64,000 bases of DNA from positions 49,718 through 113,717 of the forward strand of contig JAMOWA010000051.1 in NCBI GenBank assembly GCA_027061805.1, in the 5' to 3' direction. Within the stretch, counting starts at the first letter, position 1, and every line of letters begins with the position of its first letter. The position numbers and the translations under genes were made by a program. The notes below the pieces were generated by a model. That model did no database searches, was not told the DNA's origin, and was given only the letters and a program-made list of their open reading frames with translations. This DNA comes from Thermoanaerobaculia bacterium. GTDB taxonomy: Bacteria > Acidobacteriota > Thermoanaerobaculia > Thermoanaerobaculales > Sulfomarinibacteraceae. Shown one piece after another: positions 1-64,000 of this stretch.

Positions 1-363
1 CGCGAGAACGGCAGGAACCACAACGTTCCACCGGATGGTCCGGGGAGCCACCGTCTCCGCGACCCGGAGCGCCGGATGGGAGCCGGACCTGAGCTCGAAC
101 CGGGCCCAGGCCTCATCGAACCAGTGGCCGAGCCGCTGCTCGTCGAACCCGATGGTCCGTGCATACTGGAGCACGAAATTCCGCGAGAAGATCCTTTCCG
201 GAAGGTACTGGAACTTCCCGTCCTCCATGGCATGGAGGATCCTCTTCGAGATCTTGGTCTCGGCCGCAATGTCGTCCAGCGACAGCCCGGCGCTCTCGCG
301 GAGTCTGCGGAGCTCCTCGCCGAAGGTCTCGGGATGATTGGGGGAGCCTGAAGATGCAGCCAT
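1..363 (-). CDS. RodZ-like helix-turn-helix protein, N-terminal part (truncated by window edge)
   Basis: Not in ORF track (no stop in window). Minus-strand translation MAASSGSPNHPETFGEELRRLRESAGLSLDDIAAETKISKRILHAMEDGKFQYLPERIFSRNFVLQYARTIG is a typical HTH_25/RodZ N-terminus; ATG overlaps the TGA of the upstream gene. Confidence 0.8.
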   Translation of the reverse strand, partial: MAASSGSPNHPETFGEELRRLRESAGLSLDDIAAETKISKRILHAMEDGKFQYLPERIFSRNFVLQYARTIGFDEQRLGHWFDEAWARFELRSGSHPALRVAETVAPRTIRWNVVVPAVLA

Positions 364-1106
364 CAACGCAGCATTGTACCATCATCTTCTTCTTGTGGCA
401 CCGACCTTTTCCGCCCGGCCAGCTCCCGCGCGGCCGTCCGCACTCCCTCGGGCACGTCCGGCCGTGCGGCGAGGCCCTGGAGCTCGGCGAGGCCGAGCTC
501 CACCAGGAGGCTCAGCGCCAGTGGCAGGGGCAGTGCGGGGTGGGCGGCCATCCTCAGGCGGACCGTCCGGACCCTCCCCCACCGCCGGTGCCGCGTGACG
601 GCCACCAGAACCTCCGTGGCGGTCCGGTCCCTGTTCAGGAGCAGCAGGACGTCGTTCTCCACGAGCCTGGGGTTGTCCAGCAGGGCCAGCTGCACCCTGG
701 GCTGGTCGGTGGCGATGAGGGTCTGGAGCAGGGGACGGTGGGCGAGGCGGGCCAGGGCGACCACCTCGCCCAGCGCCATCTGCGGCAGCCGGTTGAGGAG
801 GCGGCGTTCCGCCTGGCGGCGCACCATGGGCGGCGTCCTGGGGTTCTGTGCCAGGTGCAGCAGGGAGAGCCACGGAAGGTTGGCCAGGAGGTTGAGGGCC
901 CTCGAGAACCCCATGCCCTGGAAGCCCGCGAGGCGCTCACGGACCACGTGGGAGGAGAGCCAGCGCCGGTTCTCCAGGATGCGCTCGGCGATCTCGGCCG
1001 TGCAGTAGGGGTTTCGCAACACCTCCAGCACGGCCCCCTCGTCGAGCTCCCCGGACCGGACCAGGTCGAGCAGCTCGGGGGTCGCCATGTCCGCGATCCG
1101 TGTCAT
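363..1106 (-). CDS. HEAT-like/alpha-helical repeat hypothetical protein
   Basis: Intact 247-aa ORF with repeated helical Leu-rich units; stop overlaps next start. Confidence 0.6.
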   Translation of the reverse strand: MTRIADMATPELLDLVRSGELDEGAVLEVLRNPYCTAEIAERILENRRWLSSHVVRERLAGFQGMGFSRALNLLANLPWLSLLHLAQNPRTPPMVRRQAERRLLNRLPQMALGEVVALARLAHRPLLQTLIATDQPRVQLALLDNPRLVENDVLLLLNRDRTATEVLVAVTRHRRWGRVRTVRLRMAAHPALPLPLALSLLVELGLAELQGLAARPDVPEGVRTAARELAGRKRSVPQEEDDGTMLR

Positions 1107-1152
1107 GGACCCATCCTAACGGCAACCGGCAACCCGGCGCCCCCGGCCTCCC

Positions 1153-2172
1153 CTACTCCGCCTCTCCGCCCTCCGGGGGGCCGAGGATGGACCGCAGGCG
1201 GTGGCGGAGGTGGACGACCTCGAGCCCCGCCACACCGGCCTCGTCACCGGGCACCCTCCTGAGGGCGTGCTTGGTGAAGGCCAGGCGCGTCAGCAGCCGG
1301 GTGAGCACGGCCCGTTCCTCCCTGGAGGGCCACCAGCCCGTCCGGATCCGACGCCGGTAGTGGGGCACGATCTCCGCGACCCACTCCGGCAGGACACCCA
1401 GCTCGACCTCCTCTCGGAGCTCCCGGAGGAGGATGCGGTGCTCCGCCAGCAGCGCAACGGCGAACGCGACCACCAGGCAGCCCTCCAGGACGATCACCGC
1501 GATCACCACCACGCCCAGGGAGGCCGGCTCGGGGCCGAGCACGGAGAACGAGGTCAGCGCGAGGTTCCATGCACCGTGGAGGACGCCGGCCAGGGCCAGG
1601 CCCGAGACGATCCACAGGAAGCGACGTCCCCATCCCCGGCTGACCTGCGCCGCGCCGAGGAACCCGCCGAAGGTGCAGGTGGCCAGGGCGTGGACCCCGG
1701 CGCTCAGCACCGTCCGGATCAGCATCATCGCCGCCACGTCACCCGGAGCCGCCCCCCGGCCGGTGGCCACGACGCCGTAGAGCAGGTTCTCGGTGGCCGC
1801 GAACCCCAGCCCCACCGCGGCGCCGTACACCATCCCGTCCGTGGGCCCGTCCATCTGGCGGGTCAGGGCCACGAGCACGAGCAGTCCCAGCGCCTTGGCA
1901 CCCTCCTCCACGAACGGTCCGGTCCAGACCGCCCCGGCCACGCCCGTGAGGAAGGGCCCGAGGTTCCCGGAGTGCAGGCCGGCGATGGCGGTCTCCAACC
2001 CGACGGCGAGCATCGGTGCCGCCAGGGCCCCCCAGAGCCACATGGCACCCACGAGCCTGATGGGCTCCCGCTCGTAGCGGTCCATCCACCAGGCCAGGAG
2101 GACCACCAGGGCCAGGACCGACACGCTGACGAGCATGGGGAGGAGTGCGGCGACCGCGAGGGAGGCGTTCAC
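1153..2172 (-). CDS. PrsW-family intramembrane metalloprotease
   Basis: Multi-TM protein with EEGAKALGLL (EExxK) motif; GTG start overlaps ribF stop. Confidence 0.75.
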   Translation of the reverse strand: MNASLAVAALLPMLVSVSVLALVVLLAWWMDRYEREPIRLVGAMWLWGALAAPMLAVGLETAIAGLHSGNLGPFLTGVAGAVWTGPFVEEGAKALGLLVLVALTRQMDGPTDGMVYGAAVGLGFAATENLLYGVVATGRGAAPGDVAAMMLIRTVLSAGVHALATCTFGGFLGAAQVSRGWGRRFLWIVSGLALAGVLHGAWNLALTSFSVLGPEPASLGVVVIAVIVLEGCLVVAFAVALLAEHRILLRELREEVELGVLPEWVAEIVPHYRRRIRTGWWPSREERAVLTRLLTRLAFTKHALRRVPGDEAGVAGLEVVHLRHRLRSILGPPEGGEAE

Positions 2173-3134
2173 GGCAGGACCAGGTCCAGGTCGTCCAGCG
2201 GGTGCTGGAGGAACCACAGGCGTGTGGCCTCCACGTCCCGCCGGATCTGAGCCACCAGGGACATGGTGGACGAGAAGACCTTCTCCTCCCGCAACCGCGC
2301 GAAGAAGAAGATCCGCACCTTCTCCCTGTAGACGTCCGCCGTGAAGTCCAGCAGGTGGCTCTCCACCGTGGTGGTGTAGTTCTCGTAGACCGTGGGCCGG
2401 ACGCCGATGTTGGTCACGGCGGGGAAGGTCCGCCCGAAGGAGGGGATGTGCACCGCGGTCACGTACACCCCGTGGGCGGGGTAGAGCTCGTTCTCCAGTG
2501 CGGTGTTGAGGGTCGGGAAGCCCAGACGCCTCCCCAGACGCTCCCCCGTGAACACCTGCCCATCCACGAAGAGCGGGCGGTCCAGGAGGCGCCAGGCGCC
2601 CTCCACCTCGCCATGGGCCACCAGCCGGCGGACCCGGGTCGAGGACACGGGTTCCCCACCCTCCATCACCGCCGGGACCCCGATGGCCTCGAAGCCGTGC
2701 TCCCGGCCCATGGCCGCCAGGAGGTCCACGTTGCCCTCGCGGTCGGCCCCGAACCGGAACCCCGAACCCACGAACAGCTCCCGCACCCGGAACCGTTCCA
2801 CCAGCACCCTCCGGACGAAGGTGTGGGCGGGCATCCTCGCCAGGTGGTGGGTGAACGGCAGCACCAGCGCCGCCGCAGCGCCGTGACGCTCCAGCAGCTG
2901 GAGACGCTGCGGGAGCGTGGTCAGGAGGCGCGGCGCAGCGTCCGGCTTGAGGACCTTGAGGGGGTGGGGATCGAAGGTGACCGCCGCCGGGGTCACGCCC
3001 AGCTCCCCGGCACGCTCCACCACCAGCCGGAGCAGCTCCTGGTGTCCCAGGTGGACACCGTCGAAGTTTCCGATGGTGAGGACCGCCCCGCGGGGGGGCT
3101 CGTCGTTCACGAGGGGATCGAGCAGGACCTCCAT
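2169..3134 (-). CDS. ribF: Bifunctional riboflavin kinase / FAD synthetase
   Basis: LTIGNFDGVHLGHQELL and C-terminal flavokinase motif TNIGVRPTV..ESHLLDF. Confidence 0.93.
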   Translation of the reverse strand: MEVLLDPLVNDEPPRGAVLTIGNFDGVHLGHQELLRLVVERAGELGVTPAAVTFDPHPLKVLKPDAAPRLLTTLPQRLQLLERHGAAAALVLPFTHHLARMPAHTFVRRVLVERFRVRELFVGSGFRFGADREGNVDLLAAMGREHGFEAIGVPAVMEGGEPVSSTRVRRLVAHGEVEGAWRLLDRPLFVDGQVFTGERLGRRLGFPTLNTALENELYPAHGVYVTAVHIPSFGRTFPAVTNIGVRPTVYENYTTTVESHLLDFTADVYREKVRIFFFARLREEKVFSSTMSLVAQIRRDVEATRLWFLQHPLDDLDLVLP

Positions 3135-3141
3135 GCCCGCC

Positions 3142-4554
3142 CTACCCCAGCACCGGCAGCACGGGCAGGCCCTGTCCGGAGGGCGGGGCCTCCACCAGGA
3201 CGCCGGTGATCCTGCCCACCACGTCGTAGGGGTGGGCCTCGGTGATCTCCACCTCCACGAGGGTTCCGGGCGCGGCCGTGCCGTCGTTGATGAGCAGGCG
3301 GCCGTCCATCTCCGGTGCCTGCCGGGCCAGGCGGCCCGCGGTCAGGAGCTCCATCTCCGCGAGCGGCCCCTCCACCAGGGCCGGGAAGCGCCCGCCGACC
3401 AGCCCGCGGTTGATGGAGGCCGAGATCTCCTGCTGGATCTCCATCAGGGTGTCCCGGCGCCGGGCCTTCTCCGCCTCCGGTACCGGGTCGCCCAGGTCCG
3501 CCCCGGGGTTCTCCTCCTGCCACGAGTAGGTGAACACCCCCACGTGGTCGAAGCGCAGGGCCTTCACGAACTCCACGAGCTCCCCGAACTCCGCCTCGTC
3601 CTCGCCGGGGAAGCCCACGATGAAGGTGGTCCTGACGGCGAGGCCGGGCACGCGCGCCCTGGCGTCCTCCACCAGCTCCCTGTACACCGCGGCGTCACCT
3701 CCCCGCTTCATGGCCTTGAGGACCCTCCGGCTCGCGTGCTGGAGCGGGATGTCCAGGTAGGGCAGGAAGCGTGGCTCCGTGGCCATGAGGTCCAGCAGTC
3801 CGGGGTCCAGCGTGGAGGGGTAGGCGTAGAGGAAACGCACCCACGGGGCCTCCGTGGCCTCGAGGATCGCCTCCACCAGGCTTCGCAGGCCGCCGCGCCC
3901 CATGCCCAGGTCCTCGCCGTACCGCGTGGTGTCCTGGGCGATGAGCACCAGCTCGCGGACCCCTCCGGCCTCCAGCCGCCTGGCCTCGCGGACCAGGTCC
4001 TCCGGCGGCCGGGAGCGGTAGGACCCCCGCATGGCCGGGATGTGGCAGAAGGCGCAGGGGTTGTCGCATCCCTCGGCCACCTTGAGGTAGGCGTAGCCGG
4101 GGGTGGACAGGATGCGGGGGTTGGCGGCGTCGTACAGGCGCATGGCGCCCCGCTGGTCGGGGATGTGGCTCGGGAGGTCGCCGCGGACCGCCTCCACCAC
4201 CCGCTCCAGCTCGTCCAGCCCGACGAAGGTGTCGATCTCGGGGATCTCCCGGGCCAGCTCGTTGGCGTAGGCCTGGCTCATGCAGCCGGCCACCACCAGG
4301 CGCCGCAGCCTGCCCTCACGGCGGGCCTCGGCGGCCTCCAGGATGGCCCCGATGGACTCCTCCTTGGCCTCGGTGATGAAGCCGCAGGTGTTCACGATGA
4401 CCACGTCGGCCGCCCCGGGATCCGGCGTCACCTCCAGGCCGGCGCTGGCCAGGTGGCCGAGCATCACCTCGCCGTCCACCAGGTTCTTGGCACACCCCAG
4501 CCCGATCATGCCCACGCGGAGCCGCCCTGCACCGGACTGTGGAGCCTTCCCCAT
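3142..4554 (-). CDS. rimO: Ribosomal protein S12 methylthiotransferase
   Basis: GLGCAKNLVDGEVMLG, radical SAM CDNPCAFCHIP, TRAM-like C-terminus. Confidence 0.93.
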   Translation of the reverse strand: MGKAPQSGAGRLRVGMIGLGCAKNLVDGEVMLGHLASAGLEVTPDPGAADVVIVNTCGFITEAKEESIGAILEAAEARREGRLRRLVVAGCMSQAYANELAREIPEIDTFVGLDELERVVEAVRGDLPSHIPDQRGAMRLYDAANPRILSTPGYAYLKVAEGCDNPCAFCHIPAMRGSYRSRPPEDLVREARRLEAGGVRELVLIAQDTTRYGEDLGMGRGGLRSLVEAILEATEAPWVRFLYAYPSTLDPGLLDLMATEPRFLPYLDIPLQHASRRVLKAMKRGGDAAVYRELVEDARARVPGLAVRTTFIVGFPGEDEAEFGELVEFVKALRFDHVGVFTYSWQEENPGADLGDPVPEAEKARRRDTLMEIQQEISASINRGLVGGRFPALVEGPLAEMELLTAGRLARQAPEMDGRLLINDGTAAPGTLVEVEITEAHPYDVVGRITGVLVEAPPSGQGLPVLPVLG

Positions 4555-4592
4555 TCCCCCTCCAGAGCGCGGATTCTAACACTTCGTGGCGG

Positions 4593-5069
4593 TCACACGT
4601 CCCCGGGACCGGCGGGGCGCCCGGGCATCCTGAGCTGGGCCAGGACCTCCGCGCTCCGCTCCTCGGGCAGCGGGGCGTAGACCCCGCGGCCGGTGGCGAG
4701 GACGCGGTCCTCGCCGTCGACGACCTCCCCCTCCCCCACCAGGAGGTTGCGGCGTATCTCCACGAGGCGGCCCCGCACCACGAGGGGCCTGCCGGACGGC
4801 ACCGGTCTCCGGAACCGCACCGTGAGCTCCACAGTGACCGCGAGCCGGTGGGCGGCCACGGTGCATGCCCACCCGATGGTCTCGTCGAGCATGGCGGAGA
4901 CCACCCCGCCGTGGACCACGCCAGGGTACCCGTCGAAGGCTCCGTCCACCGTGACGGCAAGGAGCGCCTCGTCCCCCTCCATCTCGAACCGGACCCGGAG
5001 CCCCGAGGGGTTGGATTCCCCACAGACGAAGCAGGTGTCCGACCACGGCAATGGGCGCCGGTCTGTCAC
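4593..5069 (-). CDS. Hotdog-fold thioesterase (PaaI-like)
   Basis: VVHGGVVSAMLDETIGWA hotdog motif; GTG start overlapping lpxB stop chosen over the longer ORF. Confidence 0.8.
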   Translation of the reverse strand: MTDRRPLPWSDTCFVCGESNPSGLRVRFEMEGDEALLAVTVDGAFDGYPGVVHGGVVSAMLDETIGWACTVAAHRLAVTVELTVRFRRPVPSGRPLVVRGRLVEIRRNLLVGEGEVVDGEDRVLATGRGVYAPLPEERSAEVLAQLRMPGRPAGPGDV

Positions 5070-6217
5070 GGGCCCTCCCCCGGGGGTGTGGCCACGCCCA
5101 GGTACCCCGCCACTGCCTCCGCGGCCCTCCGGGAGGCCCCTGGCGCCCCCAGCCGGTCCCTGACCACCGCAAGCCGTTCCCGCTGGACCGCGTCCCCACC
5201 GTCGAGGATGGCCATGGCCTCCTCCGCGATCCTCTCCGGCGACCACGCGTCCTGCACCAGCTCGGGGGCCGCGCGCTCACGTGCGATCAGGTTCACCAGG
5301 CCGATGTGGGGGACACGCACGAGCATCCGTGCCAGCAGGTAGGACAGTCCACGGAGCCGGTAGCCCACGATCATGGGAACGTCCAGCAGGGCGCACTCCA
5401 GCGTCGCGGTACCCGAGGCGGTCAGCGCCAGCCTGGCCGCCGCCAGCTCCTCGCGCCGGCCCTCGCCGGTGACCGTCCTCAGCCGGGTATCCGCCGGAAG
5501 CCCCGCCAGCACCGAGGAGATCGTGCCCTCCATTCCCGGGGCCGCCACCAGCACCGCCTCGCCGATCCGGCTCTCCGGGAGGCGGGACAGGGCCCCCATC
5601 ATGGCCGGGAGCAGCTGGCGGACCTCCATCTCCCGTGAACCCGGCAGCAGCGCCAGCCGGTCCGGCCGCCGATCGACGGCCGGGGGGACGAGGCCCTCGC
5701 GGGCCAGGTCGTCCACGAGCGGATGCCCCACGTGGCGGGCCGGCACCCCGGAGCGCTCGTAGAACGCCACCTCGAACGGCAGGATGCAGAGCACCTCCCG
5801 GGCCACCCGCCGCACCACGCGGATCCGCCCCCTGCGCCAGGCCCAGAGCTGGGGGGACACGTACAGCACCACGGGGATTCCGAGGCGCCCGAGGTGCCGG
5901 GCGAGCCGGAGGTTGAAGTCGGGCGAGTCCACGAGGACCGCCACCCCGGGCCTGCGCTCCCGCGCCACGTCCACCACACGGTGCATCACCCGCCGGATGC
6001 GCGGGAGCTCCCGCACCACCTCCACCAGCCCCATGTGGGCCAGCTCGCTGGCGTGGGCCACGAGCTCGAGGCCCGCCGCCTCCAGCCGGTCTCCCCCGAT
6101 CCCGAAGGCCTCGAGGCCGGGAACGCAGGCGGTGAGCTCCCGGAGGAGGTTTCCCGCGTGCATGTCCCCGGAGACCTCCCCGGCCACCAGCAGGATCCCC
6201 GGAGCACCGGCGGTCAT
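5066..6217 (-). CDS. lpxB: Lipid-A-disaccharide synthase
   Basis: LLVAGEVSGDMHAGNLLREL, DSPDFNLRLA, YVSPQLWAWRRGRI motifs. Confidence 0.92.
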   Translation of the reverse strand: MTAGAPGILLVAGEVSGDMHAGNLLRELTACVPGLEAFGIGGDRLEAAGLELVAHASELAHMGLVEVVRELPRIRRVMHRVVDVARERRPGVAVLVDSPDFNLRLARHLGRLGIPVVLYVSPQLWAWRRGRIRVVRRVAREVLCILPFEVAFYERSGVPARHVGHPLVDDLAREGLVPPAVDRRPDRLALLPGSREMEVRQLLPAMMGALSRLPESRIGEAVLVAAPGMEGTISSVLAGLPADTRLRTVTGEGRREELAAARLALTASGTATLECALLDVPMIVGYRLRGLSYLLARMLVRVPHIGLVNLIARERAAPELVQDAWSPERIAEEAMAILDGGDAVQRERLAVVRDRLGAPGASRRAAEAVAGYLGVATPPGEGP

Positions 6218-6717
6218 CGGGCCTCCTGTCTCCGGAACCGGACCGCCAGGAGCACGAGTGCCACGGCAACCCCGGCACCCACGGAATCGGCCACCAGGTC
6301 CCTGGCCTCGGCGGAACGCCAGGGTACGAGCGACTGGAGCGCCTCGGTGAACCCACCGAACGTCACCGTGCCCAGGAACCCGGCCAGGCCCGCACCGCAG
6401 GGGCCCCACGCGGGGAGGAATGACCAGAACACCAGGAGGGCCATGACACCGTACAGGGTCCCGTGCAGGAAGGTGTCGGAGATCCCCGCCCCGAGGCCTG
6501 CGGACATCGGCACGAGGGATCCCACGACCAGGAGCCCGCCCCATGCAGCGGTCAGCGCCCGCCGTGCTCCCGGGGCCGGACCGGCAGGGAGACCCGCTGG
6601 CACCGGAAACCTCAGGGAAAGGGGTACATGAGCCACCCGATGGCAAGGGCGGCCCCGACCATGATGAGGAAGGTCCTGAGGAACAGCTTGCGCCGGGCGG
6701 GCCCGTCCGACCTCCAC
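6214..6717 (-). CDS. VanZ-like membrane protein (N-terminal start uncertain)
   Basis: D-T-F-x-H-x-x-xYGVMALL and FTEALQSLVPWRSAEARDLVADSVGAG typical of VanZ; true start probably near 6625. Confidence 0.65.
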   Translation of the reverse strand: MEVGRARPAQAVPQDLPHHGRGRPCHRVAHVPLSLRFPVPAGLPAGPAPGARRALTAAWGGLLVVGSLVPMSAGLGAGISDTFLHGTLYGVMALLVFWSFLPAWGPCGAGLAGFLGTVTFGGFTEALQSLVPWRSAEARDLVADSVGAGVAVALVLLAVRFRRQEAR

Positions 6718-6779
6718 AGGAAGGCGAAGAAGGTCGCCACCAGGAGGGCGTGCCAGACCAGGAGGACGAAGTGGTCCAT
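6612..6779 (-). CDS. Small (55 aa) membrane protein
   Basis: Minus-strand translation MDHFVLLVWHALLVATFFAFLWRSDGPARRKLFLRTFLIMVGAALAIGWLMYPFP*; two hydrophobic helices; below ORF-track size cutoff. Confidence 0.55.
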   Translation of the reverse strand: MDHFVLLVWHALLVATFFAFLWRSDGPARRKLFLRTFLIMVGAALAIGWLMYPFP

Positions 6780-6784
6780 GGCCC

Positions 6785-7189
6785 TCAGCCCTTGAGTCCC
6801 CGGGCGATGTCCGAGACGTCCAGCACGGTGAGAAGGTTCATGAGCCCCGCGGTCACCAGGAAGGTGTTCCCGTACCCGAAACCGGCTGCCATGGGATCAC
6901 CGAGTCCGAGATCCAGGAGCCGGCTCGCGATGTAGGGAACTCCGGTCCCGAGACAGGCGAGGAAGGCCAGGAAGGAGAACGGCTGCCCGCTGCGCGGCAC
7001 GGCGAGCTCACCCTGGAGCAGGAGCCCCGTCACGAAGGACGCAAGGATCACACCGGCGAACACCGCGGCACGCAGCTTCTTCCCCAGGACGAGGTGTCCC
7101 AGCCCGGGGATGAGCCATGCGGCGGCCAGCAGGCCCGGCGGGGCGCTGGCGATCCGCTCCGGCCGCTTCCGGGCCTCAGGCTCCGCCAT
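6785..7189 (-). CDS. Small integral membrane protein (DUF6677-like)
   Basis: MAEPEARKRP..WLIPGLGHLVLGKKLRAAVFAGVI; multi-TM. Confidence 0.6.
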   Translation of the reverse strand: MAEPEARKRPERIASAPPGLLAAAWLIPGLGHLVLGKKLRAAVFAGVILASFVTGLLLQGELAVPRSGQPFSFLAFLACLGTGVPYIASRLLDLGLGDPMAAGFGYGNTFLVTAGLMNLLTVLDVSDIARGLKG

Positions 7190-7697
7190 GGTCCACCTCC
7201 TCCCCGACGATCTCCAGAAGGGCTCCCCGGACCTTCCTCCACGTGGTCTCCAGGTCCTCGGGGATGATCCGGACGTCGCCCACCACCGAGATGAAGTTGG
7301 TGTCGGCGCGCCACCGCGGGACCACGTGGAGGTGGAGATGCTCCTCGATGCCGGCCCCGGCAGCCTCACCGAGGTTGAAGCCCACGTTGAACCCGTGGGG
7401 CCCGTAGACCCTCCGGAGCGCCCGGATGAGGTTCCGGCCGGTCAGCATGATCTCCGCGAGCTCCGCCTCTCCCAGGGCATCCAGGTCGGCCACGTGCTCC
7501 CGCGGGGCCACCATGGCGTGGCCCGAGGTGTAGGGGTAGCGGTTGAGGAGCGCGAAGCAGGTCTCGCCCCGCCACAGCGTCAGCGTGGAGGCATCGTCGT
7601 CGCTTGCCAGTGCGCGGCAGAAGATGCACTCACCGTCCACGGTCTTGTCTGCGGACGTCACGTAGGTGAAGCGCCAGGGGGCGAAGAGAGGCTCCAT
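7176..7697 (-). CDS. HIT-family hydrolase
   Basis: HLHLHVVPRW histidine triad, CIFCRAL N-terminus. Confidence 0.9.
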   Translation of the reverse strand: MEPLFAPWRFTYVTSADKTVDGECIFCRALASDDDASTLTLWRGETCFALLNRYPYTSGHAMVAPREHVADLDALGEAELAEIMLTGRNLIRALRRVYGPHGFNVGFNLGEAAGAGIEEHLHLHVVPRWRADTNFISVVGDVRIIPEDLETTWRKVRGALLEIVGEEVDHGGA

Positions 7698-7700
7698 CGG

Positions 7701-7985
7701 CTACTGGCCGAGGAGCGCCTCGCGAAGGTGCTTGCCGGGCTTGAAGTACGGGATGCGCTTGGGCGGAACCTGGACCTTCTCGCCGGTCTTGGGGTTCCTT
7801 CCGATCCTGGCGCCGCGCTGGCGGACCCTGAAGGACCCGAAGCCGCGCAGCTCCACCTTCTCGTCGCGGTGCAGCGCGGCGATGATCCCTTCCAGGACCA
7901 CCTGAACCACCTCCACGGCCTGCTTTCGAGGCAGATTGGCCTCGGACGCCACGTGTTCCACCAGGTCCGCCTTCGTCATCGTCAT
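7701..7985 (-). CDS. HU/IHF-family DNA-binding protein
   Basis: MTMTKADLVEHVA...GFGSFRVRQRGARIGRNPKTGEKVQVPPKRIPYFKPGK; downstream of rpsA-cmk as in many bacteria. Confidence 0.92.
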   Translation of the reverse strand: MTMTKADLVEHVASEANLPRKQAVEVVQVVLEGIIAALHRDEKVELRGFGSFRVRQRGARIGRNPKTGEKVQVPPKRIPYFKPGKHLREALLGQ

Positions 7986-8034
7986 GCGAGCCCCTCCTTG
8001 CATCCGATCATCAGAAATCGGGCCGACCGCAGGG

Positions 8035-10077
8035 TCATCCGCCCGTGGACTTCTCCTCCGCCTCATCGCTCTCGTCGTCCCCGTCCTGGTCACCGGGTGC
8101 ATCGGGGGCCTCCGTCTCCGTCACGGCCTCCTCGTCATCCCTGGCCGGCGTGTCCTCCTCGCCCCCGGCAGGAGCCTCCTCCGGTGCGTCCTCTGCCTCG
8201 GTGAGTGTCTCGGCCTTCTCGTCCTCGACAACATCCCCGGCCTCGGCCGGCTCCTCCTCCGGTGAGGGTTCCTCCGCCGCGTCCACCTCCGCCTCCGGAG
8301 TCTCTGCGGCGGCCGGGATCTCCTCTTCGGCACCGGTGGAGGTCTCCTCCTCTGTCTCTGCGGCGGCCTCCTCGGTCACCAGCCCGCTGGCCTTCAGCGC
8401 GGCGGCCATGGCCGTGTCCCCGGCAGCCTCCAGGGCCTCGGCCAGCTCCTCCTCGGCGCCGTCCTGGTCCACGCCGTGCATGGACAGGCCGATCCTGTTC
8501 TCGTTCCAGTCGATGCGCAGGATGCGGCACCGCACGGCCTGCCCCTGGCTGAAGAGCTCCTGGAGCATGAGGCCGGAATCCCTGTCGATCTCCGAGACGT
8601 GGCAGAGCCCCTCCACGCCCGGAGCGAGCTCGATGAAAACCCCGAAGTCGGTCACGTTGGTGACCTTGCCATTCACCACGTCGCCCACGCCATGGGAGTT
8701 GGCGTACTCCTCCCACTCGTTGGGGAGCAGCTCCTTCATGGAGAGGGAGATCCGCTGGTTCACCACGTCGATGGCGGTGATGATGGCGTCCACCTCCTGA
8801 CCCTTCTGCACCACCTCGGAGGGGTGGTTGATCCGCCGGGTCCAGGACATGTCCGAGATGTGGACGAGCCCGTCCACCCCCGGAACGATCTCCACGAAGG
8901 CCCCGAAATCGGTGAGGTTGCGGACGGTGCCACGGATCTTGCTGCCCACGTGGTACTTCTCGGCCACCTCCTCCCACGGGTTGGGCTCGGTGGCACGCAG
9001 GGACAGCGAGAGGCGCCGCTTGTCGGGGTCCACCTCGGAGACCACCACGTCCACCTCCTGGCCGACCTCCAGGATGGATCGGGGGTTCTTGACCTTCTTG
9101 GTCCACGACATCTCGCTCACGTGGATCAGGCCCTCGACACCCTCCTCGAGCTCCACGAAGGCCCCGTACTCGACGATGCTCACCACCTTGCCGTGGACCC
9201 GCTTGCCCACCGGGTACTTCTCCGGGACCAAGGTCCACGGATCCTCGAATCGCTGCTTGTAGCCCAGGGAGACCCGCTCGCGCTCCCGGTCGAAGCGAAG
9301 GATCACCACGTCGATCTCGTCACCCACGTTGAAGTACTCGCTGGGATGCCCGACGCGTCCCCAGGAGATGTCGGTGATGTGGAGGAGCCCGTCGAGACCG
9401 CCGAGGTCCACGAACACCCCGTACTCCGTGATGTTCTTGACGGTTCCCGTGATCAGCTTGCCCTCCTCGAGCTCGGCCATGGTGGCTTCCTTGGCCTCCT
9501 TCTGGCTCTCCTCCAGGATGGCCTTGCGGGACAGCACCACGTTGGACCGCCGACGATCGAAGCTGATGATCCTCGCCTCGATCTCGTCCCCGATGTAGTC
9601 CTCGAGCCGCCGGTTCAGCCGAAGGTCCACGAGGGAGCCGGGAAGGAAGGCCCGGACACCGATGTCCACGGCCAGGCCGCCCTTGACGCGTTCCAGCACC
9701 TTGCCCTTCACGGGCTCCCCCTCACGCCAGGCCTGCTCGATGGCCGTCCATGTCTTCAGCTTGGAGGCACGCTCGCGGGACAGGCGGAGGATCCCCTCCA
9801 TCTCGTCCATGCGCTCCACGAAGACCTCGACGTCGTCGCCGATGGCCAGGTTGAGCTCGCCGGTCTCGGGGTCGATGCACTCGGATCTGGAGATGACGCC
9901 CTCGGACTTGAAGCCCACATCCACGAGGACCTCGTCGTTGGTGATGGCCACCACCTTCCCCATCACCACTTCCCCTTCCTTGAGGTCGTGGAACGAGGAC
10001 TCCACCAGCTGCTCCATCGAGAGCTGGTCCATGTTCTCCATGTCGTTGTTGTCGTTCGCGTCACGGTCGATGTTCAA
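8035..10077 (-). CDS. rpsA: 30S ribosomal protein S1 with six S1 domains and a long acidic C-terminal tail
   Basis: Six S1 motifs (e.g. GTVKNITEYGVFVDLGGLDGLLHITDISW); TTG start at 10077 preceded by GAGGAGGAGC. Confidence 0.92.
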   Translation of the reverse strand: MNIDRDANDNNDMENMDQLSMEQLVESSFHDLKEGEVVMGKVVAITNDEVLVDVGFKSEGVISRSECIDPETGELNLAIGDDVEVFVERMDEMEGILRLSRERASKLKTWTAIEQAWREGEPVKGKVLERVKGGLAVDIGVRAFLPGSLVDLRLNRRLEDYIGDEIEARIISFDRRRSNVVLSRKAILEESQKEAKEATMAELEEGKLITGTVKNITEYGVFVDLGGLDGLLHITDISWGRVGHPSEYFNVGDEIDVVILRFDRERERVSLGYKQRFEDPWTLVPEKYPVGKRVHGKVVSIVEYGAFVELEEGVEGLIHVSEMSWTKKVKNPRSILEVGQEVDVVVSEVDPDKRRLSLSLRATEPNPWEEVAEKYHVGSKIRGTVRNLTDFGAFVEIVPGVDGLVHISDMSWTRRINHPSEVVQKGQEVDAIITAIDVVNQRISLSMKELLPNEWEEYANSHGVGDVVNGKVTNVTDFGVFIELAPGVEGLCHVSEIDRDSGLMLQELFSQGQAVRCRILRIDWNENRIGLSMHGVDQDGAEEELAEALEAAGDTAMAAALKASGLVTEEAAAETEEETSTGAEEEIPAAAETPEAEVDAAEEPSPEEEPAEAGDVVEDEKAETLTEAEDAPEEAPAGGEEDTPARDDEEAVTETEAPDAPGDQDGDDESDEAEEKSTGG

Positions 10078-10103
10078 AACTGCTCCTCCTCGACGGACAC
10101 ACG

Positions 10104-10877
10104 TCACTCGTGTGCCAATCTTCCATGGTTTCGAGACCTTACGGTGTCATCAGCGCTGCTGTCAAGCTCGGAACCTGGATTTTTTCCCAGTTCCCGGAGA
10201 ATCCTTGCCACGACCCCCTCCAGACCGAGCTGCGTGGTGTCCAGAACCACCGCGCCCTCCGGTATCATCAGGGGGGAATCGGATCGGGTCGTGTCCCGCA
10301 GGTCACGCTGCCGCTGCTGCTCCTGGACCTCCTCGAGCGAGATGTCGCAACCCGCCCGCCTGAGGTCCTCCCACCGGCGCCGCGCCCGTTCCCCGGCCGA
10401 GGCCGTGAGGAACACCTTGAGCCGGGCATCGGGAAAGACCACCGAGCCCACGTCCCGTCCCTCGGCGACGCCCCCCGTCCCCTCGGCCATGCGCCGTTGC
10501 AGCGGAACGAGCGCCCGCCGGACAGGGGTCAGCGCCGAGACGGCCGACGCCAGCTCCGACGCCTCGGGGCTCCTGATCTGTGTGGTGATCTCCTCCCCGT
10601 CGAGGAACACCGCGAAGCCCTCGCTGGTGGGGCGGAACTCCAGGTCGTGCGCCTCGAGCAGCGCCACGATCCTCACGGCGTCATCTCCGGCATAGGGCGG
10701 CAGGATGCCATGCCTCCGGGCCAGGATCCCAACGGCCCTGTACATGGCCCCGGTGTCCAGGCAGGGAATCCCGAGACTGCCGGCCAGCAGCCTGGCCACG
10801 GTGGATTTTCCCGCGCCGGCCGGACCGTCGATGGCGATGATGAGTGGGGTCTGGGGGGACTGGCTCTCGTGGTTCAC
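10104..10877 (-). CDS. cmk: Cytidylate kinase
   Basis: IAIDGPAGAGKSTVARLLA, LDTGAMYRAVG, AEGRDVGSVVFPDA. Confidence 0.93.
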   Translation of the reverse strand: MNHESQSPQTPLIIAIDGPAGAGKSTVARLLAGSLGIPCLDTGAMYRAVGILARRHGILPPYAGDDAVRIVALLEAHDLEFRPTSEGFAVFLDGEEITTQIRSPEASELASAVSALTPVRRALVPLQRRMAEGTGGVAEGRDVGSVVFPDARLKVFLTASAGERARRRWEDLRRAGCDISLEEVQEQQRQRDLRDTTRSDSPLMIPEGAVVLDTTQLGLEGVVARILRELGKNPGSELDSSADDTVRSRNHGRLAHE

Positions 10878-11046
10878 AGAAACGGGTTATCCTTACCCCG
10901 GTCCATACCGGGAGCAGCATTGTAACCGATTCCCCGCCGCTGTCCAGAGGCAGTGTTCACCCGATCCGGTGGTCTCCCGCAACCGGATTCCCGCGGGCGG
11001 GTCCGCCGCAGGCCCCGTGGTACGATGCCGGCGAGGCCGTGATGTC

Positions 11047-11562
11047 ATGAGCTCTTCGTGGATCCTGCGACTCGTGCTGCTCCCCGCCCTGCTGGCGGCA
11101 TGCCCGGGAACCGTCCGGGGTGCGGAGCCCGCCGGACCGGTCGCGTCCGTCGTCCGGCCCGGGGTGACAGTGACCCCGCAGGACCCCCCGCGCCGGCTCG
11201 ACCTGCACCTGGACGACCTCCACCTGGAGCAGTCCACCTCCTTCGAGCCGCGCTTCGTGATCGACCTGGACTGGGAGCGCGAGATGCGCCTCTCCCTCTG
11301 GAACGACCCCCAGGGCCGCGTGGCCTACAACCTCGCCGCGGAGCTCTCCATGGTGGGCCGGACCGGTCTGGTCCACGGCGGCCACATGCTGGGAGTGGGC
11401 CTGGGCACCACGGCCATCGGAGACGGCCGGTCGCCCGTCATGCGGCTCATGCACCGTGAGCGTTCCTGGAGGGAGCTCTCCGGCATGGAGAAGATCCAGG
11501 TGGGGACCGAGGTGGCGGTGGGGCTGGGCATCCTCTGGGCCATCCTCCAGGCCCTCCAGTGA
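11047..11562 (+). CDS. Exported hypothetical protein
   Basis: Intact ORF with signal peptide MSSSWILRLVLLPALLAA. Confidence 0.6.
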   Translation: MSSSWILRLVLLPALLAACPGTVRGAEPAGPVASVVRPGVTVTPQDPPRRLDLHLDDLHLEQSTSFEPRFVIDLDWEREMRLSLWNDPQGRVAYNLAAELSMVGRTGLVHGGHMLGVGLGTTAIGDGRSPVMRLMHRERSWRELSGMEKIQVGTEVAVGLGILWAILQALQ

Positions 11563-11617
11563 TCTCCTGACCGTGGCACGCCGAGCACGGCCCACCCGTA
11601 CACGCAGCGGCCGGAGT

Positions 11618-13210
11618 ATGGATCGCCCCGGCCCCTCCGGGACCCTGCGTGCGGCCGAGCGGTACAGGCTCCGGCCCGGCACGGCCGGACGGCCCCGGGT
11701 CGGCGTGGGCTACCCCAACACGTACCACGTGGCCCACTCGTCGCTGGCCTTCCAGTGGGTCGCCGAGCTGGCCTCGCGGATTCCCGGCGTGGGTGTGGAG
11801 CGGTTCGTGGCGGAGGGCCCGGGGGCGGGCCGAACCCTGGAGACGGAAGCCCCCCTGGGCAACCTGGACGTGCTCGCGTTCACGTGCTCCTTCGAGCTCG
11901 ACGCCGTCAACCTGATCCGCGTGCTCGAGGCTGCCGGGATCTCCGGGTACCGCGAGGAGCGCTCGGACAGGGACCCCCTGGTGATCCTGGGTGGCCCCGT
12001 GGCCACCATCAACCCCCTCCCCCTCTCGCCCGCCGTCGACGTCTTCTGCCTCGGTGCGGCGGAGATCCTCCTCCCCCGGCTTCTCGGGCTCCTGCGGGAG
12101 CTCCCCGACCGGGCCGTGCTCCTCGACAGGCTGGCGGAGCTGGACGGATTCCTCGTTCCCTCCCGGCATCTCGACGCCGGGGGGCGCCCCCTCCACCGCC
12201 TCCGGAAGCTCGAGAAGGGCCGTCGCCTCATGGAGGACCCGGACCTCGTCCCGGCCTCCTGGGTGATCACCCCCCACACCGAGTACGGCGAGCGGGGCCT
12301 CGTGGAGATGTCGCGGGGCTGCCCGGAGAAGTGCCGGTACTGCTGGGTGAGCCACAACGCCGGGGGCCTCCTCGCCTACCCCACGGGGGCCATCCTCGAA
12401 CGGGTGGAGCAGCTCTCCGGTATCACCCGGCGGGTGGGCCTCGTCGCCACGGCGGTGGGCGACCATCCCGACCTCCCCCGCATCCTGGAGCGATGCCGGG
12501 AGCTCGGGCTCGACGTGGCGCTCTCCTCGCTCCGGATCCCCGCCATGGTGCCGGAGGTGCTGGGGCCGCTGGCGGCCTCCGGCGCCCGGAGCGTCACCAT
12601 CGCCCCGGAAACGGGGAGCGACACCCTCCGGGCGGCGCTCGACAAGCACGTCACGAACGCCGGGATCCTGGAGGCGGTCGAGAACGCCCAGCGTGCCGGC
12701 ATCCCCGGCCTGAAGATGTACTTCATCGTGGGGCTGCCGGGGGAGACCGACGAGGACGTGCGAAGCATCGCGACCCTGGCGCGGGAGGTGGCCGGCATCC
12801 TCCGGTCGTACGGACGGGAGCGGGGCCATCTCGGTGAGCTCCACCTCGGGGTCAACCTCCTGGTGCCCAAGCCCTACACCCCCTACCATGCCGAGCCCTT
12901 CCTGGAGGAGCGGGAGGCCCGGCGACGCCTGGACCTTCTCCGCCGGGAGCTGCGCGGAATCCACAACCTGAGCCTGGAGCGCCCCTCCTGGCGCCTGGCG
13001 CTGTGGCAGGTCTGGCTGAGCCGCGCCGGGGCCGGGGCCTTCGACTCCCTGCTGGAGATGGCCCACGGCGAGCCGCTGGGCCCGGTGCTCCGGAGACACA
13101 GGAAAGCCATCGAGAGGGTGGCCTTCCGTCCCGCAAATCTCGGCGCCCCGTGGCACTTCATCGGCTCGGCGCCCCTCCGTGGGACACCAGGGGGCGTGGG
13201 GAACCCCTGA
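11618..13210 (+). CDS. B12-binding-domain radical SAM protein
   Basis: SRGCPEKCRYCWVSH cluster motif, N-terminal VGVGYPNTYHVAHSSL, GLPGETDEDV. Confidence 0.85.
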   Translation: MDRPGPSGTLRAAERYRLRPGTAGRPRVGVGYPNTYHVAHSSLAFQWVAELASRIPGVGVERFVAEGPGAGRTLETEAPLGNLDVLAFTCSFELDAVNLIRVLEAAGISGYREERSDRDPLVILGGPVATINPLPLSPAVDVFCLGAAEILLPRLLGLLRELPDRAVLLDRLAELDGFLVPSRHLDAGGRPLHRLRKLEKGRRLMEDPDLVPASWVITPHTEYGERGLVEMSRGCPEKCRYCWVSHNAGGLLAYPTGAILERVEQLSGITRRVGLVATAVGDHPDLPRILERCRELGLDVALSSLRIPAMVPEVLGPLAASGARSVTIAPETGSDTLRAALDKHVTNAGILEAVENAQRAGIPGLKMYFIVGLPGETDEDVRSIATLAREVAGILRSYGRERGHLGELHLGVNLLVPKPYTPYHAEPFLEEREARRRLDLLRRELRGIHNLSLERPSWRLALWQVWLSRAGAGAFDSLLEMAHGEPLGPVLRRHRKAIERVAFRPANLGAPWHFIGSAPLRGTPGGVGNP

Positions 13211-13275
13211 TCCGCCGATCACCGCCGGGACGAGCGCCGGCTGCCCGCCGGGTCACCCCCGGGAGCTTCTTCTCT

Positions 13276-13911
13276 CTACTTCCCGAAGCCGCCGGAGAGA
13301 CCCCGGCCGCCGGTCTGTGCGAGCACCGCACGTGCCAGTGCCGTGCTGCTCGCCGGCGAGGCGTTGGTGATGACGATCCGTCCCGAGGCGTCGTGGACCA
13401 GCTTGACGGGCCTGCGGGCCGTCAACGAACCGAGGTCGTAGGGCCGCCCCGTGTAGAGGGTCATGATCCGCCGCACGTACTGCCGTGTCTCCCGGTACGG
13501 GGGAATGCCCCGGTACCTGTCCACGGCGCCCTCGCCGGCGTTGTAGGCCGCCAGGGCCCTCGGGAGGTCTCCCACGTAGCGGTCGATGAGGCGGGCCAGC
13601 TCGCGCACGCCGGCCCGGACGTTCTCCTCGGGGTCGAAGGGATCCTTCACGCGGAGACGCCGCGCCGTGTCGGGCATGAGCTGCATGAGCCCCTGCGCCC
13701 CCTTCCGGCTCACGGCCCTGGGGTTGTACCCGGACTCCACGGTGACCACCGCGTGGACCAGGCGGGGGTCCATTCCATGCTCCACGCTGATCTCCTGGAC
13801 GATCCTGTGGAGGTCGCTGGCGCACTCGCTCCGCGGGGAGACGGCCCATGCCGTCCCGGCTGCCAGCGCCAGGATCGTGAAGACCACGGGCGGAAGGACG
13901 CAACGCTTCAT
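13276..13911 (-). CDS. Lytic transglycosylase (SLT domain)
   Basis: VVTVESGYNPRAVSRKGAQGLMQLMPDTA, AAYNAGEGAVDRYRGIPPYRETRQYV. Confidence 0.9.
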   Translation of the reverse strand: MKRCVLPPVVFTILALAAGTAWAVSPRSECASDLHRIVQEISVEHGMDPRLVHAVVTVESGYNPRAVSRKGAQGLMQLMPDTARRLRVKDPFDPEENVRAGVRELARLIDRYVGDLPRALAAYNAGEGAVDRYRGIPPYRETRQYVRRIMTLYTGRPYDLGSLTARRPVKLVHDASGRIVITNASPASSTALARAVLAQTGGRGLSGGFGK

Positions 13912-14026
13912 GTCGCCCTATTATGGCATATGGGAGCACCCGGCGGGTGCCATGGGGTGCCGGGGGTCACGTCGTTCCCGGTTTTTCGCCCCATCCGGCG
14001 GGTGTACAGTCACCGGGGAGGCAGGC

Positions 14027-15433
14027 ATGGATCGGGACCCGAGAATCGAGCCCTTCGTCAAGGTCATGCAACGTGACGGCCTTCCCGGGGCCGCCATCCG
14101 GAGCTTCCTCCTCCACCTGGAACGCTTCCTCTCGGGCGAGCGTGGCCTGCTCCCCGAGGCCGCCATCGAGCCCGTCTCGGAGCTCGAGGACCTGGACGCG
14201 CTGCCCCCACCCACCCGGGCCGCCCGCGAGGCCCTGGCACGGACCGTGGTCATCAGGCTCAACGGCGGCCTGGGAACCAGCATGGGGCTCCACCATGCCA
14301 GGTCCCTCCTCCCGGTGAAGGAGGGGCTGACCTTCCTCGACCTCATCGCCCGCCAGGTCCTGGTGCTGCGCAGGCAACTCGGGGTGAAGCTCCCCCTCCT
14401 GCTGATGAACAGCTTCCGTACGGACGCCGAATCCCTGGAAGCCCTGGCGGCCCACCGGGACCTCCAGGTGGAGGGCCTGCCGCTCTCGTTCCTCCAGAGC
14501 CGGGTCCCGAGGATCCTCGAGGAGGACCTGACCCCGGCGCCGCTCCGGTTCCCCGGCGACGACGCCTGGTGCCCCCCGGGCCACGGGGACCTCTACACCT
14601 CCCTGGATACGAGCGGCCTCCTGGACCGCCTGCTGGGTGCCGGGTACGAGCACGCCTTCGTCTCCAACGCCGACAACCTCGGGGCGGTGGTGGAGCCCTC
14701 CATCCTCGGGTACATGGTCGAATCCCGCGCCACCTTCCTCATGGAGGCCGCCGACCGGACCGCCGCGGACCGCAAGGGGGGGCACCTCTGCCGGCTCCGC
14801 GACGGGAGCCTGGCGCTCCGGGAGACGGCGCAGGTCGCCCCGGGTGAGGAGCCCCTGTTCCAGGACATCGAGCGCCACCGCTACTTCAACACCAACAACC
14901 TCTGGTTCCACCTCCCCACCCTGAAGGAGCTCCTCGAGCGCCACGGAGGGTTCCTCCCCCTGGATACCATCGTCAACCGGAAGACCCTCGACCCCTCGGA
15001 CCCCTCCAGCCCTCCGGTGGTCCAGCTGGAGACCGCGATGGGTGCCGCGATCTCGCTGTTCCCGCGGGCGACGGCCCTCCGGGTCCCGCGGAGGCGCTTC
15101 TCCCCCGTGAAGACCACCGACGACCTGCTGGCCGTCCGGTCGGATGCCTACGTCCTCACGGAGGACGCCCGGGTCGTGCTGGACCCGCGGCGCGAGGTCC
15201 CGCCCCGCGTCCGGCTGGACTCGCGCTTCTACAGGCTCCTGGAGCCATTCGAGGACCGGTTCGCCCGCGGTGTCCCCTCCCTCCTGGAGTGCAGCTCGCT
15301 GCTCGTCGAGGGCAACGTCTTCTTCGGCGCGGGGGTGGTCGCGCGTGGCGAGGTGTCGATCCTTGCGGGCGAGGCGGCGGTGACCCTGCCGGACGGGATC
15401 ACGCTCACCGGAACGCGCCGTCTCAGCGCGTGA
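14027..15433 (+). CDS. UTP--glucose-1-phosphate uridylyltransferase, eukaryotic UDPGP type
   Basis: RLNGGLGTSMGLHHARSLLPVKEGLTFLDL; WCPPGHGDLYTSLDTSGLLD; FVSNADNLGAVV. Confidence 0.88.
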   Translation: MDRDPRIEPFVKVMQRDGLPGAAIRSFLLHLERFLSGERGLLPEAAIEPVSELEDLDALPPPTRAAREALARTVVIRLNGGLGTSMGLHHARSLLPVKEGLTFLDLIARQVLVLRRQLGVKLPLLLMNSFRTDAESLEALAAHRDLQVEGLPLSFLQSRVPRILEEDLTPAPLRFPGDDAWCPPGHGDLYTSLDTSGLLDRLLGAGYEHAFVSNADNLGAVVEPSILGYMVESRATFLMEAADRTAADRKGGHLCRLRDGSLALRETAQVAPGEEPLFQDIERHRYFNTNNLWFHLPTLKELLERHGGFLPLDTIVNRKTLDPSDPSSPPVVQLETAMGAAISLFPRATALRVPRRRFSPVKTTDDLLAVRSDAYVLTEDARVVLDPRREVPPRVRLDSRFYRLLEPFEDRFARGVPSLLECSSLLVEGNVFFGAGVVARGEVSILAGEAAVTLPDGITLTGTRRLSA

Positions 15434-16601
15434 GCTTCGAGGGGGGCACCAGGCTGACCCTCCGCGCGGAGAGGCGGGGCAGCTCCCTCTCCAGGACCTG
15501 CAGCGTGGGAGCGTGAAGGTGGCCGATGGCGATGGCCTCCCCGTCGCGCCGGGCCAGGTAGACGGCCCGGTCCAGCTGCCTGCGGATGGCCGCGGGATCG
15601 GCGCTGTTGTCCAGGAAGACCTTCCGTCTTCCGGTGGGTATGCCCTGTGCCCGGGCGGCCTCCTCGGCCACCGTCGCCGCCGTGGTCCTCGAGTCGATGA
15701 ACCGCAGCCCGCGGGCACCGAGCTCCTGCATCACCCAGGTCATGGTCCTGAGATCGGCCGTCGCCTTCGACCCCATGTGGTTGTTGACCCCCACGATGAA
15801 CGGGATGCTGTTGAGGGCGCTGCGGACGGTCCGGCGGACCTCCGCCTCCGACATGGACACGAGGATCGCGCCCGCCCCGGGGTTGTTCGAGCCCCTCGGC
15901 TCCATGGGGAGGTGGAGCCAGACCTCGTGCCCCGTCCGGTGCATCTCGGCCGCCGTGTCGGCCGAATGCGGCAGGAACGGCAGCACGGCGATGCCCACGG
16001 CCTCGGGCAGGGCAGCGGCCCTCGGGACCAGGTCGAAGCTCTGTCCCGCGTCGTCCAGGAGGATCGCCAGGCGTCCGTGGGCGTCGGGGGGGAGCGTCGG
16101 CCGGAGGGTGGGGACCGGTGTCGGCGTGGGGTACCGGGGAGCCCTCGCCGCGGCCTTCGCAGCGGTGGGAGCCAGCCGGATGCGAATGTCGAAGGCCTCG
16201 TGGCCCAGGCCGATCCGGAGGGCGGCAGCCTCGCCCCTCCCCGGCCGTTTCTCGTCGAGGCTCGCCTCCCAGGCGGCGGCCTCCGCCGCGAGATCCCCGG
16301 CGAGGGCCTTCGCCGTGCTGGAGTCGGGAACGGTGACGGTCCACCTCCGGACGAAGACCCCGTCGACCTTGCGGATGGGATCGTCCGCCCGGATGTCTCC
16401 CGGGGGCACGCCCCTCCTGGCGGCAAGCACGCGGATCCGGTCACCGAAATCCGGCTCGCCGGGTCTGTGGCCCCGCGCCACGGGCATCTCTCCACGGGTC
16501 GCCAGCCAGATCAGGGCCCCGAAGGCCACCAGTGCCAGGACGATCATCCCGGCCCGGCGGAGGGTGGGTCTCGACGCGGACTTCCTACGCCGCCGCGGCA
16601 T
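15423..16601 (-). CDS. Divergent polysaccharide deacetylase (YibQ/DUF610-like)
   Basis: LAILLDDAGQSFDLV, LHLPMEP, GVNNHMGSKAT, GRRKVFLDNSADP. Confidence 0.85.
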   Translation of the reverse strand: MPRRRRKSASRPTLRRAGMIVLALVAFGALIWLATRGEMPVARGHRPGEPDFGDRIRVLAARRGVPPGDIRADDPIRKVDGVFVRRWTVTVPDSSTAKALAGDLAAEAAAWEASLDEKRPGRGEAAALRIGLGHEAFDIRIRLAPTAAKAAARAPRYPTPTPVPTLRPTLPPDAHGRLAILLDDAGQSFDLVPRAAALPEAVGIAVLPFLPHSADTAAEMHRTGHEVWLHLPMEPRGSNNPGAGAILVSMSEAEVRRTVRSALNSIPFIVGVNNHMGSKATADLRTMTWVMQELGARGLRFIDSRTTAATVAEEAARAQGIPTGRRKVFLDNSADPAAIRRQLDRAVYLARRDGEAIAIGHLHAPTLQVLERELPRLSARRVSLVPPSKLTR

Positions 16602-17730
16602 GGGCCTCCAGGGTCCGCGCGAGCTCGAGGGCCCGCTCCAGCGCGGGGTCGTCTCCCTCGTCCCGGGTTCCGGCCGCCTCCACCTTCTCGTCGGGGACGA
16701 TTCCCTCGTCCCTGGTGATGGGGGTACCGTCGGCCCGGAGCCAGCGCGCCGTCGGGATCCACAGCACCAGGTCACCGTTCCGGACCAGGGTCATGTGGGG
16801 GGCGTGTCCGAGCGTCCGATCGCCCACCAGCGTGGCTCCCGCCCGGCGCAGCCCGGCGGCAAGGATCTCCCCCACGCCCTCCGTACCGTTGCCGACGAGC
16901 ACCACCGGGGGTGACAGGGCAGCAGTGCGGGAAGGTGACTTGAACCCCTTCTCTCCGGCCCGCCGTCCCTTCCAGCGCGCCACCTCGTCCGAGTCCATGA
17001 AGAGTCCCGCCGCCGCGACGGCCTCCTGCTCGGATCCCCAGGCCAGCTCCCGCAGGTCGAGCACGGCCGGCCCCTGGGCAAGGGCGGCGTGGAGCTCCTC
17101 CGCGGCACCCGGCCCCAGGGCCAGGAGCCGGACGACCGCCACGCCATCCCGTTCTTCGGTCTTCACGAGCTCGAGCGTCCAGGGAGAGGGGTCGAGCTCG
17201 ACCTCGCGCCGCTCCTCCATGTCCCTTGCCATGACCTTCAACGTCGCGGAGGTCTTCTCCAGGACGTGGGTTGCGAGGGTGAGCCTGACCCTCCACAGGG
17301 GGAACCCGCGGGTCGGGACACCGTCGATCTCCTCGATCACGTCGCCCATGTCCAACCCGGCGGCCTCGGCCGGAGAGCCCGGCAGGGCCTGCCGGACCGC
17401 AGCCGAGCCCAGCCGCAGTGTCAGCACCAGGCCGAAGGCCGGTGTCGACTCGAGAACCCGGCGGTACTCCCCGACCTCCGTCCCGTCCAGGACCGCGGCC
17501 CAGGGATCCACCGACTCCACGAGCCCGGCGTCCAGACCCTCGCCGAGGGCATCCAGGTCCACCGGGTCCACGTACTGGGTGTTCACGAGATGGATCACCT
17601 CGGCGAGGTTGCCCAGCGCGCGGAGCAGTCCGTCACCGAAGGACCTCCCCGCCAGGACCAGGCCTGCCACGAGGAGGAGCATCGACACGGACGCCACGAT
17701 CAGGATGGAGCGAGTCCTGGCCAGGTTCAG
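16585..17730 (-). CDS. S41/C-terminal processing protease homologue, predicted catalytically inactive
   Basis: PDZ (GSPAEAAGLDMGDVIEEIDGVP) plus S41 fold; expected Ser/Lys sites read NGTEGVGE and TLGHA. Start likely CTG overlapping upstream TGA. Confidence 0.8.
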   Translation of the reverse strand: MNLARTRSILIVASVSMLLLVAGLVLAGRSFGDGLLRALGNLAEVIHLVNTQYVDPVDLDALGEGLDAGLVESVDPWAAVLDGTEVGEYRRVLESTPAFGLVLTLRLGSAAVRQALPGSPAEAAGLDMGDVIEEIDGVPTRGFPLWRVRLTLATHVLEKTSATLKVMARDMEERREVELDPSPWTLELVKTEERDGVAVVRLLALGPGAAEELHAALAQGPAVLDLRELAWGSEQEAVAAAGLFMDSDEVARWKGRRAGEKGFKSPSRTAALSPPVVLVGNGTEGVGEILAAGLRRAGATLVGDRTLGHAPHMTLVRNGDLVLWIPTARWLRADGTPITRDEGIVPDEKVEAAGTRDEGDDPALERALELARTLEAHAAAA

Positions 17731-18884
17731 CGTTGCACCTCCATGAGCCGCAGCCAGCGGCGGGGATCCGTCGAGCGGCCGTCCTCCCTGATCTCGATGT
17801 AGAGGTTGCCCCCCTCCTTCGGCGGCGGCGCCAGCCCGAGAGGGGTCCCCATGGTCACGTTCTGGTCCCGCCGCACGAGAATTGTAGCAAGCCCCGCCGC
17901 CAGGGAGTACACCCCATGGCCGTGGTCCACCACCACCATGTTGCCGTAGCCCCTGAAGTGCCGGGCGTAGGCCACCACCCCGGGGAAGATCGCCCCCACC
18001 TTCGTCCCGCCCTTCACGTCGAGCCTCAGTCCGTTGCACACGGTGTAGGTGTCGTACTCCTCGAGGCGGTGCTTCCCGAAGGTCTTCACGATCCTGCCCG
18101 TCGCGGGCCAGGGCAGCGCCCCGCGGTACCGCCGGATGTCCTCGTTTCCGGTCATGCGCTCACGGCTGGCCAGGACCCCCATGAGCCGTTCCAGGGCGGC
18201 CTCCCGCTGCCGGTACTCCTCCAGGCGGTTCCTCGTGCGGACCACCTGCCGCTCCAGCGCCCGGCGTTCCCGGGCCGCCTCTGTGCGAACGCTGTCGAGC
18301 TCGGCCCGGCGCCGTTCCAGCTCCACGGCCTGCACCTGGGCACGGCTCAGGACGGCGCTGAGCTCGGCGAGCCGGTCCCTGTGGAGGCGGCTCAGCTCGT
18401 CGTACTCCCGGGTGAGGCGAAGCTGTCCGGCGGTGAGGACGGCGATGGTCCCGATGGAGCTGGACAGGCGCCCCCCACGGGCCGCGTCGTAGAGGAGCTG
18501 CAGGGGTCCGGGATCGCCGAGGAGCGCACCGAGGGCAAGAAAGGCGCGGAGCGCCTTCCTCCGGCGCTCCAGCTCCCCTGCGAGCTCCACGGCTTCACGC
18601 CGGAGCTCCAGGATCTCGTCCCGGCTCGTTCGCAGGAGGGTCTCCACCTCCGCCACCCTCGCCTCCGCCAGCTGGAGCTGCGCCTCGATGCGGGCCTCCC
18701 TCTGCCTGGCGTCGGATGTCCTGGAGTCGAGGTCGCCGAGCCGCCGCTGCAGGCTCCGGATCCGGGCCCTGATGGCGGCGAGCTCGTCGGGTTCCGTGCC
18801 GGTCACCCGCCCCGTTCCCGCCCCGATGCCCGGGGCGGCCACCAGGAGGATCACGAGGAGCAGCCCTGCATGGCGGCGTGCCAC
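17727..18884 (-). CDS. EnvC-like murein hydrolase activator (coiled coil + degenerate LytM/M23)
   Basis: Signal peptide, long coiled coil, FRGYGNMVVVDHGHGVYSLAAGLATILVRRDQNVTMGTPLG...NLYIEIREDGRSTDPRRWL; LytM catalytic His replaced. Confidence 0.85.
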   Translation of the reverse strand: MARRHAGLLLVILLVAAPGIGAGTGRVTGTEPDELAAIRARIRSLQRRLGDLDSRTSDARQREARIEAQLQLAEARVAEVETLLRTSRDEILELRREAVELAGELERRRKALRAFLALGALLGDPGPLQLLYDAARGGRLSSSIGTIAVLTAGQLRLTREYDELSRLHRDRLAELSAVLSRAQVQAVELERRRAELDSVRTEAARERRALERQVVRTRNRLEEYRQREAALERLMGVLASRERMTGNEDIRRYRGALPWPATGRIVKTFGKHRLEEYDTYTVCNGLRLDVKGGTKVGAIFPGVVAYARHFRGYGNMVVVDHGHGVYSLAAGLATILVRRDQNVTMGTPLGLAPPPKEGGNLYIEIREDGRSTDPRRWLRLMEVQR

Positions 18885-18890
18885 GGCGGT

Positions 18891-21029
18891 CTACGCGCCT
18901 CCCCCACCCTGGAGGAACACCACCCCCCGGACCTTCTCGGGTGGCGACTCGCCCAGGAGGCCCAGAATGGTCGGGTAGACGTCGATCATGTCCACGCGCT
19001 GCCGGTCCAGCGGGCGGTTGGCGAAGAGGATCCCCTGCACCACGGCGGGATCCAGGGTGCAGTGGTCGCCGCTCCACGGCCGGGCGTTGTCCATGAACAG
19101 CTCGTTGGGCATCCCCCCGAGCGCGCTCTGCCACGAGATGCGGTACCCCTCCGAGGTGGTGACCACCATGTCCGGCACGAGGTTGGGATCGAAGTCGTGG
19201 TAGATCTCCTCGCGGAGGTACACCCGGGCCACAGGGTGCTTCCCGGTCTCGGGATCCACGATGGATTCCAGCTGGCGGGCCAGCGTCCGCCGGAGCTCCT
19301 CGTAGCGGCGTCCCGCCGGGACGATCCCGCCGGACTCACGGCCCCTCAGGTTCACGTAGAGGCCGCCCAGCCCCAGGGAGTAGGCGCGGCTGCGGGTCCA
19401 GTCCACGTTGGGCCAGAACTGGCCCCTGTCGAACAGCGTCTCGAGGTCCTGCGTCCTTCCCTCGCCGCCCGTGAGGGCGAGGTACCCGTTCCGGGCCAGC
19501 CAGGTGTTGATGTTGAAGGACCGCCTCCAGGTGGAGAAGCCGTGGTCGGACAGCACCAGGAGCGTGTCCTCCGGCCCGAGACCCTCCATCACCTCGCCCA
19601 CGATGGAGTCCATGACCTGGTAGCTCTCCAGGAACGCCTGGCGGTACCGTGGCGCCCTCTCGGGGTCGTGGGCGGGATGCTCCGGATCCATGAAGCGGAA
19701 CAGGATGTGGCCGATGCGGTCCGTGAACTCGAAGTAGTGGACCAGGAGCTGCTCGTCGCCGTCCAGGAACCTGCGGAGCAGCCCGCGGAAGGCCTCCTCG
19801 GTGTTGTGGACGTCTTCCAGGAACACCTCCTCGTCCACCACCTTCTCGCTGACGCCCCAGGTGTCCACGGCCCAGCCCGCGGTCTTGTAGGGCCCCACCT
19901 CCCGCTTCAGCAGGCCCGCCCAGTCCGCCGGCGAGGAGATCAGGAAGCCGGGGGGCAGCCGCTCGGGATCCAGCTGGAGGGAGGTCAGGTAGAGCCTGAT
20001 CTCGGGATCCAGCGCCAGCAGGCGGAACCGGGCCATGGCGTGGAGCGTGACCAGGGGGTTGAAGCGGAACGCCACCTCGAGCCACGGGCTCCACTCGCCG
20101 GGACGGACGGTGGCGGTCTGTCCGCAGGTCTCGATCTCCAGGAACGAGTGGTCCGGGGCCACCTTCAGGGTCAGCGGCGCGTCGATCCGCGGGGGCCGGT
20201 CGAACAGGCGGTTCGGAGGCCCTGGGATGTAGGTCTCGATGGTGCCGTCGGCCCTGTCGAGCCCGATGATCTCGATGGAGAACTCGTTGTCGCTGCCCAG
20301 CTGGTAGAAGGGATCCGAGGTGTAGTAGGCGGGGCTCCCGATCCGGCCCCGGGCGTCGGGCACGCCCAGGCCCGAGAGCAGGTGGCCGTTGGCGAAGGGG
20401 CGGGCCGGGAAGGTCACCGGGATCCGCCCGACCACGCAGGAATGCCCGTGCTCCCCGGCCACCTGCCAGAAGGGCGTTCCCTGCCGGTTGTTGACCACCT
20501 CCGGAACCTTCTCGGGAATCCAGTGGGAGCCGATCCAGAAACCCGCCGCCCCGAGGGCGAGTCCGGGAAGCAAGGCCCAGAGCCAGGCACGGCGCCTGCG
20601 GAACACCGCCAGGGGGACGAAGACCAGGAGCCATCCGGCCACGGCTCCCATCACCAGGAGGACAGCGGGGTTGTTCCCGCCCCAGAGGAAGGGCCGCGAA
20701 CCCTCCTTCGCCACCCCGAAGGCCGGCATGTAGGTCTCCGGGTCGCGCACCAGGAAGTCGAAGATCCGCGTCCCACCGGGATCCCGCCCCGTGGTGAAGG
20801 TGGACCACGACACGGGCGTCTGCGCCGGGACCGTGGGGTTCAGGCGGGCGTAGCCCCCGGCCCTGGCGAGTCGCTCCAGGTTGGGCAGGAGCCCCTCGGC
20901 CATCCACTGCTCCGTGAGCCGGGAGTCCGCGCCGTCGAAGCCCAGCACGATCACCCGTCCCTCCGGGGATGCCGCCCACCCCGGCACCGCCACCAGGAGC
21001 ACGATCGAGATGAGGACCCATCGCTTCAT
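18891..21029 (-). CDS. Alkaline phosphatase superfamily phosphodiesterase/nucleotide pyrophosphatase-like, with internal TM segments
   Basis: VIVLGFDGADSRLTEQWMAEGLLPNLERLA, PVSWSTFTTG, VLSDHGFSTWRRSFNIN; signal peptide. Confidence 0.85.
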   Translation of the reverse strand: MKRWVLISIVLLVAVPGWAASPEGRVIVLGFDGADSRLTEQWMAEGLLPNLERLARAGGYARLNPTVPAQTPVSWSTFTTGRDPGGTRIFDFLVRDPETYMPAFGVAKEGSRPFLWGGNNPAVLLVMGAVAGWLLVFVPLAVFRRRRAWLWALLPGLALGAAGFWIGSHWIPEKVPEVVNNRQGTPFWQVAGEHGHSCVVGRIPVTFPARPFANGHLLSGLGVPDARGRIGSPAYYTSDPFYQLGSDNEFSIEIIGLDRADGTIETYIPGPPNRLFDRPPRIDAPLTLKVAPDHSFLEIETCGQTATVRPGEWSPWLEVAFRFNPLVTLHAMARFRLLALDPEIRLYLTSLQLDPERLPPGFLISSPADWAGLLKREVGPYKTAGWAVDTWGVSEKVVDEEVFLEDVHNTEEAFRGLLRRFLDGDEQLLVHYFEFTDRIGHILFRFMDPEHPAHDPERAPRYRQAFLESYQVMDSIVGEVMEGLGPEDTLLVLSDHGFSTWRRSFNINTWLARNGYLALTGGEGRTQDLETLFDRGQFWPNVDWTRSRAYSLGLGGLYVNLRGRESGGIVPAGRRYEELRRTLARQLESIVDPETGKHPVARVYLREEIYHDFDPNLVPDMVVTTSEGYRISWQSALGGMPNELFMDNARPWSGDHCTLDPAVVQGILFANRPLDRQRVDMIDVYPTILGLLGESPPEKVRGVVFLQGGGGA

Positions 21030-21119
21030 GGGGAGCGATTGTACCCCACCAGGGCCGATCACGGCCGGAGTGCACTCCCCTGTCCGATCCGGGAAGACCG
21101 GCTCCCGGCACGGGAAGAA

Positions 21120-21143
21120 ATGGGCCCTCGGGGGAGGGCCCAT
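21120..21143 (-). terminator. Intrinsic terminator downstream of 24682-21167 gene
   Basis: Perfect 9-bp inverted repeat ATGGGCCCT/AGGGCCCAT with 6-nt loop followed on minus strand by TTTCTTCC. Confidence 0.6.
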
Positions 21144-21166
21144 CCGCCGATGCCCCGCGAAGGCGC

Positions 21167-21850
21167 TCAGTCGGTGAGAACACCCGGAATGAAGACCGGG
21201 TCGCCCGAGCGGTTGTCCACCACAGATGCGTAGGTGAGGAAGGAGGCCGGACCGCTGGTCGCGTAGACCACGGCCACGGCACCGGCCTGCACGTCATCGG
21301 TGAACTTCCTGAACACGTCGTTGAGCTGGCGGGCCTCCCATGCACCGAGGTTGACGCTCTCCGTGCCAAGGCTTCTTCCGGCTCCCGTCAGGAGCTCCAC
21401 GCGGAGAGAGATGGGGTTCTCGGAGACGTTGACCAGTCCCACGTTCGTCCGGAAACCCGAGGTGCGGTCGGGCGAGTGCTGGAGTTGCACGAGTCGGACC
21501 GTCTGGCCCCAGCTGAAGGCCTGCGTTCCGGGTACCGGTCCGATGTACTGCCCGAAGGTGCGGTCCCCTGCGTCATTGAATGTCCTGCTGCTGACCGTCA
21601 GCTTTCCCGTCCCGGCCTCGAAGGCCAGGGCACCCGCGCCGTCGGAGCCGTAGGCGTCCGCGAGGATGTCGCCAGACCTCCTGCAGTTGCCATGAACCGC
21701 GCCGAGAGAGGCCTCCCGGGGAGTCCCGCCGACGGCGTCGAGCCAGCGGACGGTCACGTTGCCGATCGCCCCGCTGAAGGCGCAGATCTCCACCGAGGTC
21801 CGCCAGACCGTGCCGTTGTACCCCGTGGCGTGGGCCGCCGCGGCAATCCA
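21167..21850 (-). repeat. C-terminal module copy 2 of the LVIVD/PKD protein
   Basis: AAHATGYNGTVWRTSVEICAFSG...SSRTFNDAGDRTFGQYIG...GFRTNVGLVNVS...YASVVDNRSGDPVFIP. Confidence 0.7.
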
Positions 21851-24682
21851 CACAGGACCCTGCCAGTCGTCCACGGTCTGGACGTAGGTCGGGTCCCCCG
21901 AGACGTTGTCCACCACCGAGGCATAGGGGAACCAGCGGGCGCCCGCAGTGTCCGTGCGGACCACCAGATAGGCGTCCCCGACCGAAGATGTGCCCAGCTT
22001 CGAGGAGAAGACCCTGTTGAGCTGGACATGGGACCATGGCGGGACGTCGAAGCCGGCGGCTCCGAGCTGCTCGCCCAGGGCGGAGAAGCCGGTCACGGTC
22101 AGGTGGATGCTCGAGGCACTGACGTTCGCGACGCCGAGGTTGGTCCGGAAACCGCGTGCCGTGTCGCCCGACTCCTCGAGCTGGACCAGGTAGGCCGTGT
22201 CACCGGCACCGAGAGATCGGCTGATCGGGAGGCCGGGGATGTACTGCCCGTAGGTTCCCGTCCTGGCATCGTTGAAGGTCCTGGACGAGACCACCAGCGG
22301 CCGGTCCGACCCGACATGGAGAGCACCTGCCGCCCGATCGAGACCGAAGGGAGAGTTGAGCACATCGGGAAACCGGACAGTCTCGCCAGCGGGCACGGTG
22401 AACTCCGAGGGCTGTGCCGTGGACCCGTCCTTGCCAGTCTCCAGGAAGAAGAGATCCACCGTCGCATCCCGATTGCCCGGGTTGTGGATCGCGAGATCCG
22501 TCACCCAGGTCGTCCCTCCCGCGCCGGGCACGTGAGCTGCGGCGGGAACCGTGTAGGTGTGAGCGAAGGAGTAGGTGATCGGTGGCAGGTCTCCGCTCGG
22601 GCGGACCACCACCGCCTTGACGACCCTGTCACTTCCCTGTGCGTTGGTCACCTCCAGGGCAACCTGGTAGGTTCCCGAGGAGGCGAAGACGTGCGTGGGA
22701 TTCCGGTCAGTGCTGGTGCCTCCGTCACCGAAGGACCAGCTCCAGGAGTCCGGGGATCCAGATGACAGGTCCGTGAAGCTCACCGTCTCTCCGGCACCGG
22801 GTTCGGATGGAGAGTACGAGAAGTCGGCATCCGGGATGCCCGATCCGCCCCCGCATGCTGACACGTCGAAGAACACGACCCCGCAGGTGTCCTCCGCCAG
22901 GGCGAGACGGTCTCCGACGAACGTGCCACCGTAGGATTCTCCGGGAACCTCGAGGTGCCCGAGAATCTCCAGGGTCGGGAGGTTGGAGAGGTCCACGACG
23001 ACGAGTCCCTGCAGGGCCGATCCCAGGAAGGCGCGTTGTCCCCTGACCGTCACGCTCCGGATCGTGTCGTTCAGGTCCAGGTTGTCCTCGAGTACCGGCG
23101 TCGACGGGTTCTCGACGTCCACGACCGACAGGCCGTCGTAGTAGTCGGCCACCAGGAGACTGGATCCGGACAGCGCAACGTCCAGGGCGATGCCGCTGGT
23201 CGCCACCGTTCCGAGGAGGCGGGGGTGCACGGGATCCGAGATGTCCACAGCGCTGATCCCCGTGGATCCCCGGGCGATGTAGGCCGTGTCACCCTGGACC
23301 GTGATGCCGTAGAGGTTTCCCTCGAGTTCCAGGGTCCCGGCCAGGGAAGGGGAGCTCGGGTGGGTCACGTCCACCACCAGGAGCCCCTCGTCACGGGATG
23401 GGACCAGCGCGTACTGTCCCGCAAGAGCCACGTCCTGCGGATGACCGGGCAGCGAGATGCTTCCCTCGACTGTGGGGGCGGTGAGATCCGACACGTCCAC
23501 GACCGACAGGCCGTACCAGTCCATCACCACGTAGGCCTTCCCTCCGGAGGTCACCAGGGCCGCAGGCGCCCCGGAGAGCGCGACCGACGACACCTCGGCC
23601 GGTCCCCCGGATGCGTCGGGGTCGAGGATGTGCAGACGAACACCGGACGAGTCAACCACCACGGCGTGGCCGGCCGATGCCCCCACGTCGCGGCACTCCC
23701 CTGCTCCGGGAAACCAGGCCTTCGTGCTGGGGGCCGTGGGATCGGACGCGTCCATTCGTGCGGCTCCGGCCGAGTACAGGCTGACCCATCCCGTGGCCCC
23801 CCTCACCGCCGTGGCAACGGGGACTCCCCGCTCCGGCCGGGTGGTGCTCAGGAGCCTCGGGGAGGCGGGGTTCGAGATGTCCACCAGGTGGAGCCCCCCG
23901 AAGTCCCCGGCGACCCAGGCCATGCTGCCCGAGATCGAAATGTGGCCGGTGTACCCCGGCAGCGAGAGCGAGCCCCTTGCTGTGGGGCTCGAGGGATCGG
24001 AGACATCGAGGACCAGGAGCCCATCGTACCCGTTCGCCACGAACAGGTCCGAACCCGAGAAGGTCGCGTCGTCTGCATCGTTGGAGGTGCTCACCGATGC
24101 CAGCTGTCTGGGAGACGACGGAGTGGAGACGTCCACCAGGCGGATCCCGTCTCCGGCCTCCGCCACTACGGCCAGGTTCCCCTTGACGGCGACACCCACG
24201 GAGTAGCGGTCTGCCTTGGAAACCCCGACCCTTGCCGGGCTGGCAGGATCGGAGACGTCGAAGAGGACCATGCCGTCCCAGCCCCCGGCCACGAAGGCCG
24301 TGTTCCCCACGACCTCCACGTCGAGGGCGACGAGGGGTGTCCCGGAGGCCCCCAGCACCCGCATGGAGGCGGGGTCCGAGATGTCCACCACCACCAGCCC
24401 CCTCCGGAAGACAGCGAGGAACGCGTGGTCTCCCGAGACCGAGATGGCGTAGATCGTACCCCCCACGTCCACCTGGCCCTTCGGGGCGTCGGTAGTGGCC
24501 GATGCTGCCAGCAGCAGGCTGCCGCTCCCGTAGAAGACGGTATCCCCTCCGAGTGCCACGTGGTACGTCACACCGAAGGCCCAGCGTCCCTCCACGGTCG
24601 GACATTCCGCCGCCACCGCGATCGTCACCACGACCGCAACACCGATGATTGCCATCACTCCACATGTCAATTTCCGGAACAT
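21167..24682 (-). CDS. Secreted LVIVD-repeat beta-propeller / PKD-domain protein with duplicated C-terminal module
   Basis: Signal peptide MFRKLTCGVMAIIGVAVVVTIAVAAECP; >10 units of the type LVVVDISDPASPxxxG; PKD motif FTDLSSGSPDSWSWSFGDGGTSTDRNPTHVF; GAGGAGG RBS. Confidence 0.85.
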   Translation of the reverse strand: MFRKLTCGVMAIIGVAVVVTIAVAAECPTVEGRWAFGVTYHVALGGDTVFYGSGSLLLAASATTDAPKGQVDVGGTIYAISVSGDHAFLAVFRRGLVVVDISDPASMRVLGASGTPLVALDVEVVGNTAFVAGGWDGMVLFDVSDPASPARVGVSKADRYSVGVAVKGNLAVVAEAGDGIRLVDVSTPSSPRQLASVSTSNDADDATFSGSDLFVANGYDGLLVLDVSDPSSPTARGSLSLPGYTGHISISGSMAWVAGDFGGLHLVDISNPASPRLLSTTRPERGVPVATAVRGATGWVSLYSAGAARMDASDPTAPSTKAWFPGAGECRDVGASAGHAVVVDSSGVRLHILDPDASGGPAEVSSVALSGAPAALVTSGGKAYVVMDWYGLSVVDVSDLTAPTVEGSISLPGHPQDVALAGQYALVPSRDEGLLVVDVTHPSSPSLAGTLELEGNLYGITVQGDTAYIARGSTGISAVDISDPVHPRLLGTVATSGIALDVALSGSSLLVADYYDGLSVVDVENPSTPVLEDNLDLNDTIRSVTVRGQRAFLGSALQGLVVVDLSNLPTLEILGHLEVPGESYGGTFVGDRLALAEDTCGVVFFDVSACGGGSGIPDADFSYSPSEPGAGETVSFTDLSSGSPDSWSWSFGDGGTSTDRNPTHVFASSGTYQVALEVTNAQGSDRVVKAVVVRPSGDLPPITYSFAHTYTVPAAAHVPGAGGTTWVTDLAIHNPGNRDATVDLFFLETGKDGSTAQPSEFTVPAGETVRFPDVLNSPFGLDRAAGALHVGSDRPLVVSSRTFNDARTGTYGQYIPGLPISRSLGAGDTAYLVQLEESGDTARGFRTNLGVANVSASSIHLTVTGFSALGEQLGAAGFDVPPWSHVQLNRVFSSKLGTSSVGDAYLVVRTDTAGARWFPYASVVDNVSGDPTYVQTVDDWQGPVWIAAAAHATGYNGTVWRTSVEICAFSGAIGNVTVRWLDAVGGTPREASLGAVHGNCRRSGDILADAYGSDGAGALAFEAGTGKLTVSSRTFNDAGDRTFGQYIGPVPGTQAFSWGQTVRLVQLQHSPDRTSGFRTNVGLVNVSENPISLRVELLTGAGRSLGTESVNLGAWEARQLNDVFRKFTDDVQAGAVAVVYATSGPASFLTYASVVDNRSGDPVFIPGVLTD
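21857..22545 (-). repeat. C-terminal module copy 1 of the LVIVD/PKD protein
   Basis: AAHVPGAGGTTWVTDLAIHNPG...SSRTFNDARTGTYGQYIP...GFRTNLGVANVS...YASVVDNVSGDPTYV. Confidence 0.7.
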
Positions 24683-24727
24683 GCCGACCTCCTCGAGCAA
24701 CTCGTTCTTCTTCTGCCGGTACCAGGA

Positions 24728-24742
24728 GCATGAACCGTGCCA
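24728..24742 (-). promoter_or_regulatory. Sigma54 (-24/-12) promoter for 24682-21167 gene
   Basis: Minus-strand TGGCACGGTTCATGC (consensus TGGCAC-N5-TTGC), giving a ~35-nt leader with GAGGAGG before the ATG. Confidence 0.6.
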
Positions 24743-25076
24743 GTTGAGCTCAAGGAAGGGCCGAACCCTCGTGTGGTTCGCGGCAGCACACCGCCCGCAG
24801 GTGTTCTCGGGACCTGATGGGAATGAACCGCCCCGTGTCAGGGACCGGCAATGTCTCACCTTCAAGACATGCGGGTCCCGGAAACGAGATTGCCACCCCG
24901 CCGTCGGATCCCATGCCGTGGACACACAGAACCGGGCCGACGGCTTCCGGCACGGCTCACTCCCGGATCTCCATGAAACCGCCCCGGCACCGGAGGGAGC
25001 ACACCGCCCGGATGCAGGTTCCGATCCTCACCCGGATCGTCCCTCTCGACCGGGCCAATCCGACCGGGCCAGGGGG

Positions 25077-26396
25077 TCAGGATCCGGTGTCTCCGTCCGT
25101 GATCGCGTTCCGGGACGTGGTCGCCCCGGACCACCGCACCCGGCGGAGGGCGTGGAGGCCGAACCCGTCCCAGTGATCTGCCGGGTACAGGCGCAGGCCG
25201 CCGGCCGGCGTCCCCACCACGGGCACGCCCGGGGGCAGGAAGGGCACGAGGTCCACGATCTCGAACCCCGGTGGGACCTCCTCGAAATGCTCCTCGTTCT
25301 CCTCGGGCTCCAGCGAGCATGTGGTGTAGAGGAGCACGCCACCGGGCGCGACGGCGCCGAGAGCCGCGCCGATCATCCGCCGCTGCACTCCGGCGCGTTC
25401 GGGGATCGCTCCGGGATCCAGGCGCCACCTGAGCTCGGGGTGCCGCCGGAGGGTCCCGGTCCCGGAGCAGGGGGCGTCGAGGGCCACCAGGCCGGCCCTC
25501 CCCTGGCGTATCGCGGGTCTCGTGGCGTCCGCCACCACGCCGTCCACCTCCACGCCCGCGAGGCGGGCCAGCCGGCGGACCAGCGCCAGGCGCCGTGCCG
25601 AAAGGTCACAGGCGATCACCTCGCTCCACCCGCCGAGCCGGGCTGCCAGCACGGCCTTGCCGCCGGGCGCGGCACACAGGTCCAGCAGCGACCCCTTCCC
25701 CGCCAGGGCCACCGCCAGGTGGGCGACCAGCTGCGAGGCCGGATCCTGGACGTAGGCCCTCCCGGCTGCGGCCTCCGCGGCCATCAGCGCGTCGTCCCCC
25801 GGGGCACGCCAGGCTCCGGGGCACCAGGGATGGGGCTCGACGACGTGGAGGGAGGGAGCCGCTCCACCCCCGTCCTCCGCGTCCCGGACCCACCACACCC
25901 AGACCGACGCCGGACGCTGGTTCGCACGGACGATCTCCCGGGCAGCATCCTCGCCGAACGCGGTGCACCAGCGCCGGTACATCCAGCCGGGGTGGGACCA
26001 GAGCACGTCGGGAGGGGCGTTCTCCTCCAGCCGGTTCCATGCATCCACGGCACGGCGCAGCACAGCGTTCACCAGGCCAGAGGCGGACCCCTTGCCCAGG
26101 CGGCGCACGAGATGCACGGCACCGTCCACCGCGACGGCCGCCGGACTGCCCAGCACCGCCGTCTCCACGAGCCCGAGGCGCAGGGCCACCCGGACCTCGG
26201 GATCAAGCCGGCCCGCCCTCGCCCCGAGGAGGGGGTCGGTGGCGGCGTCGAGCCGCCGCCTCCAACGAAGGACGGCGAGGACCCGGGCCCGCACTCCCGG
26301 GCGTCCCCCACCGGAGAGGAGGCGGGACGCGAAGGCACCCTCCTCCACCCGGAGCAGCAGCCGGGCCGCGGTCAGCCTGTCAGCCGAAGCGCTCAC
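25077..26396 (-). CDS. rsmB: 16S rRNA (cytosine967-C5)-methyltransferase
   Basis: NusB-like N-terminus; LLDLCAAPGGKA, LDAPCSGTGTLRRHPELRWR, LLYTTCSLEPEENE. Confidence 0.9.
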   Translation of the reverse strand: MSASADRLTAARLLLRVEEGAFASRLLSGGGRPGVRARVLAVLRWRRRLDAATDPLLGARAGRLDPEVRVALRLGLVETAVLGSPAAVAVDGAVHLVRRLGKGSASGLVNAVLRRAVDAWNRLEENAPPDVLWSHPGWMYRRWCTAFGEDAAREIVRANQRPASVWVWWVRDAEDGGGAAPSLHVVEPHPWCPGAWRAPGDDALMAAEAAAGRAYVQDPASQLVAHLAVALAGKGSLLDLCAAPGGKAVLAARLGGWSEVIACDLSARRLALVRRLARLAGVEVDGVVADATRPAIRQGRAGLVALDAPCSGTGTLRRHPELRWRLDPGAIPERAGVQRRMIGAALGAVAPGGVLLYTTCSLEPEENEEHFEEVPPGFEIVDLVPFLPPGVPVVGTPAGGLRLYPADHWDGFGLHALRRVRWSGATTSRNAITDGDTGS

Positions 26397-27318
26397 CGGC
26401 GGTGACCCGTTCCCCGATCAGGAAGGCGTCCGCCGGCATCCGCCGGCGCCCCTCACGCTGGAGCTCCGTGATGCGAACGGCGCTCCCGCCACCGCACCGG
26501 ACCACGATTCCCCCTGCGTCGGCGTGGAGGATCGTTCCGGGTTCCTCCGTCCCCGGTGGTGCGGGGCGGACCTCCTCCAGTCCGTGGATCTTCAGGCGCC
26601 CCCCCCGGAACTTCGTGTACAGCCCGGGCCAGGGGGTGAAGGCCCTGAGCCGGTTGACCAGGCGCCGGGCGGACATCTCCCAGTCGATCTTGCCGAAGCT
26701 CCGCCGGAGCATGGGACTCACCGTGGCCCCCTCCTCGGGCTGGGGCCTGGGTACGACGCTGCCGTCCTCCAGCCCGTCCAGGGTCTCCAGCACCAGCTCG
26801 GAGCCCAGCTCGGCCAGCCGGGCCCCCAGCTCCTCCGCCGTCTCGCCGGGCTCGATGGGAACCCGCCTCTGGAGCAGGATGGGGCCGGTGTCCATCCCCT
26901 CGTCCAGGAGCATGGTGGTCACCCCGGTGACCCTGTCGCCGCTGGCCAGGGCCCACTGGACGGGCGACGGACCACGGTGGCGGGGCAACAGGCTCGGGTG
27001 GAGGTTGACGTATCCGCGGGGAAGGACCTCCAGCGCGGCAGGCGGAATGAGCTTCCCGTAGGCGACCACCACGCCCACGTCGGCTCCCGCCTCGCGGAGC
27101 CGTTCGAGGACATCGGGTTTCTTGAGGCTCCCGGGCTGCACCACGGGAAGGCCCAGCTTGCGGGCCATCTCGACCACCGGTGGGGCGGTGAGGACCTGGT
27201 GGCGCCCCACCGGCCTGTCCGGGCGGGAGACCACCAGGACCACCTCGTGGCGGCTGGCCGCGAGCCTTCTCAGCGTGGGCAGGGCGAACTCGGGAGTCCC
27301 GAAGAAGATGACCTTCAT
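26380..27318 (-). CDS. fmt: Methionyl-tRNA formyltransferase
   Basis: MKVIFFGTPEFALPTLRRLAA, NLHPSLLPRHRGPSPVQWAL. Confidence 0.93.
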   Translation of the reverse strand: MKVIFFGTPEFALPTLRRLAASRHEVVLVVSRPDRPVGRHQVLTAPPVVEMARKLGLPVVQPGSLKKPDVLERLREAGADVGVVVAYGKLIPPAALEVLPRGYVNLHPSLLPRHRGPSPVQWALASGDRVTGVTTMLLDEGMDTGPILLQRRVPIEPGETAEELGARLAELGSELVLETLDGLEDGSVVPRPQPEEGATVSPMLRRSFGKIDWEMSARRLVNRLRAFTPWPGLYTKFRGGRLKIHGLEEVRPAPPGTEEPGTILHADAGGIVVRCGGGSAVRITELQREGRRRMPADAFLIGERVTAGERFG

Positions 27319-27389
27319 GCGACAGAGTCTACACCACGATCCCGGGCCTGGCCGCCCCCCACCCCGCTTGCGATGAAGGCCGGAGGCGG

Positions 27390-27395
27390 TAAAAT
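27390..27395 (+). promoter_or_regulatory. -10 box (TAAAAT) 6 nt before GTG start
   Basis: TTGCGA-16-TAAAAT-6-GTG(27402): predicted +1 coincides with start codon. Confidence 0.5.
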
Positions 27396-27401
27396 CGTCG
27401 G

Positions 27402-28466
27402 GTGGACAGACCAGGATACAGGAGGGTTGTTCTCGCCGAGGACGAACCGGCAATCCTCACGGCTCTCGAGGAGGTGCTGACCGCCGACGGGTTCGAGACC
27501 GTGGGGTGCCCGGACGGGCTCATGGCGCTCGAGAAGGCCCGTGACCGGCCGCCAGATCTCCTGGTCCTGGACATCAACATGCCCGGACTCTCCGGAACGG
27601 ACGTGGCGCTCCACCTCCGCATGGTCGATGCCCAGGCGGATGCACGGATCCTCATCATCTCCGGCCGCGAGGACTACCGCACCCACCGCCTGATCCGTGA
27701 CAGCGGTGCCGACGCGTTCGTCCTCAAGCCGTTCGACGTGACCACCTTCCGGAGGGCCGTGTCCGAGCTCATGGAGCTTCCGGGCCGTCCGTGGCTGGAA
27801 GCCAGGGACTGGTACACCCTCGAGGAGCTCACCACCGGGCCCAGGCGACGGGGTGGTTTCGAGACGGGTGTTCCCACCGGGCTCTGTGAGGAGGCACTGG
27901 CGCTGGCACGAACCGTGTCGCTGATGGCGCGGTCCGTTGACGAGCGCGGGGCCCATCCCCCGTACCACACGATCCAGGTGACGGGCCTTGCTCTGATGCT
28001 CGCCGCGAGATTCCAGCTGAGCCCGGAGCACAGGCGGGCTCTCAGGCTTGCCGGCCTTGCCCACGACGCGGGCCTTGCACTCCTCCCGGATTCCATCCTC
28101 GCCCGGGAGGGTCCGCTGTCCCCGCGAGAGACCGACAGGGTCAGGGAGCACCCCGAGACCATCTCCCGGCTCTTCGAAGGGGTGGAGGGTGCCGACGAGG
28201 TGGCTTCCTGGGTCCGCCACCATCACGAGCGATGGGATGGCTCCGGGTACCCCGACGGGCTCGCGGGAGAGGCCATCCCCCTCGGGGCGCGGATCCTGAC
28301 CGTGGCGGATGCGTTCTCGGCCATGACGACCAGGCGCTACCGGCCGGCCCTCAATTCCCGTGAAGCCGCTGCCGAGTTGCGGCACTGTGCCGGAACACAG
28401 TTCGACCCCGACCTCGTGGCCATCTTCCTCGAGGTCACGCTCCTCGGGGATCCCGGAAACCACTGA
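27402..28466 (+). CDS. Response regulator with REC and HD-GYP domains
   Basis: REC: VVLAEDEPAIL, LLVLDINMPGLSG, VLKPFD; HD-GYP: LAGLAHDAG, HHERWDGSGYPDGL. Confidence 0.9.
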   Translation: MDRPGYRRVVLAEDEPAILTALEEVLTADGFETVGCPDGLMALEKARDRPPDLLVLDINMPGLSGTDVALHLRMVDAQADARILIISGREDYRTHRLIRDSGADAFVLKPFDVTTFRRAVSELMELPGRPWLEARDWYTLEELTTGPRRRGGFETGVPTGLCEEALALARTVSLMARSVDERGAHPPYHTIQVTGLALMLAARFQLSPEHRRALRLAGLAHDAGLALLPDSILAREGPLSPRETDRVREHPETISRLFEGVEGADEVASWVRHHHERWDGSGYPDGLAGEAIPLGARILTVADAFSAMTTRRYRPALNSREAAAELRHCAGTQFDPDLVAIFLEVTLLGDPGNH

Positions 28467-28724
28467 GTTCCGTCATCCCCGTCAGGAGGTGCACATTCGT
28501 GGCGGATCAGCCCGGAAAGCCCGGGTTGTCCCGGAACTCTCACGAGGGCTGGTGACAGAAGGTACACGGCACCGTTGCCGGGGGAGCGAGGGCATGCCCG
28601 GGCACGTGGAGCGACCGGGCCGGGACAACGCCGCCAGGAATGGTGGAACGTGCGCCGTGCGATCGAAGCGTCAGGACAGTTCCGGGCTAGAATGGTGGGA
28701 TGGATTGCTCCCCGGGAGGATCTG

Positions 28725-29513
28725 ATGGGAAAGCCAATCAGGGTGGATGATCTCGAGACCGCGGTGAGGAATGTGCGGAAGATCCAGACATTCTTCGCCG
28801 CCGCGAGCGCCGGTGAAGCCGACGCGAGCGTGGAGTCCGGGCTGCGTCGTGTGGCCGGGCTGCTCGAACGCATGTCCGGTGATGCCCGGAGCATCGCGGT
28901 CACCCTCCCCGCCCGGGACATCGACGTGTCATCGGATCCCGATTCCGTCGCCACGGCCCGTCTCGATCCGTCCAAGGTGGAGGGAATCGCCGGCTATCTC
29001 GAGACGGTGGCACGGTGGCTGACCGCCAGGGTGGACGTGGAGCCTCCCGCCGAGGCCGCCGGGCTGCTCCTGGAGCTGGTGACCCGCCTGGAGAGGACGA
29101 CGGCGAGGGTCAGGACTCTTCTCGACATCTCCTCGTCCCACCCACAGTCCATTCCCGCCCCGCAGGCGGAGGCGCCCCTCTCGCCCGAGGAGCTCGCAGA
29201 GCGGGAGGCCCAGGCGGCCCGCTGCGAGGCCCTCGAACCTCTCGTGCTCGACCACACCTTCGAGAACCCACTGCTCCGGGGCAAGGAGGGACATTTCGAG
29301 CTCACGTCAGCGACCAGGAATCTTGTCGAGGAGTGGATGAGCTCCGCCGGGCTCGAGACCTCCCCGGGAACCCTGTACACGCTCCACCGGAAGGTCGCTC
29401 GCTGGATCGAGAGCATCCCGGAGGGCATGGTTCTCATCCTGAAGGTCGGGATGCTCTCGGGCCGGCCGGAGATCTATCCTCGATACGTTCCACGACCCGG
29501 CGGCGAATCCTGA
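28725..29513 (+). CDS. Hypothetical protein
   Basis: Intact 262-aa ORF; RBS-like GGGAGGA and -10 TAGAAT upstream; no recognised domain. Confidence 0.6.
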   Translation: MGKPIRVDDLETAVRNVRKIQTFFAAASAGEADASVESGLRRVAGLLERMSGDARSIAVTLPARDIDVSSDPDSVATARLDPSKVEGIAGYLETVARWLTARVDVEPPAEAAGLLLELVTRLERTTARVRTLLDISSSHPQSIPAPQAEAPLSPEELAEREAQAARCEALEPLVLDHTFENPLLRGKEGHFELTSATRNLVEEWMSSAGLETSPGTLYTLHRKVARWIESIPEGMVLILKVGMLSGRPEIYPRYVPRPGGES

Positions 29514-29526
29514 GCCATCACCTCGT

Positions 29527-30480
29527 TCACGAGAGCGGGATCTCCTGCCCCATCTCGTCGATGAACCGCACCTCAGGCTCGAGGATGATCCCGGCACACT
29601 CCCGTACCCTCCTGCGCATGATCCGGGCCAGCTCCAGCACGTCGGCAGCCGTGGCTCCCCTGTCGGTCACCACGATGTTGGCGTGCTCCTGGGAGACCCG
29701 TGCCCCCCCGACCCTGAGACCCTTGCACCCGGTGGCCTCCAGGAGGCGCCCGGCGAAATCGCCCGGGGGGTTCCTGAACACCGAGCCTGCTGTCGCTCCC
29801 CGGGGGAACCGCGCGCTCCTGGCCGCACTGACCTCCCGCATCCTGCCCATGATCCCGGCGAGATCTCCCGGCTCGAGGGAGAGGCGGGCCCTGACGATGA
29901 CGCCGCTTCCCCGGGGCAACGAGCTCCACCGGTAGCCGAACTCCACGTCACCCGCATGGACCTGGACGAGCCCTCCCTCCGGACGGAGGACCTCGGCCCG
30001 GTCCAGCAACTCGCAGATCTCCACACCACCCGCTCCCGCATTCATGGCCAGGGCACCGCCCACCGTCCCCGGGATGCCGAACAGCTCCTCCATGCCGGAG
30101 AGCCCGGCACGTGCCACCGCGCGGCAGACCTGTGTCAGGTTGGCACCCCCACCGGCAACCACACCGTCCAGGTCCACCTCCAGCCCGGCGAGGGACCCGC
30201 CCAGCGTCAGGACGGGGATCCGCAGGCCGGCGTCGGGGGCCACCACGTTGGTTCCACCACCGAGGACGAAGAAGGGTTGCTCCATTTCACCCAGTGTCCC
30301 GACCACGGTGGAGAGCGCCTCCGGCGTGTTGCACCGCACCATGAGATCGGCCGCCCCGCCGACCTTCAGCGATGTCCAGGCCCGGAGCTCCACGCGCTCG
30401 TGCAGCTCGATCGGGAGCCGCCTTCCAAGCTCCCGAAGGCCCCTGAGGAGCGTCTGAAGGCTCTGCACGGTACCCGTCAC
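29527..30480 (-). CDS. murB: UDP-N-acetylenolpyruvoylglucosamine reductase
   Basis: VLGGGTNVV, GIPGTVGGALAMNAGA, GSVFRNPPGDFAGRLLEATGCKG, VSQEHANIVV. Confidence 0.92.
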   Translation of the reverse strand: MTGTVQSLQTLLRGLRELGRRLPIELHERVELRAWTSLKVGGAADLMVRCNTPEALSTVVGTLGEMEQPFFVLGGGTNVVAPDAGLRIPVLTLGGSLAGLEVDLDGVVAGGGANLTQVCRAVARAGLSGMEELFGIPGTVGGALAMNAGAGGVEICELLDRAEVLRPEGGLVQVHAGDVEFGYRWSSLPRGSGVIVRARLSLEPGDLAGIMGRMREVSAARSARFPRGATAGSVFRNPPGDFAGRLLEATGCKGLRVGGARVSQEHANIVVTDRGATAADVLELARIMRRRVRECAGIILEPEVRFIDEMGQEIPLS

Positions 30481-30496
30481 CCCCTGTCAGGAATAC

Positions 30497-30511
30497 TGGC
30501 ACGGCTCTTGC
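30497..30511 (+). promoter_or_regulatory. Sigma54 (-24/-12) promoter, perfect consensus
   Basis: TGGCAC-GGCTC-TTGC on plus strand; no plus-strand CDS downstream. Confidence 0.65.
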
Positions 30512-30522
30512 GTGTCACTGGA

Positions 30523-30603
30523 AGTGCGTACGGAGGACAACCTTCGACACACGGATCATACCTCCTCCTTCTTCCAGCGGGCCCACGGGCCCGCCCCTTT
30601 TTT
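30523..30603 (+). ncRNA. Candidate sigma54-dependent small RNA (~80 nt)
   Basis: Lies between the sigma54 element and an intrinsic terminator; contains a pyrimidine-rich CCTCCTCC stretch; no credible CDS. Confidence 0.5.
30577..30603 (+). terminator. Intrinsic (rho-independent) terminator
   Basis: GCGGGCCC-AC-GGGCCCGC then CCC and TTTTTT; T-run only on plus strand. Confidence 0.8.
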
Positions 30604-30628
30604 GCTCCGGACCGGCGGCCCGCTTCCA

Positions 30629-33600
30629 TCATTCCACTCCGAGAAACTTCATGTGATAGAGCAGTGTCTGGCGGGTGATTCCGAGGTCCCGGGCCGCAGC
30701 GCTCCGATTGCCTCCGTTGCGATGGAGGGCATCCTCGATGAGCCCACGTCGCAACCGCCGGTGAGCCTCCTCCCACGACTGTGGCCGTTCCGCAAGACCG
30801 TGGCCCTGTCGGTGCATACCACCACCACCGTCCCGGACCGGTACGGGTAGGTGGGAGGGACCGACGATGCCACCACGGGCCGCGATCAGGGCCATCTCCA
30901 CGATGTTCCGGAGCTCCCGGGCGTTGCCGGGCCAGGAATGACGGGACAGCACCCCCAGGGCCTCGGGACTCCACCGTGCCGGCGCCAGCCCGTGCCGGGC
31001 CACCGCGGCTGCCGTGAAGTGCTCCACGAGATCGGCGATATCCCCGGGACGCTCCCGCAACGGGAGGATCCGGATGACGGCCGTGGCAATCCTGAAGTAC
31101 AGGTCCGTCCGGAAGCACCCCTCGGTCATGGCCCGTTCCAGGTCGGAGTTCGTGGCCGAGATCACCCGGACATCCACCCTGTGAAGGGCCTCCGAACCCA
31201 CGGGACGCACCTCGGAGGACTCGAGGAAACGGAGCAGCTTGGCCTGGAGCGCCATGTCCATCTCTCCGATCTCGTCGAGAAACAGCGTCCCCCCGTCCGC
31301 GGCCGCCACGAGTCCCTTCCGTGACCGGTCCGCCCCCGTGAAGGCCCCCCGGACCGAACCGAACAGCTCGGTCTCCACCAGCTGGGGTGGAAGTGCCGCC
31401 ATGTTGACGGGAACGAACGGCCCCCGACGGCCGGACAGCTCATGAAGCATCCGCGCCGCGACCTCCTTGCCCACTCCCGTCTCCCCGACCAGAACCACGG
31501 GAACCGAGCTGGGTGCAAGTCGCTCCAGCTCCGCCCGGAGGGCCCGTGACGCCGGGCTTCTCCCGACAAACCCCGTTCCGCCCGGCTTCGCGGGGGTTTC
31601 CTGACCGGAACCTGCCAGCGTGAGCGAGAGCACCACGGCCAGCAGGTTCCACGCCGGACCTGGCGGGGCCTCGCTCCCGAGTGGAACGAGCACCGTGGAT
31701 CCCCCGGGGGTCTCCTCGCCCGCCTCCCCGTGTCCCACCCTCAGGAGCGGCGGCCCGCCGTGACGGCTCCGAACCTCCAGTCCATCCAGGCCCAGCTCCT
31801 CGAGCACGCCACCCCAGGACCGGTGTTCCGGTCGCGGAACGGTCCCGCTTTCCAGGATCCGTGTCGCGAGCGCGCTCACCGCCCCCCCCGGAACCCCGGG
31901 CGCCACCACCTTCCGCCACCCGTCAAGCCCCCCGTCCCCGAGCGTCCGGGCCACCCGCCGGCGCAGGTCGCCATCGGCCCACCCCTGCCGTCCGAGGAGC
32001 CGCTCGCACAGGGCCAGGGCGAACCCCTCCTGCAGGGTGGCGCCGCCCTGGCACAACGTCTTCCGTGCAGCCTCGGGTCGTCCATGTCGCACGGCCTGGA
32101 GGCATCCCGCCGCCAGGAAGAGTCCCCACCCGTCACGGCCCTGCCGAACCTCCAGGCCCTGGAGCGCCTCGATGACCGCCAGCCAGCCCCCGGCCTCCTC
32201 TCCACCACGCAGCAGCGCCGATCGCGCGCTGTCAAGGTCGTGCCGGAGGAGAGCTGCCACACCCTCCAGGAGGGAGAGAGGGGCCGAGAGGGAACGGTCG
32301 GGTGTGGCCACGCGCTCCCTCAGGCCGGACAGCCGCTCCAGGAAGGAGGCCTCGTGGCCCCGGGCAAGATCCAGCCGTGCCATCTCTGCCTCGAAGAAGG
32401 GATCCCATCCCTCCTCGGCCCCCTCCCTCAGCCGGCGGAGAGCCCGCTCCACCTGCAGCCTGTCCAGCTCTGCCACGCCCAGGTTGAACGCCGGCACGCG
32501 GGTCCTCCACCGGAAGCCGGCGGCCTGCAGGAGCTGCATGGCCCTGAGGTGATGGCGGTCTGCCTCCACATTCCGGCCGCGGTTCAGCGCGATGTACCCG
32601 AGGTCGAGTTCGGAGAGGCCCCGGAACCCCGGCCGGTCCTCCCTCCGGAGGACCCGGAGAAGAAGCCGGCGTGCCAGTTCCTCACGACCCTCGTCCTTCC
32701 AGAGGTTGGCCACCCGCCGGAGCAGGACCCTTCGCAGGCGTTCCGGTCCGGAGAGAGCCTCCCGCCGCCATGCCCTGTCCTTCAGCACCACCTCTGCATC
32801 CACGAGGAGCTCGGCCTCCAGGCGAAGCCGGGCTCCCACTGGACCCCCGGCAGACAGCGCCGCACGGCGAGCCAGCTCCGTCCAGCGCCCGGCATCTCCC
32901 GCCCCACGCTGCACGGCACGCTCCAACATGCGGAGCGCCACCTCCCCAACCGCCACGGGTACGGCCCGAGGGTCCAGGTCTGGCAGCAGCTCGTTGACCC
33001 GCACGACAGGACCGTCCACGGCCGCCAGCCAGGCCCTGTAGGAGGACCGGACCTCCTCCGGAAGGCCCTCCACGAGAGGCCTCGCCGTGGCGAGGTCCAG
33101 GTCCGACAGTGCCGACTCCACCCGGCAGGCCAGGAGCTCTCCGGAGAGGGCGTCGGGGTCTGCGAGCCCGAGGATCGACCGGACCTCCCCGGGCTCCATG
33201 GCGCGAAGTCGCTGCCGTGCCCAGTCCAGCAGCTCCGGCCGGGACGGATCCCCGAGGTACCCGTGGAGCAGCCTCCTGGGGTTGTCTCCGGGGAACAGTG
33301 CGGCCACCTGGAGGTGCAACGGGTCCCGCCGCACCGGCTGGGGCGTGGGCCACCGCCACAGTCCACCCTCCAGCTCCGCACCCAGCGCTGCAACCCTCGA
33401 CGCCAGGGTCTCCCCCGCGAGTCCGGTCTGGGCCGACAGGAGCCCCTCCGGGACCCCCTCGGGTGCCAGACCAAGGCACCTCCGGAGCAGCTCGTCCGTG
33501 TCCCCGCCCATGCCCGTTTCCGGTGGACCCTCCGCGAAGAGCCATGCCGCCGACCGGGTCAGGGCCTCCCCTCCTGGGGCGTCGGGACGGCGGAGGCGCT

Positions 33601-34513
33601 CCGCCCACCGTTCCGCCTCCAGCCGCGCCCGGTCCCGCGGAATCCCGGTCACGAGGAGATGGCTCTCCGGTGGGGATCCACCGAGAACCGGTGGAACGGG
33701 TGGCGCCCACCCCCCGGGGAAACGGCCCACCACCACACTGCTGCGGTCCGTGCCCTCCTCCACCCAGCGCTCGGCGGCAAGAATATCCTTCAGCACGAGG
33801 GCGCCGGACAGGATGAGAACCCCACCGGGATCCCCCACCACCGGGAGGGGCGCCGTGCTCTCCTCGGGCAGCGATCCCCTGTACCAGAAGACCCGTCCTC
33901 CCCCGGACCGCACCGTGACGGCCAGGACCGCTGCCAGGCGGTGCGCGAGGCTCTCCCGGGGCATGGACCAGTAGGTGATCTCTCCCCCGGCGGGCTCGGG
34001 AAGTGGGTCCAGCCGGAGAGCCCACAGCGACCGGGCAACCCGGGCCGGGAGGGGCGGACGGAGCTCCGCCAGCACGGCCTCGAGCCAGGGCTCGAAGGTG
34101 AGCCACTCGATACGCCGGTCGGCCGGATCCACCGGAAGATCCATCCCGAGCCCCGTGGCGAGCGCCTCCACCAGTCCGTCGCGGCAACCCCTCACCGCCA
34201 TCTCGGCTCCGCCCAGCCTGGCGGCAAGACCGTCCACCGGACGGGGCCAGGCCCGGAGCACCGCACGGACGCCACGCTCATCCCTGAGCACCAGCATGTT
34301 CCGCACCGGGGCTGCTCCCACGTGGAGCTCCACCTCCTGGAGGAGGGAGGCCAGGGCGAGAACCTGGGCCGCCACGGCAAGGCGTTCCCGACGCGACAGT
34401 CGGCGGACGGGTCTTCCGGACGGCACCGCTGGCCCGATGGCGAGCGTCTCCGGTGCAGGCACCGCCAGCAACGGATGATCCAGCAGGAGCGGCAATCCCG
34501 TCCGGAGGCTCAT
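30629..34513 (-). CDS. Giant (1294 aa) sigma54-dependent transcriptional activator with long N-terminal TPR-like/degenerate sensor region, AAA+ and Fis-type HTH
   Basis: VLVGETGVGKEVAARMLHELSGR, GAFTGADRS, GTLFLDEIGEM, RTDLYFRI, C-terminal NRSAAARDLGITRQTLLYHMKFLG; ATG overlaps aroA stop. Confidence 0.9.
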   Translation of the reverse strand: MSLRTGLPLLLDHPLLAVPAPETLAIGPAVPSGRPVRRLSRRERLAVAAQVLALASLLQEVELHVGAAPVRNMLVLRDERGVRAVLRAWPRPVDGLAARLGGAEMAVRGCRDGLVEALATGLGMDLPVDPADRRIEWLTFEPWLEAVLAELRPPLPARVARSLWALRLDPLPEPAGGEITYWSMPRESLAHRLAAVLAVTVRSGGGRVFWYRGSLPEESTAPLPVVGDPGGVLILSGALVLKDILAAERWVEEGTDRSSVVVGRFPGGWAPPVPPVLGGSPPESHLLVTGIPRDRARLEAERWAERLRRPDAPGGEALTRSAAWLFAEGPPETGMGGDTDELLRRCLGLAPEGVPEGLLSAQTGLAGETLASRVAALGAELEGGLWRWPTPQPVRRDPLHLQVAALFPGDNPRRLLHGYLGDPSRPELLDWARQRLRAMEPGEVRSILGLADPDALSGELLACRVESALSDLDLATARPLVEGLPEEVRSSYRAWLAAVDGPVVRVNELLPDLDPRAVPVAVGEVALRMLERAVQRGAGDAGRWTELARRAALSAGGPVGARLRLEAELLVDAEVVLKDRAWRREALSGPERLRRVLLRRVANLWKDEGREELARRLLLRVLRREDRPGFRGLSELDLGYIALNRGRNVEADRHHLRAMQLLQAAGFRWRTRVPAFNLGVAELDRLQVERALRRLREGAEEGWDPFFEAEMARLDLARGHEASFLERLSGLRERVATPDRSLSAPLSLLEGVAALLRHDLDSARSALLRGGEEAGGWLAVIEALQGLEVRQGRDGWGLFLAAGCLQAVRHGRPEAARKTLCQGGATLQEGFALALCERLLGRQGWADGDLRRRVARTLGDGGLDGWRKVVAPGVPGGAVSALATRILESGTVPRPEHRSWGGVLEELGLDGLEVRSRHGGPPLLRVGHGEAGEETPGGSTVLVPLGSEAPPGPAWNLLAVVLSLTLAGSGQETPAKPGGTGFVGRSPASRALRAELERLAPSSVPVVLVGETGVGKEVAARMLHELSGRRGPFVPVNMAALPPQLVETELFGSVRGAFTGADRSRKGLVAAADGGTLFLDEIGEMDMALQAKLLRFLESSEVRPVGSEALHRVDVRVISATNSDLERAMTEGCFRTDLYFRIATAVIRILPLRERPGDIADLVEHFTAAAVARHGLAPARWSPEALGVLSRHSWPGNARELRNIVEMALIAARGGIVGPSHLPVPVRDGGGGMHRQGHGLAERPQSWEEAHRRLRRGLIEDALHRNGGNRSAAARDLGITRQTLLYHMKFLGVE

Positions 34514-35829
34514 CCGTCCGTCACCAGGTTCCACTGATCCCAGAAGCCCGGGAACGACTTTGCCACGCACCCCGCGTCATCGAGACGCAGGGGACCCGCA
34601 ACCAGGGCGGCGACGGCCATGGCCATGGCGATGCGGTGATCCCCGGCCGCCACGACGTCCACCGCTCGTTCCAGGGGCGACAGCGAGCCGAGCACGCGGA
34701 ACGTGTCACCGGTGGTCTCCAGCCGGGCGCCGCACCGGCGGAGGTTCCCGGTCATCACGCCCAGCCGGTCGCTCTCCTTGTGGCGCAGGTGCGCAAGGCC
34801 CGTGAGCTCCGACCCCGGCGGCGCGGCCGCGGCCACCACCGCGAGGGCCGGGAAGAGGTCGGGGGAATCGGCCAGGTCCGCACGAAACGGCACCAGGGTA
34901 CCCCCCACGACCCGCACCCCTCCCGGGACCGTCTCCCACCGTGCCCCGGCCCTGGTCAGGACGTCGAGGATCGAGCGGTCTCCCTGGCCCGAGGAGCAGT
35001 CCAGGGGCCGGATCTCCACGCTTCCCCCGACCCCGGCGGCGGCCGCCGCGAAGAAGGACGCTGCGGACCAGTCGCCTTCCACCGCGAACTCCACCGGCCG
35101 TGGCAACCCCGGGGGAACCTTCCAGAGCCGTCCGTCGCCGGAGCACCGTACCTCCAGCCCCCAGGCGACCATGGCCCGTCGGGTGAGCTCGAGGTACGGC
35201 CGCGACGGGACGGGGCCCTCCAGGTGGAGCTCCAGGCCCCGCGCCATGCGTGGCGCCGCCAGGAGCAGGGCGCTGACGAACTGGGAGGAGGCTCCCGGCC
35301 AGATCCGGAGTCGGCCTCCCCGGGGCGTGCACCCCCTCACCTCCACCGGGAGCCTTCCGCCCCCTGCGGGCCGCAGCGCCACGCCCAGCCCCCGGAGGGC
35401 ATGGACGAGCGGTCCCATCGGACGCTCCCTGAGTCTCTCCGTTCCGTCGACGACCCAGGTGCCGGGTACCGTGGCCAGCAACGCCATGAGGAGCCGGGCC
35501 CCGGTCCCCGAGTTGCCCAGGTGAACCGTGGCCCTCTCCACCGCGGTATCGCGTGGGCGCATCTCGATGCCCGCACCGCCCCACTCCAGCGGCCAGCCGG
35601 CGGCCCCGAGGGCCCGCCCGAGGACCAGCGTGTCCTCGCACGCCAGGGGCGAGGTGATCGTCCCTCCGTCTGCGAGGGCGGCGAGGACCAGCGCCCTGTT
35701 GGTGAGGCTCTTCGACGGGGGCACCCGGACGCTGGCCGCAATCCCGCTCCGGTGACCGGACAGGAGCCTGGGGCCGGCCGCGGTCAACCGGAGCCCTTCT
35801 GGAGGGTTCAGATGGACTTGCGGGGACAC
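34510..35829 (-). CDS. aroA: 3-phosphoshikimate 1-carboxyvinyltransferase
   Basis: VPPSKSLTNRALVLAAL, LGNSGTGARLL, GDWSAASFF, RHKESDRL, GDHRIAMAMAV. Start uncertain (GTG 35829 or up to 35886). Confidence 0.93.
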   Translation of the reverse strand: MSPQVHLNPPEGLRLTAAGPRLLSGHRSGIAASVRVPPSKSLTNRALVLAALADGGTITSPLACEDTLVLGRALGAAGWPLEWGGAGIEMRPRDTAVERATVHLGNSGTGARLLMALLATVPGTWVVDGTERLRERPMGPLVHALRGLGVALRPAGGGRLPVEVRGCTPRGGRLRIWPGASSQFVSALLLAAPRMARGLELHLEGPVPSRPYLELTRRAMVAWGLEVRCSGDGRLWKVPPGLPRPVEFAVEGDWSAASFFAAAAAGVGGSVEIRPLDCSSGQGDRSILDVLTRAGARWETVPGGVRVVGGTLVPFRADLADSPDLFPALAVVAAAAPPGSELTGLAHLRHKESDRLGVMTGNLRRCGARLETTGDTFRVLGSLSPLERAVDVVAAGDHRIAMAMAVAALVAGPLRLDDAGCVAKSFPGFWDQWNLVTDG

Positions 35830-36569
35830 CGTTCCATTCTGGGGAGGCGCTCCGGAGGTGTCAAGGTATTCTCCACCAGCCTCCACCCCTTCCCGTCCAC
35901 CAGGACCGTGAGCCCGAACTCCAGCCAGGCCGGCACCACGAGGGCCGTGTGTCCATCCTCGTCACACCTCCAGGGCGTGTGGAAGTGACCCCAGAGGAGG
36001 ACATCCACACCCGTGTTCCAGGCCTGGCGTGCCTCGCGGACGAGGTCGTCCACGGGCTTGCGGTACCGGAACCTCCGGTTCGTCTTCGCAAGGCGGGCCT
36101 CCATCTGGCGGACGATCCCCACCGCCAGTCCGTCCGGCAGGAGACGCGCCCAGAAGTGCGCCGGGCGGGACTTCGCCAGGGCAGACCAGAAACGGTACAT
36201 GCGATCCTTCCGGTTCACCAGGTCCCCGTGGACCAGGCGGTATCTCGTGCCCCCCGACTCGAACTCGTGGCTCCTCCCCCACCAGTCCAGGTGGGCCTCG
36301 AGCTCGGGCTCGCCCAGGAAGAAGTCCCGGTTCCCCTCGACAATCCCCACACGGATCCCCTCCGCCCTGAGGTCGTCCCACAGCGCGAGGAGCTCGCGGA
36401 CCTGGGTGGTCCAGAACTTCGGCATCCCGATGAGGTACTGGCACACGTCGCCCAGGTAGATCACCTCCCGGACGCCGCCGCGCCGGACCGCTTCCAGCAG
36501 ACCGGCCATTGCAGCGACATCGCCGGGCCGCTGGCCAAGGTGGGGATCCGCGACGATGAGCCGTTCCAC
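35808..36569 (-). CDS. Metallophosphoesterase, UDP-2,3-diacylglucosamine hydrolase (LpxH)-like
   Basis: VADPHLGQRPGD, YLGDVCQYL, EGNRDFFL, VHGDLV, WGHFHTP. Confidence 0.85.
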   Translation of the reverse strand: MERLIVADPHLGQRPGDVAAMAGLLEAVRRGGVREVIYLGDVCQYLIGMPKFWTTQVRELLALWDDLRAEGIRVGIVEGNRDFFLGEPELEAHLDWWGRSHEFESGGTRYRLVHGDLVNRKDRMYRFWSALAKSRPAHFWARLLPDGLAVGIVRQMEARLAKTNRRFRYRKPVDDLVREARQAWNTGVDVLLWGHFHTPWRCDEDGHTALVVPAWLEFGLTVLVDGKGWRLVENTLTPPERLPRMERCPRKSI

Positions 36570-36575
36570 CGGGGC

Positions 36576-36581
36576 ATCCTA
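36576..36581 (-). promoter_or_regulatory. -10 box (TAGGAT) 6 nt before GTG start
   Basis: Minus strand TAGGAT-GCCCCG-GTG(36569). Confidence 0.45.
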
Positions 36582-36662
36582 CACGAGTCCGGCCTGTGAG
36601 CGGCCTCACTCCCCCGCACCCGTTTTCGCTGGAGAATGAAGCGATGTGCCCCGGTGTTACCC

Positions 36663-36677
36663 TGGCAAAGGTGTCGC
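36663..36677 (+). promoter_or_regulatory. Sigma54-like promoter for S8 peptidase gene
   Basis: TGGCAAAGGTGTCGC: GG and GC at correct spacing, weaker -12; ends 32 nt before ATG. Confidence 0.35.
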
Positions 36678-36708
36678 GCCACTGTACGGGCGATTCCTGG
36701 AGGTGACG

Positions 36709-39700
36709 ATGCAACGGCTCGGAAACCACGTTGTCCACATGGCCCTTCTCCTGACCCTGGTGGGCCAGACGGCACTCGCAAGGATCCCCGTGCTCGACCA
36801 GGAGAGCCGGGCCCGCCTGGATCCCCGCCTGGCCCGGGCCTGGGACGAGGGGGCCACGGAGTTCCGGGTGATCGTCCACCTGCTGGCACCCCCGGAGGCC
36901 CACATTCCGCTCGGGCCCCGGGGGGTGGAGTTTCCCGCTGCACGACTCGCCGTGGTGGAGGAGGTGGTCACCCGAGGCGTGGAAGAGATCCTGAAGGAGG
37001 TGGATTCCGGAGAGCTCCGGGTCGGCCACACCTACCGTCTCCAGCCGGCCTTCTCGGCGCGTGTCGACCGCACCACCCTGGCCTCCATCGCCGGGCGGCC
37101 CGGCGTGGACTGGGTGGAGCTGGACGAGGTCTGGCAGGCCTTCACGGCGGAGGGCCTCCCCATGATCCACGCTGACGTGCTTCATGCCCGGGGAATCGAC
37201 GGGTCCGGCACCTCCGTGGCCATCGTGGATACCGGCATCGACCCCCAGCATCCCACCCTGGGCGGTGGTCCCATTCCCAACGGCAAGGTGGTCTACGGCA
37301 AGGACACGGCCGACAATGACGATGATCCCGCCGACTGTGGCAGTCACGGCACCGCGGTGGCCTCCATCGCTGCCGGGCTCGCCCACTCCTGGGACACGGG
37401 GTTCAGCTTCGCCGGGGGCGTGGCGCCCGGGGCGGACATCCTGGCATACAAGGCCAGCCCCACCGGTGAGTGCGGCAGCTTCTACACCTCCGATGTGACC
37501 GCCGCCATCGAGGACGCCACGCTGCTCCGGGACACCTACAACGTGGTGGCGCTCAACCTCTCCATCGGGAGCTCCGGCGGCTTCGACGGCCCGTGCGACT
37601 CGCAGAGCTACCTCTACGCCTCTGCCATCAACGACGCCGTGGCCGCCGGGATCGCCGTCTTCGCGGCCGCCGGCAACAGCGCCCTCAAGGACGCCATCGC
37701 CAGGCCCGCCTGCCTCGCCAACGCCATCAGCGTGGGTTCGGTCTACGACTCCGACATCCAGAATACCTACCGGTACTGCGCCAACGACTCCTGCACCGAG
37801 ATCCTCTGTACCGACGCCTTCCCGAAGGCCGGGACGGTCACGTGCTACTCCAACTCGAGCTTCCAGCTGGATTTCCTGGCGCCTTCCGAGGACATCACCG
37901 CCGCGCGCCCCCACGGGACGACCCAGGGCTTCGGTGGGACCTCTGGCGCCGCCCCCTACGCCACCGGCGCCGCGGCCCTCCTGGCCCAGTCCAACCCGGA
38001 TCTGACGCCCGAGGAGATCCGCATGCTGCTCGGCCTCACCGGGCAGCCCATCACCGATGCCGACAACGGGATCACGCGGGCGCTCATCGACGTGGAGGCG
38101 GCCGCCGACCCCGTCACCCTGGGTATCGGCTCGCCCGGCAACGCGGCGATCCCCAATGCCACCGGTCTCCCCCTGGTCTCCACCACCACCATCGCCAGCG
38201 GGGGGACGGTGGAATCCATGACGGTATCCCTCAAGGTGGCCCACGGCAATCCCGAGCAACTTCTGGTGACCCTGGTCTCGCCGTCGGGGACCCGCGTGAG
38301 GCTCGAGGACCACGGGACCTTTGCGGGTGACGGCATCTACGCGGTGTATCCATCGGACCGCCAGCCCCTCGAGAGTCTCGACGCCTTCACCGGAGAGCCC
38401 GCCGCCGGCACCTGGACCCTCGAGATCCTGGACGACGATCCCGAGGAGAACCGGCTCAAGCCCAGCACCCTCGTGGCCTGGGGCCTCAAGATCGACACGG
38501 GCGGCACCGTGCAGCCACCCCAGTTCACCTCCTACTCGATTCCCGTGGCTGCCCACGTGAAGGGTGCCCCGGGAACCTTCTGGGTCACGGATGCGCGGAT
38601 CTTCAACCCATCTCCGACCCGGCCGATCAGCTTCACCCTCTACCTGATCCCGCAGGGGGAGGACGGCACCCAGGTCTGGTACCAGTCGCCGGTGACGATC
38701 CCGCCGCTGGCCATCCAGAGCCTCCCGGACCTCGTCCTGAACGCCTTCGGCCAGACCACGGCGGGACACCTCCTGGTCCAGAGCGACGGTGAACAGCTCC
38801 TGATGACCTCCCGGACCTACAACACGGGCGGGGAGGAGGGCACCTACGGCCAGTTCGTGGGCATGGACCGGGGCATCGACGGAATCGGGGCCGGTGACGG
38901 TTCCCTCCACATGCTGCAGCTCGCGTCCAACACCGGCTTCAGGACGAACATCGGCTTTTCCGAGGTTGCCGGGAAGACCGCCCGGGTCCGGGTGACCCTC
39001 TTCGACGGTGAGACCGGGCTTCCCGTGGGCGTCCCCGGCGAGTACACGGTGGAGCCCTTCTCCAATGCCCAGGTGAACACGATCTTCGAGGCGCTGGGAG
39101 CGGGCACCGTGGACAACGGACGGGCGCGGGTGGAGGTGATCGGCGGCGAGGGCCGCGTGGCCATGTACGCCTCGGTGGTGGACCGGCGGTCCGGTGACGC
39201 CATCTATGTCCTCGCGGCGAACCCGGTGAAGGCCACCTCCCAGGTCGTTCCCATCGTGGCCAGTGCCACGGGCAAGAACGGCACCCTGTGGCTCAGCGAC
39301 GTCCGGATCCACAACGCGGGGAGCAGCCCCGTGGCCCTCGACCTCGAGTTCCGCCCCGAGGTGGAATCCGCGGGGACCCCGGTCACCGTGACCCGGACCG
39401 TGGGAGCCGGCAGGATCCTGGCGCTGGACGACATCGTCGGAACGGTCCTCGGTCAGCCTGGTGCCCACGGCTCCCTGAGGATCGCGACGACCTCGGGAAC
39501 CCCGGCCAGCCTCCTGATCACCTCGCGCACCTACAATTCCGGCGGGGACAGGGGCACCTTCGGCCAGTCCGTTCCCGCCGTGGCCACGGGGTTCGGCACC
39601 GGCCGGTCCACCACCATCCTCCACCTGGACTCCTCCACGGCGTTCCGTGCAAATGTGGGTATCTGCGAGGTCTCAGGGGGTACCGTCACGGTCCGGTACG

Positions 39701-39927
39701 TGCTCAAGGACGGGAGCGGCCAGACGCTGGGAACCGGCATCCAGGAGCTCGGCCCATGGCAGGTCCGGCAGATCAACGACATCTTCGCGGACGTGGGCGC
39801 CTCTCCCAGGGAAAACACGCGCCTGGATCTCTTCCTGGATGCCGGCACCGGCACCTTCACGGCCTACGGCTCCCTTGTGGACGCCACCACAGGCGACGCC
39901 ATCACCATTCCCGTGCTGGAGTACTGA
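36709..39927 (+). CDS. Secreted S8 (subtilisin-like) serine peptidase with P domain and duplicated C-terminal module
   Basis: Triad VAIVDTGIDP / GSHGTAVASIAAG / GGTSGAAPYATGAAALL; P-domain AAGTWTLEILDDDPEE; signal peptide; GGAGG RBS. Confidence 0.92.
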   Translation: MQRLGNHVVHMALLLTLVGQTALARIPVLDQESRARLDPRLARAWDEGATEFRVIVHLLAPPEAHIPLGPRGVEFPAARLAVVEEVVTRGVEEILKEVDSGELRVGHTYRLQPAFSARVDRTTLASIAGRPGVDWVELDEVWQAFTAEGLPMIHADVLHARGIDGSGTSVAIVDTGIDPQHPTLGGGPIPNGKVVYGKDTADNDDDPADCGSHGTAVASIAAGLAHSWDTGFSFAGGVAPGADILAYKASPTGECGSFYTSDVTAAIEDATLLRDTYNVVALNLSIGSSGGFDGPCDSQSYLYASAINDAVAAGIAVFAAAGNSALKDAIARPACLANAISVGSVYDSDIQNTYRYCANDSCTEILCTDAFPKAGTVTCYSNSSFQLDFLAPSEDITAARPHGTTQGFGGTSGAAPYATGAAALLAQSNPDLTPEEIRMLLGLTGQPITDADNGITRALIDVEAAADPVTLGIGSPGNAAIPNATGLPLVSTTTIASGGTVESMTVSLKVAHGNPEQLLVTLVSPSGTRVRLEDHGTFAGDGIYAVYPSDRQPLESLDAFTGEPAAGTWTLEILDDDPEENRLKPSTLVAWGLKIDTGGTVQPPQFTSYSIPVAAHVKGAPGTFWVTDARIFNPSPTRPISFTLYLIPQGEDGTQVWYQSPVTIPPLAIQSLPDLVLNAFGQTTAGHLLVQSDGEQLLMTSRTYNTGGEEGTYGQFVGMDRGIDGIGAGDGSLHMLQLASNTGFRTNIGFSEVAGKTARVRVTLFDGETGLPVGVPGEYTVEPFSNAQVNTIFEALGAGTVDNGRARVEVIGGEGRVAMYASVVDRRSGDAIYVLAANPVKATSQVVPIVASATGKNGTLWLSDVRIHNAGSSPVALDLEFRPEVESAGTPVTVTRTVGAGRILALDDIVGTVLGQPGAHGSLRIATTSGTPASLLITSRTYNSGGDRGTFGQSVPAVATGFGTGRSTTILHLDSSTAFRANVGICEVSGGTVTVRYVLKDGSGQTLGTGIQELGPWQVRQINDIFADVGASPRENTRLDLFLDAGTGTFTAYGSLVDATTGDAITIPVLEY
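38545..39231 (+). repeat. C-terminal module copy 1 of the S8 peptidase
   Basis: AAHVKGAPGTFWVTDARIFNP...SRTYNTGGEEGTYGQFVG...GFRTNIGFSEVA...YASVVDRRSGDAIYV. Confidence 0.7.
39250..39924 (+). repeat. C-terminal module copy 2 of the S8 peptidase
   Basis: VASATGKNGTLWLSDVRIHNAG...SRTYNSGGDRGTFGQSV...AFRANVGICEVS...AYGSLVDATTGDAITIP. Confidence 0.7.
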
Positions 39928-40091
39928 GTCCCCTGCCCTTCGTCCGGGGATTCACCGGGGGCGCCCCGTCAGGGGTGTCGCTCGATGCAGACCCACCCCG
40001 CCAGGAGGAAGGGGAGGATCGCTCCGCACGGTCGGAACATCGTGGGTGATCCGGTCCGGAAGCTGCCGGAACCGGTGGCAGGAACCGGAAG

Positions 40092-40121
40092 GGGCCGGAC
40101 GGGACACCCCGTCCGGCCCCC
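40092..40121. terminator. Strong hairpin between convergent genes, probable terminator element
   Basis: Perfect 13-bp inverted repeat GGGGCCGGACGGG-ACAC-CCCGTCCGGCCCC; no T-run. Confidence 0.45.
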
Positions 40122-40144
40122 GGCAGTCCGATGCGATGGGAGAC

Positions 40145-41230
40145 TCAGCCGTTCTTCCGGGCGAACTCCTCCATGAAGGAGGCGAGCACGTCCACGCCCT
40201 CGGGCTCCATGGCATTGTAGATGGAGGCCCGGCAGCCGCCCACGGAGCGGTGCCCCTTGAGGCCCACCATGCCGGCAGCCTTCGCCTCGGCGATGAACTT
40301 CGCCTCGAGCTCCTCGGTGGGCAGGCGGAACACCACGTTCATGACCGAGCGGCTCCCCTTCTCCACCGGGCAGCGGTAGAAGTCGGGCAGGGCGTCGATC
40401 ACCCCGTAGAGGCGCTCGGCCTTGCCCTTGTTCCGCCGCTCCATGGCCGCGAGGCCGCCGTTGTCCTTGATCCAGCGGAGGACGTTGCGCACCATGTAGA
40501 TGGCAAAGCTGGGCGGCGTGTTGTACAGGGAGTCCTTGGCCACGTGGGTGGCGTACTTCAGGAGCGTCGGGATGCCGTCGTTGGCCCTTTCGAGCCAGGA
40601 CTTCCGCACGACGACCACGGTGACGCCCGAGGGCCCCACGTTCTTCTGGGCCCCGGCGTAGATGAGCGAGAAGGCGTTGGCATCGAAGGGGCGCCACAGG
40701 AAATCCGAGGACATGTCGCCCACCAGCGGCACGTCGCCGGTGTCGGGGAACTCGGTCCACTGGGTGCCACGGATGGTGTTGTTGCTCGTCAGGTGGACGT
40801 AGGCGGCATTCGGGTCGATGTCCAGCTCGTCCACGGCCGGGATCCTGGTGTAGCTCTCCCCGGCGCCGGACCAGGCCTCGCGGGCGTCCGCCACGATGCG
40901 AGCCTCCTTGATGGCCTTGTCCGCCCAGGCACCGGTCATGACGTAGTCCGCGGAACCTCCGGGGGCGATGAAGTTCATGGGCACCATGGCGAACTGGAGC
41001 GAGGCGCCGCCCTGGAGGAAGAGCACGTGGTGGTCGTCATCCAGCCCCAGGAGCTCCGCCACCAGGTCCATGGCCTCGTGGTGAAGGGCGTCGTACTCCC
41101 TGGAGCGGTGGGAGATCTCCATGACGGACATCCCCGTCCCCTCCCAGTCCAACAGCTCGGCGTGGGCCCGCTCCAGGGCCGCTGCCGGCAGTGTTGCGGG
41201 TCCTGCGTAGAAATTCCAGACCTTGCTCAT
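40145..41230 (-). CDS. serC: Phosphoserine aminotransferase
   Basis: [63 protein letters not shown]. Confidence 0.93.
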
Positions 41231-41245
41231 GTGGCTCCTCCTCCT

Positions 41246-42127
41246 TCACGCGATCTGATGCTCGAAATCTTCGAGCAGCTTCACCACCACATCGCCGATC
41301 CGCAGCATGTTCTCACGGCTGGAGGCACCGATGTGGGGTGTCATGATGACGTTGGGCGCCGAGAGGATCGGGCTCGACGGATCCGGCGGATCGGAGTACC
41401 ACACGTCCGTGCCGTAGGCCCTGACCTTCCCGGACTCCAGCGCCTTCGCCATGTCCTCCTCCACCACGCACTGGCCGCGGGCGGTGTTGACGATGACCAC
41501 GCCATCCTTCATGGCCGCCATGGTCTCCTCGTTGATCATCCCCCGGGTCTCCTCGGTGAGGGGCACGTGGAGCGAGATGTAGTCCGCCCTCCTGAAGAGC
41601 TCGGTGAGCGGAACCAGGGAGAGGAAATCATGATTCTTCAGCAACGGGTCGTAGGCGATGACCTCCATGCCGAAGGCCGCGGCCCGGCGGCCCACCTCCG
41701 TCCCGATGTTGCCGGCACCAACCAGGCCCAGGACCTTGCCATGGAGCTCGGTGCGCTTGAGCTCCTTCTTGGCCCAGCGCCCCTCCTTCATGGAGTTGTG
41801 GGCCTCGATGAGTCGCGTGGGCACCGCCACCATCAGCGCCATGGCCATCTCGGCCACGGCGATGGCAGAGGCCGAGGCCGTGTTGTAGACCCGGATGCCC
41901 TTGGACCGTGCGTACTCCACGTCGATGTTGTCCAGGCCCACCCCGCCCCGGATGATCAGCTTGAGGTTGGGGGCCGAGTCGATGTACTCGCGGGTGCACT
42001 TGGTCTTGGATCGCACCAGGACCACGTCCACCTCGGGGAGACGGTCCCTGTCGTCGGTCACCTCACCGAAACGTTCCAGCTGGGCCGGCAGGGATGGGTC
42101 AAAGGCGTCGGAGATCAGGATCTTCAT
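41246..42127 (-). CDS. serA: D-3-phosphoglycerate dehydrogenase (short form)
   Basis: IRGGVGLDNIDVEYA, GLVGAGNIGTEVGRRAAAFGMEVIAYDP, NTARGQCVVEEDMAKAL, TPHIGASS. Confidence 0.9.
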   Translation of the reverse strand: MKILISDAFDPSLPAQLERFGEVTDDRDRLPEVDVVLVRSKTKCTREYIDSAPNLKLIIRGGVGLDNIDVEYARSKGIRVYNTASASAIAVAEMAMALMVAVPTRLIEAHNSMKEGRWAKKELKRTELHGKVLGLVGAGNIGTEVGRRAAAFGMEVIAYDPLLKNHDFLSLVPLTELFRRADYISLHVPLTEETRGMINEETMAAMKDGVVIVNTARGQCVVEEDMAKALESGKVRAYGTDVWYSDPPDPSSPILSAPNVIMTPHIGASSRENMLRIGDVVVKLLEDFEHQIA

Positions 42128-42145
42128 GGCTACCTCCCGTAACGG

Positions 42146-43387
42146 TCAGTCATCGAGCGGCCTGACGATCAGGCCGGAACGGAGCTTGGGCTCGAACCAC
42201 GTGGACTTGGGCGGCATGACCTTTCCGGCGTCCGCCACGGAAAAGAGCTGTTCGATGGACGTGGGGTACAGGGCGAAGGCCACGGTCCACCCCCCGCTGT
42301 CCACCCGCTTCTCGAGCTCCTCGAGGCCCCGGATCCCACCGACGAAGTCGATCCGCTCGTCACTCCGGGGGTCACCGATCCCGAGGACCGGCGCCAGCAG
42401 GTTGTCCTGGAGGATGGCCACGTCCAGGCTTCGCACGGGATCGTCCGCCGGCCACGTGCCCGGCCGGGCCACCAGGCGGTACCAGGAACCGTCCAGGTAC
42501 ATGCCGAACTCATGGGGTGAGCCGGGACGGGGCGAACCGGTGGGCTCCACCGTGAACTTCTCCGAGATCTCCTCCAGGAAGGCCTCCTTCGAGCGCCCCG
42601 CGAGGTCCCGGACCACGCGGTTGTAGTCCAGGATCTTGAGCTGGTCGTGGGGGAAGATCACGGAGAGGAAGAAGTTGTAGGGCTCGTCCCCGGTATGGGC
42701 GGGGTTGGCGGCACGGCGCGCCTCCCGGACACGGACCGCAGCCGCGGACCGATGGTGCCCGTCGGCCACGTACATCTCGGGGACCTGCGCGAAGGCCTCA
42801 CGCAGCTCCTCGACGTCCACCGGGTTGTCCACGACCCAGACCGTGTGCTGGATTCCATCATCCGCAGTGAAGTCGTAGGTGGGCTCGCCGGACGTGAGCC
42901 GCTCCACCAGGCGGTCGATCTCCTCCCGGGCCCTGTAGGCCAGGAAGACCGGCCCCGTGTTGGCGTTCAGGGCCTCCACGTGCCGGGTGCGATCGTCCTC
43001 CTTGGCGCGTCGTGTGTGCTCGTGCTTCTTGATGAGATCCGCCTCGTACTCGTCCACGCTCGCTCCCGCCACCACGCCCGTCTGGACGTGATCGCCCATG
43101 CGCTGACGGTAGAGGTAGTAGGCCGGGCGGGCTTCCCGCACGAGAACCCCCTCCGCGATGAGGCGCCTGAGGTTTTCCGCACCCTTCGCATACACCTCCG
43201 GCGCGTAGAGGTCGGTCCCCTCGGGGAGATCGACCTCGGGCTTCACCACGTGAAGGAATGAGTACGGTTCACCGGCCGCCATGCGGCGGGCCTCGTCACT
43301 GGACAGAACGTCGTACGGAGGGCTCGCCACCCGCTCGGCCAGTCCCGGTTTCGGACGCCATGCTCGGAAGGACTCGATTCGTGCCAT
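42146..43387 (-). CDS. DUF1015-family protein
   Basis: VASPPYDVLSSDEAR, YADGHHRSAAA, adjacent to serC/serA. Confidence 0.85.
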   Translation of the reverse strand: MARIESFRAWRPKPGLAERVASPPYDVLSSDEARRMAAGEPYSFLHVVKPEVDLPEGTDLYAPEVYAKGAENLRRLIAEGVLVREARPAYYLYRQRMGDHVQTGVVAGASVDEYEADLIKKHEHTRRAKEDDRTRHVEALNANTGPVFLAYRAREEIDRLVERLTSGEPTYDFTADDGIQHTVWVVDNPVDVEELREAFAQVPEMYVADGHHRSAAAVRVREARRAANPAHTGDEPYNFFLSVIFPHDQLKILDYNRVVRDLAGRSKEAFLEEISEKFTVEPTGSPRPGSPHEFGMYLDGSWYRLVARPGTWPADDPVRSLDVAILQDNLLAPVLGIGDPRSDERIDFVGGIRGLEELEKRVDSGGWTVAFALYPTSIEQLFSVADAGKVMPPKSTWFEPKLRSGLIVRPLDD

Positions 43388-43518
43388 GGGCTCTCCTCGT
43401 GGAGTGGGATTCGGCGGCGGCGCCGCCACGTGAAATCTATCACATGCAGGGGTGGCACGCCACCTCATCAGGCCCCCGCCTGGGAGAACATGTCGCCCTT
43501 CCGAGAGACGTTCATCAC

Positions 43519-43962
43519 ATGTGCCGCCACCGTTCTCTCGCCCCGGCAGGTCTCGCCATCGCCACCCTTCTCCTGGCGTCCCGCACCTGGAACTCCCCCC
43601 CGAGGCCTCCGCCGGACGGGCCGCCTCCGGAGATCATCCCATCCGGGTGACCCAGCCGGAACCCGGTGAACGGCATTTCGGCGACCTCCGCATCCTCACC
43701 GGCGGCGAGAACGCCGAGACATCCCTCCCCATCGACGGGCCGGGGCTGATCTTCCAGTCCACCCGGCCACCGTACGCCTGCGACCAGATCCACACAACGA
43801 ACCCGGACGGCTCGGAGCTCGAGCAGATCACCTTCCCCGAGCGGTTCGACGGTTTCCCCATGTGGGCCCCCGACGGGAAGACCTTCGTCCGTCTTCTGCT
43901 CCAATCGCTCCGACCCGGCGCCCCACGAGACCAACGTCTTCGTGACCACCTGGACGGACTGA
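43519..43962 (+). pseudogene. Decayed TolB/PD40-type secreted beta-propeller gene
   Basis: Fragments in alternating frames: MCRHRSLAPAGLAIATLLLA (frame 1), GERHFGDLRILTGGENAE..LIFQSTRPPYACDQIHTTNPDGS + FPMWAPDGKTFV (frame 3), FCSNRSDPAPHETNVFVTTWTD* (frame 1). Confidence 0.7.
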
Positions 43963-44030
43963 GGCCCGGGAATCCTCCCGCACGGGCCCCTGCTTCCCTC
44001 CCCGCTCCGGAGAGGCTACAGTGCCGTGCC

Positions 44031-44771
44031 ATGGAGCTGTGGCAGTACGGGCTGCTGGCGCTGGTGGGGTTCGGTGCGGGGATCATCAACGTCCTCGCCG
44101 GCGGGGGTTCCTTCTTCACCATGCCACTCATGATCCTCATGGGCATGAGCCCGGCCACCGCCAACGGGACCAACCGGATCGCCCTGGCCGCCCAGAATGC
44201 CATGGCGGTCTCGGAGTTCCGGCGCCGCGGGTTCTCCGACTTCCGGCTGAGCTTCACACTGGCCCTGTGCACGCTGCCCGGCGCCATCCTCGGAGCCATG
44301 GCCGCCGTGCGCTTCGACCCGCTCTGGTTCAAGAGGATCCTCGCCGTCTTCATGATCGCGCTGCTCCCTGTGGTGCTCGGCGGCAGCCGGAAGGCCAGGG
44401 CCCGGTGTCCACGGAGGGGACGCCTGCTGGCCCACCTGGGAGCGGTGGGCATCGGGTTCTACGGCGGGGTCATCCAGGCCGGGACGGGTCCGATCCTCAT
44501 CGTGCTGCTGGTCACCACCCTGGGCCTCGACCTGGTCCGCGTGAACATGCACAAGGTGTTCATCATCGGGTTCTACATGCTCCCGTCGCTCGCGATCTTT
44601 GTCCTCAACGGCAACGTGGACTGGGCGGCCGGCGCGCTGCTTGCCGTTGGGAACACGGCGGGGGCGGCCATGGGCACCCACCTTGCGGTGGAGGGTGGTG
44701 AGCGGCTCATCCGTGTATTCGTGGCCGCGGCGGTGGTGGTCATGGCACTCAAGCTGCTGCTCTCCTCGTGA
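44031..44771 (+). CDS. TauE/SafE-family sulfite exporter/permease
   Basis: GFGAGIINVLAGGGSFFTMPLMILMGMSPATANGTNRIAL. Confidence 0.9.
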   Translation: MELWQYGLLALVGFGAGIINVLAGGGSFFTMPLMILMGMSPATANGTNRIALAAQNAMAVSEFRRRGFSDFRLSFTLALCTLPGAILGAMAAVRFDPLWFKRILAVFMIALLPVVLGGSRKARARCPRRGRLLAHLGAVGIGFYGGVIQAGTGPILIVLLVTTLGLDLVRVNMHKVFIIGFYMLPSLAIFVLNGNVDWAAGALLAVGNTAGAAMGTHLAVEGGERLIRVFVAAAVVVMALKLLLSS

Positions 44772-44857
44772 CCCTCCCGCCGCCCTCCGGTACCCGGTGA
44801 CATCACGGTCCTGCGCTGTGATACTCTCGAGATTCCAGGAGGAGCATCCGTCCACCG

Positions 44858-45196
44858 ATGTCCGATCAGCGGGTCTACAGGGTCATCTTCATCAACCAGG
44901 GTGAGACCTGGGAGATCTACGCCCGGCACGTGAACCAGGGCGGGCTGCTGGGCTTCGTGGAGATCGAGGAGCCCGTGTTCGGGGAGCGTTCGAAGCTCAT
45001 CGTGGATTCCTCGGAGGAGAAGCTCAAGACCGAGTTCGAGGGGGTCCGCAGGTTCCACGTGCCCGTCCACTCGGTGGTCCGGATCGACGAGGTGGAGCGC
45101 GCCGGTGCGGCTCGTGTGAGCTCCACCGGTGATGGCGAGGCCCGTGTGGCCCCCTTTCCCACCACGATCCTGAAGCCGCCGGGAGCCGGGTCATGA
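44858..45196 (+). CDS. DUF1820-family protein
   Basis: YRVIFINQGETWEIYARHVNQGGLLGFVEIEEPVFGERSKLIVD...VHSVVRIDEV. Confidence 0.8.
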   Translation: MSDQRVYRVIFINQGETWEIYARHVNQGGLLGFVEIEEPVFGERSKLIVDSSEEKLKTEFEGVRRFHVPVHSVVRIDEVERAGAARVSSTGDGEARVAPFPTTILKPPGAGS

Positions 45197-45374
45197 GCCT
45201 CACGGAGCAGCCGGTGCGGAGCCATTTCCGGACAACTTCCGGACAGTCCCGGGGCCGCCGGTTTCAACTGCAGGCGCCCCTTCACGAGACTCTTTCCGGA
45301 TACCGCGCGATAACCCTTGACAGTGCCGCGGCTTCCGGTTTATCGTTCAGGTCCTTGCGGAAGGGGGAGGTTGC

Positions 45375-45644
45375 ATGATCAAGTCCGATCTCGTCGAAAG
45401 AGTGATGGAAGCGACCGGTCTCGGGAAGCCGGCGGCCACGAAGGCCGTCAATGCCCTGTTCGAGGGCATGCGGGAGGCTCTCCTCCGGGGCGACCGGATC
45501 GAGCTCCGCGGCTTCGGGGTCTTCCAGGTGAAGGACCGCAAGCGCGGTGTGGGCCGCAACCCCAAGACCGGAGACGAGGTGGAGATTCCCCCGGGCAAGA
45601 CCATCCGTTTCAAGCCGGGCAAGGCTCTCCGCAACATGAGCTGA
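45375..45644 (+). CDS. HU-family DNA-binding protein
   Basis: MIKSDLVERVMEATGL...ELRGFGVFQVKDRKRGVGRNPKTGDEVEIPPGKTIRFKPGK; upstream TTGACA at 45317. Confidence 0.93.
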   Translation: MIKSDLVERVMEATGLGKPAATKAVNALFEGMREALLRGDRIELRGFGVFQVKDRKRGVGRNPKTGDEVEIPPGKTIRFKPGKALRNMS

Positions 45645-45649
45645 CCCCG

Positions 45650-46597
45650 TTGGCCCGGGAACAGCTCCCGACGCCATGGTACCCCGCCGGGAGTCCTCCC
45701 GACGGGGTTCCGGACTCTCCACCGCCACCCTACCGTCCACGATGGTGGCTCCACATCCTCCTGTTCGCGCTCACGCTTCTGAGCACGACCTTCTTCGGTG
45801 CGCTCTTCGCCGGTGACATTCCGGAGACGCTCGCAGCGCTCCCTCTCGGAGCGTTGATCCTCCATCCTGCCTTCATCATCGAGGGGCTCAAGTTCTCCGT
45901 CCCCCTGCTGACCATCCTGCTGGCCCACGAGATGGGGCACTACCTCGCCTGCCGCCGTCACGGCCTCCGGGCCACGCCGCCGTTCTTCATCCCGGCACCC
46001 TTCGGCATCGGCACCTTCGGGGCCGTGATCCGCATCAAGGAGCCCATCCGGAACAAGCGCCAGCTCCTGGACGTGGGCGCCGCCGGCCCCATCACGGGCT
46101 TCGTGGTCCTGCTCCCCTTCCTGGTGTACGGGGTTGCGGCCTCGAGGGTGACGGAGCTGCCCGTGGACACCGGGTACCTGTACTTCGGCGAACCCATCCT
46201 CTTCAAGGCCGTGGCCCGCCTGCTCCACCCGGACCTGGCGGCGGGCAACGACCTCCTGCTCCACCCCACCGGTTTCGCCGCCTGGTTCGGACTGCTGGTC
46301 ACCGCCCTGAACATGCTGCCCTTCGCCCAGCTGGACGGAGGGCACGTGGCCTACGCCCTCCTGGGTCGCCTCCACCGGCGCATCGTCTGGCCGCTCTGGT
46401 TCCTCCTCTTCGCCCTGGGCTTCCGCTGGACGGGCTGGTGGATCTGGGCGGTCATCGCCCTCGTGATGGGCGTCCGTCACCCCCGGATCTGGGACGAGGA
46501 CCTCCCGCTGGATCCCCGGAGGAGGCGCATCGCCGTCCTGGCCTTCGTGATCTTCCTCCTGTGCTTCATGCCCCAGCCGGTGGTTCTCGTTCCCTGA
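45650..46597 (+). CDS. Site-2 protease (M50) family membrane metalloprotease
   Basis: LLAHEMGHYLACRRHG (HExxH), NMLPFAQLDGGHV; start (TTG) uncertain. Confidence 0.85.
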   Translation: MAREQLPTPWYPAGSPPDGVPDSPPPPYRPRWWLHILLFALTLLSTTFFGALFAGDIPETLAALPLGALILHPAFIIEGLKFSVPLLTILLAHEMGHYLACRRHGLRATPPFFIPAPFGIGTFGAVIRIKEPIRNKRQLLDVGAAGPITGFVVLLPFLVYGVAASRVTELPVDTGYLYFGEPILFKAVARLLHPDLAAGNDLLLHPTGFAAWFGLLVTALNMLPFAQLDGGHVAYALLGRLHRRIVWPLWFLLFALGFRWTGWWIWAVIALVMGVRHPRIWDEDLPLDPRRRRIAVLAFVIFLLCFMPQPVVLVP

Positions 46598-46806
46598 GGC
46601 CCGCGCCGGAGGGGAAGCCGGACCGCCGTCCGCGACCCACGGTCTGGAAATACCATCCCGAGACAACGGTCCTCACGGAATGGAAAGAGGTGGAGAGGAT
46701 GATGGGGAGCTCGTGGTTCCCTGCCTGTCTCGTGGCCTCCTCGATTGCCATCCTCCCGCCCCCCTGTGGCGGTCCCTCCGCGGGCTCCCGTGCTACCCTT
46801 CCGGCC

Positions 46807-48027
46807 GTGTACGAGCTGACCCGTGTCATCGCCACCACACACGAGGTGAGCCTCAAGGGCGGCAACCGCCGCTGGTTCGAGCGCCGGCTCACGGCCAACG
46901 TCCGCCGCGCCCTGGAGGGCCTGCCCGTGGCCTCGGTCACGCGGCCGGGCTGGAGGGTCCTGGTGTCCTTCGCCGAACCCGTACCCTTCGTGGAGGCCGC
47001 CCGGCGCCTCGGCACGGTCTTCGGCCTCAACGCCATCATTCCCGTGGAGCACCTGGGTCACGACCTCGGCGGGGTGAAGGAGGCCCTGGCCGCACGCCTC
47101 CGTGGGATGCCTGCAAGGACCTTCGCGCTCCGGTGCCAGCGCTCGGACAAGAGCTTCCCCATGACCTCGGTGGAGATCGAGCGGGAGGTGGGTGGCGCGG
47201 TGAAGGCCGCCACGGGATGGACCGTGGACCTCTCTCGTCCCGACACCACGGTCCACCTCCTGCTCGACCAGAACGGCTTCTGGTTCTGGATGCGCTCCGT
47301 GCCCGGGCCCGGTGGTCTCCCCTCGGGCACCGGCGGACGGGGCTGCTGCCTGCTCTCCGGCGGGATCGACTCCCCCGTGGCCGCCTGGCTCATGATGAAG
47401 CGGGGCATGCGCCTGGACCTCGTCCACTTCCACTCGGTTCCCCGGACCGACCCCGCCAGCCTGGAGAAGGTGGAGGACCTGGCCCGCGTGCTGGCGCGCT
47501 ACCAGGGCCCCTGCCGCCTGGCCATGGTTCCGCTGCTGTCCATCCAGGAGGCCGTCGTCTCCCGCTGCCCGGAGGAGTACCGCGTCCTCCTTTACCGGCG
47601 CTTCATGCTGCGCCTCGCCACGGCCCTGGCCGGGCGCTTCCGGTCCACGGCCCTGGTGACGGGGGAGTCCCTGGGCCAGGTGGCGTCGCAGACCGTGGAG
47701 AACCTGGCGGCCGTGGAACGCGTGACGGAGCTCCCGGTCCTCCGGCCCCTCATCGGCACGGACAAGCAGGACATCGTGGACCTGGCCCGCCGGGCGGGGA
47801 CCTACGAGATCTCCATCCTCCCCCACTTCGACTGCTGCTCCTACCTGGTCCCCGACCGGCCCGCCACGAAGGCCCGCCCCGCCGACCTGGACGCCGCCGA
47901 GCGGGAGCTCGACGTGGACGAGCTCGTCCGGCAGGCGCTGCAGGACACCGAGATCAGGAAGCTCCGGGAGCCCGCCCCCTGGGACGAGATCCCCCCACCG
48001 CCGGGTACGGAGGAGATCGGGGAATGA
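46807..48027 (+). CDS. thiI: tRNA 4-thiouridine sulfurtransferase
   Basis: THUMP region, LLSGGIDSPVAAWLMMKRG, TGESLGQVASQTVENL. Confidence 0.92.
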   Translation: MYELTRVIATTHEVSLKGGNRRWFERRLTANVRRALEGLPVASVTRPGWRVLVSFAEPVPFVEAARRLGTVFGLNAIIPVEHLGHDLGGVKEALAARLRGMPARTFALRCQRSDKSFPMTSVEIEREVGGAVKAATGWTVDLSRPDTTVHLLLDQNGFWFWMRSVPGPGGLPSGTGGRGCCLLSGGIDSPVAAWLMMKRGMRLDLVHFHSVPRTDPASLEKVEDLARVLARYQGPCRLAMVPLLSIQEAVVSRCPEEYRVLLYRRFMLRLATALAGRFRSTALVTGESLGQVASQTVENLAAVERVTELPVLRPLIGTDKQDIVDLARRAGTYEISILPHFDCCSYLVPDRPATKARPADLDAAERELDVDELVRQALQDTEIRKLREPAPWDEIPPPPGTEEIGE

Positions 48028-48632
48028 GCCGGAGGCGGTCGCGCAGGGACCTGCTGACCTCCTGGCTGGGAGCCTTCCGGGAGGCCACCGAGGCCATGGT
48101 CTCGGCCCGGAAGCCGGACCCCGCCACCGCCCTTCGGCCCCCCGGGGCCCTCCTGCCCGACGAGCGGTTCCTGGAGGCCTGCACGGGGTGCGGCGACTGC
48201 ATCCCCGTCTGCCCCGTGGAGGCCATCGTGACCCTGGAGCTCGAGTCCGGGGCCGTCGTACCGGCCATCGTCCCGTCCAGGAAGGCCTGCCACCTCTGCA
48301 CGGACCTGTATTGCATCGCCGCGTGCCCCGAGGGGGCCCTGGTGAGCCCGGGGAGCGCGGAGCGGGTCCGGATGGGCATCGCGAAGGTGGACCCGAGGAT
48401 CTGTGTCACCTTCCACGGCCAGCCCTGCACGCTCTGCCATCGGGCCTGTCCCTACCCCGACCGCGCCATCACCATGATCGGCGGCCGGCCCCTGGTCTCC
48501 AGCGCCGCCTGCACGGGGTGCGGGCTGTGCGAGTTCGCCTGCCCCACCTCGCCGAAGGCCATCGTCATCGTCCCGGAGAGGAACCTGGTCCCCGGCCTCC
48601 GCGTTCCCCGGGACGAGTTCCCGGCGGGGTGA
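48024..48632 (+). CDS. 4Fe-4S ferredoxin-type protein (NapG/MauM-like)
   Basis: Several cysteine clusters, e.g. CTGCGDCIPVCPVEAI, CHLCTDLYCIAACP, CTLCHRACPYP, CTGCGLCEFACP. Confidence 0.88.
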   Translation: MSRRRSRRDLLTSWLGAFREATEAMVSARKPDPATALRPPGALLPDERFLEACTGCGDCIPVCPVEAIVTLELESGAVVPAIVPSRKACHLCTDLYCIAACPEGALVSPGSAERVRMGIAKVDPRICVTFHGQPCTLCHRACPYPDRAITMIGGRPLVSSAACTGCGLCEFACPTSPKAIVIVPERNLVPGLRVPRDEFPAG

Positions 48633-48656
48633 CGGCACACCCTCCCCCACCGCGGC

Positions 48657-48662
48657 TATAAT
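48657..48662 (+). promoter_or_regulatory. -10 box (TATAAT) upstream of homoaconitase gene
   Basis: Exact TATAAT, 35 bp before ATG with GGAGG RBS. Confidence 0.5.
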
Positions 48663-48696
48663 CCCCCTGCCCCGGCCCGGGGGATGGAGGTGCCCG

Positions 48697-50640
48697 ATGC
48701 CCCAGACCGTCACGGAGAAGATCGTCCAGGCCCACGCCGTGGACCTGCCGGCGGACCACGAGGTCCGCGCCGGCGACATGGTCACCGTGCGGCCCGCCCA
48801 CGTGATGACCCACGACAACACGGGGGCCGTGATCCCCAAGTTCCGCTCCATCGGCGCCACCAGGGTCGCCGACCCCACCCAGCCCGTGTTCGCCCTGGAC
48901 CACAACGTGCAGGACACCTCCGAGGCGAACCTGGCCAAGTACCGCGCCATCGAGGCCTTCGCGCGGGAGCACGGCATCGTGTTCCACCGCGCCGGCGAGG
49001 GCATCGGGCACCAGCTCATGGTGGAGCGCGGCTTCGTCCACCCCGGGAGCCTGGTGGTCGCCTCGGACTCCCACTCGAACATGTACGGGGCCCTCGCCGC
49101 CGTGGGCACCCCGGTGGTCCGCACCGACGCCGCGGCCCTCTGGGCCACGGGAACCACCTGGTGGCAGGTGCCCCGCACGGTGAAGGTCGTGCTCGAGGGC
49201 GAGCTCCGCAGCGGGGTCTCGGGCAAGGACGTGATCCTGACCCTCTGCGCCCTCTACTCCGCCGGCGAGGTCCTCAACGCGGCGGTGGAGTTCCACGGTC
49301 CCGGAGTGGCCTCCCTCTCCATGCCGGAGCGGCTCACCATCTCCAACATGACCACCGAGTGGGGCGCGCTGGTGGGATGGTTCCCCTTCGACGGGGTCAC
49401 CGCCGCCTACCTCCGGGAACGTGCCGCCGTGCTCGCCTCCATGGGGCTGGGTGACCGCCTGGACGAGGCCATGATCCGGGGCTGGGAGGCCGACCCGCCC
49501 ACCCCGGACCCCGACGCCGTCCACGCCGGCGAGATCACCCTCGACCTGGGCCTGGTGTCCCCCCACGTGACCGGCCCCGACACCGTGACCGTGTCCCGGC
49601 CCGCCGTGGAGGTGGCCCGGGAGCGGATCCGGGTGGACCGCGCCTACCTGCTGTCGTGCGTCAACGCACGGCTCGACGACCTGCGCGAGGCGGCGGAGAT
49701 CCTCCGTGGCCGGCGGGTGGCGGAGCACGTGAAGCTCTACGTGGCCGCGGCCTCGGCGGAGACCGAGGAGCGGGCCCGCGCGGAGGGCGTCTGGCAGGCG
49801 CTGGTGGATGCCGGGGCCGTCACGCTGCCGCCGGGGTGCGGGGCCTGCATCGGCCTCGGTGAGGGGCTGCTGGAGCCCGGCGAGGTGGGAATCTCGGCCA
49901 CCAACCGGAACTTCAAGGGCCGCATGGGGTCCCGGGAGGCCCGGGCCTACCTGGCCAGCCCGGCGGTGGTGGCGGCCTCGGCCCTGGCCGGGTACATCAC
50001 CACGCCGGGCGAGGCCCCCGGCGACGAGCCGCCCTTCACCTTCCGCGACCTCGGCTTCTCTCCGGAGCCGCGGGCCGTGGAGACCCTCGAGGGCTTCCCG
50101 GAACGCTTCGAGGGCCGGGCCCTGCTCCTGCCCGCCGACAACCTCAACACCGACGGCATCTACGGCAAGGACGTCACCTACCGCGACGACCTCACACCCG
50201 AGCAGATGGCCGGGTACGCCATGCTCAACTACGACCCCTCGTTCCAGCAGATCGCCCGCGAGGGCGACATCATCGTGGGGGGGCGGAACTTCGGCACGGG
50301 TTCCTCCAGGGAGCAGGCCGCCACCGCCCTCAAGTACCGGGGCATCCAGATGGTGATCGCCGAGAGCTTCTCGGCCACCTACCTCCGCAACGCCTTCAAC
50401 AACGCCTTCATCTGCCTGGAGAGCCCCGCGTTGAGCCGGGCCGTCCGGGAGGCGTATGCCGCCGAGGCCGGCTCGGGCGAGCGCACCATCCCCGCGGGGA
50501 CGCTCGTGGTGGACATCCGGCGGTCCGTGGCAGTGTGGCGCGATTCCGCCTACCCGCTCTCCCCCCTGGGGCCCGCGGCCCAGGAGCTGGTGCTGGCCGG
50601 AGGGCTGGAGGCCCTCACCCGGCGGCGGCTGGGCCTGTGA
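48697..50640 (+). CDS. Homoaconitase-like aconitase family hydro-lyase, fused large + swivel domains (fungal Lys4 type)
   Basis: SCVNAR, PPGCGACIGLGEGLLEPGEVGISATNRNFKGRMGS, swivel GRNFGTGSSREQAATAL. Confidence 0.85.
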   Translation: MPQTVTEKIVQAHAVDLPADHEVRAGDMVTVRPAHVMTHDNTGAVIPKFRSIGATRVADPTQPVFALDHNVQDTSEANLAKYRAIEAFAREHGIVFHRAGEGIGHQLMVERGFVHPGSLVVASDSHSNMYGALAAVGTPVVRTDAAALWATGTTWWQVPRTVKVVLEGELRSGVSGKDVILTLCALYSAGEVLNAAVEFHGPGVASLSMPERLTISNMTTEWGALVGWFPFDGVTAAYLRERAAVLASMGLGDRLDEAMIRGWEADPPTPDPDAVHAGEITLDLGLVSPHVTGPDTVTVSRPAVEVARERIRVDRAYLLSCVNARLDDLREAAEILRGRRVAEHVKLYVAAASAETEERARAEGVWQALVDAGAVTLPPGCGACIGLGEGLLEPGEVGISATNRNFKGRMGSREARAYLASPAVVAASALAGYITTPGEAPGDEPPFTFRDLGFSPEPRAVETLEGFPERFEGRALLLPADNLNTDGIYGKDVTYRDDLTPEQMAGYAMLNYDPSFQQIAREGDIIVGGRNFGTGSSREQAATALKYRGIQMVIAESFSATYLRNAFNNAFICLESPALSRAVREAYAAEAGSGERTIPAGTLVVDIRRSVAVWRDSAYPLSPLGPAAQELVLAGGLEALTRRRLGL

Positions 50641-51365
50641 GCGGAGCCGGCCGCCCTCCCGGGCCGGCCGCCGGGACGCAGGACCAACCCTGCCGCGGAG
50701 CCGTTCCGGAGCTCGACGGGGCCCGGAGCCGGGCGGAGCGGAGGAGGACGCGCCGGTTCTTCAACCGTGTCGCCCCCGCCTTCCACGTGATCGACCGGAA
50801 CCTCCTCCCCGCCTACCGGGAGGTCCTCGCGACGCTGGGGCTCGACCCCGCCCTGACGGTGCTCGACGTGGCCACCGGGACCGGCACCCTGGCGCTGGCC
50901 TTCGCCGAGCGCGGCCACACCGTCACGGGCATCGACTTCGCCGAACGGTTGCTGGCGAAGGCCCGCCGGCGCCTGCCCGGGGCCGATCTCCGGCTCATGG
51001 ACCTGGTGGAGCTCCCCCGCTTTCCGGACCGGAGCTTCGATGTGGTGACGACCGCCTACCTCCTCCACGGCCTTCCACCCGACCTCCGGCGGTTCACCCT
51101 CTGCGAGGCGGGGCGTCTCGCCCGCCGCCACGTCCTCGTGTTCGACTACCCCGGCCCCGGGCCGTGGTACGTGAGGATCATCGAGGCCATCGAAGGCCCC
51201 CACTACCCGGGCTTCGTGGCCCGTCCCTTCGCGGATCTCGCGGCCGAGGCGGGCCTGGAGGTGGTCCTCGGCGGCGAGACCTCCCGCCACGGCGGCTGGT
51301 GGCTGTGCAGGCCCGGCTCCCTCAGTCCCCCTCCTCTGGAAACCAGCGGTCCCACAGGGACCTGA
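50637..51365 (+). CDS. UbiE-like SAM-dependent methyltransferase
   Basis: RRFFNRVAPAFHVIDRNLLPAYR, VLDVATGTGTLALAFAERGH; GTG start overlaps upstream stop. Confidence 0.85.
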   Translation: MSGAGRPPGPAAGTQDQPCRGAVPELDGARSRAERRRTRRFFNRVAPAFHVIDRNLLPAYREVLATLGLDPALTVLDVATGTGTLALAFAERGHTVTGIDFAERLLAKARRRLPGADLRLMDLVELPRFPDRSFDVVTTAYLLHGLPPDLRRFTLCEAGRLARRHVLVFDYPGPGPWYVRIIEAIEGPHYPGFVARPFADLAAEAGLEVVLGGETSRHGGWWLCRPGSLSPPPLETSGPTGT

Positions 51366-51705
51366 GCGGCCAGCCCAGCACGCTCCCCACGGGCCTCCTC
51401 CCGAGGGCCATCAGGCAGAGGCGCGCCAGGCCCTCCGCCACCAGGAATGCGCTGAGCGCCCCCAGCATCCCCCCGTCGGCCTCCCCGCTGGCCAGGTCGA
51501 GGTATCCCCCGAAGAGCTCGCCTCCGGCGCCCGGCAGGGTGAAGGTCCAGGTGGGAACCTCCAGGACCCGGGCCCACCGTTCCTGGATCACCGGTGGTGC
51601 GAAGCAGGCCACGGGTGACCTCGACGACCTCCCAGATCTCGCCATCCCACACCACGGCCGTTCCCGGAAGATGGCCCAGCCCTCGAGCCGAGCCCCATGG
51701 AGCGC
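51322..51705 (-). pseudogene. Frameshifted hypothetical protein gene
   Basis: Plausible N-part GLGHLPGTAVVWDGEIWEVVEVT in one frame and plausible C-part VACFAPPVIQERWARVLEVPTWTFTLPGAGGELFGGYLDLASG...LWDRWFPEEGD in another; switch near 51605-51615. Confidence 0.45.
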
Positions 51706-51892
51706 GGGCTTCAGCCCGCATGGTCCCCACCCCGTCCTCCTCCGACGCCGCCAACACTCCACATGACCCGGACCGTCACCGTTGGGGGAGCGTCTGCCTG
51801 GATGCTCGAGGGTCCCTGCCCGTGCCCGTGCCCGCGAGGCCCATCCTCTCCCCTGCACCCCCGCTCCCCGGCGCCCCGGTGGCCGGGCGGGG

Positions 51893-51932
51893 GCACACCC
51901 TCACACCCTCACGCCCTCACGTCCTGACACCC
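51893..51932. repeat. Octamer tandem repeat (approx. TCACRCCC x5)
   Basis: gcacaccc tcacaccc tcacgccc tcacgtcc tgacaccc just downstream of C69 peptidase stop. Confidence 0.6.
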
Positions 51933-51939
51933 CCACCCC

Positions 51940-53562
51940 CTACGGCTGGCGCACCCCGCCCTCCGGGAGGCGGTAGCGCTCGCCCCGCTCGCGGACGACG
52001 CGTTCGAGCCAGGGCTCCGGGTAGCCCACGTCCTTCGGGCGGCCGGGTTTCTCCTGCACGTAGCCGTCGTTGTACTTCGTCAGCAGGAACTCCCCCAGCT
52101 CGCGCCAGCGCTGCACCAGGCGTTCCGCGTGTCCCACGGAGTGGTCGGTGAGGTAGGCCGCCGCGAGCTCCGGGTCCTCGCGGAGCAGCTCGAGCGCGGT
52201 CCGCTCCACCACGGGCTGGAGCTTCAGGTACCGTCCCTCGATCTCCCGCTGGACGGCCTGGATGTCCTTGACCATGTAGGAGTACTTCAGGTTGGCGATG
52301 TTGGCCACGAAGTTGAAGACCCACCAGGCGGAATCCCAGCTGAAGTGGTCCAGGCTGCCCGTGGCATAGGAGCTCGGGACCTCCCGGATGCCGCAGTAGA
52401 GCGGCGTGTAGCAGGTTGTGTAGGTGTCGTCCATGCCATACCACAGGACACCGCCCACGGGGTCCGGCAGCCAGGAGCGCGACTGGGAGACGAAGGAGTA
52501 GGCCGCCTGCTGGGTGGAGATGGGCCGCTCCCAGGTGTACTGCACGCCATCCACCGTCCAGCCCATGGGCCGCCACCGGTTGGGCGTGCCGAAGGGGCCC
52601 GCGTCCACGCCCACGGTCATGTCCAGCTCCGTGCCCTCGTAGTGGTCCCTCATGAGGGCCATCACGTCGGCCACCGAGAGCTTCTCGTCCGGGCGGATCC
52701 AGAGGGGGTAGGGCTCGGCCTCGCCCCGGCTCAGCGCGAAATCGGGCGAGAAGTTCCTCGAGGGCGCGGCCCGGCGGAAGACGCTCCAGACGCGGGTGTC
52801 CGAGTAACGGATGTGCTGCACCGTGGGGGGGTCGTAGGCCTCGTTGAAGCGGAAGGGCTCGCCGGAATCCGGGTCCCAGTAGCCCCGCTCCACCGCGAAG
52901 GAGACCACGTCGTCCGAGTGGAGGCAGTCGGGGTCGTCCAGGGGCACCTCACCGATCCGCGCCCGGTTGGCGTGCACCGAGATGAAACCGTCGGGGACCT
53001 TCCGGGCCACCCACACCGCCCCCTTCCGCCCCGGTCCCTTCCCGATCATCTCCAGGATCCAGGCCTCCTCCGGGTCCCCGATGGAGAAGGACTCGCCCGT
53101 GGAGGCGTAGCCGTACTCCGCCACGAGGTCCGTGATCACCCGGATGGCCTCCCGGGCCGTGCTGGCCCGCTGGAGCGCGATCCCCATGAGCCGCCAGTAG
53201 TGGAGCAGCCCGTCGGGGTTCTGGAGCTCCTTGCGGCCGTCGAAGGTGGTCTCCCCGATCACCACCTGGTGCTCGTTGATCAGCCCCACCACCGCGTGGG
53301 TGTGCGGGGGCTGGGGAATGCTCCCCTTCAGCTTCCCGTCCCAGCCACGGATCTCCAGGACCTCGCCCGGCTCGTGGTCCGCGGCCGGCTTGTGGCGGAG
53401 CTTCGGGTGGAACTCCCCGTCGCAGGAGTAGGTGATGATCACCGAGCCGTCCTTCGAGGCCCCCTTCGTCACCAGGATGCTGGTGCACCCCTCCCCCGCG
53501 TCCACGACCCCCAGTGCCAGCACGACGCAACCCGCCACCGTCCACAGCTTCCGAGCAATCAT
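51940..53562 (-). CDS. C69-family dipeptidase, secreted
   Basis: Signal peptide then CTSILVTKGASKDGSVIITYSCD; GDPEEAWILEMIGKG. Confidence 0.9.
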   Translation of the reverse strand: MIARKLWTVAGCVVLALGVVDAGEGCTSILVTKGASKDGSVIITYSCDGEFHPKLRHKPAADHEPGEVLEIRGWDGKLKGSIPQPPHTHAVVGLINEHQVVIGETTFDGRKELQNPDGLLHYWRLMGIALQRASTAREAIRVITDLVAEYGYASTGESFSIGDPEEAWILEMIGKGPGRKGAVWVARKVPDGFISVHANRARIGEVPLDDPDCLHSDDVVSFAVERGYWDPDSGEPFRFNEAYDPPTVQHIRYSDTRVWSVFRRAAPSRNFSPDFALSRGEAEPYPLWIRPDEKLSVADVMALMRDHYEGTELDMTVGVDAGPFGTPNRWRPMGWTVDGVQYTWERPISTQQAAYSFVSQSRSWLPDPVGGVLWYGMDDTYTTCYTPLYCGIREVPSSYATGSLDHFSWDSAWWVFNFVANIANLKYSYMVKDIQAVQREIEGRYLKLQPVVERTALELLREDPELAAAYLTDHSVGHAERLVQRWRELGEFLLTKYNDGYVQEKPGRPKDVGYPEPWLERVVRERGERYRLPEGGVRQP

Positions 53563-53644
53563 GCGCACCTCCCGGTGCGATCGTAGCATCCGGGCCCGGG
53601 CATCCCGCTTGCACGGCCCCATCCGCCGCTGTACTGTCGGCCCC

Positions 53645-55459
53645 GTGGAGCCGAAGGAAACGTCCGCGGGAAATCCGTCATTGCGGGCAGGAGTCCCTCC
53701 TTCAAGGCCCTGGGCCCGCATCATCCTGGTGTTCGCCCTGCTCCTCCCTTCCCTCCCCTACCTCCTGAACCTCCCCCATTTCGGCGCCTGCCAGTACAAC
53801 GATTACTACGGCATCATCAACCTCCTCCGGGACGGCGACGGGTTCACCCACGATCCCGTGCGGTGGCTCACCCTCAAGTCCAACGAGCACACCGTGACGC
53901 TGCCCGCCCTGGTCTACCTGGCCAACATCCGGCTCACCCATGGTGACAACCGGGGGCTCTCCTCCTTCGCCATAGCGCTGTTGTTCACGATCCTCCTGCT
54001 GCTTCGGCAGCTCGTGAATTCCACCCTCGACCCTTCTCCCGCCGCAGGGTGGCGTGTCTCCCTCCTCCTCGCGGCGGCCACCTTCTCCCCGGTTCCCGCC
54101 CACAGCGTGGTGATGGGGTTCTCGGGCACCATCTGGTTTCTCTCGAATGCCTTCGCGGTGGCTGCTCTGCACCTCGTCTCACGGGAACGGGACGGGCGTC
54201 CCGGGCCCATCTGGCCGGTGCTCCTCGTCGGGGGACTGGGCGCCCTCTCCTACTCCACCAACCTGTCACTGTGGCCCGCCCTCGTGGTGGTGGCCCTGGC
54301 GGTCCGGCGCCCTCGCCGTGATCTCGTGTCCATCGTGGTGGTTGGAGCGTGCGCGATACTCTTCGTCTCGCTTCGCTACACCCCATTGCCCTACCACCCC
54401 GAACCCAACCTGGCCCACCCGCTGGCGGTCCTCGAGCACACTGTCGTCTACCTCGGGGGCTTCCTCGCGGGATCGGTGGTCCCGGCGGCGGTTCTCGGAT
54501 CCCTTGGAATCGTCACCTCCGTGGTGCTGTGGGTGATCCTCCTCCGGCGATCCTCCGATGAAGCCCGACGGATGGCCCCCTGGCTCGGACTCCAGCTCTA
54601 TGCCCTCGGCAACGCGGTGGGAACCGGCGTGGGTCGCTCGGGCTTCGGTGTCCATCAGGCCCTCACCTCCCGCTACGGCTCCCTCGCGGCGCTCTTCTGG
54701 GTCGGGTGGGCCGTGCTCCTGCACCTGGAAGCCCGGAGGCGGCCCGACGAGTCGCGCTGCCACGGGTGGTCTCCGGTCATGGCGACCGTGGCCATCATCG
54801 GTGCGGTCGCGGCCTCCTGGGTCCGCGGCGCGCCCGTGCTCGAGCGGTACCTCGAGAACGCCCACCGGCAACCCCTGCCGGCCGAGGCCCTTCGTCTCGG
54901 CATCGCCGACCTCGAGGCCCTCCGGTTCCTCTCACCCGTGCCCGAGGAGGTGGAGCACATCCGCCCCTTCCTCCGGTCGCTCCGTCACGTGCCGTTCGAC
55001 CGGCCCCCCGTCAGCTGGACCTTCCTTCCCGAACGGGTTGCCGTTGCCGGCCCGCCGGTTCATGGTTTCCTCGACTCGGCCAGGAGGGTCGGCACCGGGG
55101 CGATCCGGGTCACCGGATGGGCCTGGACCCCGGAGGAGGAGATCACCGAGGTGCTCGTCGTCGGCCCGGAGGGCCAGCCGCTGGCCCGCATGGCGACCGG
55201 GCTCCCGAGGCCCGACGTGGCGCGGAAGGTGAACCGTGCTGCCCGCCGTTCCGGGTGGGCCGGGTACCTTCCTCCGGATACCGGCACCTGGCCGCTCCGC
55301 GCCGTGGCCAGGATGGCATCGGGGACCTGGAGGCCGGTGCCGGGGACGGCTTCACCCCCCGGAAGCCTGCATGGAGAGGGCTCCGCTGAAGCCACACAGC
55401 GGTCCGTCGACGTGGCCGGAGCCCCTCCTGCGGCGAGCCCCGCCACTACGGAACACTGA
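53645..55459 (+). CDS. Polytopic membrane protein (glycosyltransferase-like) with C-terminal Ig-like GWAW/RPDVA domain
   Basis: About 10 TM segments; C-terminal GFLDSARRVGTGAIRVTGWAWTPEEEITEVLVVGPEGQPLARMATGLPRPDVA. Confidence 0.65.
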   Translation: MEPKETSAGNPSLRAGVPPSRPWARIILVFALLLPSLPYLLNLPHFGACQYNDYYGIINLLRDGDGFTHDPVRWLTLKSNEHTVTLPALVYLANIRLTHGDNRGLSSFAIALLFTILLLLRQLVNSTLDPSPAAGWRVSLLLAAATFSPVPAHSVVMGFSGTIWFLSNAFAVAALHLVSRERDGRPGPIWPVLLVGGLGALSYSTNLSLWPALVVVALAVRRPRRDLVSIVVVGACAILFVSLRYTPLPYHPEPNLAHPLAVLEHTVVYLGGFLAGSVVPAAVLGSLGIVTSVVLWVILLRRSSDEARRMAPWLGLQLYALGNAVGTGVGRSGFGVHQALTSRYGSLAALFWVGWAVLLHLEARRRPDESRCHGWSPVMATVAIIGAVAASWVRGAPVLERYLENAHRQPLPAEALRLGIADLEALRFLSPVPEEVEHIRPFLRSLRHVPFDRPPVSWTFLPERVAVAGPPVHGFLDSARRVGTGAIRVTGWAWTPEEEITEVLVVGPEGQPLARMATGLPRPDVARKVNRAARRSGWAGYLPPDTGTWPLRAVARMASGTWRPVPGTASPPGSLHGEGSAEATQRSVDVAGAPPAASPATTEH

Positions 55460-58400
55460 CCACCGCGCGGCGAAGGCGAAGTGTCGTGCGGCTCCCGGCC
55501 CGGAGAGCGACGCGGTCCAGCCGACCTGCGGGAAGCGCGACGGCCACGTTCCGCTCCACGGGACCGATCTCGAGCGTGCGGAGCAGCCGGCCCCCGCCGG
55601 CCTCCACCTCCAGCGTCGCGAGGACCGGCCGGGAGGCCGCCAGCCGCAGGTGGAGGCGGGCGCCCTCCGGGAGCTCCTCGAGGCCAAAATCCTTCCACAG
55701 CACGGCATCCCGGGATCGCAGGCCGGCCCGGAGCGTCCCGTCCTCGATCCACAGCCGGTCCGCGCCCTCCAGGGTCCAGCCCCGGCCATCCAGGCGGAAG
55801 CCGTCCCGGAACCGGTCGTCCACCACGGGGCGGCGGAGGGTCAGGCGGCCACCGATCCCGGCCGGGCCAATGCCGGGTTCCACCGGCGCACCGGCGAACA
55901 GTGCCCAGGCGGCTTCCTCCGGTGGCGGCGGGGGCCCACCCGGGCCCGCGACGTCCACGAGCCCGAGCCGGCCCGGATCCTCCGGGAGCGTCCCCACCAC
56001 CGAGCTCCGGACCACGAGCCGGGACTGCGCACGCACCACCAGGTCCTCGCCGTTGTCCCGGACGATGGAGTTCACGACCCGTCCACGGCCGCCCGTTCCG
56101 TACCGCCAGTTCTTCCGGTAGGCCTCCACCCCGATGCCGCAACCGGTGATCTCGCAGGCCAGCACCAGGGGGTCGGAGGCATCCTTCACCTGGATGCCGA
56201 CGGCACACCGGGTGATCCGGTTTCCCACGATGACGGGCTCCGACCGCTCACCCACCGAGACCCCCTTGTCGCCGCACCCCTCCATCGAATTCCCGGCGAT
56301 CAGGGGTGACGAGGTCATGAGGTCGATGGCGTCGTTGCCCACGCTCTCGAAGGTGCAGCCCGTGATGGTTCCGGACGAGTAGTCCAGGTCGATGGCGTCG
56401 GCGTTGGTGTCGCGGAACCGGCACTCGCTGACGTTCAGCTCCGCATCCGCCCCGCGGAGCGAGTCATCCCCCACCACGTTGTGGTCGAAGGTGCAGCGTT
56501 CGAAGAGCACGTCCCGGGCCCGGTGCACGCTCACCATCCCGGAGTAGCGCAGGGCCCCGAAACGGGCCAGGCTGCCCCCGGTGAAGCGCACGTGGCGGAA
56601 GCGGCTCCCGGAGGCCCCACGGCCCTGGAGGGCCAGGACGCCCCAGGCCCTCCCCGGCTCGAGGGCTTCGAAGACGATGGGGCGCTCCGGGGAACCCTCG
56701 GCGAGGATGCGTCCGAAGGACCTGAGGTTCACCCCGGGGCCCAGCAGGACCCGGGTCCCTGGAGGAACGACCAGGGTCTGGCCCTCCGGAACCACGAGAT
56801 CCTCCCCCAGCCGGACGACCGGTCCACGGAGGGTCCGGGTGGTGGGCGGCTCCGGCCCCTCCAGGCTCCAGGGGTGGAGGACCTCGTCGTCCACCGCGGG
56901 CCACGAGTCCACGGTGACGGTCTCCACGGCTTCGCCCGTGATGGCGTTCCGCGCCGAGAAGCCCACGACCTCCAGTCCGGGTGCGAGGCGCAGCGTGTGG
57001 GCCAGCGGTACCGGGTCCACCCTGTTGATGCCCGTGTAGGCCGGAAGCACCTTCAACGGACGCTGCGGGACGAACCACCGGGCCCCACGCCGGACCTCGA
57101 TCCTTCCCGCCACGGGCCGGGGTGGTCCACCGGGCGGCACGAGTGACACCGGCGACGACCCGACAGCCGAGGCCCCGCCGACCCGGACAGCCGTGACCTC
57201 CACCCCGGCCAGCCCGCGGCAGCCCAGCACCACACCCCCTTCCACGGGCATCACCTGGAGCTCCGCCCGCCCCAGCCGGTCCAGGATCCGGAGACGGTTC
57301 TCGCGGAGCAGATCCACGTGGGCCTGGAAGAACCAGCCACGGAGGGGAAACCAGGGGTTCTCACGCTCCACGCGGAAGAAGGGGGTGTGACCGATGAAGT
57401 CCGCCCTGAGACGCGCGATCCGCCGCTCCACCCCGTCGAATTCCGTGAGGCGGCGGTACAGGAAGCGGAGGGCCCCGTGCATGACCCGGGGGTCGGCGGC
57501 CATCCTGTGGAAGACCGAGTTGAGCACGGGGTACCTGGACTTCGGGTGTGCGGAGAAGGTCCTCTCGTTGGAACCCAGGTAGGGATCCCACACGATGGGC
57601 TCGATCCTCCCGTCCAGGGGATCCACGAAGAGCTTGAGGTTGTTGCCGTCCACGGCGTGGTGCTCGTTGAGGAAGAGGTGGTACGCCACGTGGCCCGCCG
57701 CCACCCCGGGGTCGAAGAGGCGCTCGAGCGCACGCACCCCGGCGGGCCCCGGCGTCCCCAGCGCCCGGCCCATGGCCACGAGCTCACCGCGGTATCCCTC
57801 GGGAACCGTGTTGTCCCGCGCGATCTTCGGCCAGACGAAGGGGTTCCTGAGCAGGAAGTTGACCGGGAGCCCCCAGTGCCACTCGTTGGTGAAGGGGGAT
57901 CCCTCACCCTTGAAGACGTCCCCGGGCATCCGGCCATGCCGTCTCAGGAAGCTCTCGTCCACCTCCTCCAGGAAGCGGAGCGTCCCGTAGAGCTTCCCGT
58001 CCACGAAGACCTTCACGGGATGGCTCACCGGCGCGAGGAGCCCCCACTCCAGCGCCACCTCGTGGGCCAGAGACTCCACGTAGGGGTGTTTCACTGTGAG
58101 GTTGATCCTGCGGTGGCCCCGGAGCAGATGTCCCTTCGTGGTCTTGATCTTGAGGGAACGCTTGGGGAAGAGCCAGTGGAACCCGGAGTTGCCCCGGATC
58201 CGCATCCTGGCCTTCCGGTACCGCCCGCCGTTCCACACCTGGATGGGCCGGTAGCTCTCGCCGCTCACCGGGAGGTCCTCGAGCAGCGCATCCCAGGTGG
58301 AACCCGGCACGTGGAGGTGGATCTCGTCGTTGGCCCAGAGCCGCTCGGTGGGCACCTGCTCCTCCGTGCGGCTCACGGCGAGGAGCTGCCGGAAGCCGTC

Positions 58401-58604
58401 CATCTTGTCCCGCCAGAGCTTCCAGACCGCATCGGGGTGGTCGAGGACCCGCTGCACGTCCGGAGGGTAGCCCACGGCGATGGCCCCGAACTCCGCCAGG
58501 GAGCGGAAGAAGAAGAAGGGCGACAGCAGGCCGGGGATGACCGTCATGAGCACCACCGTCCGGAGACGGAGGCTCCGGAGCCGTCGCCATGCGCGGCCCA
58601 TCAC
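55446..58604 (-). CDS. CotH-kinase-family protein fused to right-handed parallel beta-helix
   Basis: RIRGNSGFHWLFPKRSLKIKT, VFVDGKLYGTLRFLEEVDESFLRRHG, DGNNLKLFVDPLDGRIEPIVWD (CotH); NxxGCTFESVGNDAIDLMTSSPLIAGNSMEGCGDKGVSV (beta-helix). Confidence 0.85.
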   Translation of the reverse strand: MMGRAWRRLRSLRLRTVVLMTVIPGLLSPFFFFRSLAEFGAIAVGYPPDVQRVLDHPDAVWKLWRDKMDGFRQLLAVSRTEEQVPTERLWANDEIHLHVPGSTWDALLEDLPVSGESYRPIQVWNGGRYRKARMRIRGNSGFHWLFPKRSLKIKTTKGHLLRGHRRINLTVKHPYVESLAHEVALEWGLLAPVSHPVKVFVDGKLYGTLRFLEEVDESFLRRHGRMPGDVFKGEGSPFTNEWHWGLPVNFLLRNPFVWPKIARDNTVPEGYRGELVAMGRALGTPGPAGVRALERLFDPGVAAGHVAYHLFLNEHHAVDGNNLKLFVDPLDGRIEPIVWDPYLGSNERTFSAHPKSRYPVLNSVFHRMAADPRVMHGALRFLYRRLTEFDGVERRIARLRADFIGHTPFFRVERENPWFPLRGWFFQAHVDLLRENRLRILDRLGRAELQVMPVEGGVVLGCRGLAGVEVTAVRVGGASAVGSSPVSLVPPGGPPRPVAGRIEVRRGARWFVPQRPLKVLPAYTGINRVDPVPLAHTLRLAPGLEVVGFSARNAITGEAVETVTVDSWPAVDDEVLHPWSLEGPEPPTTRTLRGPVVRLGEDLVVPEGQTLVVPPGTRVLLGPGVNLRSFGRILAEGSPERPIVFEALEPGRAWGVLALQGRGASGSRFRHVRFTGGSLARFGALRYSGMVSVHRARDVLFERCTFDHNVVGDDSLRGADAELNVSECRFRDTNADAIDLDYSSGTITGCTFESVGNDAIDLMTSSPLIAGNSMEGCGDKGVSVGERSEPVIVGNRITRCAVGIQVKDASDPLVLACEITGCGIGVEAYRKNWRYGTGGRGRVVNSIVRDNGEDLVVRAQSRLVVRSSVVGTLPEDPGRLGLVDVAGPGGPPPPPEEAAWALFAGAPVEPGIGPAGIGGRLTLRRPVVDDRFRDGFRLDGRGWTLEGADRLWIEDGTLRAGLRSRDAVLWKDFGLEELPEGARLHLRLAASRPVLATLEVEAGGGRLLRTLEIGPVERNVAVALPAGRLDRVALRAGSRTTLRLRRAVVSVP

Positions 58605-60601
58605 CGGGCCCTCCCCGCCGGAGGCCGAAGCCCACCCGGATGCCGGTCCCAGAACTCCACCGTGTACCGCTCCACGTTCCCGAGGGGCGCTCCACCCAGC
58701 GGCACCGCCTCCAGCGTCACCTCGTCGCCATCGAGGCGGATCCGCAGCCAGTGGTTCCACCAGGCCGGGGGATCCTGGGCCCTGTTGCCGCTCGCCACGA
58801 GGGTCAGCCTCCCCTCACGGTGGTAGACCAGGGGGATCCTCGTCCCCACGTCTCCAGCCGTCACCACCACGGGGCCACGGTCCGCGGCGAAGGCTCGCAG
58901 CGCCGGCAACAGCCGCCTCATGAACTCTCTGGGCTCTCCGGCCCCGGGACGGGACGAGGCGTTGGCCCTCGTCGCCACGGACTCGAACCGCTCGTCCCCC
59001 AGGAACCAGAGCACCCTGTGCAGGAAGACCGCGAGGCTCGTGATGCCCGGGCTCCTCCGTGCCCTCTCCACCTCGTCCAGGGCAAAGGCAAGCTGTTCTC
59101 CACGGACGTCACCGGGCACCGCCTCGGTGTCGAGCACCAGGACCAGCGTGCTCCCCAGACGGTGGGAGGACCAGGTGGGCCCGAAGCGCTCCAGGAAGCG
59201 GGGGCGGGCGGCCCCGGGCCTCCCGTCGTGGAGATCGTGATTGCCCGGGGCGATCCACACGGGGATCCCCGCCCGGGACACCACGAGCTCCCCGAAACGG
59301 TCCCAGCGATCCGGCGTCCCTTCCCAGACCACGTCCCCGGTGAGCACCAGGGCATCGCTCCCCCCGGCAATCTCCGGGAGGGCCTCGACCAGCGCGGGCA
59401 GCAGGGGCGGGTCGTCCTCGGGCCCCCTCCGGACGTGGCCCGCCACCGCCAGGGTCACCGGCACCCGCTCCACCTGCATCCCTTCCAGCAGACCGGAGAG
59501 CTCCGCTTCACGGCCCAGGGCCTCGAGAGCGCGCCGGAGGTTCCTGGCGAGCGCCGGGCCCACGGGTTTCGCGAGCGTGAGCTCCAGCTCCACCGTGGCC
59601 ACCTCGCGAAGATCCTGCAGGTCGACCCTCCCCTGCCACCCCTCCCAGCGCTCCGTCGCCACCCAGACTCCGGGAAGGATGTCGGCGTCCACCCGGACGG
59701 GCTCCCACTCCAGGGCTGGACGGCCCTCGAGCACCTCTCGTCCACTCCCGGTCCGCATCATCCGCAGCCGCAGATCGCCTGAGGGGACGGCGGCCGTGTC
59801 CGCCACCACGAGCCGCAGCCCATCGATACGATCGAGTTCCGGGAAATGGGCCTCACCGCTTCCACGTGGATGCCGGGGGTGGTGCCGCCACACGTGGAGC
59901 TTCCCGTCCACCGTCACCGGAATCGTCAGGCGCCACGACGGGTCGAAATCGGGCCACCGGGCGGTGTAGTACAGGAGGACCCGGGTCTGCCAGAGAGCCT
60001 CCCGGTACGCCTGGAAGGCTGCGACCGCCGCCTCCGGCTCCCGCTCCGCCACATGGAACTCCACCAATCGGGCCACCGCCGGCTCCAGGTCGGGGTCGAT
60101 GGCGAGCGCGCGCCGGAAGGCCTCCACGGCGCCTCCCCTGTCCCCGAGAGCCCACCTGGCCTCCCCCAGCGCGACCCACCCGCGATGGTCCCGCGGGTCC
60201 ACGGCCGCCATCTCCCGGGCCGCCTCCATGGCGCCGTGCCGGTCTCCCATTGCCAGCTTCAGGCCCGAGACCCGGAGCAGGACCTCCTGGCGGAGCCGCC
60301 CGACGGCCGAACGGAGCTGCCGCGGCCCCATGTCGTGCAGCAGATCCTCGAGCTCTGCGAGCTCCGCGACCCGGGATTCCCGCCCCTTCGCCTCCGCCAC
60401 GCGGAGACGCTGGGCCCAGTACCACCGGTAGGCCCGGACCAGCCGGTTCTCCACCTTCCATGCGCGGTCCGCGGCGTGCCAGGCGAAGGGCAGGAGGTTC
60501 AGCGCCACGAGGAGCACCAGCCACAGGACGATCAGCCGGCGCTCGTTCCTGTGGAACCAGCGACGGAACCCGTCGGTGCGAACCCGTGCCGCCTCGCCCA
60601 T
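58601..60601 (-). CDS. Membrane-anchored TPR + calcineurin-like metallophosphoesterase
   Basis: N-terminal TM, TPR (GWVALGEARWALGDRGGAVEAFRRALAIDPD), VLTGDVVWEG, APGNHDLHDG. Confidence 0.85.
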   Translation of the reverse strand: MGEAARVRTDGFRRWFHRNERRLIVLWLVLLVALNLLPFAWHAADRAWKVENRLVRAYRWYWAQRLRVAEAKGRESRVAELAELEDLLHDMGPRQLRSAVGRLRQEVLLRVSGLKLAMGDRHGAMEAAREMAAVDPRDHRGWVALGEARWALGDRGGAVEAFRRALAIDPDLEPAVARLVEFHVAEREPEAAVAAFQAYREALWQTRVLLYYTARWPDFDPSWRLTIPVTVDGKLHVWRHHPRHPRGSGEAHFPELDRIDGLRLVVADTAAVPSGDLRLRMMRTGSGREVLEGRPALEWEPVRVDADILPGVWVATERWEGWQGRVDLQDLREVATVELELTLAKPVGPALARNLRRALEALGREAELSGLLEGMQVERVPVTLAVAGHVRRGPEDDPPLLPALVEALPEIAGGSDALVLTGDVVWEGTPDRWDRFGELVVSRAGIPVWIAPGNHDLHDGRPGAARPRFLERFGPTWSSHRLGSTLVLVLDTEAVPGDVRGEQLAFALDEVERARRSPGITSLAVFLHRVLWFLGDERFESVATRANASSRPGAGEPREFMRRLLPALRAFAADRGPVVVTAGDVGTRIPLVYHREGRLTLVASGNRAQDPPAWWNHWLRIRLDGDEVTLEAVPLGGAPLGNVERYTVEFWDRHPGGLRPPAGRAR

Positions 60602-60607
60602 GCCGGC

Positions 60608-61303
60608 CTAGATGTTCACGTTCTCGGCGTGGGTCAGCGCCACCTTGGCGTTGCCGTTGACCTTCCGGATCTCGTCGATGAGCTCCCGGTCCGAGGCCCC
60701 CTTGCGGAGCACCACGCTGTACACGGCCTCCAGGAACAGGCCCTGCCGGACGCTCTCCACGCTCAGGAGCGTGTGGGACTGGAGGTACCGGTAGAAGATG
60801 TCGTCGAAGGCCGTGTGGGGATCCAGCCCCTCCGGCAGGTGGACCCTCAGGATGCGCTGGGCCTGGGGGTTGGCGAACATGTTCAGGGCGAACATGGCGT
60901 AGATGATGGCGCAGATGACCAGGGTGAAGATGATGGCCGTTCCGTAGAACCGTGTTCCACAGGCCATGCCGATGGCCATCACGAGGAAGATGAAGCCCAC
61001 GTCGCGGGTCTCCTTGACCGCGTTGCGGAAACGGACGATGGAGAGCGCCCCCACCAGGGTGAAGGCCCGGGCGATGTTGGACCCGATGATCAGCATGATC
61101 ACGGCCACGGTCACGCCCAGGATCACCGTGGTGGCCGTGAAGGACTGGGAGTAGGACACGCCGCGATGCGTGGCCCGGTAGACGTAGGCCACCACCGTGC
61201 AGAGCAGGAAGCTGAGGCCCAGCGCCACCAGCAGCTCCCAGAGCGTGAAGTAGCTGGCGATCTCCGTGGGTCCGTGGATGAGCTGCTCGATGAACTGTCC
61301 CAT
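60608..61303 (-). CDS. DUF4956 integral membrane protein
   Basis: SYSQSFTATTVILGVTVAVIMLIIGSNIARAFTLVGALSIVRFRNAVKETRDVGFIF. Confidence 0.88.
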   Translation of the reverse strand: MGQFIEQLIHGPTEIASYFTLWELLVALGLSFLLCTVVAYVYRATHRGVSYSQSFTATTVILGVTVAVIMLIIGSNIARAFTLVGALSIVRFRNAVKETRDVGFIFLVMAIGMACGTRFYGTAIIFTLVICAIIYAMFALNMFANPQAQRILRVHLPEGLDPHTAFDDIFYRYLQSHTLLSVESVRQGLFLEAVYSVVLRKGASDRELIDEIRKVNGNAKVALTHAENVNI

Positions 61304-61321
61304 GCTGTCTTCCCTTCTTCC

Positions 61322-62071
61322 TCAGAGAATGGACCCCCCGAAGACCAGCGTGTTCACCCCGGCGCAGTACTTGGAGAGCCGCCGGAGCTCGCACTCGAAG
61401 TGCGCCACCCACGTGGTGAGCCAGAGGGGTACCGAGTGGTTGAACTTGATCTCGAGAACCGAGATGTCCGCGGGGAGGAAGTACACCTCCCCGTCGGGAT
61501 CTCCCGTCCAGTCCAGGTCGTGGAGCCGGCAGGTGAGCCGGGTGTCGATGGTGATGCGCAGGCCCGGGTCGTGGACCGCGTGGTAGGCCCGTCTCTGGTA
61601 CCGGATGTTGATCTTCGGGCGGAGATCGTGGGCTGCCACGAGCCAGAGCGCCTCCGCCACCACGGGGTCGTCGAGCAGCTCCCCCGGATCGGAGCGCGCC
61701 TCCCCGGAAGGCGACGGCAGGACGCTGAAGATGGTCTCCAGGGGAAGACGCGTCCGGCGCTTCTGCACGGTCCGGTCGATCCTCTGCTTGATCTCCACGA
61801 GGCCGTGGCCATCGTCCACGTCCTCGTAGCGTCGGACCCTGAGCTTGCGGCGCACCTTGAGGCCGTCGATCTTCTCCCAGAAGCAGGTCCAGCTGTCGGA
61901 GTCGAAGTAGGTGGAGCTGATCCGGTAGATGCCCCCGGGCCCGGCGTTGGGGTCGGGCTCCAGCAGCTCCCCCAGCCCCCGGACGAAGGCGAGGGCCTCC
62001 TCGTGGGGGATCACGTACTTGAGCTCGAAGCGGTTGAAGCTCCTCTGGTATCTCGAGGCCGGTTCGCTCAC
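61322..62071 (-). CDS. VTC-domain polyphosphate polymerase-like protein
   Basis: FELKYVIPHEEA, ISSTYFDSDSW, RRKLRVRRYEDVDDGHGLVEIKQRIDRTVQKRR, INIRYQRRAYH, RITIDTRL, VLEIKFNHSVPLWL. Confidence 0.9.
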   Translation of the reverse strand: MSEPASRYQRSFNRFELKYVIPHEEALAFVRGLGELLEPDPNAGPGGIYRISSTYFDSDSWTCFWEKIDGLKVRRKLRVRRYEDVDDGHGLVEIKQRIDRTVQKRRTRLPLETIFSVLPSPSGEARSDPGELLDDPVVAEALWLVAAHDLRPKINIRYQRRAYHAVHDPGLRITIDTRLTCRLHDLDWTGDPDGEVYFLPADISVLEIKFNHSVPLWLTTWVAHFECELRRLSKYCAGVNTLVFGGSIL

Positions 62072-62077
62072 CGTGCC

Positions 62078-62083
62078 ATCCTA
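62078..62083 (-). promoter_or_regulatory. -10 box (TAGGAT) 6 nt before GTG start of VTC gene
   Basis: Minus strand GTGTAGGAT-GGCACG-GTG(62071). Confidence 0.45.
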
Positions 62084-62139
62084 CACCGGAGGCCCGCGGC
62101 CCGCGTGTAGAATGGAGACCACCACACCGTGGAGGCCAC

Positions 62140-64000
62140 ATGTTGCGAAGAGGACTGGTCGTGCTGTGCTGCCTGGCCGCCGTCTCGGCGGCCGGTGCCA
62201 GGGAGCTCCACTGGGACCGCATCTCCGTGGAGCTCGAGCTCACCCCCCAGGGTGACCTCCGGGTGGTGGAGCACCTGGGCTACGTCTTCGACGGCGCCTG
62301 GAACGGCGGCTACCGCGAGCTCCCCCTGGACTGGGTCGAGGGATACGACGGGATCTCGGTGAGCGAGGAGGGCTTCGGCCCCTACCGGGGCGGCAGCGTG
62401 GAGAGGAGGGGCGGCTTCGTGGTGGGACACCGCTCCGACCGGCTGATCGTCAGGTGGCGCTCCCGGAACCCCTCCGACCCGCCCTACCGGAATCAGCACG
62501 TGCGGTTCACCTTCCGCTACACCGCCCGCGGCGTGGTCCGCTACGGAGAAAGGTACGACACCCTCCGGTGGAACTGCGTGTTCCCCGACCGCGCGAGCAC
62601 CGTCCAGGAGGCCGAGGCCACCCTGGTGCTGCCCGCCGGGATCTCCGCGGACTCGGTCCGCGCCCGCCTCGCCACCTTCAGCAAGGCCTCGAGCGTCTCC
62701 GTCCTCCCGGACGGCACGGTCCGCGCCATGGCCCGGTCCCTCCGGCCCGGAGACGCCATGCAGATGCAGGTCACCTTTCCCTCCGGGGTGGTCCGGCGTT
62801 CCTTCCACCTCCGGCAGTGGACCAACAGGGTCGGTGTCTTCTGGCTGGCCCTGCTCTTCCTGGTGGGCGGCGTGGGCCTCCACGTGGTCCGCTTCCTGCG
62901 CTCCGGCCGCGACCCCGACGCCCCCTTCCGGATCGCCTACCTCACGGAGCCCCCGAAGGGCCTCTCCCCGGCCCTGGCCGGAGGCCTGGACGGCAGGGTC
63001 GGCATGCCCGAGATCCTCGCCACCATCCTGGACCTGGCGCGGCGCGGCATCCTCACCATCGAGGACAGGAGCCACCTCCTGCTCGGCGTCATCCCCCTGA
63101 GCAGGGCGACCATCACCAGGGTGTCGGACGGCGGAACCCTGGAGCCCTGGGAGCGCAAGGTCCTCTCCGGCCTCAAGGTCACCCGAACGGGGGCCAGCGT
63201 CAGCACGACCGAGCTGAGAAACAGCTTCTACACCACCATCCCGAAGTTCAGGGAAGCGGTCCACGACGGGCTGATCCGACGGGGGTGGTACGCCGTCTCG
63301 CCGGCGCGGGCCCGCCAGACGCAGGCCGCCCGCGCGCTCCTGTGGTTCGGTGTGATGCTGGCGGTCACCCTGCCCGCGGTCCCCTTCATCCCGGGGGTCT
63401 TCTTCGCGGGAGCGGCCGCCGCGGTGCTGTCCCTCGTGGCCTTCCTGGGCCGGAAGACGATCTTCACACCGCCCCACCGGAGCTGGTCCCTGCCGCTCCT
63501 CCTCCTGCTGGCCCTGGTGACCCTCTGGGGGATCGGTGCCAACCCGGGGGCCCTGATGGGGATCCGGAACATGGTCGTGCCGCTGCTCGGCGCCGTCCCG
63601 GCCTTCCTGGTGGGGCTCCTGCTCATCCCGTTCATGCCGCAGCGGACCCCCGAGGGAGCGCGGGTGTTCGAGAAGGTTCGCGCCTTCTCCCGGTACCTGA
63701 AACACCTCCAGGACCTCGGCGACCTGGAGGAGGCCCGTGACCGCCTGGACGAGCTCCTGCCCTGGGCCACGGCCCTGGGCCTGGACCGCTCGTTCCTGTC
63801 CCAGCTGGAGCCGCTGGGCGAGGTACCCGTTCCCGGGTGGTACTCCATCGGCACCTCCACCTCCGGCCCCTCAGGGTCCGGGGGGACGAAGCTCGCCTTC
63901 CCGGCGGGCGGTGGGAGTACGATCTCGCTCCAGGCCCTCTCCAGCTCCCTGTCCTCCACATTGTCCGGCCTGTCGTCCTCGCTCTCGTCGAGCCCCTCCA
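62140..64000 (+). CDS. DUF2207-family membrane protein (truncated by window edge)
   Basis: Signal peptide MLRRGLVVLCCLAAVSAAGA, ISVELELTPQGDLRVVEHLGYVF, Ser-rich C-terminus; GGAGG RBS; no stop in window so absent from track. Confidence 0.8.
   Translation, partial: MLRRGLVVLCCLAAVSAAGARELHWDRISVELELTPQGDLRVVEHLGYVFDGAWNGGYRELPLDWVEGYDGISVSEEGFGPYRGGSVERRGGFVVGHRSDRLIVRWRSRNPSDPPYRNQHVRFTFRYTARGVVRYGERYDTLRWNCVFPDRASTVQEAEATLVLPAGISADSVRARLATFSKASSVSVLPDGTVRAMARSLRPGDAMQMQVTFPSGVVRRSFHLRQWTNRVGVFWLALLFLVGGVGLHVVRFLRSGRDPDAPFRIAYLTEPPKGLSPALAGGLDGRVGMPEILATILDLARRGILTIEDRSHLLLGVIPLSRATITRVSDGGTLEPWERKVLSGLKVTRTGASVSTTELRNSFYTTIPKFREAVHDGLIRRGWYAVSPARARQTQAARALLWFGVMLAVTLPAVPFIPGVFFAGAAAAVLSLVAFLGRKTIFTPPHRSWSLPLLLLLALVTLWGIGANPGALMGIRNMVVPLLGAVPAFLVGLLLIPFMPQRTPEGARVFEKVRAFSRYLKHLQDLGDLEEARDRLDELLPWATALGLDRSFLSQLEPLGEVPVPGWYSIGTSTSGPSGSGGTKLAFPAGGGSTISLQALSSSLSSTLSGLSSSLSSSPS

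Follow-up and report, generated by a model that had tools for sequence, protein, structure and literature searches.

The gap between murB and a sigma54-activator gene, which lies within the 64-kb stretch of DNA from an uncultured Acidobacteriota bacterium analysed here (the window), raises the question of whether a sigma54 promoter located in this gap drives a small regulatory RNA and, if so, how such an RNA would act. An earlier note had proposed a perfect sigma54 promoter at this position, driving an unannotated transcript of about 80 nt that ends at a strong terminator. The reading favoured here, with a probability of roughly 70%, is that the locus encodes a trans-acting, sigma54-controlled sRNA of about 80 nt that blocks ribosome-binding sites (RBS) by means of an anti-Shine-Dalgarno (anti-SD) linker. 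The features of the locus are the following:

29527-30480, minus strand: murB (Pfam MurB_C), start codon by ORF call
30497-30511, plus strand: sigma54 promoter TGGCACGGCTCTTGC (-24/-12 TGGCAC-N5-TTGC), exact consensus
30523-30603, plus strand: predicted sRNA of about 80 nt, its putative +1 placed 12 nt past the -12 C
30524-30552, plus strand: 5' hairpin of the predicted fold, covarying in relatives, among which the stem sequence differs
30553-30576, plus strand: single-stranded linker GGATCATACCTCCTCCTTCTTCCA, predicted unpaired, containing the core, the proposed seed
30560-30571, plus strand: anti-Shine-Dalgarno core ACCTCCTCCTTC, exact in about 29 of 33 genomes
30577-30603, plus strand: intrinsic terminator identified by scan, a 7-bp GC hairpin and T6, whose stem covaries in relatives
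30629-34570, minus strand: sigma54-activator gene (Pfam Sigma54_activat (AAA+), AAA lid and Fis-type HTH), containing GAFTGA

Promoter and terminator within the window

The sigma54 site is present as the earlier note had described it, and it is the single match to TGGCAY-N5-TTGC on both strands of the window. However, since 0.09 matches would be expected and 8 of 100 shuffled windows carried at least one, this site by itself could be a matter of luck. Likewise, a lone terminator-like match is not above chance, with 0.7 expected per 2 kb, so that the weight of the terminator rests on its conservation. It is formed by the hairpin GCGGGCCCACGGGCCCGC at 30577-30594 followed by CCCTTTTTT, with T6 at 30598-30603. 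The GC hairpin and the T-run, which is confined to the plus strand, had been correctly recognized before, whereas the stem contains 7 G-C pairs in the scan rather than the 8 bp initially claimed. Taken singly, therefore, each element lies within chance for the window and would be compatible with a sigma54-like site that happens to precede an unrelated terminator, which makes the comparison with relatives decisive.

Conservation among relatives

Conservation in close relatives had been set beforehand as the test that could refute the proposal, and it was found that promoter, spacing, anti-SD tract and terminator are all kept in two families. The sigma54-driven unit, defined as TGGCAY-N5-TTGC, ACCTCCTCCTTC 60-70 nt further on and a terminator, belongs to one order (Thermoanaerobaculales, as labelled in most records), where about 33 of 39 genomes have it, 19 of the 22 in family f1 and 14 of the 17 in family f2; several of the f1 and f2 genomes without it are incomplete assemblies. 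In G007, G026, G029 and G038, close variants of ACCTCCTCCTTC are found instead of the exact sequence. Among the other genomes of the class, the unit was detected in none of 112. A nucleotide search matched 28 of 41 genomes, mainly over the block 30549-30603, and every matching locus with upstream sequence on its contig is preceded by TGGCAY-N5-TTGC or by a site one mismatch away from TGGCAC-N5-TTGC, 60-70 nt ahead of the ACCTCC core. When promoter and ACCTCCTCCTTC were sought together in 85,462 species (one genome each), the pattern was recovered at 26 places, all in Acidobacteriota and mostly labelled Thermoanaerobaculales; 25 of these are the sRNA, and the other (L058) looks like coding DNA and has no terminator.

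Covariance models delimited a similar range, considering that the E-values of these searches are rough. Of the 151 genomes of the class, 35 were matched by the f1 model, each of them belonging to f1 or f2, and the matches of the f2 model, across 297 genomes of the phylum, were confined to the same order, although the stricter filters used in this search may have missed weak relatives. In the window, model R2 matched positions 30522-30604 with 65.8 bits. The predicted RNA measures 77-90 nt among the members, and because the differences in length are not multiples of three and neither ATG nor GTG is present in many members, the RNA is not coding, in agreement with the earlier observation that no plus-strand gene lies between promoter and terminator. 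As judged by sequence comparison, chance could not explain a sigma54 site conserved at near-fixed spacing across more than 30 genomes.

Fold and covariation

The RNA of the window was predicted to fold with a minimum free energy of -30.8, compared with -20.0 ± 2.9 in shuffles (z -3.7), leaving the pyrimidine tract CATACCTCCTCCTTCTTCC between the 5' hairpin and the GC hairpin. The motif CCTCCTCC reported at 30561 is present as part of the anti-SD core and is predicted to be unpaired. In every member, the CCTCC core is predicted unpaired with a probability of 0.85-1.0, and the tract is almost invariant. Directly 5' of the core, most members carry the anti-AUG triplet CAU, which is missing in some, for instance L017, L021 and L023. 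The GGAGG sequence noted at 30532 does exist, but its supposed pairing with CCTCCTCC was rejected: relatives have not conserved GGAGG, and its partner in the predicted fold is CCUUC at 30541-30545.

Because the stems misregister in the joint f1 and f2 alignment (A2), whose consensus fold was poor, this alignment was split into A3 and A4. In the f1 alignment, 17 double-change cells were counted versus 7.9 ± 2.5 in shuffles, and the covariation score was 0.203 versus 0.136, values that were reached in neither case by any of 500 shuffles. Four of the seven pairs in the 5' stem and four of the eight in the terminator changed on both sides, and the proportion of paired cells fell from 86% to about 41% when the partner was slid by one base. 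When the arms of the f1 5' hairpins were swapped, cognate arms averaged -11.8 against -9.1, yet they were rarely the best in their row, so that this comparison contributes little. Covariation was thinner in f2, with 3 double-change cells versus 0.7 in shuffles, a value reached by 3 of 500. Thus, both stems covary across relatives, with strong counts in f1 and weaker ones in f2. The joint conservation and covariation in two families refute a fortuitous pairing of promoter and terminator, the chance of which is regarded as negligible, and favour a structured RNA with an open anti-SD linker.

Neighbouring genes and a second locus

It had been noted that murB is divergent and that the activator gene converges on the region, and both statements hold. 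Since these two genes share one strand, the RNA runs antisense to the interval separating them, and most f1 and several f2 loci are arranged as murB(-), sRNA(+), activator(-). The N-terminal portion of the activator, about 1000 aa, has no Pfam match, and its identity in f1 is 37-43% across the full length, while in f2 the C-terminal half alone was aligned.

This arrangement suggests a cis-antisense RNA, in which a read-through activator-murB mRNA would be the perfect complement and through which the sRNA, or transcription from its promoter, would modulate either murB or the activator mRNA at its 3' end; in some genomes, the murB start even falls at or within the -24 element. However, murB and activator are both absent from the locus in G001, G006, G008 and G018, murB is absent from it in G023-G026 and G038, and activator homologues are located elsewhere in G006, G008, G011, G014 and G018. 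Promoter, core and terminator persist at the loci without either or both neighbours, indicating that the sRNA is a unit of its own. Additionally, the invariant CCTCC linker is far from the murB start, whereas the part nearest to murB is variable.

The core-terminator module also recurs elsewhere. A search for core plus terminator revealed a second locus in six f1 genomes (G000:C57:43517, G004, G009, G010, G011 and G015), flanked by a PMT_2 glycosyltransferase gene and an aroD/aroE fusion, which are quite different neighbours. Its core is ACCTCCTCCTTCCTTCGG or close to it, followed by a terminator, and about 60-100 nt upstream a conserved GTAACCTTT-N14-16-CGTATCAAC is found, which we take to resemble an ECF sigma promoter. 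A ACCTCCTCCTTCC-terminator module was recorded at this second sRNA-like locus in L199 (G000:C57, about 7440-7559), L200, L201, L202, L203 and L166. This recurrence indicates that the module works apart from the murB/activator neighbourhood and from the minus strand, and it shows, as far as the putative promoters tell, the same module used twice under different control (sigma54 and ECF-like). With the locus conserved in this manner, regulation in cis through murB or the activator gene is unlikely.

A further possibility is that the conserved element belongs to the minus strand, where GGAGGAGG-TATG would serve as RBS and start codon for a short leader peptide preceding murB. In fact, GGAAGAAGGAGGAGGTATGATC on this strand places a strong SD directly ahead of an ATG. 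Nevertheless, the frames past the ATG differ among relatives because of indels in the hairpin region, the CAT is absent in some members, and the unit is kept without murB. The sigma54 site and the T-run are both plus-oriented, and at the second locus, where the module is likewise retained, both flanking genes lie on the plus strand. A leader peptide is therefore considered very improbable, and the plus-strand sRNA is retained as the preferred reading.

Concerning its control, the neighbouring activator is, by its adjacency, a plausible candidate for driving the sRNA promoter. The link is plausible rather than proven, since the sRNA unit persists where the activator was lost from the locus. A search for shared palindromes near the promoter that might be activator sites gave none that was convincing, the best repeat falling inside the murB coding sequence.

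In three f2 genomes, a further conserved hairpin was observed about 4.6 kb from the sRNA (L075:12670-12736, L077:12582-12661 and L073:3329-3394), with the sequence ATATCCCAC(T/G)TTCGTGGGATTG ... GCAAGGTGGAAGCTGGCCGCTCCTTCCGGTGGTGC..GCACCACCAATTTTTT, and it is possibly another small RNA.

Comparison with known small RNAs

The window had no match above the gathering score in Rfam release 15, and the best sub-threshold model was SorX (11.9 bits versus 46.6, E 1.9). A literature search found no described sRNA from this Acidobacteriota lineage. Qrr and CrcZ are short sRNAs controlled by sigma54 and, like GlmY/GlmZ, they have other seeds and mechanisms, CrcZ for example binding Hfq/Crc. GlmY/GlmZ are also sigma54-dependent (PMC7073468). 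The predicted RNA shares with all of these its short length and sigma54 control and differs from them in seed, in presumed mechanism and in lacking a match to an Rfam family. As in this class, the promoter stands at the right distance and is kept in relatives, and rpoN and an activator gene are both present, rpoN being indicated by a Sigma54_AID domain match on the same contig (G000, C51).

The Myxococcus Pxr sRNA, a developmental gatekeeper with three stem-loops, seems to depend on a sigma54 promoter for its transcription, and its gene is adjacent to nla19, which encodes a sigma54-dependent regulator (PMC5568312). The likeness is one of arrangement only, a sigma54 promoter next to the gene of a sigma54 regulator, and by the description of Pxr, rather than by its sequence, the present RNA is set apart in having two predicted hairpins instead of three.

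The csRNAs of Streptococcus consist of two stem-loops separated by an unpaired stretch complementary to the SD and AUG; these Firmicutes RNAs belong to the CiaRH regulon and are controlled by CiaR, their second stem is the terminator, and several members share the tract (PMC3091779). The same architecture of two stem-loops and an unpaired linker was found here, with CAU in most but not all members. The present RNA differs in its sigma54 promoter, in its phylum and in the at most two loci seen per genome, and no sequence relation is claimed. In rhizobia, the alpha-r14/NfeR1 sRNAs carry ultraconserved, unpaired CCUCCUCCC anti-SD motifs, the tested seed, between stems that vary in sequence, and they silence mRNAs at the initiation region (PMC10746234). 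They are tied to NtrBC, and NfeR1, which LsrB activates and NtrC represses, is not reported as sigma54-driven (PMC10746234). In contrast to their three hairpins, each with CCUCCUCCC, one motif lies between two hairpins here. The sRNA is thus a new RNA family of an already known kind.

Candidate targets

Targets were sought by sequence pattern only. In the 22 f1 genomes, the full linker complement with a start codon (AGGAGGAGGTATGATG) occurred at one place outside the sRNA locus, and matches to the f2 version were almost exclusively the sRNA loci themselves. This one place, G000:C47:3106, before a gene for a 90-aa membrane protein, was discarded as a long unique target because the site is not conserved. 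GAAGGAGGAGGT with one mismatch was not enriched in G000 (127 versus 130 for the reversed pattern). Since long complements are rare outside the sRNA loci and GAAGGAGGAGGT is not enriched, long pairing is not the mode of action, and short SD pairing is indistinguishable from background in such counts. By a crude test, signal peptides were found in 26 of 59 genes with AGGAGGAGG before the ATG versus 38 of 194 (p 0.0003). However, the excess was not significant against other strong-SD genes (15/49, p 0.17; 19/67, p 0.09), and exported or outer-membrane proteins were consequently dropped as a target class.

Elsewhere in G000, a gene for a ferredoxin-type (4Fe-4S) subunit (L091, G000:C8:37488) has a start region, GACGGAGGGGATATGATC, with partial complementarity to the sRNA linker, and a sigma54-like site (L001, G000:C8:35290) is located about 2.2 kb upstream of this gene; the case is a single one and may be due to chance.

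These searches yielded no conserved mRNA target, which would agree with a decoy whose pyrimidine tract binds a protein or sponges an RNA with exposed GGAGG instead of pairing with mRNA starts; an open tract within otherwise unconserved parts also fits a binding site. On the other hand, the tract matches the anti-SD exactly and in most members has a CAU beside it, as is seen in sRNAs known to block RBSs (PMC3091779, PMC10746234), and no candidate partner of a decoy was identified. A decoy is thus not likely, and trans-acting RBS blocking is favoured because the plan matches that of the csRNAs and the seed that of alpha-r14, the control is Pxr-like and Hfq is encoded.

Proposed mechanism and its meaning

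Hfq genes were found in 40 of the 41 genomes searched, and the T6 provides the U-rich tail, so that, by genes and sequence, the RNA qualifies as a possible Hfq-dependent trans-acting sRNA. A second, more distant Hfq-like domain is encoded in nearly all 41 relatives (E about 1e-9 to 1e-5). In the proposed mechanism, sigma54 RNA polymerase, probably awakened by the adjacent AAA+ activator, would initiate at about 30523 and terminate at 30577-30603, giving an RNA in which an open pyrimidine-rich linker joins the 5' hairpin to the terminator hairpin. The anti-SD copy of the linker, ACCUCCUCCUUC, mostly with CAU just 5' of it, would pair, probably assisted by Hfq, with the RBSs of a group of mRNAs, whose translation would thereby be lowered. 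As for the two loci, it is conceivable, though doubtful, that the sigma54 sRNA and the ECF-type sRNA share one anti-SD module in order to connect two unrelated stress or nutrient signals with a common set of RBSs, or that both act by broad mimicry of the 16S rRNA 3' end.

Conservation, covariation and persistence without both flanking genes thus support the sigma54-dependent regulatory RNA that the earlier note had suspected. With promoter, activator and seed all predicted, this well-bounded family makes the sigma54 regulon and riboregulation testable in this lineage. Beside the csRNAs and alpha-r14, it also represents another, apparently independent, case of an open anti-SD tract between variable stems.
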